Source of the DNA: Diadema setosum
Taxonomy: Eukaryota; Echinodermata; Echinoidea; Diadematoida; Diadematidae
Assembly: GCF_964275005.1 (NCBI RefSeq)
Contig: NC_092686.1
Span: 44,266,333 to 44,330,332 of the forward strand
DNA: 64,000 nt
Direction: 5' to 3'
The notes below the pieces were generated by a model. The model was not told where the DNA came from. It searched no databases and was given only the letters and a program-made list of their open reading frames with translations. Positions 1-64,000 of this stretch are shown piece after piece. Each line of letters opens with the position of its first letter. Within the stretch, counting starts at the first letter, position 1. A program made the position numbers and the translations under genes.

Positions 1-107
1 AACTTTCATTAATATCTTCTGAACCTTCTTAACCTTCTGAAAGTTATAGCCAGCAGGGCAGCACACTGCATATCGCTGACTTTGGTGTTGAATACATGTG
101 CGTGGTT

Positions 108-565
108 TTACTGTAAGTGCCCCTTGAAGCTCTCTAACGATGCTAGTTTATTACCAGCCATGGGAGTCCTTTATACAAAAAATGAGTTCTTATATGTATC
201 TGTTCTTGCGAATGGTATTTGAATTTGCATGTCGTTTTTCCTCCTTGTTTTCCTTTCTGACAAATATGTGATGTACTTATTGGCTGATATCCCCACCATT
301 CCCTGCTGTATCTTGAATAACACGGTCAATCTGTTCCTTTCTGTTTCCAGTGTTTCCCATTTCAACTCTGCTAACATCTGTGTGACACTGCTACTCTTGC
401 TGTAGTTTCCTAAGCAGAAACATGCTGCTTTCCTTTGTATCCTTTCCATTAACTTCTCTATCTGGCCTATCTTGTGTGGGTCCCAGGCGCAAGATGCGTA
501 CTCCAGTATGGGTCTTACTAGTATCTTCTTCTGGTATTGCTGCATTCTCTCAAGCCTTGTATTAA
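108..565 (-). mobile_element. 3' end of a non-LTR retrotransposon (LINE) ORF2
   Basis: Read on the minus strand this encodes the region after the reverse-transcriptase catalytic core of a CR1/Jockey-like LINE. An open stretch of about 124 codons contains LVRPILEYASCAWDPH, then RIQRKAACF and LKWETLETERNRL, the usual C-terminal landmarks of such ORF2 proteins. The reading frame breaks near 171. The natural ending (LESFKGHLQ followed by a stop at 108-110) is in another frame, so the copy has at least one frameshift. Nothing of the endonuclease or catalytic RT core is visible, so it is a 5'-truncated dead copy. The clade assignment is by pattern only. Confidence 0.85.
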
Positions 566-1687
566 TACTATCATATGAAGGTGGACCTGTCCTTCCCTAT
601 ATTATCGACCTATAACTTTTACACTCATTTAGACTGCTAGAAGAGCAATGTTACTTTGAGTACACTATCACATTTAGTAAACTTCTGCACTGCTCAGCAT
701 TTCAAGGTATTTAATTCTACCAAATAGATAATTAAACATTGGTTTTTCTCAGTAACAATTAGGAAAATCATGAAATGTAAAGTTAAACTGGATGAAAATG
801 CCCTCTTTCTCATTTCTACACAAATCCCCATTGCTATGATCAGTCACCTCTTTCACTCTGAAGCTATGACCTTGGGCCTGATAAGTTTTTACACTTTTCC
901 AAGGTTTTCACTGAACCTTTTAACTTAAAAAGGGCTATTTCTACTAGGGCCAAATAATAAAATCCACTAACCACTAGCACTAGGCTCTATTAGTAATTGA
1001 CCTGGCATTTCAACCGTTACGGGATTAAAACCGGCCAAGCATTACTGATCATGCATGTTCCACATCAATATGATTAAAACAACAACTGACTACAGTCTAG
1101 CCCTACAGAAAAAGTCCTGCACAAAATGTACCAGGTAAGCTTTTTATTCACTGTCCTTTTCAATTCTTTTCCCCCTTCTATTTCAGGAAGATATTTGAGC
1201 TCTCCCACTTCTCTTATAGTCTTATTCAACAGCTGCTCAGTCAGATTAAAACACGCCAACCGTAACAAGATTTTTTTTTTTTTAAAGTCAAACACAAAGG
1301 CATAGATGTTCGATGTCACACCACTCACACACAAGTTTTAAATGAGGCAAGTTTTGTTGCCCTGCCTCAATCTTACTAATGCTATTGAAGAATCCAATTA
1401 AGTACCGTTATCAATCAGTAGAACATAGCCAGAGCTTGCGGCTTTAGAAACTGAAGTATAAACGGAAACAGCTACTAAAGCACACAATAATAAGAGGCCT
1501 AGGGGCCTACCCAATTCGTCAAATTGTGTGAGATTATGGACAAGGGTCATACATAGCAATATTTTACACATAGGGGATTGACGACTCCGATATATCTCTT
1601 GCTTTCCCCGGGACTCGTGGGAGATCTGGAGACTAGCTAAGCAACCTGTAGCTGGAGGTGGGGGAAATGGAAAATAAAAACTGTTAC
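566..1687. other. AT-rich stretch with no assignable gene
   Basis: No recognisable gene. A minus-strand open stretch at 1074-1334 (86 codons) reads like protein in its middle (EQLLNKTIREVGELKYLPEI), but I see no family match or convincing splice pair. It could be an unidentified exon of a gene leaving the window to the left, or chance. Confidence 0.4.
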
Positions 1688-2160
1688 CTACAAACTTTCA
1701 TTGCATTTCATTGTTAATGCTAAACTACTGACATTATACAGACAAAGATCACCGTGTATTAAGAATAACTCACAATTTTTTTGTGCAAACAGACGGTTTG
1801 TCTGCGAGTTGCTTCCACGACCCACGTCGGAGAGGAGGAGAGGAGTTTCTCGTTTGTGTTTGTCGGTCCCGCGGCGGCGGCCCGTACGCAATTTTAAGCG
1901 ATCGATGGGATGGGCGGATGGACGAGTACAAGCTAGCAGAAATTCATTGATCTCAGCTCTCCGATATCTCACGCACGCGACTAAAGCGCGCGCCCGGCCA
2001 GTGTACGTGGAAAAAGCTGATGTGGGATATAATTGTGTCCTGAGAAATTTTTCCCCTACTCGAGAAGCTCTTGTTGGTTGTGTACACTCTGTACTGATCA
2101 AGTTTCCCCACCGAACAGCCGACGATGGGGGGAGCTATGCCACTACCGCCAGAGCGGGTT
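1688..2160 (-). promoter_or_regulatory. CpG-rich segment, possible promoter and first exon
   Basis: From about 1800 to 2110 the DNA turns GC- and CpG-rich (CGGCGGCGG, GCGCGCGCC, CGATCGATGGG) inside AT-rich surroundings. Long open stretches exist on both strands here, as expected where stops are rare by composition. On the minus strand a donor-like GTAACA follows position 1688, so this could be the noncoding first exon of a gene transcribed leftward out of the window. This is inference from composition and one splice-like site. Confidence 0.3.
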
Positions 2161-2174
2161 AGATAACAACCCGG

Positions 2175-2330
2175 GGGGTGTTTCATCAACGTTTGTCGGC
2201 GCTGACAACTTGAATCACCATAGTAACAGTCGGTGACCAGAGCATCTCAGCCAATCAAAACCAAGGATTTTGCTGAAATTGGTCAGCGCCGACAGTTGTC
2301 GGCACTGACAAGCGTTGATGAAACACCCTC
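2175..2330. mobile_element. MITE with GGGTGTTTCATCAACG terminal inverted repeats
   Basis: The two ends are inverted copies: GGGTGTTTCATCAACG at the left and its complement ending at 2330 at the right. The similarity continues inward through TTGTCGGCGCTGACAAC-type sequence. It is about 155 bp long and has no coding capacity. The superfamily is not determined. Confidence 0.8.
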
Positions 2331-2774
2331 TGACTACCGCTACATCACAACACATCCAAAGAGTTTACCCATATTGAAAGATATTTTCCTGCCTGGTAAT
2401 CTATTGTAAAGTGTTTTCGTTCAGTGGTGTGTCGGATAACATAATATTTTTGCAAGAAAAATTTAGTACAGCAGACACTGAGGACAGTGAACTTTGAACT
2501 TTGAACTTCATTGTAAAACGCACCTTTTGGCCCCACAACTGGACATTAAAGGTTTAACATTGTATGAAATAGTGAGTAGGTCACAAACTTTTGTAGTCAG
2601 GGGAGTAGGGGAGTTAATGTTAATTCAAGGTGTTACTTTTTTGAAGGAAAAAATTTTAATTGATGAAAGGGGAAGATATGTTATAATGAAAGATAGATGC
2701 CAAGGTGTAAAGATTATACACTGTACTAAAAAGTGTGAATAATGGGATGATGAAAATACTATACAATGCCATTT
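2331..2774. other. AT-rich sequence, nothing recognised
   Basis: Short overlapping open stretches on both strands, without recognisable protein features. There is a small tandem AACTTTGAACTTTGAACTT near 2490. Confidence 0.4.
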
Positions 2775-2933
2775 CAGTGGCAGATCCAAAGGGGGAGCAC
2801 CGGGCACGCACTCCCTCTTAATTTTTGGTTAAAACAAAAGAAATAAGAAGAAAAAATGGGGGGGGGGGGGCTCTTGTGCCCCCCTTCTTTGTAAAGGCGC
2901 CTCCCCTGTACGGAATTCCTGAATCCGCCCCTG
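2775..2933. mobile_element. CAGGGGCGGATCC-type MITE, copy 1
   Basis: Begins CAGTGGCAGATCC and ends GAATCCGCCCCTG, inverted copies of each other. CATTT flanks both sides and may be a short target duplication. The interior holds a G-run and the segment GTAAAGGCGCCTCCCC. The same interior occurs at 46133-46300 and, inverted, at 60215-60379. Confidence 0.85.
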
Positions 2934-3299
2934 CATTTTTGCTTTATTTGGATAGAATATTATCTTCAGCGTTGATGATTATAATATGATTTGGATTATG
3001 TGGGTTAATGTACATATTTTTTTTTAAGTAAATGAAAACATTTATTGAAAAATTTCCTTGGTAAGTTTGATTTAACTGATGTTTGGCCTAAGCGTCATTT
3101 GAAAGAATTTATATTTGGTCAGAAGCAGTTTGATAACTAATGTTATTACTCTGAACTAATGTTCAGAGTAGATTAGATTAGATTTTTCGATTTCTTCAAA
3201 TCCTCTATTATACCTGATCATGATGAAGTTAGATTAGAGTTTAGTAATTATAATTTAGTTTTGATTTGGTTTGATTTGGTTTGAATAAACTGAACTGAA

Positions 3300-5760
3300 C
3301 TAATATGATAGATAGTTTTAATTACAGGAATTGGACATTTAACAGTAATTTATGTAATTATAAAGATTCTGTAAATCTGGTTTAAAAGAATTTGGAAATA
3401 GAAAAAAAAAATGGCGGGGTCAAGTAAGTAATCAAATGAAATTTGGGGAATTTATGAAGATGAAATTACAAAAATACATAATGCAGTTTCCTGTGGAAAA
3501 AAAAAACCCAACTAAAGTAAGAAGAATCAATATTAGAAAATTGGAAAATGAGATTTAAGATTTTAAATAGTATATCAATTGATGATCAATTTTCATATCA
3601 ACATTCAGGATGAAATCGATTAAAAAAATCGGAATTGGTTACTATTCACAAGGTTTAAAGGTGCATTCAAGAAAAGAATGGTCTGAAAAAGGAGAAAAAT
3701 CCTGATTTTTAGTTCTTTTTAACAGTTATTGCACTTGAATAAAAGGAAATGTGCATGTGATTTATGAGATTGAGATGTACTTGTAGGTTTTCAATTATTG
3801 TTTTCTTTGTACAAATTTACATGCATTATTTTTGTCACTGAAGAAAGTATGAGATTTTTTTATATTTATATGAAAGTATGAGATTTTTTGTTCATATATT
3901 ATTCTATTGTGAAAAACTAAATAGATTTGAACTGAATTGAACTTGTTCGTGATGGCAAAGAGATTCAGAAGATTATGAGGAAGTACATTGTATTATGAAA
4001 TTGTACATGGATGTAGAGATGGAAAAATTATATGGGATATTGAAGATAATTATGATTTTTAATGAATTACCCAGATTAAGTGAAGAAGATAAAGAATTTT
4101 GGAAAAGGCAAGTTTCATTAGAAGAATGTTATCCAATTCACAGGGATAAGGAAATTATTACATTTATTGAGAAAGATATGGAAAGGATCTTTTTATATAT
4201 CACAAGTTATATATAGGCCAACAACTTTATAAAATATCATCAAAAAAGTAGTTGAAAGGGCAAGGGAGGTGTTAGGGAATGTTATTCATTATGATTAGGT
4301 GAGCAATGTTAAAGACAGAAAAATATTGGTGAAGTATTGCGATTTATAAATGATACCTGCATAGTTTTTTTTTTCAGTATTTGCATTAGTCTGAAGGTTT
4401 TTTTTTTATTGCAGTGGAGTTTGAAAAAGCATGCATTTTATTTCACATATCTTTCTCTTTTTTTTTATTCCAATCATCAGAATTATTTGAATTTGGTAAA
4501 GACTTATGTTGGTGTTCTATAAGAATGTTAGTAGTGCAGTAAATGTGATGTGATGAATGAGAAATATTTAACGGTATATTTTGAGGGTAAAAGAGGAGTA
4601 TAAGACAAGATATAACCCATTGTCGCTGTATTTATTTATGTCAACCATAATTGTTGTCATATTACATTAGGAAGGATATATGAGAGAATATAGAAATTGG
4701 GAGTAGCGGAATAGAATACTGGGACAGGAATACTGGGATACTGAGGGAGGAAAATGGTAGGCCAGGTTTGCCTCTGCTCGGACATAAGAATTTTAGGGGA
4801 TTGTTTTCACGAAATTTTGAGATAAGATAATGATTTGACTTATATGGAAATTCTGAGTAAAATTAGAAGATTAATGGCTGTTGGAGGCAACGAGACTCTA
4901 CAATGTTTGGAAAATCAAATGGTGGAAACTGTTTTCAAAGTTGAATTGTGTTTCGTCTTTTATGATATTTTTCATAGTATTTTACCGAGGAAAACAGCTT
5001 TTAGTTTCATTTGAGGAGGGAAGACAGTGAATAAAACGGCAAATATTATATAATATAAAGATTGTGTTGGGGAAATGAAAGTACTAAATTTTGAAGTGTT
5101 TATTAGACTCGGAGGATAATGTGGATAAAACAGTTCTTTATCGAGAAAAATATTGAGGTCGGAAGGTAACTTTTGATTACTTTTTAAGGTTCTTTGGTGG
5201 TCAATTTATATTTATATCCTAATTACGATGTTTAAAAAATGGACATGAAAGGTATAGGGCCTATTGATGTTTTATATAGAAATGCTTCAAGTATGGGAAG
5301 AATTAGTGCAGATATTTTGTTGATAATAAGATGAACCCAGTTATTTTCAATATTAGGGGTATTTGTATTTAAAGTAAAATGATTTTTTTTTTTTTTTTGG
5401 TATTTAATTATTTCAGAGAATTATATTTCAAATCTCTCTTTTTTTTTTGATAGGCCGTCAGTTAAAATCATTTTTATATCTTTATGATATGGGTTTTACT
5501 ACTGAAAATCAAAAATGGTTAAAGATGAGAAAAAAAAAGTTACTACGCAGGACTGGATACAAAGTGATTTTATGGCTCTGGATATTAGACGAAGAAATGA
5601 TGATATTTGGACGATTACAGAAATTGTGCGAGTTGAAGTCTAGATAATTATAAAACATGATTAGGCCTACTTCATTCAACAATTTCAAGAGGAATATAAA
5701 TTGTGCATATTACAGACAAATAATCGTCATTATGATTTCAGAACACAGGTGGAACTGAAA
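3300..5760 (+). mobile_element. Decayed L1/Tx1-type LINE reverse transcriptase
   Basis: No long frame survives, but ordered reverse-transcriptase landmarks can be read across frames. Near 3675-3703 is a SRKEWSEKGEKS-like pre-RT motif. At 3953-4130 come DGKEIQK and LSEEDKEFWKRQVSLEECY. At 4215-4300 there is RPTTL, then KKVVERAREVLGNVIHYD. At 4420-4510 a VEFEKA-like motif is followed by ELFEFGKD. At 4563-4660 come YLTVYFEGKRGV and NPLSLYLF (family: RQGDPLSPYLF). This order matches L1/Tx1-like ORF2. Many stops and frameshifts mark it as old. It ends close to the PRPF18 promoter. The exact 5' limit is uncertain. Confidence 0.75.
3705..3945 (+). mobile_element. Insertion splitting the LINE relic
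   Basis: About 240 bp of AT-rich sequence separates the GEKS motif of the LINE from its continuation (VRDGKEIQK). It contains two copies of AAAGTATGAGATTTTTT and ends TTGAACTGAATTGAAC. A similar TGAACTGAACTAA tail occurs at 3290-3302. It is read as a younger short retroelement inserted in the LINE; the class is unproven. Confidence 0.45.
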
Positions 5761-5945
5761 TAAATACACCCCCCCCCCCCCCCCTCCCCAAACACGAACA
5801 CACACCCGCATCCGCACATACGTATAGTGAGTAGGATCTTTGGCGACACACACAACACAAGTTACACAAAATTACTCATCAGCTAGCTGGCATTATAACG
5901 TTAGGCCTAGGCTACATCGACTAAAAAGCTTTTGTTAGGGTCAAG
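5761..5945 (+). promoter_or_regulatory. PRPF18 promoter and 5' UTR region
   Basis: The 185 bases before the PRPF18 start hold a run of 18 C residues (5768-5785), a CA-rich patch and CpG-containing GCATCCGCACATACG. No TATA box is evident. The start codon context is TCAAGATGG, a good Kozak match. The transcription start cannot be placed from sequence alone. Confidence 0.5.
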
Positions 5946-8900
5946 ATGGATTTCCTCAAGGCAGAGATAGCGAGGAAGAAGAAGCAATTGGAGCAGACAA
6001 ATCTTGTTGGCGGCGTAAGTACCTAGTATTCTTAGTGGAACCACAATAGAAACTCAGTTTTCGAACCTGTTTTTGTGTATAATCCCAGTGTTATGGCGGA
6101 AGTGCGATGCTGTTTCGTAGTCCCTAACGTGTCTTTTCGTGTAAGCGGAAAACAATGCCCTTTGCAAAGCTTTTAAGTGAAGTGTCGTTAGTACTATTAA
6201 ACTAGTTAGGTCCATTGCATTGAATGAAAATGTGTGAGCACGTTTCATAGGCTTTCGTAGTTGAATGCTGTGATGTTGTATCCTTATGAACTTGTAAACT
6301 TGCATTGTATACAGTAGGCGCGGGCGGCGGCTAATTATCAGGTTTGTTTGCATGCAACAGCAACATTCAGTGTCCATCACTGTTGTGTTAAGACACAGGT
6401 CACTGGCATCAGCGATCAGACTAGACTCTAGCTAGTCTACTGTAATAATGGCATTTGTCATTGACATTCAGCCGACATTGATACATATTAGTTACAAACG
6501 ATCAACAACACGACCATCAATGCAATGCCGCATCATCGTGATCATCAGTGATCATGACATTAATCATCTTGAACCTTGAATGGATAATCACTGCATCAGC
6601 TCATAGAAAGCTAAACTGGGATGAACTGTGCTATGACGACATTGGCCAACGGTGTGTTTAAATGAAAGTGTTATAATTTAACTATTTACAATAAAGATAT
6701 TAAAATAGCATGTGTGAGTGTAAAAAGTTAAAGCAAGTTACCCACTTTTCGACCGCCTAAATTGCGGAAGCAAAATAGCATGCATGATTCGAACGCCTGC
6801 GCTGCAATCATCGTTTGAACACCTGTGCTCTTTGTTCGACCCCATATGTCCGTGCTTCGACATTCCCAATGTACTTACCGCGCCGTGCGCTCGCCCTGCC
6901 TATGAATGGATTAGCGCGCGTGCCACGCGCGTGCGAAACTGTATACATCGCACTATGAGCGTGCGGTACTCCATGTACTCCACGCTGTGCGAGAGATTCA
7001 ACGCATACATAACATGTTGCGATCGAACCATGGCGATACTGCAAATTCTGACACGGGTGGCATGCAAAATGTAAATATCGCATAAACGCTCAAGTTATCT
7101 CAGAAACTGCTGCCATTGTGGCTGTAGGTGTACATGCTGTACAGATTCAGTGCAGATAAATGGACTAGTAACTTTGAAACTTGGAATGAAACGAGTCTAT
7201 AATGTGTTGCTATGCAACTTTACTTACCCGTTGAACTGCTTATGCCAGCTGACCCAGGAGGGTCGCGACAATGATTTCGGGGGTCCGGCGACGTGGCCCA
7301 ACATTGTGCTCTTCGGAACACGTGTGGAGGTAGTTGCATGGTTTGAATTTCGCACTTGATTTGCGCCATTTTTTATTCATGAATTCGGGGAGTTTTTATT
7401 CGTAAGAGTGGTCTTTTCATGGAAACGATCGAATCAAGGGTGACTTGCTTCAGATAAAAATCAGGCTGTCAGGCTTACAGCATTTTGGACCCTACAGCAG
7501 GAGGTTGCATCCTTGTGATGATTGGTAGGGCAGCCTTCTGGAAGGTATCAACAGTACAAAGTTTGTAGGTGCAGTGACAGCATTGCTTGGAAGGTGGTTC
7601 CAGATAAATACAGTACGTGGATAGAAGGAATATTTGTATGGGTCAAGTGAAGCTTCTGGTATCATGTATTTGAGCTTGTGGTCATGTCTGTTGATATAAG
7701 GGGCTGGAGAGATGGAGGGCAGAAGTGAGATGTTGACAAGGTTGTAGTGGACTTTGTAGAACATGGTGCATTGTGCAGCAAGGCGTCGTGTGTGTGTGCA
7801 GTGTGTCCCATCCCAGTTTGGTTACAAGAGGTGTAGAGGAAGTACCCCATCTGTAATCATGGTGAACGAAGCAAGCAGCTGCTTTTTGGACTCCTTCAGG
7901 GCCTTGTACTGTGTTGGTGTAGTATGGATTCCATGCCTCTGATCCATATACTCTAGCTGTGGATGAACAAGCATTTGATATGCCCTGTTTTTGACAACTT
8001 TGGAGCCTGGGGATAATGTTTGTCGAAGGAGACCAAGAGTTCTGTTTGCTTTTTGACGAATGGCCTGGCAGTGTGTAGTCCAGCAAAGATCTTTTGAGAC
8101 AGTGACCCCCAAGTACTTGGTATTCTTGGACTCTGAGTATGATCTCCTCAAGGAGCTTGTATTCGCAGAGCGAAGGTTTCTGTTTTCTGGTAATAGATAA
8201 AAGTCATAAGGGCTAGACTATGCCCATAGAATAACATGAAGACAAGAAGAAAATAATAAATTTTTACCTTGTTAAATGCTGGCAATTGATCTAGCTCCAT
8301 ATCTAGATAGATCTAGATCTAGTTTGTAGTACTGAAGCAGAAGTGCGACACTGAATTTAAAGTAGCTAATTTTGATACAAACACTCAAACTGTAGGTAGA
8401 GGCGTCTACTCTAGATAATCTAGATGAAGTTAACAATTACATGTCTCCATACGTGATTGGGTGAGTTAGAGCTAGGTAGATATCAGCCTTGCTTTATATT
8501 CAATGCCAACGGATCGCGTGCTTGTATTTTCGCGCTAGTTTCTTGTTGCGCGAAATGCACGAAAATTTCAACACCACAAAAATTTCCTCTTTTACAGTAG
8601 TGCACAAAACAGCTTCCCTCCTTTTATTGTTATGCCCCAATGTTTCAAATATCCCTACCCCCCCCCCATTGATCAGACTCATCTTCTCTTTAAACCCACT
8701 TTATTTAATTTTCTTTTGCCTTCTGCTCTTCTAGCAGAATTAAACATGCCTGAAATTAATTTTCAAATGAATGTGTAAAGGAACACATTACCCTTGGCCT
8801 TGGTGTAACTGTAAACAGCTAAGTTGAAAAGAATCACAGATTGGCCTGGACTATTGAAAAGTAGCATGTGCTCTTCTACATACATGTAATATGCTGTACA

Positions 8901-11900
8901 GTAGAACCTCGTTTATGATTATTATACAAATAATTCAAGGAGGTCAGATTTAGCGAGATACCTGATCTAACGAGGTAAGTTTGCCCACCCCATCCCTTTA
9001 ATATTCTTTTGTTTTTAGCCCTGATATACAGTAGCAAGGAAATTTCTGTTGTCCCAAGCAGCTCATTATAATGAGATTCCTCTTTACCAGAGAATTTTTC
9101 TCTACATTACATCTAGATCCATGATCCCATAATTTACTTTGTACTCCCTACATAGATAATGACTTTTTGATGATAAACAATCTGCTGTAGCATGTCTGTA
9201 TTATGTGTCCCATTTTGCTGCATGATGCTCCATGTGTTGATATTTGTAACAGATTCGATCAGAATTGAAAATTGACCTTTTGAATTCTTTTATTGTATGA
9301 CTTACAGCAGGATACCATATTTTCCCATCTTTGTCCTGATTGCAGGATACAGGTAAAAAGACCTTTAAGAGGGGTGATCTCATGGCCAAGCAGGAAGAAG
9401 AGTACTGGAAGAAACATAAAGTAGGTGGAAATGCAGAAAAACAAGAATATTATATGTCTGTATGCTCTCTTTGTTTGACACTACAGCATGGACATCACAT
9501 GATTATCCAGCTCCATGAGTTTAGTGATTTTTTTTTTTTAATCATAGAGTTATCAAGTGTATATTTAGTACAGTGTGGGAAGGGTGGTCCTATTTTTTTT
9601 TTCCTACAAACATTGTGCAGTCCTTTTTCAATTCGAATCACATTGATCTAAATCCAGAAGAATGAGTAGAAAATTTCTATATTAATACAAATTCCTGCAT
9701 GTATATATGTATATTGTAGATATATCTATCATGTTTTTCTATCTTCTTTATTATTGTTGTCATAATTTTAGCCAACATAAAGTTCATACCAATCATTAGA
9801 TAATGTTCTTATCAGTATCTCAAACTGTGTATTGATATGTTTGGGGGTCATATATTTTTTTTTTCTTTTCTTTTCTGCCCAGTCACATACAGTTGTTATG
9901 AGTGGATTGTGTGAAGGCATCACAATAATTTTTAAAAGAGTATTTTGCCTACTTATGTAAAGAATCAAATCAATTTGGAACAATCCATTAGAGTTACTGA
10001 CTTGTTATGTTGTGAGTTCAAATATTGCTGTTACAAACTGTACTTTGTTATTGTTGTTACATGTCAAGGGCCTTGAAGGAGGGGAGGGGGGGGGGGGGCT
10101 GGGGGACTGCCCCCCCTTCCCTAACAAAAAAGTCCTGTGGTACTCCCTGTGGTACTTGTCGGTACCACACAATGTACCACACACTTGTAATGTTACCACA
10201 GGAACTGTGTGGTACTGTACCACAGGCTTGTAGGGTACTCCCTGTAGTACTTGTCAGTACCACACAATGTACCACATAAATAAATGTTACCACAGGAACT
10301 GTGTGGTACTGTTTTACAGGCTCATGTGGTACTCCCTGTGGTACTGGTTGGTACTGCACAATGTACCACACAAATATATGTTAACACAGGAACTGTGTGG
10401 TACTGTGTCACAGGATCGTGTGGTACTCTGGGATGTACCACAGGGCAGTACCACAGGACATTACCACAGGAAAGTTCCACAGGACAGTACCACAAGACAG
10501 TATACACACAAATTGTCCTGTGGTATTTTGGGATGTATACCACACAACAGTACCACAGGACAGTACCACATGAATTGTCCTGTGGTATTTTGGGACATAC
10601 CACAGGAGAGTACAACAGGAAAGTACCACAGGATAGTACCACAGGACAGTAGCACACGACTTGTTCTGTGGTATTTTAGGACGTACCACAGGACAGTACC
10701 ACAGGGCAGTTCCACAGGACAGTACCACAGGAAAGTACCACAGGATAGTACCACAGGACAGTACCACAGGAATTGTCCTGTGGTATTTTGGGACGTACCA
10801 CAGGACAGTACCACAGGATGGTACCACAGGACAGTACCTCACGACTTGTCCTGTGGTATTTTGGGACGTACCACAGGACAGTACCACAGGGCAGTACCAC
10901 AGGAAAGTACCACAGGATAATGCCACAGGACAGTACCACACGACTTGTCCTGTGGTATTTTGGGACGTACCACAGGGCAGTACCACAGGACAGTACCACA
11001 GGAAAGTACCACAGGATAGTACCACAGGACAGTACCACACGACTCGTCCTGTGGTATTTTGGGACGCACCACAGGACAGTACCACAGGGCAGTACCACAG
11101 GAAAGTACCACAGGACAGTACCACACGACTTGTCCTGTGGTATTTTGGGACATACCACAGGACAGTACCACAGGAATTGTCCTGTGGTATTTTAGGACAT
11201 ACCACAGGACAGTACCACAGGACAGTACCACAGGATATTACCACAGGACAGTACCTCACGACTTGTCCTGTGGTATTTTGGGACGTACCACAGGACAGTA
11301 CCACAGGGCAGTACCACATGACAATACCACAGGGCAGTACCACAGGACAGTACCACAGGACAGTACCACAGGAAAGTACCACAGGATAGTACCACAGGAC
11401 AGTACCACACGACTTGTTATGTGGTATTTTGGGACGTACCACAGGGCAGTACCACAGGACAGTACCACAGGATAGTACCACAGTACAGTACCACACGACT
11501 TGTCCTGTGGTATTTTGGGACGTAACACAGGACAGTACCACGCGACTTGTCCTGTGGTATTTTGGGACGTACCACAGGACAGTACCACAGGGCAGTACCA
11601 CAGGGCAGAACCACAGGACAATACCACAGGAAAGTACCACAGGATAGTACTACAGGACAGTACCACATGACTTGTCCTGTGGTATTTTGGGACGTACCAC
11701 AGGACAGTACCACACGAATTGTCCTGTGGAATTTTGGGACGTACCACAGGACAGTACGACAGGAATTCCTGTGGTAATTTTCGATGTATACCACAGGAGA
11801 GTACCACAGGAATTGTCCAAAATCCCACAGGAAAATCATAATATGGTGCTATTCCAGACAGAAGTACCACACAGCAAATTAAATTCGTAAGTACCACAGA

Positions 11901-14900
11901 AAAATGCTACAGGATATTCTTTTTTTTTTTCTTAACATTTTATACCAGAGGACTATCACATCAGGAGAATATCAAACAGCAGTACCACACAGGAGTACCA
12001 CACAGGAAAATTGTAAGGCAGAATCAACTGAAATTTATAACAAAATTACAAACAAAAAAGCACATATTAATATTCCTCAATTAATTGATAGATGAGTTAT
12101 GCTGTGAATTATAACAATTGATTTGCCATTACTTATCCTGTCCTATACTCCTACAGTATTACCTATTTAGTGAAAGTGCTGATGTAAAGCATGAGAAATT
12201 TCATAAGGACTTCTGTGGTACTCCTGTGGTACTCCTGTGGTACTCCTGTGGTACAAATTTTTACATAGCTCATGAATATTCATAAAAAGCACTCTAGATT
12301 TTAGAAAATACATATATGACTTAAAAAGTCAAAGTATTAATGATGGAACTTACTTTGAACTTTATGAAAGATTGTCTAATTATGTTATGTTATTCCTAAT
12401 ATCATAGATATTGTTATGAAAGTGTAATTTCATATCTTGATAATAAAGTATAATCGAGTTAGTAACCATGCCTTAATGCTTTACGGATAGACGGCCATAT
12501 ATATATGTACTGAGAGGGTCGATGGCTAGCTAGGAATAGAATATGACTATATAGATCTATTATAGGACTAGATTGGCACTTGGCCATTAGACTCTCGTTT
12601 GAGGTTATATGTTAGGAGTAGGACAGGTTATTAAGTAGGGCCATGTTTGTCCTAAAATCCATCACTCACCTATCAGAAATATTCCTTGAAATGTGGCTAA
12701 AGTCTCCCAGATTTTTTTTTTTTCGATCTATCCTGTGTGGTACTCTCCTGTGGTACCATGGAAATGCTGTGTGGTACTGCCCTGCGGTAATGCTGTGTGG
12801 TAATGATCGACCTGTGGTACTGTCCCAAAATACCACAGGACAGTTCCTGTGGTACTGTTCTGTGGTACTAGTCCTGTGGTACTGCCCTGTGGTACGTAGC
12901 AAAATACCACAGGAATTCCTGTGGTACTGCCCTGTGGTACGTCCCAAAATACCACAGGAATTCCTGTGGTACTGTCCTGTGGTACCGGTCCTGTGGTACT
13001 TTCCTGTGGTACTGCCCTGTGGTACGTCCCAAAATACCACAGGAATTCCTGTGGTACTGTCCTGTGGTATGTCCCAAAATACCACAGGACAATTCCTGTG
13101 GTACTGTCCTGTGGTACTTTCCTGTGGTACTGTCCTGTGGTACCGTCCTGTGGTAATTACCACAGGAGTACCACAGGACTTTTTTGTAAGGGTTTCTATC
13201 TGGTTAAAAAAAAAATGCCCTGAAAAATGCTCCAAGTCCCCCTGCATATGTGCATATAAAGGAAATGAGAATTTAATCTCAGGTAGCACAGAATGAAGTA
13301 AAATTACTCGAATTCTCACTTGTACTGTTTTTCAAAACAGATAGAGACTGCGGATGAGGAGGCAGAGAGAAAGAGGTCCCGCAAGGAGCGACTATCCAGC
13401 GATGCCATGAATGATGACCCCAACCTTGTTACCTTGTCCAGACAGGAGGTTAGTCTGTTAACACGTTTGATATCTTTGTACCGCAATACATTTGGTCCTG
13501 CTTAGTAAGTAGGCTCTAATACAGCAAACATGTTGTTAGCTTGGCTTATTATCTTTTCAATGCCTAACAAAATGAGATGACATGTAGTTTCTGAGATCAG
13601 AGAGAGTAGGATGCCATCATGTGACACCAAACTGTGATGGTTTTAAGAGTGAAAATAGCGAGCTTTATATCTGCAACACCAACATTAACCCTATTCTAAC
13701 TGGGCTCTTTGAGACCAAGTTTTTACTGGGGGGGGGTCAATTTGACCACCCCCCCCCCCTTCAGATCTCAGCCGTCAATCGCGTGATCGCCACGAAATTT
13801 TGCCTGAAGATAGAGCTGGATGTCAACTACAAGATTACATGGTCATACAATACAAAAATATTTCCTTTCTATTTTTAATAAATTAATTATGCAAATTTGT
13901 GCATGAAATCATATTTTCACCTATAACTCCATTAAAAAGACTGGAGGATTGCTAAATTTTTGTGTCAGAATTCCTCAAGACACATCAAACAGTTTTTGTG
14001 TAAAAAAAATAGCACAATCAATATCAATTTCTTTTGTTTTCTATTGTTTTGTTAATTTCTTATGTATTTTATTGTTTATTCGACCTTTTGTTTTTTATTG
14101 TTTTTTTTGCCAAAATTTGTTGCAGGCACTTTTTCAGGCTTATCTACACTAGAATTGATTAATTTCAATGGTTAAAAGTTGAAATAATCTTATTTATATC
14201 AATTTAACCAAAAAACACAATTTGCATTGGATTTGCACACGATATCATGAATTTGAGCTGTTTTTGGGTTGACATGCATATGCAAAACATTACGTAACTT
14301 CAGAACGGTGTACCCGAACATCACAAATTTGGTCTCAAAATATGCGGGAGACTTCAATGAAAAAAGTCGTGAAACGAGGCGGCAAAATCTTTGCGCGTTG
14401 CGAAATCGTGGCGCAAAACGTCGAGGGGGGGGGGTCAATTTGACCCCCCCCCAGTTAGAATAGGGTTAAAGATGACACTACTAGGCTAAAAATGGTGTTC
14501 TGCACATGCATGAGACAGCTGTTTCCATTGTTCAGCCAGGGAGGCTGCGTCATCCTAGCATTTGCGGCATAGATCTAGAGCTTGCTAGTTTCAAAGAGCA
14601 GAGGATTTTCTTGCAAGTGATAGCTACTGGTCAATATTCATGATATTCACACTCGGAAAAAAACAGAAGCAAGAAAGCACAGTTTTATTGCTTATTTCCT
14701 TCCTTTGAGTGTGGGAAATGGGTAAGGGTTTGCGCCCATGCTTCTTTTATCAAGTTTTTTTGGACATGTCTCTGAGTGCCCCTACTGCAGACAGCAGTTT
14801 GACAGGGTGATGCTCTTTAATATCTAATGGGAAGGTCTATATTTTTCTTATGAAATTCATGAGTGTTGGTACACTTTCTAACTTTGCATAGATTTTCTTA

Positions 14901-17900
14901 CCCTGTTTCCAAACACTTGAAGCAGCATTTTTGCAGTATGCAATATTTTAAGAAGCTGGCCAAAGCTAAAATGGCAGCAACATTCAGCCAGTCCATCACA
15001 ATGCACTGCTAATGTTTTTGGAGTCAATTTATGAAGGGTCCTTTTATGTGGCTTAGCATGTGCTGGAAGTGTATTATGCATTTTACCTCACAGGTTCAAC
15101 ATTTGTCTTCTTGCAGGTGATACGACGACTGAGAGAACGAGGAGAACCGATCAGACTCTTTGGTGAGACCGACACAGAAGCATTCTTCAGGCTTCGGAAA
15201 ATTGAAATGTTAGCTCCAGAGATTAATAAGGTAATCAAAGATACATGCTGTAATATTGGTGCACATTGCAGCTTCTTCGGTCAAAGTACTTGCTTTGTTA
15301 GCAAATTTATTATTTTGTTTTATATGTTTTGTTTGTTTGTTTGTTCATTTTGCTCCCCTGTCCATCTGTAAATTGTTAAGGCTTCATATGTATTCCTTCA
15401 TTGTGTTTCATGTGATGTGTTGCCGTTGATACTTTTACTGAAGCTTGCATTAACCCGTTGAGGACGAGTCCCGAGTATAATCGGGCAGGGATCTGTGGGA
15501 AATGTGTGTTGTAGCAAAATCAGTCCATCCAAAACGGGTTAAAAACAGAGAGATTGTATAAAAGACCCGGTAGTGTGGGGATTCATGGGTGGCCCAATTC
15601 ATTCACTGCCCATTGGGGTACTGTACATTAGAAACCACAAATAGCACCAGTCAGCGAATATACACATGCATCAAGTTTATGTGTATCGGTAATGGTCGAC
15701 TCCAGTCAAAATTCTTTGGCTGTGTGTCTACTTACACAGAAAATTGTGATAAAGCTATGCACAATTTATTGGGGGAATTTTTGGATATATCCAAGCCGAA
15801 CCAGCCTCTCATTCCATGGTATCCCACCGCTACCAGATTTTTAACATGGACACATGAGCAAGTGAGCTTTTTGAAATGCATTGAAATCTGGCAGTGCTGT
15901 TATTTCAGTGCAGTAAGAGAAGCTATCTGTTGGAACTTGTTTGAACAAAGTAGCTCTCTTTGTAGGCCCCCAAATTATTTTTTGTGTTTATCACCCTTTT
16001 GCGTTCCAATTTCAGGGTCTGAGGAACGACTTCAAGGAGGCCATGGACAAGGTCGACCAGCAGTACCTGGAGGAATTGGTGAAGGCGCAGGGAGAAGATG
16101 TTCCAACCAGTGCCTACGACATCAAGTACGACGATGACGGCAACACCATTGACACCATCCTCCAAATGGCAGAAGGGATGGGCAAGGGTGACGAAGAAGT
16201 GGACAATAAACTCGTCCTGGTCTATCTGAAGGTAAGGATGAGTTGGTGTTCGGCTTAACCAAGTACTCAGTATGCCCAGAGTTGTAATCTTCAGTTTTCT
16301 TGTTGTGCTGTGGAGTTGTTCAAGAGAGAAACCCTTCATAGGTACATTATTATTACATTCTTGTAAGTGGAAACTTCATTTTCAGTGGCCAGAATGTCTG
16401 TGTTAATTTAAATTCAATCTCATTCTGAAGCTCGATCACAGCTATGTACCTAATGTCAGATATGATATGTGAGTCATGATAGAGCAATATGTGAATCGTG
16501 TGTGTGTGTGTAAATAGTGTAGAGGAGCTGATATCATCTCTTGCATGAAATTGTGTGTGTCGGCACACATTGCAGTTGTTGTGTGATCTGTACTGTGCCA
16601 TACATTTGAGTTGGATATGTTCCAAGTGGCACTAAATCTATTTTGAAAACTTTGAAAAAATAAAAAAGACTTAATTCAAACAAGGGCTTTAACTTGTTAG
16701 TATTTTCTAAACTCTTATTGTTTTGTTTGTGATTGCGATAGTGTTGATTTGGGTTGGTTGTTATAAGAAATATATTAATTTTGTATGCACCTTTCTGCTT
16801 GTTTATTATAGTTTTTGTTGAAAGGATGGGCTCAGGAACTGAACTCCAGACCTGAAGATCTCAAGCGGAGTACAAAAGGCAGACTGCAGAGTGCTACATA
16901 CAGCCAGACCTCAGCATATCTCAGACCACTTCTCAACAAACTCAAGAAAAAGGTATAGCGTGTTGATAGAGTTGGTTGATGCCTTCATCTCATCAAAGTT
17001 AATTTTTTGCACGAGGCATCCTGACTTATATTCAATACATATTTACAAATTTGTACTGTGATAAATGCAAAGAAAGCAAAAATTTCTTGGAAATGTTTGA
17101 TCAACTGAAAGTGTCATAGGGTTCTTATTAATTATATAACTTATATGTAATTAATAAATTAACCTGACTTTGAAAGAACATTTAGAGGTTATGACTCTCC
17201 TAAAAACCAACCAAATCTTGCACTGCCCCTTGTCATAAATGAATGAAGGTCTTATTCTCTAAATTTCCTTGATCTTACAAGAACATGTGTGACATTTTCT
17301 CTGCACCATATGTTGAATCATGTTCATTGTGCGAGTTGTTACTCAGGTGTATTACAGAGCCATTTATGTTGAGAGAACTTGCTTTCAACCCCTCTCCCAC
17401 AGAGTTTACCATATATGGAAGAACCTCTTTGTAACCAAAGACTTCACAACCATGACAAATGCTTGTTTCAGGTTTCCTACTACGAATATCAGCGTACAAA
17501 AGCCAAGAAATACAAAGAATTGGGACCCGCGAAATCACCTTGTATTAAATAGGGCTTTGTTATATCTGACCTCTTAACAATGCAGTTTCCGCAGTATCTC
17601 ATTATATATGCACTAAGACTTACCCCCTGTAGGTCATGTAATGTGAGTCTAGATCCAGCATGGAAAAAATCTTTTTTTTCTTCTTCTTCTTCATGTGATT
17701 GATTCTTTGTTTCTCTGTATTCAGACTCTTTCAGCAGACATCTTGGACAGCCTTGTTGCCATTGTGAGATTTATGCTGCAGCGAGAGTATGTCAAGGTGA
17801 GGAGAAAATTTAAAACTACTTGCTTCACATCATCAATGAAATCATGCTTCCTCCCAACTCTTCATTGTCCTTTGCAATTTCTAGTATATGTTTTCATTTC

Positions 17901-20900
17901 CATGCAGTACTTCATATAATGGCCATGTGCTGTATTGACTAGAGTTTGGATTCTATGTGGCCATGACTAGGGAAGCAGAAGATCTGCTTGTAGATCCCAC
18001 TTTTCAACATCCAGTGTAAACACATTGCAAGAGGAGTTAAAACAATCATATAAAGTGATGTAGATCATAAAAAATTTTAGATGTTGGTATTGTAAAGTTC
18101 TCTGTTGGCCAATTTTGGTTTTGTTGTCCCCGCCGAACGAGTTCGAGCAGGGGACTATGAAACGGGCTCCGTACGTGTGTGTGTCCGTGTGTCCGTCCGT
18201 CCGTCCGTCCGTCCGTCCGTGTGTCCGTCCGTCCGTCCGTGTGTCCGTGTGTGCGTCCGTGTGTGATCAAAATCTTCAATTTGCTACTTCTCTGTCATTT
18301 ATGAGCCAATTTTGATTCTGTTTGCTTTATATGATAGCACTACATGGGAGCTTTGAAACTTCTACACAGAATTTCAGTCGTGACCTTTGACCTTGACCTT
18401 TGACCTATATTGTACATTTTGCTACAAAATGCTACTCCTTCGCCATTTCTAACCCGATTTCGATTCCGTTTGCTTTATGTGATGGCACTAGGTGAGGGCT
18501 TCAAAACTTCTACACAGAATTTTGACCTTTGACTTCTTTGACCTTTGACCTTGATTTTTTGACCTATATTGTACATTTTGCTACAAAATGCTACTCCTTC
18601 GCCATTTCTAACCCGATTTCGATTCCATTTGCTTTATGTGATGGCACTAGGTGAGGGCTTCAAAACTTCTACACAGAATTTTGACCTTTGACCTTGATTT
18701 TTGACCTATATTGTACATTTTGCTACGAAATGCTACTCCTTCGCCATTTTTAACCCGATTTCAATTCCGTTTGCTTTATATGATGGCACTAGTTGAGGGC
18801 TTCAAAACTTCTACACAGAATTTTGACCTTTGACTTCTTTGACCTTTGACCTTGATTTTTGACCTATATTGTGCATTTTGCTACAGAATGCTACTCCTTC
18901 GCCATTTCTAACCCGATTTCGATTCCGTTTGCTTTATGTGATAGCACTAGGTGAGGGCTTCAGAACTTCTACACAGAATTTTGACCTTTGTCTTCTTTGA
19001 CCTTTGACCTTGATTTTTGACCTATATTGTACATTGGCTACAAAATGCTACTCCTTCGCCATTTCTAACCCAATTTCGATTCCATTTGCTTTATGTGATG
19101 GCACTAGGTGAGGGCTTCAAAACTTCTACACAGAATTTTGACCTTTGACTTCTTTGACCTTTGACCTTGATTTTTTACCTATATTGCACATTTTGTTACA
19201 AAATGCTACTTCCGGCGGGGACATATGTTACGCACCGCGTAATTTCTACTTTTCCTTGTTGTTGTTGTTATGTTATGTTGTTGTTATGTTATGTCATGTC
19301 ATGTCATGTCATATTATGTTATATAAAGGATTGGACAAACTACTACTTACATTATTATGGAAGACAAGTTTACTTTGAATGGGAGTGGAGGGATGCTACA
19401 TGGTGCTGTCTTGTAGTCTTGTAGACTTGAAGTTCTGAAGTGCTCAGATTCATCCTGAGGCTGCTTGCCATAATCAAGTTCACCACAATGAACATAATAT
19501 ACCTAAAATACATTTGTATCTTTGCATATTCAGATTAGCTAAGAGAACCAACAGAGGTAAAGATATAGAGGAGGCCAGTTAAAATACAAGAACCAAGTTC
19601 ACCTTAGAATCTAATGAAAGCAAGTAGGATAAAGATGTCAACTGTGCAACTGATTGACAACTAGATGTCAACTAGCTTGGGTGAATACCTAACACAGAAT
19701 ATTGAACAAAAGAATCAGATGTGAGGTGCAATGGATGAACACATCTGAATAGAAAAGGAATAAAATTGATCACAGAAATAGAGTTAAGGTTGATGAGAAT
19801 GGATGACAACCCAAAGACCTATACAAACTGAACTAAATACCAAACTAGAACTGGAAAAAAGTTAACATTCAGCTTAGCTGTCGAACAGGAGTTTGAAATT
19901 TTGATAGGAAAATTGATAGGAGCCCGTCATCTCATCAGGTCTTGTACCAAACCACACCAATATAGTTTCCTGTTCTTGATGGTATATGTGACATTAGTTA
20001 TGAAAAATATTTGAAAGTTGTCTCTGTTTAATCACTCATTCTGTTTTACACAGGCGAATGATGCATACCTGCAAATGGCCATCGGCAATGCCCCCTGGCC
20101 CATTGGAGTAACCATGGTGGGAATCCACGTCAGGACGGGGCGTGAAAAGATCTTCTCCAAGAATGTAGCTCGTATCCTTTGTCATTCAGTACTGGTGCTT
20201 TCTATTATTGTATACCTGTTTGATTCTCTTTTTTTCACTTCATTGCTCTTTCTATTCTTTGTTGCCATCAAATACTGCAATCTTGATCATTATTTACGTG
20301 TATATAGGGCAGTTTAGCAGCACATTAAAAACACACTCAATACAACACATAGGCTACTGTAGTAAAGTGCCTGTGCAACAATACACCATGTTTTGTCTAG
20401 TCTGTTGCGCTAACACATGTACGCTTGTGACATTTGTGAACTCTGGCTGCAAGTGCGCAAACTCTTGCTACAAGTGCAAGTCACAACTTAGTGCAGAGTC
20501 TACTTCAAATTCTGGTAACTGCTTTTTTATCTGTTTATGCCTTCGCTAGATAATCATTAAACATTGATAATAATTATGTTGGATGGTTTCATTTCATGGA
20601 ATACCAGCACATGCTAGAGCCAATATTCCTGGGTATTCCATGAAATGCCATCCAATATAATATGAATTCATATCATATCTGTGTTTTCTATGTGTTTTGT
20701 GTGTCACAACCTGATTGATCAGAGAATTTGTCCCCTCCCTACAAACTTAAAGGGATGGTATAGTTTTGGTTGAGATGGGGTCTCAGCTTTCAACTTTTTG
20801 TGAGATGATTAGAAACCACTTATGAAGTATTAAAGAGCAGACACTTCTAGAGGAATTCAAAGTTTATTTGATGAAAATCGATTTTGAAAGGCTGAGATAA

Positions 20901-21957
20901 CCAAAAACAAAGTAAAACAAAGTGATCCTAATAGAATGTGGGTCCCACCTTTTATTAGGATTGCTTTGTCTTGGATGTCTCAGCCAATTAAAAAAAACAA
21001 ACAGTTTTCGTCAAATGAACTTTGAATTCCTTGTAGAATTGTATGCTCTTTCATATTTCTTCAGAGGTTTCTCATTACCTCACAAAGAAGTTGGAAACCT
21101 GAAGTCCCATCTCAACCAAAGCTTATCATCCCTTTTATTAACGTTTATGTCATACCTGCCAACATTTCAAGATGAAATATCTTACTCGCGGATTACAAAA
21201 ATCTTATTTTAAATGCAAACTGAAGTTAAAAATCTTACTTTCGGTCAAATCTTCAGAAAATACACATGAAAGGTATATCTGAATATTTTTAAAAAATCTG
21301 ATTTCTCTGACAGAAAATCTGATTTTGCTATTTTTAACGTAAAAAATCTTACTGAATCTGATAAAATCTTACTAGTTGGCAAGTATGTTATGTGTATTGT
21401 ATCCACTGGATGCGAACAGACGGGTGATTATTATTTGCATAGAGTTGGTTACAATTACAAAATATCTGCCTATTCACTCTGATGTGAAATAACAACAACA
21501 CTTCATGTACTAGTACCTGATTTTAGAATTTTGTGCAGTTTTTTCAGGTTCATATGTACATGTGTAGCCAACGTGTCTACATTATCAACTCATTCATTTT
21601 ATAGCAGAACCTGGTTGAGAGTCCTTAACATGATGAGTTCAGATGTATTGAATGATGAAACTCAGAGGAAATACATCCAGGTAAATACCAAGTTTCTAGC
21701 GCCACGAATATCTTACAATCCTGCATCACAACTTTGTTGTAGTGTGAAAATGCCAGTCAATGAATTAGAATGCGTGGCAAGAATCTTGAATCTCTGTGCT
21801 TCCACCAAGGGAGCCATTGGGATTATGTCCTCTTCTTATTTATCTTTCATTCCATCAATCTGTCTAAATTTTCATCCTTGTAATTCCATTTACAAGATAT
21901 TTAAAGAACTATCTCAGCAGACTGTATCTGATTGATTGCAACCCCCCCCAAAAAACA

Positions 21958-21989
<32 letters not shown>

Positions 21990-22458
21990 ACAGGGAAGCT
22001 GCGTACATGTTAATTGTGAACTTTCTGCCCTGCATGAGTTTGTCATATTTTCTCACTAACATTGTTCACACTTCCAGTCACATCCCCATGACGCAAGGCA
22101 ATCAACTAATATTTGATGTCAATATTTATGAAGTCAATGTTTGAGTCATGTTAACAGGATGAAAGCAGTTAATAAATGGAAGGCCACAAGTGCATGGTTC
22201 AACAAGGTCAAATGCACTCCATTGTTACAAACTCTTGTAGTTGTGTTTAGCAAATTATTAAGTATGTAATGAAGAAGAGTATTGCTGGTAATTGTTTAGG
22301 AGGGTGGAGGAGGTGCAATTATAGAACACTGGTGTAGTAAAGTTTGTTATTTTATTCTTTCTTTCCAGGCGTTGAAGCGACTCATGACATTATGTCAGCG
22401 GCACTATCCGACAGATCCCTCCAAGAGTGTGGAATATCTTGGCGTCAACCTGTTCTAA
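5946..22458 (+). CDS. PRPF18: Pre-mRNA-splicing factor 18 (PRPF18), 10 coding exons
   Basis: Second-step splicing factor that acts with SLU7 in the spliceosome to help dock the 3' splice site. Exons: 5946-6014, 9346-9420, 13341-13448, 15117-15230, 16016-16231, 16812-16952, 17725-17796, 20054-20171, 21643-21680, 22369-22458. All junctions are GT-AG and phases agree. The product is 346 aa (human about 342). It begins [17 protein letters not shown]. The SFM/PSF motif ([20 protein letters not shown]) is at residues 80-99. The Prp18 domain covers roughly 190-340, with the conserved loop [14 protein letters not shown], then TGREKIFS and [11 protein letters not shown]. The reading ends [10 protein letters not shown], slightly longer than the vertebrate tail. 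Intron 2 holds a foldback transposon, intron 1 a LINE fragment and intron 3 a piggyBac-like MITE. No damage to the coding frame is seen. Confidence 0.97.
6780..7090. other. CpG-rich island-like segment in PRPF18 intron 1
   Basis: About 300 bp rich in GCGCG and ACGCGCGTGCG, open on both strands, in an otherwise AT-rich intron. No splice-supported exon or known protein was recognised. It could be an intronic regulatory CpG island or a piece of an unknown repeat. Confidence 0.3.
7490..8215 (-). mobile_element. 5'-truncated LINE fragment in PRPF18 intron 1
   Basis: Minus-strand reading gives the C-terminal half of a CR1/L2/Jockey-like ORF2. [17 protein letters not shown] and LGLLRQTL lie at 8010-8130, [13 protein letters not shown] at 7840-7890, LGWDTL near 7810, and [14 protein letters not shown] near 7590-7630. 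These pieces lie in different frames, so several indels have accumulated. It runs opposite to PRPF18. Confidence 0.88.
8220..8896. other. Intronic sequence with AGATCTAGATCT palindromes
   Basis: Contains overlapping short palindromes around 8290-8325 and 8410-8425 (TAGATCTAGATC, TCTAGATAATCTAGA). No gene seen. Confidence 0.4.
8897..9086. mobile_element. TACAGTAGAACCTCG-type MITE
   Basis: Begins TACAGTAGAACCTCGTTTA and has a GAGATACC...TAACGAGGTAA core. It ends in CATTATAATGAGATTCCTC. The TA-initiated start resembles Tc1/mariner-derived MITEs. A diverged, interrupted relative lies at 23120-23601, sharing the CATCCC...TATTCTTTTGTTTTTA interior and the CAAGCAGCT end. Confidence 0.65.
9087..10118. 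other. PRPF18 exon 2 and flanking intron
   Basis: Apart from exon 2 (9346-9420) the sequence is AT-rich intron with T-runs. The last 40 bases carry a G-run / C-run pair (10081-10116) that can form a hairpin next to the left end of the foldback element. Confidence 0.5.
10138..10432. repeat. Three ~93-bp direct repeats at the outer left arm
   Basis: Three units start near 10139, 10232 and 10327. Each reads GGTACTCCCTGTGGTACT, then a TACCACACAATGTACCACA block, then TTACCACAGGAACTGTGTGG. They are distinct from the 13-bp array that follows and form the outer part of the arm. Confidence 0.75.
10440..11820. repeat. 13-bp tandem array with regularly spaced hairpins
   Basis: The basic unit is AGTACCACAGGAC (13 bp), with small variants such as GGC or AAA in place of GAC. 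About fifteen times the array is interrupted by a reversed block. There TGTCCTGTGGTA, a 10-base spacer TTTTGGGACG, and TACCACAGGACA form a 12-bp stem. Interruptions fall near 10515, 10577, 10662, 10777, 10851, 10944, 11043, 11129, 11177, 11262, 11414, 11498, 11548, 11671 and 11718. The open frames through it on both strands follow from the period and are not genes. Confidence 0.9.
12727..13164. repeat. Right arm: inverted version of the 13-bp array
   Basis: Carries CCTGTGGTACTGT units and spacer CGTCCCAAAA, the reverse complement of the left-arm unit and spacer. The block around CAGGAATTCCTG adds a further short palindrome that recurs at 12909, 12956 and 13044. It is about a quarter to a third the length of the left arm. 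Confidence 0.88.
13193..13684. other. PRPF18 exon 3 and flanks
   Basis: Holds exon 3 (13341-13448) with acceptor TTCAAAACAG and donor GTTAGT. The rest is unremarkable intron. Confidence 0.6.
13685..14469. mobile_element. piggyBac-like MITE in PRPF18 intron 3
   Basis: Bounded by TTAA at both ends (13685-13688, 14466-14469). The inverted termini are TTAACCCTATTCTAACTGG on the left and its exact complement on the right. TTAA target sites and CCC-starting termini are typical of piggyBac. Just inside each end a G-run and C-run bracket a GTCAATTTGAC-type core and can form a hairpin. The interior is homologous, in opposite orientation, to 40017-40799. No transposase. Confidence 0.85.
14470..15116. 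other. PRPF18 intron 3, remainder
   Basis: Ordinary AT-rich intron sequence. No gene or clear repeat recognised. Confidence 0.4.
15450..15542. mobile_element. Short TTAACCCGTT MITE
   Basis: A 93-bp segment begins TTAACCCGTTGAGGACG and ends AACGGGTTAA, a 10-bp inverted repeat including TTAA. It lies in PRPF18 intron 4. An internal CCCGAGTATAATCGGG forms a small hairpin. TTAA ends suggest a piggyBac-type origin; too short to be sure. Confidence 0.65.
18126..19222. mobile_element. GTCCCCGCCG-ended element containing a minisatellite
   Basis: Starts GTCCCCGCCG (18126) and ends CGGCGGGGAC (19222), a 10-bp inverted pair. After the left end comes a (GTCC)n/(GTGT)n microsatellite (18176-18262), then a tandem array of about five copies of a 140-160 bp unit (about 18416-19195) with small differences. 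Each unit carries the phrase GCTACTCCTTCGCCATTTC and a TGACCTTTGACCTTGA block. No coding capacity. It lies in PRPF18 intron 7. Confidence 0.82.
19223..20053. other. PRPF18 intron 7, remainder
   Basis: Contains a TGTTATGTCATGTCATG short-repeat tract at 19260-19325. No gene recognised. Confidence 0.4.
20579..20658. repeat. 80-bp imperfect palindrome
   Basis: TTGGATGG, then TTTCAT, then GGAATACC on the left are mirrored by GGTATTCC, ATGAAAT and CCATCCAA on the right. Probably a tiny hairpin MITE in PRPF18 intron 8. Confidence 0.65.
20747..21141. mobile_element. Long-hairpin MITE bounded by TTAA
   Basis: Left arm from TTAAAGGGATGG and right arm ending CATCCCTTTTATTAA align as inverted copies over about 195 bp each, with TTTGGTTGAGATGGG, GAATTCAAAGTT and GTGGGTCCCAC near the centre. 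Transcribed as part of PRPF18 intron 8, it would fold into a long imperfect hairpin. No protein is coded. Confidence 0.85.
21151..21387. mobile_element. CATACTTGCCAAC-type element, copy 1
   Basis: Begins CATACCTGCCAACATTT and ends AGTTGGCAAGTATG, inverted copies of each other. The interior repeats the phrases AAATCTTAC and AAAATCTGA several times. A second member lies at 24183-24562. Confidence 0.7.
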
Positions 22459-22929
22459 GCACCAGTCATCCACAGGACATGTCTATTAAAGCTCAGAACT
22501 TTTGTGAGACTTGGTATAACATGTGACCATGAGACATGAAGCAGTGTGAATGAATCTGATGCTTTGGTAGCTAAAGGCACACTGTAACGATGCTGATATA
22601 TGCTTGATAGCTGATGTGGCCTGTCAGGACCATAGACCAGATTTGGCAGAAGAGAATGTGAAGCCAGATCTCCTTGGTCCTGAAAGCAATTTTGCGGAAC
22701 AAATGTTAACTCAGGCGGCCTGGAGTAATGGCGGACAAGCATCCAGAAGAGAACATCAATGTGGAGTGATCATTCCTCGTAAAACTGGACTTGCCTTTCA
22801 CCAGAAAGCTTCATGAAGGGACCAAGTTATGACTGATTGACAGAAGGAAACCCGGCGAGACAACCAGAGTGTCCTTTTTTTGAAATCATGTACTAGATTG
22901 TTATGCCTCTCACTACAGTGGAATTTTGT
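22459..22929 (+). other. Presumed PRPF18 3' UTR start
   Basis: Follows the PRPF18 stop directly. No polyadenylation signal is close, so the message probably runs further; AATAAA occurs near 23372 and 23441. Short open stretches here have no family features. Confidence 0.4.
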
Positions 22930-23122
22930 TGTAGTAGACTCCGGTTATAGCAAAGTCCTCTGGACCGACAGTTTTCTTTTGTTTTACTGTATCAAAATTT
23001 TGTTATAACTGAACAAATAAACAATAAAAAAACATAGAGTGGTAGTGTTGAGGCCTGAATTTTTACTTTGTAGTAGCCGAAATGTTGTTATAACCGTATT
23101 CGTTATAATGGGAGTGCACTGT
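22930..23122. mobile_element. TACAGTAGACTCC-type MITE, copy 1
   Basis: Starts TAGTAGACTCCGG and ends GGGAGTGCACTGT. The interior has ATCAAAATTTTGTTATAACT, matched in reverse complement by 63160-63356. Tc1/mariner-like appearance (inference). Confidence 0.75.
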
Positions 23123-23601
23123 GTAACAAGGTAGGATATAGTGAGATACCTTATGTGACAAGACAATTTAGCAGGTCCCATTCTTTTTATATTCTTTTGT
23201 TTTTATCTGTGATGTATTGAGATATTGATGGCTGAGAACCAGAAGTGCTTTGTCACAATTTGGGGGGGGGGGGGTACTGATTTATTGGTATATTGTAGAA
23301 CTCAATCTCCTCTACATTATGGTGTCAGTTTCAATTTTGTTTTCACTTTCAGTAAATTGTTACAAATAAGAAATAAAACCACAAGGGCACTGTTTTAGCC
23401 TATGTTTGGAACAATGTTTTATAAATCTACCCACTTTTGAATAAATAAACTTTTTATTTCATGTAAATTGTTTCATTTTTATTTAGGCTCAAATCTTAGA
23501 GCACGATAGTGTCCTTCTGGTTCTCAGCTGATGATATGTGACATAACAAGGAAATTCCAGTGGTCCCATCAAGCAGCTTATTGTGAGGCTTCCCTGTACA
23601 G
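23120..23601. mobile_element. Interrupted MITE related to 8897-9086
   Basis: Its left part (GTGAGATACC ... TATTCTTTTGTTTTTA) and right part (CAAGGAAATTCCAGTGGTCC, CAAGCAGCTTATT) match the continuous copy at 8897-9086. The match is broken by a separate 298-bp insert at 23231-23528. Confidence 0.65.
23231..23528. mobile_element. Nested insert with GCTGAGAACCAGAAG ends
   Basis: Perfect 15-bp inverted ends: GCTGAGAACCAGAAG at 23231-23245 and CTTCTGGTTCTCAGC at 23514-23528. The inside holds a G-run and AT-rich sequence. It sits in an older MITE, so it is younger than its host element. Confidence 0.75.
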
Positions 23602-24182
23602 CATGTGCGTAAGTCATTATGTTCTCTTGGTCTGATATCAGTCTTTAATTTATAGGCGACAGGGTCCTGTATACAGTGTAATTGACGATGCTCCCCTTGT
23701 TAACGTGATGGTCTGTTTTGTTTTTCACTGGGCATCAGACATCTCTCAGGACATTGATATTTCTCATCTATTGAGGGACTGCATTACCGTCAATGATAGC
23801 AAATCATTGGCATTGTTCATGTAGAAAAAGAGCTGCAAATTGTGTGCCTCTGTAGAGAGATGTAAACTTTGATTTGAAAAATAACATCTACATTGGATCA
23901 TTGTTGTATTTTTTACAAATTTTGTGTGATCTTAGTAAAACAAATTAGAAGAGCAGAAACACAGTACATGTACATGTACAGGGGAACCAAGGGAAACCCT
24001 GTGATAATGAGGTTGCAGGGGCCGCTGATTTGTAATACTTGTTATAACTGGTATCCGGTTGAGGAGTACTAATTTTGAGGAAATTGGCATCAAATCAGCA
24101 AACATATACCATCTGTATTCCGTGACAGGAGACAGTACCAGTATTTGTGCTTGTTGACAGTATAAATTTGCCTTTGCACTTG
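23602..24182. other. Intergenic, nothing recognised
   Basis: AT-rich, with a TACATGTACATGTACA tract near 23966. No gene. Confidence 0.4.
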
Positions 24183-24562
24183 CATACTTACCAACAATTC
24201 TGATTAAAACTGAACCATTCTGATTTCTGAGGTTTTTTGGGACCGTGAAAAACTGAACATTCTGATTTTCAGAAAATTGACATAATCAAATATTTTTAGA
24301 ACAGTCGATTGGTGTATCATAAATATTAACCAAGACTGTTATTTGCCTTATCCAGATAGGTGCTTGTATGAAAATTACCCATACATAGGTTTAATATTTA
24401 ATGGAAAATGATCTCTAAAATAAGGCACAGAGCATCTAGAAGCCAATATCTTCCAGGGCCCGTAAGCGAGCCCTGGACCCCAGCCGAAGGGACCTAGGCA
24501 CATTTTTTCCCCATCTCAAAAAAGTCTTCAGATTACTGATTTTCAAATGTTGGCAAGTATGC
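24183..24562. mobile_element. CATACTTGCCAAC-type element, copy 2
   Basis: Begins CATACTTACCAACAATTCTG and ends TGTTGGCAAGTATG, inverted. The interior has a CAGGGCCCGTAAGCGAGCCC hairpin (24455-24474). It is the longer relative of 21151-21387. Confidence 0.7.
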
Positions 24563-24793
24563 ACTTGTGATTGAGATATGATGCAAAAACAAAACAAAAC
24601 AAAGGAAACAAACAATTGGCTGGTGCTACAATCCCAGGTTGTTACAAAGAGGAAAACCAAAGCTGTCTGTGCAGTAAGTGGAGTCAGAGGTGAAGGATAA
24701 AAATGTTCAATATGAACTTTATATCAGTAAGAGATTGACAGTTACATTTCATCCAAAACAATAAAAGAGCCATTATTAAATCTGTGTACACCA

Positions 24794-24951
24794 GGGCCCC
24801 GTTCATAAAAGATGTTAGGATGGTACCTCTTGCTGGAATAGCAACTTCCTGTAGCAACAACCAGTGAGGAAGGTGGACTCTTGTTGTTACCATGACAATT
24901 GCCATTCCAGCATGAGTTGCTATCAGAGTAACTTTTTATGAAATGGGACCC
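24794..24951. mobile_element. GGGCCCC/TTCATAAAA MITE, copy 1
   Basis: Left end GGGCCCCGTTCATAAAAGAT and right end TTTTTATGAAATGGGACCC are inverted copies. Inside, CTTGCTGGAATAGCAACTTC is mirrored by a GCCATTCCAGCATGAGTTGC segment, so the whole can fold. The second copy is at 48917-49071. Confidence 0.85.
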
Positions 24952-25151
24952 AGAAGTTTTGCCCAGTGAAGAATTAAAAAAAAAAAAATTAATCCCTTTT
25001 GAGGCTGTTTGCTCATTATCAGTTTTCATAAACTTTGAATGTTTATGTCTTGTGAACAGCTGTTGTCCCATCCCCAGTTGATTTGTATTGTAAAAAATTT
25101 ACACCCCTCCCCCACATCTTGAAAAAAAAAAATATATATATTCAATGCATG

Positions 25152-25319
25152 TACAGTCAATCTTGCCTAAGTCGAATCTGTTTGGACTGAAGAAGTAGCT
25201 TTGACTTTGATAAAATTCAACTTATATATCAATAGAATATAAAGAGATGACTTGAAAAGACCTTCGACTTAGGCAATTATTCGACTTATGCCAGGTCAAT
25301 TTAAGCAAGGTTGACTGTA
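25152..25319. mobile_element. TACAGTCAA mariner-like MITE
   Basis: Left TACAGTCAATCTTGCCTAAG and right AAGCAAGGTTGACTGTA are inverted. Internal CTAAGTCGAA and TTCGACTTAGG blocks are also inverted. TA at the ends suits Tc1/mariner insertion. No coding. Confidence 0.8.
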
Positions 25320-28300
25320 CTTGAGTTTATCTCAATATTAATTCAATAATGTAAGTTTAATTTTTTGTGCAGGTGGGTTAAGACTGTAATGTAAATACAG
25401 TGTATTTCTGTTCATACTTGGAATACATTATACTGCATTACAAACAGTGATATTTTGCTAACACATTGTATCATGTATTTATTGTAAATAAACTAGATGA
25501 AAATATGAATTCTGTCCCTGAACGAAATGTAATCATTGAGTGTCAATGAAGCAGAGTCTACACAATTTACACACCATGCATAATTCATGTCCACGAGTGG
25601 CAATACGATAGTAACCCTCCCACCCAACATCACTGATAACTATGTAGCTCACATGAGCATACTCACTGCACCAATAGCAATGATTCAAACATGACCTGTT
25701 TGTGCTGGATGATGAGGCTCCCTCTTTCATTGAATGGTCCACTTGGGGAAATGGAGACAACTAGAACTCATTGCCTGCCTGGCAGAAGGACCCAGCATGA
25801 AATTTTGACTCCTATATTGAATTTTGGTCTGTGACATACGTGTAATTTGACAGAGTTTTGAAAACCGTTTCATATGATGATGTGTAACATCATTTTTTTG
25901 TGATTTATTGAGCTCACAAGAGTTAGGCCCTTCTGCCGGGAAGGTGACGAACTACAACATGTATGGCCAATTCAGGATGATACCAAAGATCATGATCTAC
26001 AACCTCTCAAAATTTTGAGATACAGGGTATCAGGCAGGCTTGGAACTATGCAGCAGATTACTCCATATGTCTGCAATGTCAAAGCATGATCCCCAATTCT
26101 AAAAGAAATTTTGCATTTGAATAAAGGAAAAGACAGTTTACAGCTCTATATATTCAGTGGACCAACCTTGTTCAACAGACATTATCTCATCAACATTAAG
26201 ATTCCAATTTCACCCCCTTGCATTGAGACTGGTATGACACAATATGATTTTGAGAGATTTATGACAATTGTCACAGGGAAGAATTTTATGGCAAATAAAA
26301 CACCTTTGTAACTATGGAATACCACTTCCAATTCATCTGCTATCATGACTTGAAAGTTTTAATTAATCATGAATTCATAATGAAAATTATTTCTGTCACA
26401 ATTGGGAAGTTACTGAACTTCCTTAGCATCAACCACCACCCAAGTAGATGAAAGTGTGTTCTTTTGAACAATCTGTATGCATTTGATGCTAAATGCTGTA
26501 AGATACATGTATACCAAGTGTGATTTTATAAGCACCTTTATCCACACAATACACATACCTGGCCACTTCAAACTTGATCTTTCACTAATCTGCTTAGAAA
26601 ATATGTTGACTGAAGTGTAGCATCTTGTCAGCAGCATTCACTACAACTACAGACATCAAGTGATGTAACCAGAGCAAAAAATAAACACATAAACATGCTG
26701 TAGCCAAAACTTTTATAAATGCAGGTTTTTCTCATACATCAAAATGGCTCTAAGACAAGATTTATGACAAATGAGAGGGTACTTTTGAACTCAGTCTTTA
26801 AAATTGTTTCAATTTTGCTTGTAAACATGTTCAATACAAGGTAGTACATGGGCACTGAGTATATAACCATCTATTAGGTTTAGCCACTTTCTCCTGATAT
26901 AGATTTCATTAAAACAAAAACAGAGCACCGGGAGTCTAGCGCTTACCGGAGCATTGCAAGTTTATCTTCCACATATTCTTGCAGACTATTGCCTTAGTAA
27001 AATGAACATAGCAAACTTTGGGGGCTTCATGGGCCTCCTGGGGGCATGGTGTCCAATTGTATATTCCAAATAGTATTAAATGTTTTTACTCAGAGCATTT
27101 CTGGTTTTATAAAAGAGATTTTACAGATTCTCTCACTTAGGGGCTCCAGGGTCCCTTCGAGGTCCCATACAAATATATATTTTATCACCTTGGTGATAAT
27201 GCCTGCTATAAAGTTAGGTGACAAATTTGACCATGTGTTCATAAGAAGAATGTTAAAAATTGGTTTTGCACTAGATCCTTCATAGCAGAAACTACTGGTC
27301 CTGCAATAATCGGATTGCAGAGCGCAGTAAAGATGAACCTTGTTGAAATCAACTGAAATCCACCCAGGAGGTGCGTCCAATATCGAGCAACGAAGACTTC
27401 CAGTCAACCCAGACTAATTCCAAGGAATTGGATGACTCACAGGTGGATGCCATATCACTTTTGTGGAAGATGCCATACTTGTAGTCCACCCTCCAAGGGA
27501 ATTTCCCAAGCTCAAGGATGGAGCTGGACCGAATAGAAGCAGCCTACATGATAGTCTAGCTTCTGAACTCTTTTACTTGAAGCGGTGATTCAGTGTACAC
27601 GACAAACCGCAAGAGGGCATGACACCCGAGGACTGCGATACGCAAGAAAAAAGAGTCCAGTAAAATACATTCACCGGATTGAGCGAGGTCAAGAGTTCAC
27701 GCTGAAGTGGTTCATAAATATTCATGATACGCCATCAATCAAACAGTTCTACGGTTTGCTTACATACACTAAGCATGTGGGAATGCCAGCTGATCGCACT
27801 CCGTGTGGTAGTAAGGCATGTCGGCAAGGTGTGTGTATCATCACACTTTGGAAGCATCAATTGTGCAGGGAGGTTGTCTTACCTCCCTGAATCATGCAAG
27901 AAGAACCATGCAGCAGTGGAAATGAAAAGAAGGAAGAAATTGCGACAAACCCTGGCTGCTGGCTGTGGTACAAAATGGCATCCATACAAGTACAACATGC
28001 ATGTTGGTGCATAGTATGCAACTGTCAGATTATAACTTGTAAGAGGTATATAAATCTGAACTTGGTCAAATCACTCCGAGAAGAACTCGTAACAGCCTTC
28101 AAACTGGGACAGAGCCCAGACGACCTAGGTGACTGCCAAGGTGGCCAAGCCAACATATTTGGTTTCCTTCCTTGCATTCAGTAGAAAGAGCAACAGCAAA
28201 CATTAGGTACCTCTAGACCCACAGGCACTAAACATGGCCTGCAAGCAATCATATGCAATTGAGGAAACTACTCACAAACTCTGTGGTGCTAAGATATTCA

Positions 28301-28340
28301 AGATAAGATATGCAAAGCCCTGGGACCACAGGTAAATCTG
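25320..28340. other. Intergenic region without an assignable host gene
   Basis: Between the 3' ends of two convergent genes. Several 70-105 codon open stretches occur on both strands (for example 27090-27407 minus, 27585-27890 plus) without recognisable domains. The part from about 27560 on may be more of the retroelement fossil that follows, but this is not shown. Confidence 0.4.
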
Positions 28341-28349
28341 ACAAGATGA

Positions 28350-29590
28350 TTGTCTTTTGACCCGATGAAGCTAAACATGTTAAAGCTCTACACAACCTGA
28401 TGACAGCTGCTTGGAAGAATGGGTTGGTATTTAATGCTAGGAGGAACAGCATCAAGAATCCACAGATTGAGTTGTTCGGATGTGTGTATAACAAAGCTGG
28501 CATCCATCCAGATCCAGCAAAAGCAACGGACATCATCAACTTGCCAGAACCGACTGATATTCCCGAACTAAACCAGTCTCTGGGAAAGGTTCAATACTTG
28601 GCCCCGTTTAAACCAGGCTTGTTTGACAAGACAGAGATACTTAAGGCCCTCTCCAGAAAAGACAGCAACTATTGGTGGTCTGCCTCACCCAGGAATGCAT
28701 TTGAGTAACTAAAGAGAGAAATATTGTCGCTATGCACACTCACCTACTTCGACCCTAAGAAACACTCAACGATTCAGGTTGATGCTTCCACCCAATGCAT
28801 GGGTAGACTGATGAAAGAAGGAAAACCTGTAGCCTTTGCTAGCAAGGCGCTCACATACACTGAAAGCAGGTACGCCAACATTGAATGGGAAATGCTAGTG
28901 GTTGTACAATGTATTTGGATGCACAAGATTCCATACATATGTCTATGGCTCAAAGTTTACTGTGGAATCAGACCATAAGCCTCTGGAAAACATCCATCAA
29001 AAGAACCTAGCTAGCACGCCTCCAAGATTGCAGCAGATGCTTCTATGCCTCCAGCCATACAATTTCGATCTGGTATATACAGTACATGTACATGTAGACC
29101 AAGCCCAGAAAATTACTCTCACTGATGGCTTGTCGCAACTCAACCCAGAGGAACAGCCAAGCATCGAGTTTGATGAGACGATCCATGTGATGTACGTAGC
29201 ACCAGACAGATTGAAACAGCTACAGGAGGAAACAGAGAAAAGTCTTGAACTTAGAACGCTCAAGGAGGTGATACAAAAAGGCTGGCCAGAGGAAGCGAAG
29301 AAGGCCCCCAAGGTAAGTACGACAGTACTGGTCATGCACAGATTTGCTCACAGTAGAAGATGGTGTCATCCTGAAGGGTGCAAGGATTGTCATACCCAAA
29401 CCAATACAACAGGAGATACTACATCAACTCCACAAAGGACACCAGGGGATGACATGGACCCACATCAGAGCAAGAAGCTGTGTTTATTGGGAAGGAATTT
29501 AAAAAAGACACTGAAGGTGTAATCAGCACATGTTCAACCCGCAATGAGTTTCAGCATGTACAACCCAAAGAACCTCTAACATGATCTCCC
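28350..29590 (+). mobile_element. Broken Ty3/Gypsy LTR retrotransposon fossil
   Basis: Plus-strand pieces match the pol region of Ty3/Gypsy elements in the family order: the end of reverse transcriptase, RNase H, a linker, and the zinc-binding start of integrase. No LTR pair, gag or protease was recognised. The copy is broken, with several breaks, and looks old. It is not a host gene. Confidence 0.85.
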
Positions 29591-29599
29591 ATACCGCCC

Positions 29600-29811
29600 T
29601 TGGAAAATGTTGATCAATGGCATAGTGCCCAAATGAACAAATTGGGATCCCATCCCCCTAGGAATAACCTGCCAAGTTTGGTGAAAATCTGTCATAAGGT
29701 TTTCTAGAAGAAGCGGAAAATGTAAAAAGTTTACAGACGATACACACCAGACGGCGAATGATGAATGATCGCAATAGCTCCACTGAGCCAGAGGCTCAGT
29801 TGAGCTAAAAA
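29600..29811. repeat. Dispersed repeat ending in GAGGCTCAGTTGAGCTAAA
   Basis: Starts about TGGCATAGTGCCC and runs through GCCAAGTTTGGTGAAAAT and ACGATACACACCAGACGGCG to a CTCAGTTGAGCTAAA hairpin. It lies directly downstream of the Gypsy fossil. Family by recall of style only. Confidence 0.5.
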
Positions 29812-30447
29812 TAAATAAGAAGTAAATAATGGGACTTTACAAATACCTGAAAAGAATTATTGATGAGAAATGCAAGCACATCCCCATCAGTAGACTGTCT
29901 ATCAAAGACATTACAAAGAAAGTACAGTACTTTGAACAGGAGACACTAGCACTTCCAATAAGGTGAAGCAGGCTAATGGAATTTAATATTCACTACAATG
30001 ATTATGAGTCAAATCACATGGCAAATCTACAATAGCAAATCATAATTACCAAAAATAAGTAGCGAATACTGCAAAGCAGGCAGTGACAACAATGCAGCTT
30101 TTTCTGTGATGGTTAAAAAAAGCAAAAAATGATGGCACAGTGTTGCAGTTTGTCTTACTGCAGAGGAGCACCATGGGCTTATTGGGCCTGATGCAGTATT
30201 CTGCACTGGACTAATTAGTCATTGAACCAACTCAGACAAGGAGCCAAGCATGTTTACTTGCCAAAATTGTTTAAACTGACCAAAAGTTTTGAGTCATATA
30301 GCAAACAGCACTGATGTCTTGCTGCCGTGACAACGTGATGCTGAAAACGTCCACTTCCACCATACATATAAAATGATGAATTCACCGTCCAGCATCATGG
30401 ACAGCACTTCAGTCCCAATGTCCCAAAATACTGACATCTGTCAAGCC
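29812..30447 (-). other. Presumed RAD18 3' flank
   Basis: Follows the RAD18 stop on the minus strand. No gene features. No AATAAA was located with confidence on the minus strand. Confidence 0.35.
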
Positions 30448-31094
30448 TCAGTCTGCTGATGTCTTCTCTCGTTTGCGGGATCTTGTCTCTCTCTTGCCGT
30501 CGCTGCCACTCCCCTCATCGTCCTCTGCCGCTGAGTCAGGTTTTCGCTTCCTGCGACTCAGGCGTTTCGGCCTCGCATCCTCTCGACGGAACTCGGGGCT
30601 GAGGGAGTACGACAGCACAGTTTTCATATCTTACTTCATTTGCAACTTGAATTTTAAAAGCGCGACTATGCTTATACTAGCAACATCTCATGGAATAACA
30701 AGAAATTGGATCATTAACTTCAGCACCGTTTATTGTAAAAATCAACCTTTATTGCAGTATAAACATCAATATATCAGATTTTCAAACCCATCACATCTTT
30801 ACCAATTGTTGAGTGTAACTCCCTCATGGCAAAGGAGAATGAATATTGTATAACAAAACTATACCAGAGCTTTGATGTACTGAAAGCTAGGAATCTGCAG
30901 TTTACAGTCCATTTCAAAAGTCCAACAATTGAATTCATTTGAAAAGCTAACACCATTTCAAATTTCTACCTATGTCAGTGCTTACATTGCTAGTTTTTAC
31001 CAGAATTCCAAGTCAATACAAACCTTTTTGGGATGACATCAAGATTACAAGGTGAAGGATTATCGCCATGGCTACCAGAAGTTTCACTGAATGT
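30448..31094 (-). CDS. RAD18: RAD18 last exons, alternative structure
   Basis: 31024-31094 has a strong acceptor (GCTCTCTTTGCAG) and donor GTTTGT, and encodes TFSETSGSHGDNPSPCNLDV then IPK. 30448-30598 (acceptor TACTCCCTCAG) gives SPEFRREDARPKRLSRRKRK, then an acidic patch and KREKTSAD before a stop. Joined in this order their phases agree, with exon 11 ending at 31897 (weak donor GTAGTC). The alternative is exon 11 using donor GTGAGA at 31861 and splicing straight to 30598, which also keeps frame. If unspliced, exon 11 stops at 31858. The basic tail resembles the lysine/arginine-rich end of vertebrate RAD18. Confidence 0.7.
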
Positions 31095-34000
31095 CTGCAA
31101 AGAGAGCACAACATGATTATGACTTGATATATTCTGCAAGGCTCATAATAATTTGTCTACTGTTGTAATACTTATATATCTCGTCTTCTGATGTAACTTG
31201 GTGCCATATTTATAAACATATTCTGTTTTCTCTTTATTAAGAAACACATATATTACCTTGATGAACATGGCACTGTGATGACATCCTACCAAAAACTCAC
31301 TCATGGTCAAGGTAATAAAGAAGAGCACTGTGCATGAATTGTCTTCAGAGAGAAAGATAGGCAGCTGGACACAAGAAGCAGAAGTCATGTGAGACAAGGG
31401 TAGATAGCTCCCAAGAGAAAATAAAGAACATGATATCAAAGGCATAATTTACCATTTGCAGATGAAACAAAAACCCAGCATTAGTGCTTCAAAATAGTTT
31501 TAAAATGTGAGTTAGGGATAGAAACAACCAATATGAGAATTTGAACCAGTATTATCGACGTTAAGTATTGTTAAATATACAGTGAACAACAGTTATAACA
31601 AAAATGCTTCCAGACTAAACCATCTACAGTTATGATTTAATGAGAAAATAGTGATATTTCTTTATTCTTTAGGCTTTATTGCAAAAATTCAATATGGTAG
31701 GATGTTTTGTGATACAACTGACCTACACATATGCATCAAAAGTGATATCTTGAACATCTTTTAAATCACTGCTCCCAAAGGTAAATAGGACCTTTAAAGA
31801 GAAGAAGCACTGGTAGTAAGTTCCATACAGAGCCAAATATAATCAGATAGTAACGTCTCACAATTTAAAACTATCAAAGTCTGGCACAAAGACTACCTCT
31901 GGAGTGACTGCACTGCTCCCCTCGGAAATGGAATCTATGTCGTTCAGGAGAAGTAAGTTTGGTGGAGGTGGGACAGGGAGTGAGGTAGAGGCTTGTTCTG
32001 CAGATTCCAATGTTTCCGAGTTCACAACACCTGAGAAAATGATACACAAGAAAATAAGAAGAAAATTGAACTACACCATGGCAAATTTTGAATGCCATCA
32101 CATTTTTTATACAGTGTTGGTGCCAATACATCAGTTTTAAAAAAATGAAAAAAAAAATAGATTTAGAATTATTACATTTGCAATAAATAACATATTTCTT
32201 TCATGGCTGAAACAATGAAATACAAACTGAAATCATGGAATCAAGCTCTGAAGAGAGCATCTAACGAGTTCTAGTAATAACCTGTTTCTATCTGCAATGA
32301 TATGAATTGCGTCCCTGCAGACATCTCCAAAAATAACCACTGTCTTTACCCCATTTTCAAACTCACAAAAACCAAGATTAAACATGTTGCTAAACACTGA
32401 AGATATTTTTAGTGAAACTTCATTCAGCCAAAATTTAGTCAGTACCTCTTCTTTTGCTATTTAGAGCTTCTTATCAATCTTAAATCAATGCAATACCCTG
32501 CTCACGATGAGTAGATGAAAATTAGCATTTACTTTTCTTCATAAAAACTTGGAAGCAATATTCCATGCAAATGACGACATCCACGGACAAGCACTCACTT
32601 ATTCTTAACGACTGTATTGCTCCTACCTTCCTTTGTCCAGTTGCTCTCTAACGGCTGCTGATCTGAGATGGGTCTCCTGTCTGAACGTCCTATTGAGCAG
32701 CGACCGAAGACTGGACTCATTTTTTCATCTTCAGTCATGTCCATGGGCTCCTCTGGCCCTTCTACTCCAGTTACCATGGTAGCATGATGGTCTTCCGCTT
32801 CATCCACTGCCGCAACATCCAGGCAGCTCCCAGCAGCAGCACTCCTGTGCGCTGGTAGCACCCTGTCACTCTGGGATATCTTCCCTGCATCTTTGTTCCC
32901 TCCGATACCATCCTCCTGCTGCTGCATCGATTTCTTAGAAACCACATTAGCCTGTGCCCGTACAGTCCCATCAATACCATCTCCTACCAACATCCTCTTT
33001 CCTTCCGCATCACCACCAACATCACCATGGTTTGTCTCTGTGGGTGTGGTATCTGCCTTAACAGAATTAGTTCTCTTGGTGTCAAGGTCTACTTGTACAG
33101 AGTCCTGGGCCTGGAAGCTCCCATCGTCCGAGGCTGCAGAGGAGTTGGTATCGGCGGAAGCGGAGGGAAGTTGTGGCTCCGGTTCTACTCTCGGTGCTGC
33201 TGCTGCTGCTGCTGCTGCTGACTTCTTGGACTTGAGGTTTAACCTCTGTCTTGTGTTCTTGATGAGTTCATGGAATTGTGAGCCATGAGACTTCACTGGC
33301 ATGAAATGAGAAACAAGACATAGTATCATAATCATATGAAGGAGCAACATTTTGAACAATCCGTGAACTCTGTGGTGAGACTGTATAATCAATTTATGTG
33401 CATGCCAGAAGAATGTATCACTAATCCTAAAATCAAACCTGCTCCTGTTAACATTAGCAGGTGCGATAAAATGAGCAATATCCTGCAGTGTCAATTGTAC
33501 AATGTAGGATGTGATGCTACAAAGATCAGTGCATGAACATGAACATGAAAATCATTGCTGTCCATGCCAATTCCCCTCTGTTTTCTGGAATTATTTCCCT
33601 TATTCTCAAGTTCACCACATTTTTTTTTTTTTTTTTTTGGGGGGGGGGTGGGGGTGGTGGGGGAGGTACATACTCTACAATCCGTGAACTTCCCTAATGT
33701 AATAAAGTGAAATAGTAAGATGCAAACCTTATAAAAGCAGACATGCTTTGTACTAAACATCACAGCACTTAAAAGCAGTTCAGAAAGACGAAAATCTTCA
33801 GCATGAAAAGTCTTTAGCCTTACACCTTTAAATCTACATCCATTGAACCCAATGACCTTGCAAGAATGTTAATACATTTTACCTCCGCCAAGGAAGGAGG
33901 TTATGTTATCATCTGCTTTTGTTTCTCTCTTTGTCTGTGTGCAAAATAACTCAAAAAGTTGGGGACGGATTTGGATGAAACTTGCAAGAAAAGTTGATGA

Positions 34001-37000
34001 CACAGGGAACATATGGTTAAATTTTTGTAGTGATGCGGGAATTTTTATGGTTTTTTGAAGGATTTTTAAAAATGTTTTTGCAGATAGGGTCAATGAACTT
34101 GGGAGATAAAGCTGCACATATTTGAGGTTTGCATATGCACTCTAAAGCACATGCTCTGCTACGGCAAGGCGCCACACAGCTGGAAGTTGATGACGTAAAC
34201 AAAAGACTTCTATATTGGGAAATTGGACAATTTTCAGCATGTGAGTATGGGTGGAAATTAGCTGCTTATCGGAGGTCTGCGCTCTCAGAGTGCTTTTCTA
34301 GTTTGAAATGTGAACATCGTAGTACTTACAGTAATCTTGTTGAGATCTTGTGACCTCCTCTTCAGACTGTGACCTGGAAACTTTTAGTCTCTGTTGAAGA
34401 AAACATGGAGTGTTTTGTGAGTCGTTGTTAACCATCACTTACTGTACATGCCACACATTTTGCAGTGTTTTCATTTTCACGAACCTTGTGAGTCAACAGG
34501 TATTCACAAAATTGTAAACTTGTGATTTTATTGTTTATCATAACATAGATGCAATGTAAATTGTCCCCACAGAGGAAAATCACTACTTGACAAAGATGCT
34601 ATAAACGTTTTTATTTGGACACTATGGTTCCCAATCACGAATTCAATCACTCATTAAATTATCTTAAAATCACAATTGATTAAGTGCCATGTTCATGCTA
34701 TATAAGACATATACATTACAAATATTCCTTGAAAGATCAAATTATTCTGATGTAAATGTTTCAAACCAAAATTAGGCTGTACATGATGTGACTTTATGAG
34801 GGCTTTATCAGGGTCAAATGCAAGTATGTAATTTTATCCTAGACTCAGAATAAATGATGTCAAATTTTGTAGTTAGTCACTTTTCAGAGTCAGTTTCTCA
34901 CACATGAGACTAAATTATCCCATTACAGCAATCAGGACTGGGGTTGCAAACGAGGGTGTTTATTATTTCAATTAATCGTGTTATCTTATAAGTATGGCAA
35001 TGACTTCCAAGGATAAATCAGGATTTGATCTACTGCTACCAAATAACATTTGTCCGCATACAGATAATTATCTGAATTATGATTTCTTTAACATGGCTGC
35101 TAGGGAAGAAAGAAATGCTTATGAGAAAGTAACCACAGGACGAGCGTCTCAAAATTCCCTTCGAGGGACAAGGCAATGAGGATAAAGTGCCTTGCCTAAG
35201 TACACAGATGCTGCAGTCGGGAGACTTGAACCAGCGACCTCATAATTGAAAGTCCATGGCCTTATCCACTCAGCCACAACAGCATCTTCAAAAAGTTGAT
35301 GGATTAATCAGTAGATTACCTCACTAATACTACTGACACAACAATAATTGATTTTCAGTGTTTTCACCATCTCTCCCTTATAAAAGCATTGAGCAAAGCT
35401 CTATCCCAGTAACAGTAAGGGTTAGAAGGAATTATCCTCAATCTGTCACACCTGGTCAGCCTGAGTTGTGGTGGGTTGTGACTTGAGCTTATCCATCCTG
35501 TTAAAATCCTTGACTATGACCTCCACAGGCATTGGGTTCTCTGCATCGCACTGAGCGTTGTACATCAGTGTGAATTCTTGCAACCTCCTTCCAAGCACCT
35601 GGATCAAATAAAACAAAACAAATAAACAAGTAGATGAAGACACAAATGTAAAGAGGTTCTCTTTAGATATTTCTGTATGGATTCAGAAAATGGGTACAAG
35701 GGAAAAATTTAGGTCTTCCATTGTCTGCAGATATGTACAAGCAGAACTGGCAAATAGTGAAAACACAAGGACGCTAGTGTTTCTCAAAAAGTGTAAATAC
35801 TCTATTACACACATCACAACAAACAAAATCATTGGTAGTGTTATATGTTTGAAGAAATCACTTATCAGACAGACATACATGTTGCACAATGATGACAAAT
35901 GATGAAAGAAAAAACTGCAAAGAATTTGGACACCTGTTTGCACCTAAAAGGCACCATAAAACATTTATACATGAATATCTTCGACATTCTGGTACCTACC
36001 GGCTTATTGCCCTGTGTATTTAGTCCATGTTCCTTCAGTTTCTTCCTCAGCTCCCTCTCCGACATCACACTGGATACAATTTTGGGCAATGGCTTTCTCT
36101 TTGGGACACTGCCATTAAAAAAAAGGGGTTTCATGAGTTTCAACAGGAAATGTAATATCTCTCTGCACTATTTTTTTTTTTTTTTTTTGCCCACCTGATC
36201 AGGGATAGTGCCATAACATCTTTGTTTGACAGAATATATGCTCTATAGGAAGCCACTATTTCTTTTTAATGTCATCATCATTATTATGTTTGAGCAATTA
36301 TTGTTAATAACACATATAGTAGGCATTATTATGGCATCATACTGGTGCTGGCTGAAGGAGACAGTTTTAAAATGCTACAGTGCAATGTTTACAGTATTGA
36401 TGGTCTTAGAGGAGGATGAGTACTTCTGAAAGAGGACGGTCGTCAACAATGAATGCAACTGGGCAAAATGACTTTTTTAAATTGCACTGGTTGAACAGGT
36501 TTATTTATTGTTTAAAGACCTGCTACGAAGATAAACAGGGTTCTGGGTTTGTTCGTTGTTTTTTTCCATATTACAAATGAAGAATCAAAGAGTTGGTAGG
36601 CTATCATAGCTATCTCTATTGCCGTGTTTGTGCTAGACGGTCTAGCACGAACTTCACGCCCTGTTCATCCACTGTTCGTGCTGTGTTCACGCCGAGTAGA
36701 GCTTTCATATTGACAGTGGTCTGGGATAAACATGGCACGTCCTCCGGAGGACGTGCCATGTTTTTGGCCAATATGAAAGGGGTATATTCAACTGCAGTCA
36801 AGAGTTTTGGTCCATACTATTGTAAAACATCCTCCCTATTATCAGTAGGGCTGCAGAGCTGTATGTTGTCACACACATTATAACCATTGTCAGATAACTG
36901 CAGATAGAGAGATAGCTGGAAAAATCCTTCGGGCAAAGAAAGAGTTCTCCACTACTACACTGTACAGAACTAAGCTTCAATCACTGAACCAAAGCTATCA

Positions 37001-40000
37001 ACAACAACAAAAACACCAAACACCAAACAAACAAACAAACAAACAAACAAACAAACAAATAAATAAACCAATAAAAAAATCCCTCAAGAGGTGAGAGGTG
37101 TCGCCTTACCTCTTCTTGACTTCACTCTCTGTACTTTTCTTCAGGCAGAAGTCAAGATGTGTGTTGACATGCTTTACAAGGATGGGAACCCCACAAACTG
37201 GACACTCAACTAGAGATACAGAAGGAGTAAAACAAACAAAAGTAATACAAACAACTAACTAAAAATGCTTTGATAAACTACACAATTTGCTGCTTCTGAT
37301 GCTAAAACATTTAACCATTTGTTTATAAACTTGGAACAATTTGAAAGGTTATTTAGCTGACATAAAATGAATTCTTTAAAAAAAACTACAACAGTGAAAT
37401 GCAAAGGATCATATGATCAATATTTACTGACAGTTACTCTCGTAACATCATTGGTCTGAACAGATGAAAAAAAAAAAAAAAAAAAGAAAATGAAATGATT
37501 ACCTCTCTCACTATGAGCCCCAGAAGTTGCACTCTTCTTGGCAGAGGGAGGTTCCCTTGCATAGTTTCTGCTGGTTGATGGAGATGATTTGGCTGGTGTT
37601 GCCACGGTAACAGCATCACCACGCTCAACATCGCCATCACTGTCATCAGCATCAGGTGGAGGCTGGTAGCTTGGGTCAATGTTCTCTTCATTGGAACGAT
37701 TCAGGGCCGAAGTGGAGGAGGATGAGGATGAGGAGTGGACTCCAGTCAAGCTGGAATCAGATGCATCACCAACATCCTGGGGGCGATCTCCAAGAGCTTT
37801 GGGTCTCTCTGGGGAGGACATGGAGTCTGATGCATAAGATGCGATCTTGCTCCTGGTGCTCTTGTAGTTTGACCTCTTCTGAACAGAAGACACAAGAAAA
37901 GACATTGTATCATCTTTGTTACACAAAATTCAGCTTTTTCTCTTTAGTTACCATTTCTTTTTCTCTCTCTCTCCGACACATCGTCATGTATATCATGGTT
38001 CACAATTTTTTGTGAGCTTTACCATATATCAAATTTCTTTTCCTTTTGTTTCCTTTTCTTCTTCGTAAGAATAAATAATAACATGATGGTAGATCATGTA
38101 TGTGTGTTCAAGTAATTCAAGCATCTATCAAACAACAGAATCTGGAAAAACTAAGCTCACATTCAATAACTGAATTATACCCCAGAAACAACAAGGCAAG
38201 TGCCATAATGTGTCTCGCCCATTTGCGTACAAGAAATTGTACGTGAATATGGGATATAACAGATAAAAAAAGAGATATAACATATAAAAAGAGATTAAAA
38301 GAGATATAAAAGGGTAAAAATTTATGGCAAAAAAGAAACGTGCCATAAAAACTTAACATTGGGCCCTTAAAGTTTTTATGACTCCTGCCTGTGACCTTTG
38401 ACCTTGTGGTGACCATCCACTCCCCAAGGGACATCTACCATCCAAGTTTAGTCACAAATGGAGTTATGGATCAGAAGTTATGACCCATAATAGAAACTCG
38501 CCATAAAAACTTAACATTGGGCTCTAAAAGTTTGTTGACCCATGCTTGTGACCATTGACCTTGTGGTAACCATCCACTCCCCAAGGGACATCTACCATCC
38601 AAGTTTGGTCACAAATGGAGTTATGGATCAAAAGTTATGACCCATAATAGAAACGCACCATAAAAACTTAACATTGGGCCCTAAAGTTCATTGACCCCTG
38701 CCTGTGAGTTTTGACCTTGAGGTGACCTTCATATACGGTAAAATGTGAAACTTTGTATTACCCCTCTTCCCTCGAAGTTTGATTGCAATTGAAGCCCAGA
38801 GTAAAGAGTTATTGAAGTTTTTGTAGCTTTACGGACAGACACCGCAGGCGATCCCTTAGTCTTCCCTCACCTCCGGTGGGCTCGACAAAAAGGATAATCT
38901 ACATTTTTCTTAGGAACTTCAAACAACAGCAACACATTAATCTTCAGTTTCCTATTGGTCCTTCTTGGTTAGGCATACAATTACAGCAATACTTGATGGA
39001 TTTAAACGTGACAATATGAAAATAGGCCTTTTGCCTAATGTCAGTCAGTAAGTGAAGTGAATCAGTCATATTTGATGTACAGTTTACAAACCATATTTCT
39101 GCAATAGATGAGACTCCACAAATATCTCACAAATGACAATTGAATAAAACGCTGTTTTTTTCACATCTTGATGTTTGAAGACACAAACTAGATATGACAA
39201 TGTAACCATGGACTGTGTTGTGGGCATATTTTATATTGTGCACATAGAGGCAAACTGATGTGTTGTGAATGCCGAGTGAAGATCGATGATAAATTGCGCC
39301 TAAACTCACCTGCATCTTTCGCTTTGGAGTCTGTGACTCATCTGGCCCCTGTCGAAAGTCTGATACAAAATCTCCATCTCCAATTTCAACTGCTTGCTGG
39401 AGGATCTGGGGACTGCACTTGGCCCTTTTCTTACCACCCTTCTTGCTTGCTCTATCGTGGTCATTGGTGGGACTTCCATTGCTAGCCTCTTCGCTGTTTT
39501 GCCTCTTAGTATCCTCTTGGCAAAGTTTCAGAATGTGCTGTCTGAAAATAAAATAGTCGATGTATGATCTTACTGCCCTTACGAAAGCATGGAGTTGTGG
39601 ACCTAATATGGATCCTTAATCACTTTTCTCTGGCATTTCTTTCATAACTGTGGAGAAATGCTGAGCATGTCTTCTGTGGCTCCTCTGAAAAATAATGTTT
39701 CAACAGGATCCCTAGTTGTTTGTCCCCAATCTTAAGCAATTTGAAAGGATTGTTAGAAATGGCTTCAGCGTTTCAGTATAAATGACCTGTACTTGTTAAT
39801 CGCAGACTACATTTACTAGTATATGTGTTGCTAGTGCCTTCTACCGTTTGTCTGGGAGATCTACATTGACTCCCTCAGGAAAAAGAACTGATTTAATTCT
39901 ACATTAATGCATTACCTGCTGGCTATAGTATTACTAAAGAACTTTCAGTGACTATTACACAAGCCATGCCCAATACAGTACCATTAATTTTCATCCATTG

Positions 40001-43000
40001 TCTTTCAAGCATTGACTTAACCCTAATCAGGCTGGAGTGGGCGGAATCCGCCCCCCTCGACGTTTTGCGCAATATCTTCGCAGCGCGATAAGCTCCCGCT
40101 GTGATGTTTCATGACTTTTTTCTTTCAAGTATCGCGCAACTTTTGAGACCAAAATTGTTGCGCCCGCGCGTACCGTTTTGACGCGACGCCCGTTCGAAAA
40201 AAATTTGTCAACCCCAAAATTGCTCCAAAACGTGATTTTGTGTACAAATCCAATGCAAATTGGGTTTTTTCAATTAATTCACATAAAAATTCATATCTTG
40301 ACTTAGAATGGATGAAATTAATTTATTTTAGCATAATAAAGCTTCAAAAAATGTCTGTGACAAATTTTGGCCAAAAAACAAACAAAAACAAAAGGTCGAA
40401 AAACAAGGAAATACATAAGAAATTCAAAAAACAATCAAATACATAAGAAATTAATTTCGATACGGATTTTTTTTTATCCTATGTCTCAGGAGAATGATAC
40501 AAGAAACATTTTTAAAAAGAAATTAGCTTAATTAGAGCATTAATAAGTGATTTAGAGCCCCAAACTGATTTTATGCATAAATGACAATGATTAATTAATA
40601 CAAAATATAAGAAAAAATTTTCGGAGAAAGCAACCATACATTTTGATAGTATACGTCGCGGGCGTCGCGTGTGCCGATTTTCGACGCGATCACGCGTTCC
40701 ATAGGCGAGATCTGAAGGGGGGGCGGAATCCGCCCCCCCCCCCCCCCCCCCCCACCCAGATATAGCATAGCCGAAAAAGCCCAGCATGATTAGGGTTAAT
40801 AGCACTTTGATCCAGACTAATTGATCAAAACCAGATGTGGTGCCATACAATTACCTGACTGCCTTGAAATTGGACACTAGCTCGTCCAGACTTCTGTTGT
40901 TGCAGAGCTCAGCCGCCTCGACAGGAGTGTTGCATGTTGGACACAGGTTCTTGTAATTCAAGTAGCGGCGGATGCATATTGAGCAGTCTAGACAAATACA
41001 TGTGCACATTACATAATATCACTTTATTTTCTTCTGAAGTGTTACAGCTATCTACATAATAATCCAGATGGTACTATATTAATGAACAGATTAGCTTGGG
41101 GCATAGGTGTAATGATAATGAGAGGTAGTAGACGGTGCATGAATGTGTGGTACCAGAAATCTTATTCATGTCTAGAACTCTCTTGAAAGAATTCTTTGCA
41201 TTGCTACTTGCCATTATCATTATATCTTTTTTTCATAGCTGCATCAGAATGTTATCTGGGAAAAGTTACCATCGTATTGATAATCAAAATTAATTGCAAA
41301 CATTTAAAAATTTTCCTGAACTAGATACTGTCTGTAAGCAAAAAGGAAGTTACAATGATAATCAATACAGAAAAGAACTTGACACAGGGTTGTAACGTGA
41401 ACATTGCCAATTCTTTAGAGGGCATTTCCCCTGTTTACATAGAATGAAGATTATATCATATTATATGTTTTTCAGTCGCTTCCATTGAGTATTGACGATT
41501 TCTATGGTGATTTTATTGCACACATCTACTGGTATATTTAAACTTTGTATAAAACATCAATCTTTTGGAAGTGCACAGCACCACATTTTGCCAACTGCAC
41601 ATTGTTCTCCTCTACATCATACCTCTTTCCAAACACATTTCATACAACTTGTACTTGTAATGAGTTGTATGTTACTCAGAATATTGTTCAGATATGTTGC
41701 TTTGTTAGGCACATCCCCCTACTCATAAAGTAAGTCACTCTCTCATGCTTACAGTTGTGAGAACACTTCGGGATCATCATGGCGATGTCAAAGTACTCAT
41801 AACAGATTCCACATCGCAGCAAGGTGTCAATAGTCTGAAGAAATAGGAGAAAGGTTTGAGATGACCTTGTACAGAATGACATCAGAATCTAGAGTCACAA
41901 TTCACTGAATTACAGACCTTATAGCCGAACAAAACTAAGAATTTGCATATCCTTGGTTTGCACCACATGTCCATAGCTCGGAATAGCAACAACCCAGCAT
42001 GAAACAAACAAAACCACAAAAATACATTTGCCAACAGATAAAGTGTGTGACAAGATTATTTGCATAAATATCGATAATGACTTAAAAAAAAGTTGATTCA
42101 TTTATTGAGCAGATGTTGAGGGTTAGAGTTAGTGTGCTGAAGTTAGAAGCCTAAAATAATTTAAAAAGAATAACCCAGCCCAGGATAGCCCTGTTTTTAA
42201 TATGCCAACCAATGTTTACAATTTAAGTTAATCTATGCACTGACATACTGTACACAGCAATGTAACCTGGCTCACTGAACTCAGTGGGTATGGTAACCCT
42301 ACTACATATTGACTGCCCTTATTGAAACCGACCGCGTAGTATCAGCGCACAGAACGCTTAGTACGCACTTCACTGCGCGCAGAGCACATAAAAATGGATT
42401 GGCTTTGACTGTTGATGAGGATGTGGAGGAAAACGCGAAAATTCACTATTCGTATGGTTTGAATCAAGGACAAAATTTTGAATTAATATTTTAACCGAAT
42501 CATAATGTAATGTCTATGGAAGTTTCTAAAAAGCTTCATACAACACAGTGTTCAATACAACTCGGTTTGTGTGCATTGTCAATGCAAAAACAGCGGTCGA
42601 TCTAAATAAGGGGCGGTACCGCGCGGGGAGCTGAAAAGAGGCCACGCAAGTTCGACGGCGATATTTTTGCACTGAAACTTCAAATTGAAAAGGGAACATT
42701 AACGTTAGCATTTGATAGTGCTGGATTTTCTCAATCACGGAGGTCAAGTTTTTACTAATCTATTTATTATTATTTTTATTAATCTTATCCAGCAAATAAA
42801 CATAAGGCTGTCGATGAGTAGTAGGTCCAACCATACAGTGCTCTCCTTTTGGAAGCCCCGGGCCCCAGTTTGTTATGGCCACAAAGGCACCATGACATTA
42901 TTGACAAGTTAAAAAATGACGGCGGATTCAAAATCACTTTACCCTTGCTTGTGCTTGTACTACTACAACGCACCGTGTGTGTAGGCCTATGTAAATCTAG

Positions 43001-43538
43001 GCCCTATGACTATGTAGATTCTAGACGTCCAACCATACAGTGCTCTCCTTTTCCGGATTTGAATTTAAGTTTATGGGTAGTGCATAGAGAGATTCTAACT
43101 ATTAGAGATTGTAGAAACACCTAACGTTAATACTATTACTGATTACTAATATTAATAACATAGACCTCTAGGCCTATCTAGTATACATAGAGTCTAACGC
43201 TTTGCTAGTGGTAGTAAATCTCAATGTGATTGTGTAATTTTAGTAATTTAAATTTAATCATATCACAAGTACACAACCGTTGTCATGTTTCTTTATAATA
43301 ATAATGACTAAAAACATACACGAAACGTTACAGAAACTATAACCGCAGCAGCGACCCCATACGGACAAATAAATATATTTTACGTACCGTAAAGGGCTGT
43401 TACTGTGTTACAGCGCCCCGCGACGGGGTTACAGAAACTAGTGCTCTCAAAGTAGGGGCCTACATGCAGATTACTAACCTTGAGTCCTGGCACATTGGAA
43501 GGCCAGTCAGATGGGTCGGTGATGCTGAGAAATTCCAT
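30448..43538 (-). CDS. RAD18: E3 ubiquitin-protein ligase RAD18
   Basis: With RAD6, monoubiquitinates PCNA at stalled forks to start translesion synthesis. Minus-strand exons: 43479-43538, 41753-41834, 40855-40987, 39310-39541, 37503-37878, 37110-37209, 36000-36108, 35452-35598, 34330-34390, 32627-33295, 31897-32030, 31024-31094, 30448-30598. The first ten follow GT-AG with matching phases; the last three are less certain. The product is about 774 aa (human 495). RING C3HC4 is at about 28-66 (CGIC, CSH, CSIC, CPTC). The UBZ4 finger CPVC-x11-H-x3-C is near 297-316. The SAP domain (LRKKLKEHGLNTQGNKP) is near 348-375. The RAD6-binding segment is around 420-445. A 222-codon low-complexity exon with Ala8 and a basic tail (RPKRLSRRKRK) follow. 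An alternative start at 43568 adds 10 codons. Confidence 0.95.
31441..31799. repeat. Dispersed element, copy 1, in RAD18 intron
   Basis: Runs from GGCATAATTTACCATTTGCA to CTCCCAAAGGTAAATAGGAC. The same sequence, in the same orientation, is at 47544-47960. Shared phrases include GGATGTTTTGTGATACAACT and CATCAAAAGTGATATCT. Non-coding; likely a MITE. Confidence 0.8.
32627..33295 (-). CDS. RAD18: RAD18 exon 10, large disordered exon
   Basis: A 669-base exon. It starts with the end of the RAD6-binding segment, then about 200 residues of low complexity: eight Ala encoded by GCA triplets (about 33195-33218), acidic and Ser/Thr-rich stretches, and EEPMDMTEDEKMSPVFG near the end. It accounts for most of the extra length over vertebrate RAD18. 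The donor is GTAGGA after 32627. A minus-strand open frame continues past the donor to 32595, but the protein continues in exon 11. Confidence 0.88.
33195..33218 (-). repeat. Coding GCA trinucleotide repeat (Ala8) in RAD18
   Basis: Eight perfect GCA codons in RAD18 exon 10, read as polyalanine between KKS and PRVEPEP. Uninterrupted triplets of this kind are prone to length change. Confidence 0.9.
33608..33668. repeat. T-run / G-run low-complexity tract
   Basis: About 19 T residues followed by G-rich sequence in RAD18 intron 9. Confidence 0.8.
33881..34302. mobile_element. ACCTCCGCCAAGG-type element beside RAD18 exon 9
   Basis: Starts ACCTCCGCCAAGGAAGGAGG, passes AACTCAAAAAGTTGGGGACG and GGATTTGGATGAAACTTGCA, and ends CGGAGGTCTGCGCTCTCAGA before 34302. 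The ends are weakly inverted (ACCTCCG against CGGAGGT). Its edge lies under 30 bases from the donor of exon 9. Confidence 0.65.
34330..34390 (-). CDS. RAD18: RAD18 exon 9, cryptic 61-base exon
   Basis: Needed because exon 8 ends in phase 0 while exon 10 must be entered in phase 1. This segment has acceptor TTCTTCAACAG and donor GTAAGT, starts in phase 0 and ends one base into a codon. It encodes RLKVSRSQSEEEVTRSQQDY, which with exon 10 (LKSHGSQFHELI) aligns to human RAD18 around KDQTEKEIDEIHSKYRKKHK, the RAD6-binding region. Confidence 0.9.
35207..35286 (-). repeat. tRNA-Ser-like SINE head
   Basis: On the minus strand GATGCTG and CAGCATC pair as a perfect 7-bp acceptor stem. Inside are TGGCTGAGTGG (A-box-like) and GGTTCAAGTCT (B-box), as in serine tRNAs. 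The anticodon stem is disrupted, so it is a tRNA-derived repeat rather than a working tRNA. A hairpin of AGGCAATGAGG and CCTTGCCT follows on the plus-strand left side. Confidence 0.7.
36600..36900. repeat. Nested palindromes, including a perfect 36-bp one
   Basis: 36728-36763 is a perfect palindrome centred on CTCCGGAG with arms AAACATGGCACGTCC. Around it, CTTTCATATTG (36702-36712) is mirrored by CAATATGAAAG (36769-36779). Upstream, GTGCTAGACGGTCTAGCAC is another hairpin. It lies in RAD18 intron 6. Probably an inverted-repeat element; boundaries unclear. Confidence 0.75.
37110..37209 (-). CDS. RAD18: RAD18 exon 6, UBZ4 zinc finger
   Basis: A 100-base exon too short to stand out as an open frame. 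It begins by completing a Val codon and carries the whole UBZ4 finger, CPVCGVPILVKHVNTHLDFC, the ubiquitin-binding module needed for recruitment to damage sites. Acceptor TATCTCTAG, donor GTAAGG. Confidence 0.93.
38340..38893. repeat. Three ~157-bp tandem repeats in RAD18 intron 4
   Basis: Units begin near 38342, 38500 and 38656 with CCATAAAAACTTAACATTGG. They share CATCCACTCCCCAAGGGACA and GTTATGGATC. The first has TGTGACCTTTGACCTTGTGG. The tail reads ACGGACAGACACCGCAGGCG and CTCCGGTGGGCTCGACAAAA. Confidence 0.8.
40017..40799. mobile_element. piggyBac-like MITE in RAD18 intron 3
   Basis: TTAA at both ends (40017-40020, 40796-40799). Termini are TTAACCCTAATCAGGCTGG and CAGCATGATTAGGGTTAA. 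Subterminal GGCGGAATCCGCC occurs at both ends, beside a C-run of about 27 on the right. The interior (CTCGACGTTTTGCGC, TTTTGAGACCAAA, CAAATCCAATGCAAATTG) matches the reverse complement of 13685-14469. Confidence 0.85.
41753..41834 (-). CDS. RAD18: RAD18 exon 2, first half of the RING
   Basis: Encodes TIDTLLRCGICYEYFDIAMM and on to CSHN, then one base of the next codon (Tyr, completed by exon 3). It holds the first RING cysteine pair and the C-x-H of the third ligand set. Acceptor CTTCAG, donor GTAAGC. Confidence 0.95.
42300..43478. other. RAD18 intron 1, no gene seen
   Basis: Patches of CpG-rich DNA (42330-42390, 42610-42660) and a 25-base direct repeat: 42827-42851 and 43029-43053 share TCCAACCATACAGTGCTCTC and CTTTT. 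No splice-supported exon recognised. Confidence 0.4.
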
Positions 43539-43790
43539 GGATTGTATTTTTTTTAATATGATCGACATGGGTATTCACATCCCCACAGCGATCTCGATAC
43601 AGTGGGACTAGCAGTAGTAGTACGCCAGCCGGAAGCTCTAGCTAGCTAGCTGTGTTATCACATATACACATGTGGCTTCCTATCAAATCATGTACGGAGA
43701 CGTCAGACAAGCAGCAACTCGTCTCTTCTCTCCGCTGGTGTTACGCGGGAACGTCAAACTCCGCGCGCGATGGCCATAATCGTACGTGAC
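43539..43790 (-). promoter_or_regulatory. RAD18 promoter region
   Basis: Upstream of the RAD18 start (minus strand) the DNA becomes CpG-rich. An E2F-like CGCGGGAA lies at 43744-43751 and a CRE/ATF-like GACGTCA at 43699-43705, then a GCGCGCG patch. E2F control of DNA-damage-tolerance genes is usual in animals. Site use here is inference. Confidence 0.45.
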
Positions 43791-43859
43791 CTTTGAACTC
43801 GATGCCTGGATTCGCGATCGCGATCACTGTTCGTTTGTCTTCGCCAAAAAAATGCGTCC

Positions 43860-43960
43860 TTCATTCATCCTGCAGGCCCGTAACTAGTTGGGGGGGGGGG
43901 GGGGGGGGTTCAGGGGATTCGAATGAACCCCCGCTAGCGAGCAGGGTCCGCTTGAACAAA
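43860..43960. repeat. G-run repeat fragment
   Basis: CCCGTAACTAGTT followed by 18 G, then GGGGATTCGAATGAACCCCC, a hairpin-capable fragment of a larger repeat. Confidence 0.55.
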
Positions 43961-44217
43961 CAAACAAACAAACAAAAAAAGTGAAAACTTCTTCCCAAAG
44001 CTCCAAATACGACAGAAGAATGATTTTTAAAGATAAAACAACAACAACAACAAAAATTAAAAAAAGTCAACATGACCCAAACTCAACCAACGTCTCTTGC
44101 GCTTCTCCATATTCACTACCACAAAGTGATCAACCTGGAAAAGGTGATTGATATCTTCAGCAACACAAATCCAAGAAGGATGATGCTGAACTTGGTATAG
44201 ATAATAGGTATAAGAAC

Positions 44218-44742
44218 AAGGGCGCCGGAAGCGGGGGGGGGGGGGGGGGGGCACTTGCGCCCCCTCCAACACCCTCACCAAGGATCTCACACCGTCACAT
44301 ATTGTACCCCCGTATGTTATAATCGTTGTCCTTCACACATTTTTTTAACCATGTTTAATTCCCTTTAAATTTGCTTTTAAATGCTCTATAAACGCGACTT
44401 TTTGTATCCCCCTCTTGATCCCACACCCTCCCTCGCCGAGGATCTCACACGTTCACATGTACCCCCGTATGTTATAATCATAGTCCTTCGCACTAAATTT
44501 TTCCATTATGTGTAATTTCCTAGAAATTTGCTTTAATGCTCTATAAATGCATGGACCTAGTAGGTCCATGATAAATGAGACTTTTGTGCTCTGTTTTTAC
44601 AAAAAGTCCCTACCAGATGGTACCCCCGCTCGGTCGCTTAATTTCGCTCCCTCGCCGAGGATTTCACACCGTCTTGATGTGCCCCCGTCGAGATTTTGCC
44701 CCCCCCAAAAAAAAACAAAAAAACAAAAACAAACAAACAAAC

Positions 44743-44775
<33 letters not shown>

Positions 44776-44816
44776 ACCAACAACAAACAAACAAATAAAA
44801 GTGTTCCGGCGCGCTT
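44218..44816. mobile_element. 599-bp element with 10-bp target duplication
   Basis: GTATAAGAAC flanks it on both sides (44208-44217 and 44817-44826). Termini AAGGGCGCCGGA and TCCGGCGCGCTT are inverted with one mismatch. The inside has two diverged copies of a ~180-bp block (CGTATGTTATAATC, ATGCTCTATAAA) and an (AAC)n tract. Target duplications of 9-11 bp are typical of Mutator-like elements, so that origin is suggested. Confidence 0.78.
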
Positions 44817-44826
44817 GTATAAGAAC

Positions 44827-46132
44827 CATTCAGTATATTAGGCACGAAGATGATCAGAGACTTTTCTTCATGGCTGATGTGTCAAACCGAACTCAGTAAG
44901 GTGAAGAATATTGATTGTTTTTACGTTTGAAAACCCCTCCGAGAGTGAGACCCTATCCCGTTTGGTTACTTAACTCCCTCAGAAAGGTCCACTATTTCCA
45001 AAGCTAGCACACTGATAGTTCAATAGCAAATTGTCCATTTTGCATTTTTTTTTTTCTTTTCTCTTTGAGGCTGCCATCACAATCAAGCACTAAGTTTGCT
45101 TAGATTGATAATAAAAGGTGATATAATTTATAGGCTCCTGCATTTCGTCCCATCTATCAGCACTATCCCGAAACAATGAATTCCATCTTCCACTAAAGAG
45201 TACGGTGTACAATATACTCAAAATATACTGGACCCAGATTTCGGAATATATAGCTTCCATAAAAAGATAATATAAACTCAAAAATATTTGCTTTCTACGT
45301 GGATAATTATTGTGTTGTTTATGAAAAATCCTTCATATTTTATTTTCACCTGTCTTTGAGACTGAGTGACGTGTCCACAGACCTCTGCCATTCCCCTCCT
45401 CTTCCTTTTCTTTCTCCATTCAATTCCTTGCTCCTCTTTCCTCGTTCTGCGTTGTGTTTTGTTGTTTTGCTTTAATGCATGTATGTCTTCTCTTTTGATC
45501 ACGTTTTCCTGGGATACACGGCCAAAATGAATAGTGTCCGTGCCATGGTGAACATGCATTATGTTGCAATATATTTTATTTCTAAAGCAAGTACTCTTGA
45601 TATCATGTGCTTGCATTATCAGCATCTTGCAAAAATGAATGGTATACATACGTAGATAAATTTGACATAAATACATTATATTGATAATTTGTTGTTGCTG
45701 TTTGTTTTCTTTTGAGTGTTCCACGTCCTCGGCCTATGCAAGATTAGCTTTTTATAGTGGAACACTCTTATCCATTATTATGATTATACTTCCCTTTGTT
45801 ACAATGTGTGCATTGTTCTTTTTTTTTCCGTTATAATGCAATTCGTGTATATGTGTGCAATGATCTGTCCTTCCTAAGTGGATGGAAGTCGAAATGACAC
45901 ATGTACCACTTCGTATCATGTACAGTATTCTTTTTTAATGGATAGGCACCTATAGATAGAACTATTGAATTGAAGAAAAAAATAAATAAACAAGTGTATC
46001 GTCGATTGCTTTGATCTCATAGCGTTATGTCTAAAAGATTGTAATGATTATATGAAATGAATGTAATATTTGTTTTCTTTTTTTTTGTTTTTTGTTTTTG
46101 TTTTTTTTTTTTGTTGTCATAAATACACGAGT
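44827..46132. other. Intergenic, nothing recognised
   Basis: AT-rich. The 148-codon minus-strand open stretch at 45278-45724 is low-complexity and has no family features. Confidence 0.4.
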
Positions 46133-46300
46133 CAGTGGCGGATTCAGAGGGGGAGCAACGGGCGCGCCCACAGAACTCTCTGTGGGCGCGCCCCTAAAAA
46201 GAAAAAATGGGGGTTGCGGGTGCGCCCCACAGAACTGTGGTGCGCCCCCTTTAATTTTGTAAAGGCGCCTCCCTTTACAACATTCCTGGATCCGCCCCTG
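46133..46300. mobile_element. CAGGGGCGGATCC-type MITE, copy 2
   Basis: Starts CAGTGGCGGATTCAG and ends GGATCCGCCCCTG. The interior has GGGCGCGCCCACAGAACTCT and its near-inverse, forming an extra hairpin absent from copy 1. Confidence 0.85.
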
Positions 46301-47543
46301 CGTGTTGTCATTTTCATGTAGGCCTATGATTTCCGTGAAAACAGTGCAGAAATAAAATCAAACTGAAACTGAAACTAAAAACTGCATACGGTATACTCTC
46401 TCACTTCTCTCTCTCTCTCTGCCGATCGCTTTAAAATTTCCTTATAAAAAGTGCAAAGATTGGCCGAGCATTTTCAAGATACATCCAAATAATCATTTTA
46501 CAGCAAGACATAAAAATGCATATTGTATGGCAAATAGGTCATAAATAATTGTTGTACCTCATCCATTAACGGTGACTAATCAACTCTCTCTTACAAATTA
46601 CATCGTTCATCACAATTTTCACTATTGTGGGGAATGAAACAGATTACCCGAATTGAGGAAATAGATAGGCCTGCAGCAGCCAAATAACAGAACACATCAA
46701 CAAAGATTTATGAAAATCGGGCAATATTATGTTGAACATTTACCTAATTTCAAATTTTCGGTGCCGCCATCACTACAGTCATGAGAGGACTGCAAATATT
46801 TTGACGTCAATAATGTAACATAGGATAAAACAATATAAAACAACTTCAAGAACAAAATATTAACTTTTCGGTCCTAATGGAAAAGCGCTTGTTGTACTCT
46901 GTCAGAAAGCAGGGTATAAAAGTGATCATTATTATTGTACTGTCATAATATAGCAAATCAAGCAATGTGTACTTTCATTCAAAATTAAATTTTATGGAAT
47001 TTACATTTTCTTTATATCGCTGTCCGGCAGTGGCGTCACGAACAGTACTGTATGTTCTACATGTTCTATGTTTGTATCTTTTTTTTCTTGTATATTCAAG
47101 CTGTACATTATGTATTATCATTATTGTATTATACTTAGTGAATTTTGCATCGAGAAATACGAAAATGAAATTGAATTGAAAAGTGTCCTTGTCTCATTTT
47201 GGAAATTCCCCAGACTGTGATCGAGACTCTCATTTGGTTATTAGTCATTCTTTTGTTTCCTGACCCATTTCCGACATTCTCTAAAAATTATGTCGAAATA
47301 CTTTCACATTAAAGGTCACTAACAGACCAACAAACACAAAATTTGCAACGAAAACATAACCACCTACATACGGAAGTAACAGAGATAAATATTATAATAG
47401 ATCGGGAAATTACTAAATTACCCCCCTCAAAAAAAAATGTTAGAACGAAAAAAAAAAAAGACACAGCAAGAATGATTTGACGTACGTTGTAAAATAAGTT
47501 GAAACCAGCATTTCTTTCGTCAGTGGTATGGATATTAATTTTA
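46301..47543. other. Intergenic, nothing recognised
   Basis: Includes CT-repeat (46397-46420) and a fragment around 46680-46800 with AAAGATTTATGAAAATCGGG that looks repeat-derived. No gene. Confidence 0.4.
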
Positions 47544-47960
47544 CAGGCATAATTTACCATTTGCAGATGAAACAACAACAACAACAAAAAAAAAAAACAG
47601 CATTAGTACTTTAAAACAGCTCTAAAATGTGAATTAGGGATAGAAATAACCAATGTAGAAATTTAAACAAGTAAAATCGATGTTAAGTATTGTTCAATGC
47701 AAAATGTGAATAATGATTATAATAAAGAATGTTTCCATACTAAAGCGTCTATACAGCTTTATGGTTTGATGCAAAAATAGTGATACATCCGTACATTTTA
47801 GGCTTTATTGCCAAAAATTTACATGGTAGGATGTTTTGTGATACAACTGACCTACACAATAACGCATCAAAAGTGATATCTAAAACATTTTAAACCACTG
47901 CTCCCAAAGGTAAACAGTACCTTTAAATCACTGCTGCTAAAGGTAAACAGTACCTATAAA
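47544..47960. repeat. Dispersed element, copy 2
   Basis: Matches 31441-31799 in the same orientation, with an added (CAA)n/A-run near 47572 and a duplicated end block (GGTAAACAGTACCT twice). Confidence 0.8.
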
Positions 47961-48282
47961 TGCGCTGAGTATGTGCGGTATAGTAGTTATTCTTTGGTTG
48001 CCCGTTTGTTTGTTTGGTGGGTTTGATGGGTTTTTTTTAGGGATATGATGTATGATCATAATGTTTGTAAGGCTGCTTGAAATCATATTTTTCGCCTTCA
48101 GAATTCAAGAAGCCCTATCTTTGTTGTCGACTCACTCAAAGGCTGTAAAAGTCATTCAAGCGATGCAAAGCAATCAGAATTTTTATTGACATTCTTTTTT
48201 TCTGAGGGATAAACCTTCGAATACAATACAATTTAGATACAGCATTGTGTGAATTCTCTATTCATTGTTATTCAGACAAAAC

Positions 48283-48408
48283 GCTCCACACACACACACA
48301 CACCCACACAGTACACACACACACATATATGCACACGCAACATCAGTCTCCTTCAATAGAGCGGTTTTATATATATATTTCACGGTATTCACTACATGTT
48401 GAATGTAT

Positions 48409-48447
<39 letters not shown>
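48283..48447. repeat. (CA)n and (TG)n microsatellites
   Basis: ACAC-rich 48283-48325 and TGTG 48411-48447 lie about 85 bases apart and are complementary, so a loose hairpin is possible. Confidence 0.9.
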
Positions 48448-48450
<3 letters not shown>

Positions 48451-48916
48451 ACTATAAAAACCTGTCATAAAGTACTGATTATCACATAAAAAATGCATTC
48501 GCAATGCATTTAAATTCTTGAAATTTCTTTGCGAGTATTAGTTGGTGCTATGTCGGGCAAGCCTTGGTAAGTTTTTTTGTTGACAGGAACAATCTTTGTT
48601 GGAAAGGGATACAAAATTAAATATGTCGTAATTGAACAGGCTTATTCTGCACGACAGATCCCATAACGTTGTCCAATTTAAGTTTACATCTATTGATAAC
48701 GGAAGGAAGATGATATATACTAATGACACACAACACAAGTGAAGTTTGTGCGCTGTATTTCACGTATCTTTGAAATATTATAATACAGAGTGTACAACGA
48801 CATGTATCATTTCCATTTCTCCTTTCCATATTTAAGTGGGAATTCATTTCTTTTAAATACTTTTCTTGAAAGTAACATATGCATAGTTTTCACAAGATAT
48901 CAAAGTCCAGCATGCA

Positions 48917-49071
48917 GGGCCCCATATCATAAAAGATGCAACTCTTGCTGGAATGGCAACTTCCCACATAGCAACAGCCAATCAGAAAGCTGGATTCTCG
49001 TCGTTACCATAACAATTGCCATTCCAGCAAGAGTTGCTATCATATTATAAACTTTTTATGAAATAGGGCCC
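48917..49071. mobile_element. GGGCCCC/TCATAAAA MITE, copy 2
   Basis: Left GGGCCCCATATCATAAAAG and right TTTTTATGAAATAGGGCCC. Inner arms AACTCTTGCTGGAATGGCAA and GCCATTCCAGCAAGAGTTGC are near-perfect inverse. Better preserved than the copy at 24794-24951. Confidence 0.87.
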
Positions 49072-49980
49072 AGGTGCAACAGTAATTGTCGCAAAGACCA
49101 ATATCATTCATACTTAACAAAAATAACAATGTTCTGAAAAACTTTACTGACATTGGTGACCCAATCTAAGAACTAAAGAGTATGCATGGTATCTGATGTT
49201 TATAATACGACGACGTCTGTCATGTAAAGATAATTATGAATGAAATATCATATAAAAATGGGCTTTAGAATCTCTGCAATCTGATTGGTCAATATTACCA
49301 TGCGTTGATTTTTACTGATCCACACAGTGCTGAGCCAATGTGTCCGGCAAAATCCGAACGCATGGATCCTATATAGTAAATGTTTGCAAGTGTACCGGAC
49401 GCATGATGGGGAAAAGGTTGAATATCATAAATTTAGGGGGCCCCTTTTATAAAATGAATGATGCACAGGCCTATTTCGTTTAACTTTGGGAACAGTCTAA
49501 AACCAACTCGCTGCGCTCGTGATTAAACTCGCGCATCCAATTCTCACCACCGATCCACTCGACTCTGTCCTGAGCATCATACTACCTGGCATTGTAGGAG
49601 AATATTTTGTAAAGATCTGTATAATAGCTATATATTCCCACATAATGAAAAATACAGAAGAGAGAGTTGATTCATAGCAAACCACATCAGCGGAATAAAT
49701 TTCTTTGGAAGCATACATGAGAAAAACAAAAATTCCATGGATAATACAATCGCAATTGCTTAGTTATGAACTGAATGACCAACGGTCTTCTTATGCATAA
49801 TCTATCAAAAACTTTACCCACTGTCAAAAGTAGGCCTATATGTATGATCCTAAAGCTCAATTTGCATGGATGTAGTCTTTCACACTAAAATAAACAACAG
49901 TTCGTGAATTGTTCGGACGACATTTCAAATCCACAAATAATCAGGCATCCTGATTTTGTGACTGTCTAGATGAACAATAC
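49072..49980. other. Intergenic, 3' flank of the CRT-like gene
   Basis: No gene seen. GGGGCCCCTTTTATAAAATG near 49438 may be a solo end of the GGGCCCC MITE family. Confidence 0.35.
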
Positions 49981-52494
49981 TTAGTCGTCGGATGTGCTTG
50001 CTTGCGCGCGTTGTTCCTCCGCTTTGCGCTCTTGTGCCCCAAAATAGTTATACATTACTACCGCGGGCACCATGATCAGAAGCCCCGCCAGTACGAAGCC
50101 CGTAGCGAGATTGAAAACGGGATGCCAGTGGAACGACGGGTCAGACGAGAACAGCGTCCAAAACAGCGCCCCTAGCGGGGTGACGAGCGCCTGGACGACC
50201 ACAAGGTACACAGCACCCTCGGCGAATCGGACGAGTAGGAAGATGAAGAGGTTGGCGAGGCAGTACGCAATGATGAAGAGAGCTGAATAGAGCACGGCGT
50301 CGCTGCACTCTGGATCTTGTCCGTACATGCAGCGCGCTCCATGCGACAGGTTGTCCCAGAACTCTTGAGGACTTCTCGCCTGTAGATCATTACAATTCAA
50401 ATTCTAATTTTATTTCACTTTCAAAATACAAGGTTGTATATACATATCACTTTCTTTGGTAACCTAGAATAAGCTAAGGAAAACTTTGTGAAATAGAAAG
50501 GTATACAATAGATTGTGATACCTTGTAGTATAGGCCTATACATTGTCATGAAAAGCTGAAATGATCAAAGTGAAGTAAACAATACGCAAAGTCCAAAAAA
50601 TGGAGGGACCCACCAAAAAGACAAAGCTTGTGAAGGGCCCCTTTGGAAAAGAACATCGATATAAAAATAGGTTGAAGAACACAAATTTAATTTAAAAAAG
50701 GTCTCGAAGCCCACTGAAAAGACAGAGTAACAAACAGTAACACGAGGTATGCACACACGCGAGTGGGTATGAAACGAGACTGGGACAACAATCACATTAT
50801 AAAGGGAAGACCATTTTTTCTCCTTTTGTCTCGCAATTTTTGTCTTGTCTCATGTATGAGACAAGACAATATGAGCTACGAGACAAAAGGGGACAAAATT
50901 GATTACGCCACAGACATTCGAGCTCTACAGATTCAAACCCAAGATTTGAACTGTTGTGTATTGTTCTCTTAGTTGATATACAATATTACATTGTGACATA
51001 TATATCAAGGTTAATGATCTCAAGTCAATACAGTGGACAGTGTTGCTTGCACACTTTGGAAATTGTATATTGACTGCCTTTTAATAATAATTTGATTTCA
51101 CTATTCTAGTTATCGTTACAAGTATTAGAATCATTTCATTTGTGAATAATGAGGAAAGAATAATAAGGTGGAGAAAAGAAAAAAATGGAAAGAGAGAAGA
51201 AGGAAAAGAAGTATTTTTTTTTTTAAATCAAAACAAAAGTTTGTCTCACGGCTCCAAATCCTGGAATGAAATCTGTCCAGAAGAGACCCCATATAATGAT
51301 AGTACTGTATAACTGGACGAATGCTTGGAAGATTAATGACTCCGTCTGTGAGAGAATTGACAAAATGAAAATGGATTCACGAATTATGGTTAAAAGATAT
51401 GAATGACATCTTCTAGATCTCCTAACTCCTCCGCACCCAACTCATCCTGTTTGTTATTGTTTCATCACTTTTTCTCTCACAACTTTTTTTCTTTCTTTTT
51501 TCGTCTTAATGATTTCGTGAAGATGTATCGAAGCTGATAAAGATGAATAAAGTCACTGTTTGTGATACACAAAGTCACTGTTTGCATTGTGTAAATACAA
51601 CTCCAATTTGTTTTCATCCACTTTCGGTGTGATTTTTTTTTTCGTAAGACTCGTGATAGTGATCGTAAGTTTGTTTATCATTAGCCAGCTATTAGCGTTA
51701 AAAACACATCTACATAGTCTACACTCTCAAAGAAAAATAATATCGTGCATAACTGTAGGCCTACAGTGTTATGAAATTGTCGCATAAGCTTGCATCAATA
51801 AAAAATCAGTGCGCTGTATTATCGTGGTTTGTTTATTTCATGTATACATAGTCATTGAACAGTGACAAGGCAGTGGTTATCTTTGAGTTTGTTCCATTAC
51901 AGCAGTCAGAAATTTTGAATATTGGATTGAGTTATGGGTTTAGTCCTGTTGAGGACCATCCCTACTTACGTCATCTTGTTTGAGCTCTCTTTCCAAAATG
52001 GAGTTGAGGATACCTAGTGGGAGGAATCCAAGGGTGAAGACGAAAGGCCAAATGACATGGGAAATCCCCGACGAACCTTCCACAGAGGGTGACGAGTTGC
52101 TGCCGACATCCCCATCCGCCTTCGGCTGGTCGACGCTGAATATGACCGGCTCGAGCGAGATGAAAAGTCCGATGAGAACCACACCAGTGCATACCAGACG
52201 AGCTCGACTCACCCCTGCAGATGATAATGGTTTGTCTTATCTTCTATTTTCAATACAAAACTTACACATTTCAGTAGCTTTTTCCTTCACACTAGAAACA
52301 ATTGGGCTCTGCTGCTGTAGTGCTGTACTATATATTCCAGTGACTATAACATTCAAATCGATTTCTTCCGACGAATCTCTGGGCACTTCTGACATTATAT
52401 ACATTTGACATGATGTACATTAATTTTGGGTTCACGTCACGAGACACCCACGAGTCACACAGCGCACGAGCTCGAGGCAAACAGGGCCAACTGG

Positions 52495-52530
<36 letters not shown>

Positions 52531-53406
52531 TCACGAGCCCGACACGGGGCTAATGTACGCAGTAACGGTCTTCGTGGGTCACAATTTTTTGCTTATAGGG
52601 GTGTATAGGACTCATGGGCCTTATTTGCCTTAGCTCTTAATTACGGTATACAAATAGTTTGTCAGACAGTCAACGAGTAGAATTAAGCTTTCCCTCTGAT
52701 TCTGGTGCCAAGCTATAATCATTATTAAAATGTTTATATTTTCGCATGTGATACAATATCTTTTTGCTAGCTGAGAAAAAAAGAAATAATAGGGATGTCG
52801 ACCGAATATAATGCTCACAGCTTGGTTACCTTTTCTGAGAATGATGAAGCGGCAGATGACAGTGAAAGGAATGATGGAAGTGCTGAGTATAGACTGGAGT
52901 TGAGGACTGGTCCGTGAGGGGTCACTAGCATAGACCACCAGGAGACCGTTCATTGAGTTCAGTGCCCCTACCAGGATCATGGTGCGATGGCTTACGGTTG
53001 GTCGCAGGGGCATGGTGGGCTCGATGTATTTGTTGATGCCCACGAGGAGGAAAAAGAAGAGCGGGAACCAGAGTGAGCTAAAGAAGAGAACGGGGTACTC
53101 GTCTGTGGAGTTTGCCGTCGTCATGGACTGGGAGAGAAGTGGGAGTGTCACCACCATCATCAGGTTGCCCAGGATGGTCATTATGGTGAGAAACACGTTG
53201 AAGATGGGAAGTGGGATGTGAAGAACGTCTTTCCCGCGAAATGAAAATACGAACTCTTTACTCGACGGGCCACTCGATGTGCTGCCGGGCTCCGCGTTCT
53301 CTCCTTGGATTTGGCCGAGTTTCTGTTCTTCCGGGAGGAATGGCGTGGTCGCATCCATGTTGTCGCCAAAGTAAGGACAGGCGTCGTGATCCATTGTATG
53401 CGTCAT
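49981..53406 (-). CDS. CRT-like (chloroquine-resistance-transporter-like) transporter
   Basis: Member of the CRT-like branch of the drug/metabolite transporter superfamily. Plasmodium PfCRT and Dictyostelium relatives lie in digestive-vacuole or endolysosomal membranes and export small solutes. Minus-strand exons: 52830-53406, 51970-52214, 51250-51345, 49981-50379; phases agree. 438 aa, or 454 if the upstream ATG at 53454 is used. A polar N-tail (about 60 aa) precedes ten hydrophobic segments: 66-91, 104-124, 141-160, 172-190, 199-216, 244-263, 278-298, and three in the last exon. Family marks: SILSTSIIPFTVICRFIILR after TM3, and a loop before TM8 with CMYGQDPEC, like the PfCRT cysteine loop. 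The C-tail is charged. The gene is intact. The animal substrate is unknown. Confidence 0.88.
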
Positions 53407-55827
53407 TTTTAAGAACTTCCCTTGCTCGTATAGTCGTGTGGAAATATCACTCAATTGTGATTCTCATGTCGGACCTAATGGTCCTAATGAAACTATACGT
53501 CAAAAAGAAAGAAATAAAGAAAATGAACAAGAAGAGTCAACGATTATCGTCGCAAACACGCATAAAATATCACTGCACACGGTATTGTCAACGAATATTA
53601 TATACTATAACGTCTTGTAAAGTGCCATGCCAGTGACGTCGAAACTGTTACATCATTCCTGCACAAACTAACACATTCATAGTTGAAGATTAATTGACAG
53701 TGTGGGAATGAACTTGTCAGATAAAAATGAGATAAGGGCATCTGTAAAACAACAACAGCAACACTTGCTTTCTAGACAACAACCATGCCGTCAAACAAGT
53801 CACTATATGGTTCACTCTCTGTAATAGTAGTCCGCCTATATCCATCACTACTCATAATGTGAAACTACACATTAAAGGGCAAGTCCAACCCAGTGTTGTA
53901 TTGCTTCGTATGAAAGCAGAATGATCAGAGGAGCAGATGAGTGAATTACTGAGAAAAATCGGACACACAATGAAGGATTGTGCTAATTGGGTGGTAAAAA
54001 TCTGTTTTGTAGACAGAATTTCACTAATTTTCATTTTCTCAGATACTTGGGCACGGAGGGATATTACATCAGCTGCAGAGGGACATGCACGAACTTATAT
54101 ATATATATATATGAATCTTATTGTATATACCAAGAACAGTTCTGCAGAGAATGGAAATTTGTGAATGTTTGTACAAATCGTCATGGAGAACTGCTCAACA
54201 CCGAGATCACCGACAACAATTAAAAAAAAATTGTCTTTCTCTCTTAAACCTTTACAAAATCATAACGTTTTGTGTGTCACCAAATTTTCATTGATCTATA
54301 CTTCTCTGATCTTTCTGTTTTCATTAGACGAAGAAGCATAATATCAGGATGCACTTCCCTTTACACGACATACAGAATGCATGGTAATGCAATTAGTGGT
54401 GGGCATAATGGATGACCGTAGAGGTGATGTAGAATTTCACTGTCATAATACGAAACAGAGCTGCAGGGCGACATTTGCCATGTTCCTTTTAGTTTCAGTT
54501 TACATGCGTGCACTCACGGAGCACATGGTCTCAATTCGTCATATACTTCCGTCAACGATGCCATAATAATGTTATCATGATAACGCGTGATTATTATTGA
54601 AAACGCTTTAGACGGATATAATAGTCATTGAATATAACACAGCAAGAGAGGGGGGGGGGTGGTGAAAGATGAAGAAAGGGAGAGTCGGGGGGGGGGGGGG
54701 AAGTGGGTCCTTAGAAGAGACACACCCGCGTGGTATTCAGCCTCAGATTCGTTACAATAGGTAGCTGCATACACCCCCTGTGTATTGCTTTGTATAGTGA
54801 TCTATATAAAACAAACAAATAATTAAATAAATAAATAAACAAACAAACAAACTATATAACCAGAAACTAAATATAGGCTTAAGACGTTGAGACATAGATG
54901 GTCACTCTTATAATCAAGAAACCGTCGAGTATTTCAGAGTGACATTACACTAGTATGCCGTTGCGATATTGTAATCTCACTGGCATTGTGAGGGCTGTGA
55001 AGTACTTATTCCCCGTGAGTAAATCAGGGTAACGAAGATCATTCTATACATTTAGGTACTGATTATCGAGTAAAATGTATAATCTAACCTGCTGTAGTAT
55101 ATACGTTCCGAGAAGTACGAGTTAGTGTCGACGATGTCTCCTGCGATGTTTCATGCTGCCGATGTGACAACGACCTTCCGGTAAAGTGTAGGTACTGTAG
55201 AACTTATACGGTTTCTTGATCCTCTTGATTCGAAAAGAAGAGCGTCGGCAAAATGGGTGTTGATCGCTTCGCGTCGTCCCGATGAAATGCAAGGAAAGGT
55301 TCTCTGGCTCACAGCTCGCTGAACAAAATGCATGTTAATCACTATTGTTATTGGTTAATAGCTCGAATTATGGTATTGAACACCAAACGGGTACGTTATA
55401 TTTAGAAGTCACGAGCTTTATTGACCTTTGAAACTACTAGTATACGACAGCATACTGCATGTCAATACAAACACAAGCACGCACACACATACACACACAC
55501 ACACACACACACCAAAAGCTCTGATTTACTTCCTAGTAATGCTGTCAGTTTAGAAGGATCTTTAATACCGCCTGTTTTTTTTTTCTACATAATTCTGAAC
55601 CAATCGAGTGAAAAGATTCGTACATTCCTATTCATTCTGGAGGCTGCTGCGAAATGTTGTTGATTGTGCAGAACACAATGACCCTATAGTTCAAACCCTG
55701 CCACATAATCACTACATCGATGCATATCAAAAGGCGTCCATTCTATTTTCTAAAATTCGTTATAGAATTGTCCTATTCATTCGAGCTGAATCGCAAGGCC
55801 CATGATTCACACACAAGATTTATTTCC
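53407..55827. other. Intergenic, upstream of the CRT-like gene
   Basis: The first 250 bases are the presumed CRT-like promoter (TGACGTCG at 53634). At 53873-54050 AAAGGGCAAGTCCAACCC starts a fragment of a longer dispersed repeat. G-runs at 54646-54702 and an AC-microsatellite at 55480-55511 follow. No gene. Confidence 0.45.
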
Positions 55828-55988
55828 AACTGATTAACAAACTGCCCTACATCGACGTATGAATTGATCAGTGTTTTACAGCCATTACAAAAGAAATCAC
55901 GGGCATACATACTCAGGCAGGATTCTACTAAAACACTGATCAATTTAATTCTTATTTACGTCGATGTTGGGCAATTTGTTAATCAGTT
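55828..55988. mobile_element. 161-bp palindromic MITE
   Basis: AACTGATTAACAAACTGCCC on the left mirrors GGGCAATTTGTTAATCAGTT on the right. Further in, TACATCGACGTA and TACGTCGATG, and ATTGATCAGTGTTTTA and TAAAACACTGATCAAT, are also inverted. Confidence 0.87.
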
Positions 55989-57959
55989 GCTATAAAAATA
56001 ACTCGACGAAAGAATGTCATGAATTTGATAAGAGTTGTTGGTTTTCGAATCGCTTCCGAAAATCGTTTTTAAATGCCGTAAAATTCATGTGTGTGTGTGT
56101 GTGTGTGAATGGGGCTGTATGTAGACTCTGGTAATAGACACACAGTATACATACATAACAAATTGGAGTATTTGAAGAGAAAAGAGAATAATTTTCCCTG
56201 AGGATCTCTTCCCTATAGAATATCCTCAAAACGGCGCTACATTAAGGGCCCTACTATGGGTATAGGCCTACTGTGTGAAAGCATACGGTGCATTCCTACA
56301 TCATGGGCACTTTCTCCTTCAAGGGAAATTTTCTTTATCAGCAGTATACATGGATTCAGCAAAATTAATGCAGAAAGATTATTGAAACCCTAGCCCCTGA
56401 AATTTTGCAGAATGTCAGACAAACTGTTCAAAAGTTATGAATCTTTAAAGCTTAGTTTGTACTGCCCGCGAAACTTTACATAAATACGTGATGTCAGTGG
56501 ATTTATAGATAGGCCTACGACTAACGTACATGCAGTTTAACAATGAATTTCTCGCAACACACTCAAATCTTACATTTACACACCATCGTGTTTGTGAATT
56601 GACAGCACGAACTGCCTGTTCACTGAATGACCAAAGGTAAAACTTTTCCTCTCCGTAAACGTACTCATTAAATGATGTTTTTAATTCGATTTTTTCAAGT
56701 TCGTTACAACCAACAATCAATATCAATCTGATGCTGAAATAGACTGATGAGGTTCTATTATAATTTGATGCCTATTCATTGAAATTAATAACATTCAATC
56801 ACAGTGTTTCACTGAACTACAATATACTATTCTCCGATTTCGGAGCTTGTATAGCTTCACCTTTGACGACATTGAAGTGTGCCAACAGTAACGCTTATAG
56901 TACGGTCGTATAACTGCTAGCATACAATGAGGTCTATATCTGTAGGTAATCGACTGTCATGATTTTGAAGAAGAGCTGACAAAGATAACCAGACATTTAT
57001 AACGTTCACATGACTACGATTATTATATTTTCTTCAATAAAACTGATTGAAAAATATAAGGGCGTTCTACCTACAGATGGTTGATTACATGGACTTTGGA
57101 GTGAACTTTATCTCACGTTAATGGATGGGCTTCCCGCGTTTTATGATGCACGCTGTCAACAAAAATGCAAGTCATAAAACTTCGCTACCGTTCACGAGAT
57201 CTCGCATAATTCATAAAATCTCCTCTCATGTCGGTAGATCTTCTTGCATTTTCTTCAATTTCCATACACAATGTCTTCTGCTTGCTAGTTCATTTCAAAC
57301 AAAATGACAACATACTTAACAAAGACCCACCAAGGCCATAGCCATGGTTGCAGTATACAAGAATGGAGATGTTTCCTTCATTACAATGATTTTTGTCATT
57401 TATGATCACCGTTACCACAGTCTTGTTTTATCATTTTAATTCACTATTGATCAGGCTAGCATGCATCGACCAAGGTATATGATAATTATGTTACAGGGTA
57501 GGAAGTCCCGGTGAGAGCTTCAACAAGTTAGCGTAAGTTTCCTCACATCCATATTACAGGCAGATCATCTTGTTGCACGTCGACCCGACGTCGAATATCT
57601 ATGTCAGACTCTTCCCGATTGTCAGGCGAATTCAAAAGGTCTGTGAAGGCAGTCTGTACATTCAAGTTATTCTTTTCAGTGCACCATGTATATTGATTTT
57701 CGCACAATGCATATCATTGATATTTCATTTTCATTATTTCGTAATCATCATTACAATGTGTCGTTACTATAAGGTTTCAATGCTGTTGTTTACTCTGTTC
57801 AATTCACCTTGTCTTGCTGACATGTAATTTTATGTCACTAAAGAATGTGAGATGTATGTTATTGCCAGAAAATGGAAAATATAACTTGAACTTTCACTAA
57901 AAAATTAAACTTGAAATAGCATTCAAAGCATTAGATTTTACAATGTACAAAAACAAACG
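55989..57959. other. Intergenic, nothing recognised
   Basis: AT-rich with a (GT)n tract at 56089-56107. No gene or repeat family recognised. Confidence 0.4.
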
Positions 57960-58410
57960 AACAAACAAAAAACGTGGAATTGCCGGTTACAGTTCGTTAT
58001 TCCGAAGGTTCGCAATTCTCAAAATGAGATAAGATTACTTAATCCGAATGTTCGTTAATCCGAAAACGAAATATACTCATAGGCCCGAATTCACGAAGGT
58101 GGTACAATTCGTTGACGAAATGTTTTAACGAAATGATTGATTTCGTAACGAATTAGGCCATACGACACTAAGTTTTGGCGCTCCATACAAATTGTCCATG
58201 GTCTAAACCATGGTTTAGTGACCACCGTCTTGAATTCGGGCCAATGGGTTCGTAATTCCGAAGGTTTGGTACGCGCCTTCTTTCATTTTCGTAATAACGG
58301 ACCTTGATTTATAGGCATAACGAACCTTAATTCTCTGAATTTCGAATAACGAAACTTCGGAATAACGAACTTTGTTTCATTTTCGGATTAACGAATCACA
58401 CCTTTCCGGA
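57960..58410. repeat. CCGAAGGTTCG repeat block 1
   Basis: Repeats of TTATTCCGAAGGTTCG and its complement CGAACCTTCGGAATAACG in both orientations, with AATGAAA-type spacers. Interrupted by the MITE at 58082-58242. Related blocks at 58660-58725, 59515-59775 and 63358-63590. Confidence 0.85.
58082..58242. mobile_element. GGCCCGAATTC-ended MITE nested in the repeat
   Basis: Starts GGCCCGAATTCACGAAGGTG and ends CACCGTCTTGAATTCGGGCC, inverted with few mismatches. The CCATGGTCTAAACCATGG segment adds an inner hairpin. The interrupted host repeat continues on both sides. Confidence 0.82.
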
Positions 58411-59237
58411 CAAGCTACGCGGGCTTGTCACGAATAGAGGGATTTTCCAGCACGCAGGATTTTCTGCGGGCTTATAATGATGTTGGTGAATTTGGCACTT
58501 GCGTCTTATCTGCTAGACGCGTGCTTCTTACCTTCTACTTGCGTGAATTCCGGGTGACCTGCGTGACTGTCATGTGCGGGCCATCTGCGGGGACCTCCGG
58601 TTTGCAAAAATTGTTCTTCGCAAGTCACACGCAAGGCTTGCCCGGAAAGATGTGACAGGGCCTTTAGGAACAACAAACCTCATATTATTTTGGGAATAGG
58701 AAACCTTCGGAATAACAAACCAACGGAATAATGTGTGTGTGTTTAGTTTGGTTTGTTTTATTTCTGCATTGACTTTCTCCAAGTACAATGACAAATCAAT
58801 ACAGGTTGATACAGTTTGTATGTAAAAAAATTAAAGCATACAAATCAATACAGATATGATCAATTTCATAACAACATTGTCATCATACATTCTTAAATTT
58901 AAAGCAATCTTGTACATGATGCATACTGAAGTAAGTGAAAAAAGGAGAGATCAATATACAGGACACTGTCATCATAAGTATAGAGCTTGACGACGATGAG
59001 GTCCTGTCATCAATAACATGAAAACACCAATAAATCTAGATATTGTGACATAATTAAATCAACTGTCATACAGTAAACATATTCCTAAAGAATAGAGACA
59101 TATCATTTCACAGAACTACTTTTCAGCAATTTCTTATACAGTATATTAGAAACAGTTTAACAGCATAAAGACACAGCATCATTGACCACGTAATATTATA
59201 AAAGTGTGCGGACAGTATGCAAGACAGTGTGAATTTT
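58411..59237. other. Intergenic, with a CCGAAGG remnant
   Basis: 58386-58650 is GC-richer and has an inverted pair, CCGGACAAGCTACGCGGGCT near 58397 against a TTGCCCGG segment at 58636-58643. No gene recognised. Confidence 0.4.
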
Positions 59238-59869
59238 AATGCGCATATTTGCTGTAAGATATCATGCGCATGAGTTAATAATAAAATAATTTATGCAAAC
59301 AATAAGATGCCTTTGTGTAATCATTGATTCAACTCTTTTTTTTTGGGGGGGGGGGGGGCAAGACCAAAACTTTGTCGACGGACACTTGAACTTGAACAAC
59401 ACTAGCAGTAGGGGCGCGCTATATAGCTTTAGATCGAGCGAGCGATTGGGGCAGGGGTGTTGTTGGTTGGGTCTGTGTACCCGTGTATCAACGGTATCGT
59501 ACGGTAACCCCTATGGGTGCTGTTCGTTATTCCGAAGGTTCGCTATTCCGAAGGTTCGTTATTCCGAAGGGTCGTTAATCCAAAACACGCAAATTCCCTA
59601 TACCTAGAGATTCGTTAATCCGAAATTTGTGGCGTTATTCCGAAGGTTCGTTACTCCGAAGATGGGTTAATCCGAAAATGAAATTCGGAACAATGAACCT
59701 TCGGAATAACGAATCTTAGGAATAAAGAGCCTTCGGAATAACGAACCTTCGGAAAAACGAGCTGTAACCGGCCCTATCGAATGCGCATATTTGCTGTAAG
59801 ATATTATGCGCATGAGTTTATGATAAAATGATTTATGCAAACGATAAGATGCCTTTGTGTAATCATTGA
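59238..59869. repeat. 90-bp direct repeats flanking an insert
   Basis: 59238-59327 and 59780-59869 are direct copies with about 5 differences (both start AATGCGCATATTTGCTGTAA). The 450 bases between hold a G-run unit (59345-59506) also found at 60781-60943 and a CCGAAGGTTCG block (59515-59775). Confidence 0.85.
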
Positions 59870-60214
59870 CAAAGAGAATTAAGAAGGAAGAGAATGGGTG
59901 AAATCAAATAACATTTTGTTGTGTTTCAGGGCTGACCAAGACTCGAAGAATAATTTGTAATAAAGAACAAGATTATTAAACTGGGTAATAGACCAACATT
60001 TCGATAACAGATACACCATGTACTTTCTTAGACGGGCTAAAAGTGAAGTACACTGCTTTATAGTTGATCGGGTGTAGATTGTTCCAGACGTCGGGCCCGT
60101 AATGTGTGACTGATTTCTGGGCTAAAACAGGTTTTAGCCCAGAAGCCCATGCAGGTTTTAGCCCAGGTTATAGCCCACAAGGAGACTAGTCTGTCGAATT
60201 GAGAGTTAGATATG

Positions 60215-60379
60215 CAGGGGCGGATCCAGGAATTCCGTAAAGGGGAGGCACCTTTGCAAAATTAAAGGGGGGCGCACCAGTTCTCCCCCCCCCCCATTTT
60301 TTTTCGTTTTACTTCTTTTGTTTTAACAAAAATAAAGAGGGAGCGCGCGTTCGGTGCGCCCCCTCTGGATCCACCACTG
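60215..60379. mobile_element. CAGGGGCGGATCC-type MITE, copy 3
   Basis: Starts CAGGGGCGGATCCAG and ends CTGGATCCACCACTG. GATATG on both sides looks like a short target duplication. Opposite orientation to copies 1 and 2. Confidence 0.87.
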
Positions 60380-60463
60380 GATATGTGTGGACATTCGAGT
60401 TTAAGTGAAATATATTGAGGTGTACGTGAATATACTTGTATATGAATATGCCTGTTTGTAGAA

Positions 60464-60495
<32 letters not shown>

Positions 60496-60500
60496 TGTAG
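60464..60500. repeat. (GT)n microsatellite
   Basis: About 18 GT units just right of the MITE copy. Confidence 0.9.
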
Positions 60501-60780
60501 TGTGGGTGTATGTCCACACACTCGAATTAACGGTTCTCCTTATGAATGAAGAAAAAATGAAACAAAGCAAACAAAAATGGTTTTCGTGATTATTTCGAGG
60601 GTGCTGAATCCGAATCTGGATGATTCAACTCTTGCATGGCCGCCAAAATGGCTGAGAACTGGTCATCTCTTGGGGTTTTTTGTGTGTTTAATTGCATGTC
60701 TGTTTGATGATGGTGGTGTTTTTTTAATGTTTGATATAACTCTTATTATTATTATTATTATTATTATTTTTTTTTTTTTT

Positions 60781-60943
60781 TGGGGGGGGGGGGCCAAGAC
60801 CAAAACTTTGTCGACGGACACTTGAACGTGAACAACACTAGCAGTAGGGGGCGCGCTATAGCTTTAGATCGAACGAGCGATTGGGGCGCAGGGTACCGTA
60901 GTTGGTTGGGTCTGTGTACCCGGGCTTCAGCGGTATCGTACGG
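60781..60943. repeat. G-run / GACCAAAACTTTGTCGACGG unit, copy 2
   Basis: Matches 59345-59506 closely, from the G-run through GACGGACACTTGAAC, GGCGCGCTATA and GTATCGTACGGT. Preceded by (TTA)n and T-run. Confidence 0.85.
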
Positions 60944-60979
60944 TGCAGTAAACAAAAACCTCCCTTTTTAATTCGTGCA

Positions 60980-61238
60980 GTTGATGTGTAGTACGGTCTT
61001 CACATGTGCATCGGCGATCGGGCGAACACATTGATATCTACTAGTAGTTGGACACACACATACACACAAAACTCCACATCACAGTTTAGTACATGGTATA
61101 TGGTAGGTTTTTAATATTTTCCGCGTCCTCATCTCGCTCGGATCGGGGTTTCCGCTTTTATGTTCGTCGGGACAATCGTGCTTCTTGGCGTGTTGCGGGA
61201 GAAAATCAATATGGGAGACGAACTACTAAGCTAAAGAG
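60980..61238 (+). promoter_or_regulatory. Putative promoter and noncoding first exon of the right-edge gene
   Basis: CpG-containing DNA (CGATCGGGCGAACAC, CTCGCTCGGATCGGGG) ends in AAAGAG followed by a good donor GTGAGT at 61239. A seven-codon upstream frame (ATG 61211, stop 61232-61234) lies in it. It would join the exon starting at 63627. No transcript evidence, so this is inference. Confidence 0.45.
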
Positions 61239-63626
61239 GTGAGTCGTTAAACTGATTGTACCTTGACGCTATAGATATCTAACGTTAGACCTGTAGCAAG
61301 GAGTGTGGGATCTTTGTCTGTAACGTTTAGCATGTTAAAATTCTTTGTCTTTAACCATGAGCAAGTTTTCCGGTAATAAGAAACTTTATCTTTCATTGAA
61401 ATTGCAGGTATAACAGTTAAATTTTAGTTAGAAACTAGAGCAGTGCCAACAAGCTTCTGAGTGTCAATATTCACTCGTCGTAGAGAGCCATGTGATTTTA
61501 CGAATAGATGTGTTTAAATATGTAGCACAGGGGTTGAATTACAGAAGAGCGAACACGCTGCTAGTGCTACTGCAAGCGCTGTGTGCTAGCCGCTAGGTTC
61601 ATCACGATCAGATCGTTGGCCTACCCGGGCGAGGGCCGGCGGGACCGGGCGGCGTTGTCGCGAAAGAAGACATCGAACTAACCATGCTAACACTCACAGT
61701 TTAAATACACTGTACAATACGTTTAACCAAGGCCTACCATGACTGCAAGGTACTCGGATCGTGCAGCTCCACAGTCCAGTCTGAGAAATGTTGACTGAGC
61801 TGAGTCGACCTAACGTTACTACATATCTGAACTGGTTTACAGGATCTGACAAGGTCAGACTGACTGTTGTTGTTAATGTTAACAGAGGTATCTAAATTTA
61901 CTTTCTTAACTTGTTAGTAACGGTTAGGCCTCTAGTCTAGACCTAACTTAAAAAAAAAAATCGTAGCACTGCACTTTCGGAAGGTTCGTTAGATCTAACG
62001 TTAATCTGAAAATGAAATGGGGTCTAAGTTAAGGATCAACTTCAATAGACCGTATGCATTGATGTCACAGCTTACCTAACGACCGATTTCAACGCCATCT
62101 TTACGGGCAAACAATGTCTTGACAATGCACTCAAGCGTGTACTAGAAGTACGGTACCCTAACGATAGGAAAGCCCTATGTGCAACCACAAAATTTGATTC
62201 ACTTGATTATGACCTTTAATAAAATGACACTTATTGATGTTTTAATTTATGCTACAGACGCGCCGTTTACCCTAGGAGAATCTAGAAATTACATGTTTCA
62301 GCTTCTCAGCGATGTCATTGTGAGTGAACTACAGCCATCAAAAAAATAATAATTTAATAATGATTATCATTGCTACAAAAGCTGCCAGATATTTGCATGA
62401 TCACGCACTACTATTTCCAAGTCGCTTCTCCCTCGCTACTAAAAATCTACTAAATCTAGGCCCTACATGTACTCCCCAGCTGCTGCGTTGTGTTGGCAGG
62501 CCATGTACGGGCGGTCTGCCGTATCAGGATCGTGCACAAGTAATTGATCTACATTAGTGCGCATTCATATTATTAGGCGTGCGCAACTTGCAGAATCATA
62601 GCTGCAGCTCTTTATGCCAGCCTCAATACAATTGTGAAAAATTGTCGGTGGGCATCTAAAACGTTCATAAATTGTGAGATGTCAGACGAACTCGGCAATT
62701 ATTTTTCCGTGAAGTCTTTTGATGGAAAATTGCTACATTCTCTAGCCTAGTTGTAGAAGAGCAGTTCAAATTTAAGAAGCTTGGGGTATGGTCGCCGCTC
62801 AGTATAAATCAGTCTGTTCCGGCCAAAACTCTGACCAGCATAAAAAAATGGGATTGTGCTTGAGGCGGCCTAAAATTATGCTAAATTGCCATGAAATTAC
62901 TAGTACAACGTTGTATTTTACATCATCGTGTCAACCAATTGTGGTGCTTAATCAGCAGACAAGCAAAAACACCCAGAAAGCACCCAGAAAATAATCCCAT
63001 AAGATCTCGAAATTAAAGTAAACTGATGTGACATAAACGTTGACCCTGTATAAATATGTGTACATTGCGGTGCTAACAGCGCATCGCTTGCCCTTGGGTT
63101 GAGGGCGCCCTTCAGCTTCTAAGGCTGCGTGACGTCATGTGCATAAGGTCTATAAACATTACATTGCACTCCCGTTATAATGAACATGGTTGTAACAAAA
63201 TGCCAGTTACAATGAAGCAAAAATTTAGGCCACAACATTATTTGCTCTATGTCTAGCAATGTTTTTTAGTGTTTTGTTCAGTTATAACAAAATTTTGATA
63301 TATCGCAAAGAAAACTGCTAGTCCCAAGGACTTCATTTGAACGGGAGTCTACTGTATTCCAAAGGTTCATCCAATGGAATAAGGTTCGTTCTGAAGGTGC
63401 ATTAATCTGAAAATGAAATAAGGGTGGTAATCCAAAGCTTTGTTCATCTGGAGATTTTCATCTGAAAATGAAATAAGGTTTAAGGTTCATTAGTATATAC
63501 ATGAAAATGTATAGCATTCGTTTATAATCTTAAAATGAAATGAGGTTTGTTGATCCAAAAATGAAATACAGCAAGGTTTGTCATCCTCGCTATTGTTTTT
63601 GTAATAATATATGTTTTTTCATGTAG
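61239..63626 (+). other. Probable intron 1 of the right-edge gene
   Basis: No exon recognised. Contains CCGAAGG-like scraps (61978-62020), the MITE at 63160-63356, and more CCGAAGG-like phrases up to 63590. Confidence 0.4.
63160..63356. mobile_element. TACAGTAGACTCC-type MITE, copy 2
   Basis: Starts TACATTGCACTCCCGTTA and ends ACGGGAGTCTACTGTA. The reverse complement matches 22930-23122, including AGTTATAACAAAATTTTGAT. Confidence 0.8.
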
Positions 63627-63751
63627 GTGTTCTTTCTCGGATCTGCATCTAGCATAGACCTCTGTATTTCCTGCATTTAGACCTGCTGCATGGTGATGCA
63701 CTAAAGACAGAATTCACCAAGGATTGAACTGACGACATTGACAGGAACACC

Positions 63752-64000
63752 ATGGATGACTCTGAGAGATTTCCTTGTTTGTATCGGAACACAGAAATCA
63801 ATGGCAATGAACCCACGCCGGGTCAAAGTGAGTTTGTTGACGATAACTTCCAGGAGTCACCTGGCTTCGACGACACAGACAGCTCCTCTCCGAAAGTCCT
63901 CTCTCCCGTTCCGGATATCATTGACCGCGTTGCCATGGTTTCAAGCCAGAATGACAACGATGATGCTGGCTACTATTCTCAGGATCCGAAGGAGATGCCC
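63752..64000 (+). CDS. N-terminus of an unrecognised protein (cut by window edge)
   Basis: Open for 83 codons from ATG 63752 to the window end. An in-frame TGA at 63725-63727 shows this is the first possible start. A splice acceptor (TTTTTTCATGTAG) ends at 63626. The product begins MDDSERFPCLYRNTEING, is acidic and rich in Asp, Ser, Pro and Asn, and is probably disordered (FDDTDSSSPKVLSPVPDI). No domain is reached in the window, so no function is proposed. Codon use is more even and GC-richer than the surroundings, supporting a real exon. Confidence 0.75.
   Translation, partial: MDDSERFPCLYRNTEINGNEPTPGQSEFVDDNFQESPGFDDTDSSSPKVLSPVPDIIDRVAMVSSQNDNDDAGYYSQDPKEMP

Follow-up and report, generated by a model that had tools for sequence, protein, structure and literature searches.

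Foldback and CACTA elements

Foldback transposons such as Drosophila FB and sea-urchin TU have long inverted ends built of tandem repeats. In plants, the accessory protein TNPA binds the subterminal repeats of CACTA elements. Published foldbacks are placed mostly in the Mutator superfamily, and some, for example Tetris, are described as having no known source (PMC4079207). Galileo is an exception, belonging to the P superfamily. Tetris, in the account of PMC4079207, and Tm1 (PMC3169594) have long inverted ends with variable numbers of tandem repeats, and the middle that these enclose has no coding capacity; they are mostly non-autonomous and duplicate 8-10 bp and mostly 9 bp, respectively, compared with 2 bp in the family described here. 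CACTA elements are described as carrying direct and inverted subterminal repeats that are asymmetric between the two ends (PMC8978399, PMC2613891), and a target-site duplication of 2-5 bp is given for CACTA/EnSpm (CMC) elements (PMC12730594).

The young foldback family described here can be compared with a probable source of another lineage, which bears the family's repeats as subterminal arrays. Since family and probable source stand side by side, the route by which subterminal repeats grow into foldback arms becomes testable, and the 35-kb relative suggests how such arms can arise.

Structure of the element in the PRPF18 intron

The window, a stretch of 64,000 nucleotides from Diadema setosum, contains an element of about 3 kb (10119-13192) that lies between TT/TT flanks in an intron of the splicing-factor gene PRPF18. 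Its parts are as follows.

9421..13341, forward strand: PRPF18 host intron, GT at 9421 and AG at 13340-13341, splice sites taken from the sequence and not from a transcript
10117..10118, no strand: left target-site duplication TT, from the flank reading and the 2-bp duplication throughout the family
10119..10146, forward strand: left terminal inverted repeat CCCTAACAAAAAAGTCCTGTGGTACTCC; the first 60 bp equal the left end of the 35-kb partner (60/60)
10136..10428, forward strand: 94-bp subterminal repeat, 3.1 copies (7.8 in the 35-kb partner), from tandem repeat searches
10429..11820, forward strand: left arm, array of a 13-bp unit (about GTACCACAGGACA), inner border approximate
11821..12735, forward strand: middle, family-specific, with few repeats
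12736..13192, reverse strand: right arm, 13-bp units in the opposite orientation
13165..13192, reverse strand: right terminal inverted repeat CCCTTACAAAAAAGTCCTGTGGTACTCC; the last 60 bp match the partner's right end at 59/60
13193..13194, no strand: right target-site duplication TT, from the flank reading

The 28-bp inverted ends described in the earlier note are borne out, 10119-10146 and 13165-13192 being identical at 27 of 28 positions. The 23 bases from end position 7 onward are exact at both ends, and their count in the whole window is two (expected 0.00). TACCACA and TGTGGTA (forward/reverse) number 74/23 in the 1,702 bp of the left arm and 7/23 in the 457 bp of the right arm, but only 2/5 in the 60,926 bp of the window outside the element. 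These counts agree with the view that the arms consist of one short repeat in opposite orientation, except that the left arm opens with 0.3 kb of the 94-bp repeat. The 13-bp array of the left arm is interrupted by modules of an inverted unit plus TTTTGGGACG. This spacer, noted earlier as a particular one, occurs 12 times in the window against 0.07 expected, every time within the element (10 forward in the left arm, 2 reverse in the right arm). The 25 longest inverted pairs listed for the window measure 62-119 nt, and 24 of them join the two arms, with 87-99% complementarity. The window copy encodes no transposase. Its middle, previously called unique, is so within the window, but at least 40 copies of it, the window copy counted, exist in the genome at 97-100% identity.

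The family in the source genome

Exact 25-bp ends occur 285 times in the source genome (913 Mb) and 0 times in the control. Ends of 17 bp are found at 297 places (113+86+98), of which 284 were listed for pairing. Among these listed ends, 218 make 109 correctly facing left/right pairs with a median of 3.1 kb, 66 have no partner, 3 adjacent pairs are in other configurations, and no facing pair of the same type lies within 60 kb. Left arms range from 1.5 to 2.8 kb (8 copies), which fits the variable arm lengths that the earlier note had proposed to look for, and right arms from 0.39 to 0.52 kb (7 measured); right arms and middle show little variation among copies. Arm lengths come from 8 of 9 copies, the ninth (L014) having failed the anchors. 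Another copy equals the window sequence over 2,986 bp in different flanks, and the middles of the 30 best-scoring copies, a sample biased to similar ones, differ by 1.8% on average. The family is young and numbers some hundred copies or more. Its mobility and foldback type, as first proposed, are supported by the exact ends, the facing pairs among those listed, the variable left arms and the 2-bp duplications described below.

Tandem-repeat arms are also what a local satellite expansion at the window site would produce, but the exact ends, dispersed copies and duplications speak against it, as do 7,023 unit pairs genome-wide against 0 in the control; of these pairs, the 100 at the head of the listing all fall within three elements. 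Ends and arms are dispersed over the genome and not confined to one site; the 285 ends and the 109 pairs among those listed rule out a local satellite, which is left with almost no probability. No other family shares the first 15 end bases (10 matches against 11 in the control), and IMG/VR (two patterns), GTDB genomes (one pattern) and plasmids gave no match.

Target sites

Insertion can take place at any sequence and leaves a 2-bp duplication. Among 36 copies read at both ends (37 rows minus one duplicate, whose flanks are the same as those of another C4 copy), a 2-bp duplication of any sequence is present in 25, against a chance level of 3.1/36 by mispairing and a mean of 3.7 and maximum of 15 in 100,000 shuffles; 11 have no exact 2-bp duplication. 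It is also present in 6 of 6 further large pairs. A match over 4, 5, 6 or 8 bp at the element boundary occurs in 0/36 copies. The 8-10 bp duplication of Mutator-type foldbacks is seen in none (0/36), the flanks show no piggyBac-like TTAA duplication (4-bp match 0/36), and the 36 copies lack the 3-bp TWA duplication of PIF/Harbinger.

The window alone, with TAA at the matching place on both sides, would allow a PIF/Harbinger insertion in which CCC/GGG is target and TAA the duplicated TWA. In 36/36 copies, however, CCCTAAC stands on the left and GTAAGGG on the right, in one orientation to the element, so that the single end mismatch (left CCCTAAC, right CCCTTAC) is family-wide, and it is outside CCC/GGG that the dinucleotides match. 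The flanks of the 36 copies rule this reading out, and we give it practically no credence.

A probable 35-kb partner

An element of 35,127 bp (C10:38386908-38422034), flanked by CA/CA and present in only one copy, has the family's ends: left against left agrees at 60/60 and right against right at 59/60, compared with 31-32/60 crosswise. TACCACA/TGTGGTA reaches 42.5 per kb at one of its ends and 53.1 at the other, compared with 0.3 per kb inside the element. The partner has an open frame of 913 codons, a stop-to-stop ORF without a transcript, of CACTA/EnSpm (Transposase_21) type. PF02992 matches residues 337-454 only (E 2e-07, above cut-off), and the frame carries D340, D426, C445/C448, H656/H660 and E680, corresponding to the D, D, CxxC, HxxxH, E arrangement that PMC12730594 gives for transposases of the EnSpm type. 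A search for a TNPA-like protein in the partner yielded none, since none of the 8 other interior ORFs tested has a Pfam family above cut-off. Of 41 matches, 20 transposase-like places were checked, and the one in the partner is alone in having listed ends on either side; the second closest is 78 kb away from an end.

The family is very probably a young, cut-and-paste, non-autonomous one with this CACTA/EnSpm-type element as its likely helper, and the partner probably moves it in trans. It is unlikely, though a case can be made, that the family is mobile without having the 35-kb locus as its helper, the real transposase being elsewhere or lost and two broken family members flanking the transposase gene of another element by chance. 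The single copy of the partner, termini that are not CAC and the frequency of nested insertions (the 23-kb and 6.2-kb C3, 24-kb C16 and 7.8-kb C6 pairs) fit that scenario, but CA/CA across 35 kb has a chance of about 1 in 16. Moreover, the right array of the partner extends to about 2.3 kb, compared with 0.39-0.52 kb for the seven foldback right arms measured, the 94-bp repeat is present in 7.8 copies in its left array but in 3.1 in the foldback form, and the foldback middle is absent. With differing arrays and no middle, the partner's ends are therefore not halves of the foldback form. The 2-bp duplication is itself reported for animal CACTA-type MITEs (PMC6004678).

Other large pairs were rejected as partners. 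The 23-kb C3 pair is a foldback copy holding about 20 kb that belong to a different element, whose ends are 39 bp long and whose flanks are AAGT/AAGT; in the 24-kb C16 pair the foldback middle adjoins the right arm; the 6.2-kb C3 and 7.8-kb C6 pairs are foldback copies with inserts. For the 7.8-kb C10 and 7.7-kb C15 pairs the reading covered the ends only.

Class assignment

The family has the structure of a foldback, with long tandem-repeat inverted ends around a middle, and its likeness to FB and TU holds to that extent. Unlike FB, TU, Galileo, Tetris and Tm1, it has a 13-bp unit, and its partner is CACTA-type and not Mutator-type, the class of most foldbacks; the 2-bp duplication also departs from the 8-10 bp that foldbacks usually make. 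With CACTA elements (maize En/Spm, soybean Tgmt*) it shares a short duplication, within the 2-5 bp range both in the 25/36 copies and in the large pairs, non-autonomous forms, and dense, short direct and inverted subterminal repeats that differ between the two ends and can fold into stem-loops. The Transposase_21 (tnp2) transposase, with its DDE residues and with CxxC and HxxxH preceding the final E, is seen in the 35-kb partner only. A large autonomous element is a further likeness, Tgmt* being given as 20.5 kb (PMC2613891) beside the 35 kb of the partner. CACTA elements have CAC...GTG termini, and those of plants make 3-bp duplications, whereas here CCC...GGG and 2 bp are found (CCCTAAC...GTAAGGG in 36/36 copies); because of these termini the family is not filed as CACTA in the strict sense. 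For the wider CACTA/EnSpm clade, CA...TG termini are given 'in most cases'. We would say that the foldback form works like a CACTA non-autonomous element, its tie to that lineage running through the partner.

Proposed origin of the arms

The foldback copies have 28-bp ends that begin with CCCTWAC, arms of 13-bp units, long on the left and short on the right, and a 0.9-kb non-coding middle. We read them as non-autonomous derivatives in which CACTA subterminal repeats have overgrown into arms, and to these repeats the 13-bp units would correspond. CACTA repeat arrays measure a few hundred bases, whereas here they reach kilobases and would have turned into foldback arms, with the interior replaced. 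The middle has no match longer than 33 bp in the partner's interior, and a simple internal deletion therefore fails to explain it. It also tells against the derivation that the partner's left array is made of the 94-bp repeat and is not a 13-bp arm. Instead, interior and genes may have been swapped for the middle and one array copied inverted, giving the foldback form, after which the left array would have expanded and contracted. The partner's transposase would cut at the ends common to both forms and mobilise the foldback copies in trans.

More tentatively, and with the balance against it, the foldback architecture may be what CACTA subterminal repeats end up as when their growth runs away. 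One arm of a foldback copy holds 58-124 units, which would offer a repeat-binding helper protein more sites than the single 35-kb source does, so that unit-rich copies could outcompete the source and multiply while it stays single-copy.

Host intron and predicted RNA fold

Recent intronic and intergenic insertions of the family form a set whose long RNA hairpins could bear on editing or splicing. The transcript of the intronic copy should fold back on itself: its predicted fold has -1488 kcal/mol, against -900 to -942 in 8 shuffles, and 403 arm-to-arm pairs. The pairing of the arms in PRPF18 pre-mRNA suggested in the earlier note thus stands as a predicted duplex, and any RNA effect on PRPF18 is likewise inferred. 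The same prediction could suggest that the arms are kept because the duplex serves the host gene, in regulated PRPF18 splicing or editing. The same arms, however, are found at roughly a hundred further sites with no PRPF18 link, and selection at this site has had too little time to shape so young a copy, which makes such a role very improbable. The intron is 3,921 bp long as it stands; taking away the element and one TT leaves 845 bp. Downstream, PRPF18 encodes the PRP4-like motif (PF08799) at 15081-15200 and the Prp18 domain (PF02840) at 20051-20125.

Structure of the element and its host intron

The foldback element lies in what appears, from the sequence, to be an intron between PRPF18-coding exons. 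The features concerned are:

Window 10119-13192: foldback element with TT on either side
Window 15081-15200: PRPF18 exon, PF08799, above the profile cut-off
Window 20051-20125: PRPF18 exon, PF02840, above the profile cut-off

The profile search gives no Pfam family in two further exon stretches. With splice sites predicted from the DNA, the intron would be 3,921 bp long, or 845 bp without the element. The two ends of the element are alike at 27 of 28 positions. In the left arm, a tandem repeat search finds first a 94-bp repeat (3.1 copies) and then the array of 13-bp units, and the right arm consists of the same units in opposite orientation. The 7-base motif, TACCACA forward and TGTGGTA reverse, occurs 74 and 23 times in the left arm and 7 and 23 times in the right arm, with 2 and 5 occurrences in the remaining 60,926 bp of the window. 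The 10-base spacer is present 12 times versus 0.07 expected. Among the inverted pairs listed for the window, 24 of the longest 25 link the left arm to the right. The earlier note had proposed that the arms can pair over hundreds of base pairs in the pre-mRNA; this is borne out as a prediction, because the energy predicted for the element transcript is -1488 kcal/mol versus -900 to -942 for eight shuffles, and 403 arm-to-arm base pairs are predicted. The left arm is also predicted to pair with itself (436 base pairs).

Family size, copy structure and age

In the source assembly (912.7 Mb, 102 contigs), the exact 25-bp ends occur 285 times and the reversed control pattern 0 times. Three genome searches with 17-bp ends give 297 matches (113, 86 and 98), 284 of which are listed and were examined for pairing by neighbour and orientation. 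These 284 listed ends form 109 facing left/right pairs and no same-type facing pair within 60 kb, with 66 ends unpaired. The median pair length is 3,144 bp, and 92 of the 109 pairs are 2.0-4.0 kb long. Searching with the middle of the window copy finds at least 40 copies of near full length at 97-100% identity, the window copy among them (40 of 336 candidates scored). Length is 1,488-2,751 bp for the left arm (eight copies), 393-522 bp for the right arm (seven copies) and 881-914 bp for the middle (eight copies). Pairs of 13-bp units number 7,023 genome-wide and 0 in the control; the first 100 listed are all inside three elements and, as far as seen among the matches listed, the units are confined to elements. 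Two neighbouring copies on contig C4 (37818076-37821860 and 37823163-37826935) have identical 40-bp flanks, probably through local duplication.

The copy at C6:13310048 is the same as the window copy over 2,986 bp, arms included, and its flanks differ. Its right arm is interrupted by a later insertion, which from its end we take to be pogo-like. Among 30 copies, the mean divergence between middles is 1.8% (range 0-3.4%); since these are the best-scoring copies, the whole family is older than this divergence suggests. One copy (C3:6098918-6121950, stretches L107-L109) is only 86-88% alike. Inserted in it is about 20 kb of a different element, whose 39-bp ends begin with GAAGGGTTTG and which has AAGT on either side.

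Insertion and target site

The 2 bp directly outside CCC...GGG match in 25 of 36 copies read at both ends; the chance level is 3.1 by mispairing, and 100,000 rounds of shuffling give a mean of 3.7 and a maximum of 15. The duplicated dinucleotides are of 11 kinds, and none of the 36 copies has a longer match except one of 3 bp. The duplication is missing in 11 of the 36 and present in all six large pairs outside them. The copy at C2:18.69 Mb, which lacks it, and the C2:13.10 Mb copy have about 120 bp of right flank in common (98%). Judged by eye, the piece that moved extends about 110 bp past the normal end and is bordered by TA at each outer side; a wrong right end is taken to have been used. 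The left flank of this copy, CATGGAGCTA, is found again, inverted, about 130 bp past the right end (stretches L128 and L130). PMC4079207 places most foldbacks with Mutator and gives duplications of 8-10 bp for Tetris; PMC3169594 gives mostly 9 bp for Tm1.

A probable 35-kb partner with a transposase frame

A profile search for PF02992 (Transposase_21, CACTA/EnSpm) gives three matches in the genome, one of them in a 913-codon open frame, and a protein search with the core of this frame gives 41. When 20 transposase-like places were compared with the 284 listed ends, one proved to be enclosed by a left end and a right end, in an element of 35,127 bp (C10:38386908-38422034) flanked by CA on each side. 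The outer 60 bp of this partner agree with the window element at 60/60 positions (left end) and 59/60 (right end), versus 31-32 of 60 crosswise. The 94-bp repeat lies at its left end (7.8 copies), and 13-bp units occupy about 2.3 kb at its right end. Unit density at the two ends is 42.5 and 53.1 per kb, versus 0.3 in the interior. The foldback middle is absent, a sensitive search finding pieces of 26 and 33 bp only. Other large end pairs were rejected as partners, being foldback copies that hold nested inserts.

The frame has D340, D426, CxxC at 445, HxxxH at 656 and E680, an order that agrees with the D/D/E pattern with CxxC and HxxxH given for EnSpm-type transposases in PMC12730594. At the DNA level it is present once in full length in the genome, and there is a partial relative (89%) on C6. 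In stretch L116 (3419-6157, minus strand), the frame starts with acidic 8-residue repeats (about EGDSDADP) from a 24-bp tandem repeat.

Origin of the arms

CACTA elements have direct and inverted subterminal repeats (PMC8978399). PMC2613891 describes maize TNPA as binding such repeats and being required alongside the transposase, and the repeats of soybean Tgmt* as unequal (4 in 159 bp versus 24 in 732 bp) and able to form stem-loops. The partner arrays are consistent with this layout, at a larger size, and we therefore infer that the foldback arms may be overgrown CACTA subterminal repeats. An array would be present on the left in inverted orientation, and the interior would have been replaced. 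The 13-bp units may bind a protein, and the partner protein probably moves the family. Against these last two proposals stand the single partner copy, a transposase known as an open frame alone, the lack of a TNPA-like protein among eight ORFs tested, the CCC termini and a foldback middle that does not derive from the partner interior.

A search of open-access literature gives no paper joining foldbacks with CACTA/EnSpm, and the titles and abstracts listed describe no foldback as CACTA-type. Set against that literature, a foldback with a probable CACTA-type partner would be new.

Other features of the window

Window 171-596 and 7492-8217, minus strand: ORFs that by eye resemble LINE reverse-transcriptase pieces
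Window 18309-19210: 158/301-bp tandem array containing TTTGACCTTTGACC, adjoining a TCCGTCCG repeat at 18168-18264
Window 28899-29522, plus strand: PF17917, an RNase H-like reverse-transcriptase domain, in a fragment, probably of a Ty3-type retroelement
Window 59522-59760: small mirror-repeat unrelated to the foldback element, with a 16-bp unit GTTCGTTATTCCGAAG and then its reverse complement TTCGGAATAACGAACC
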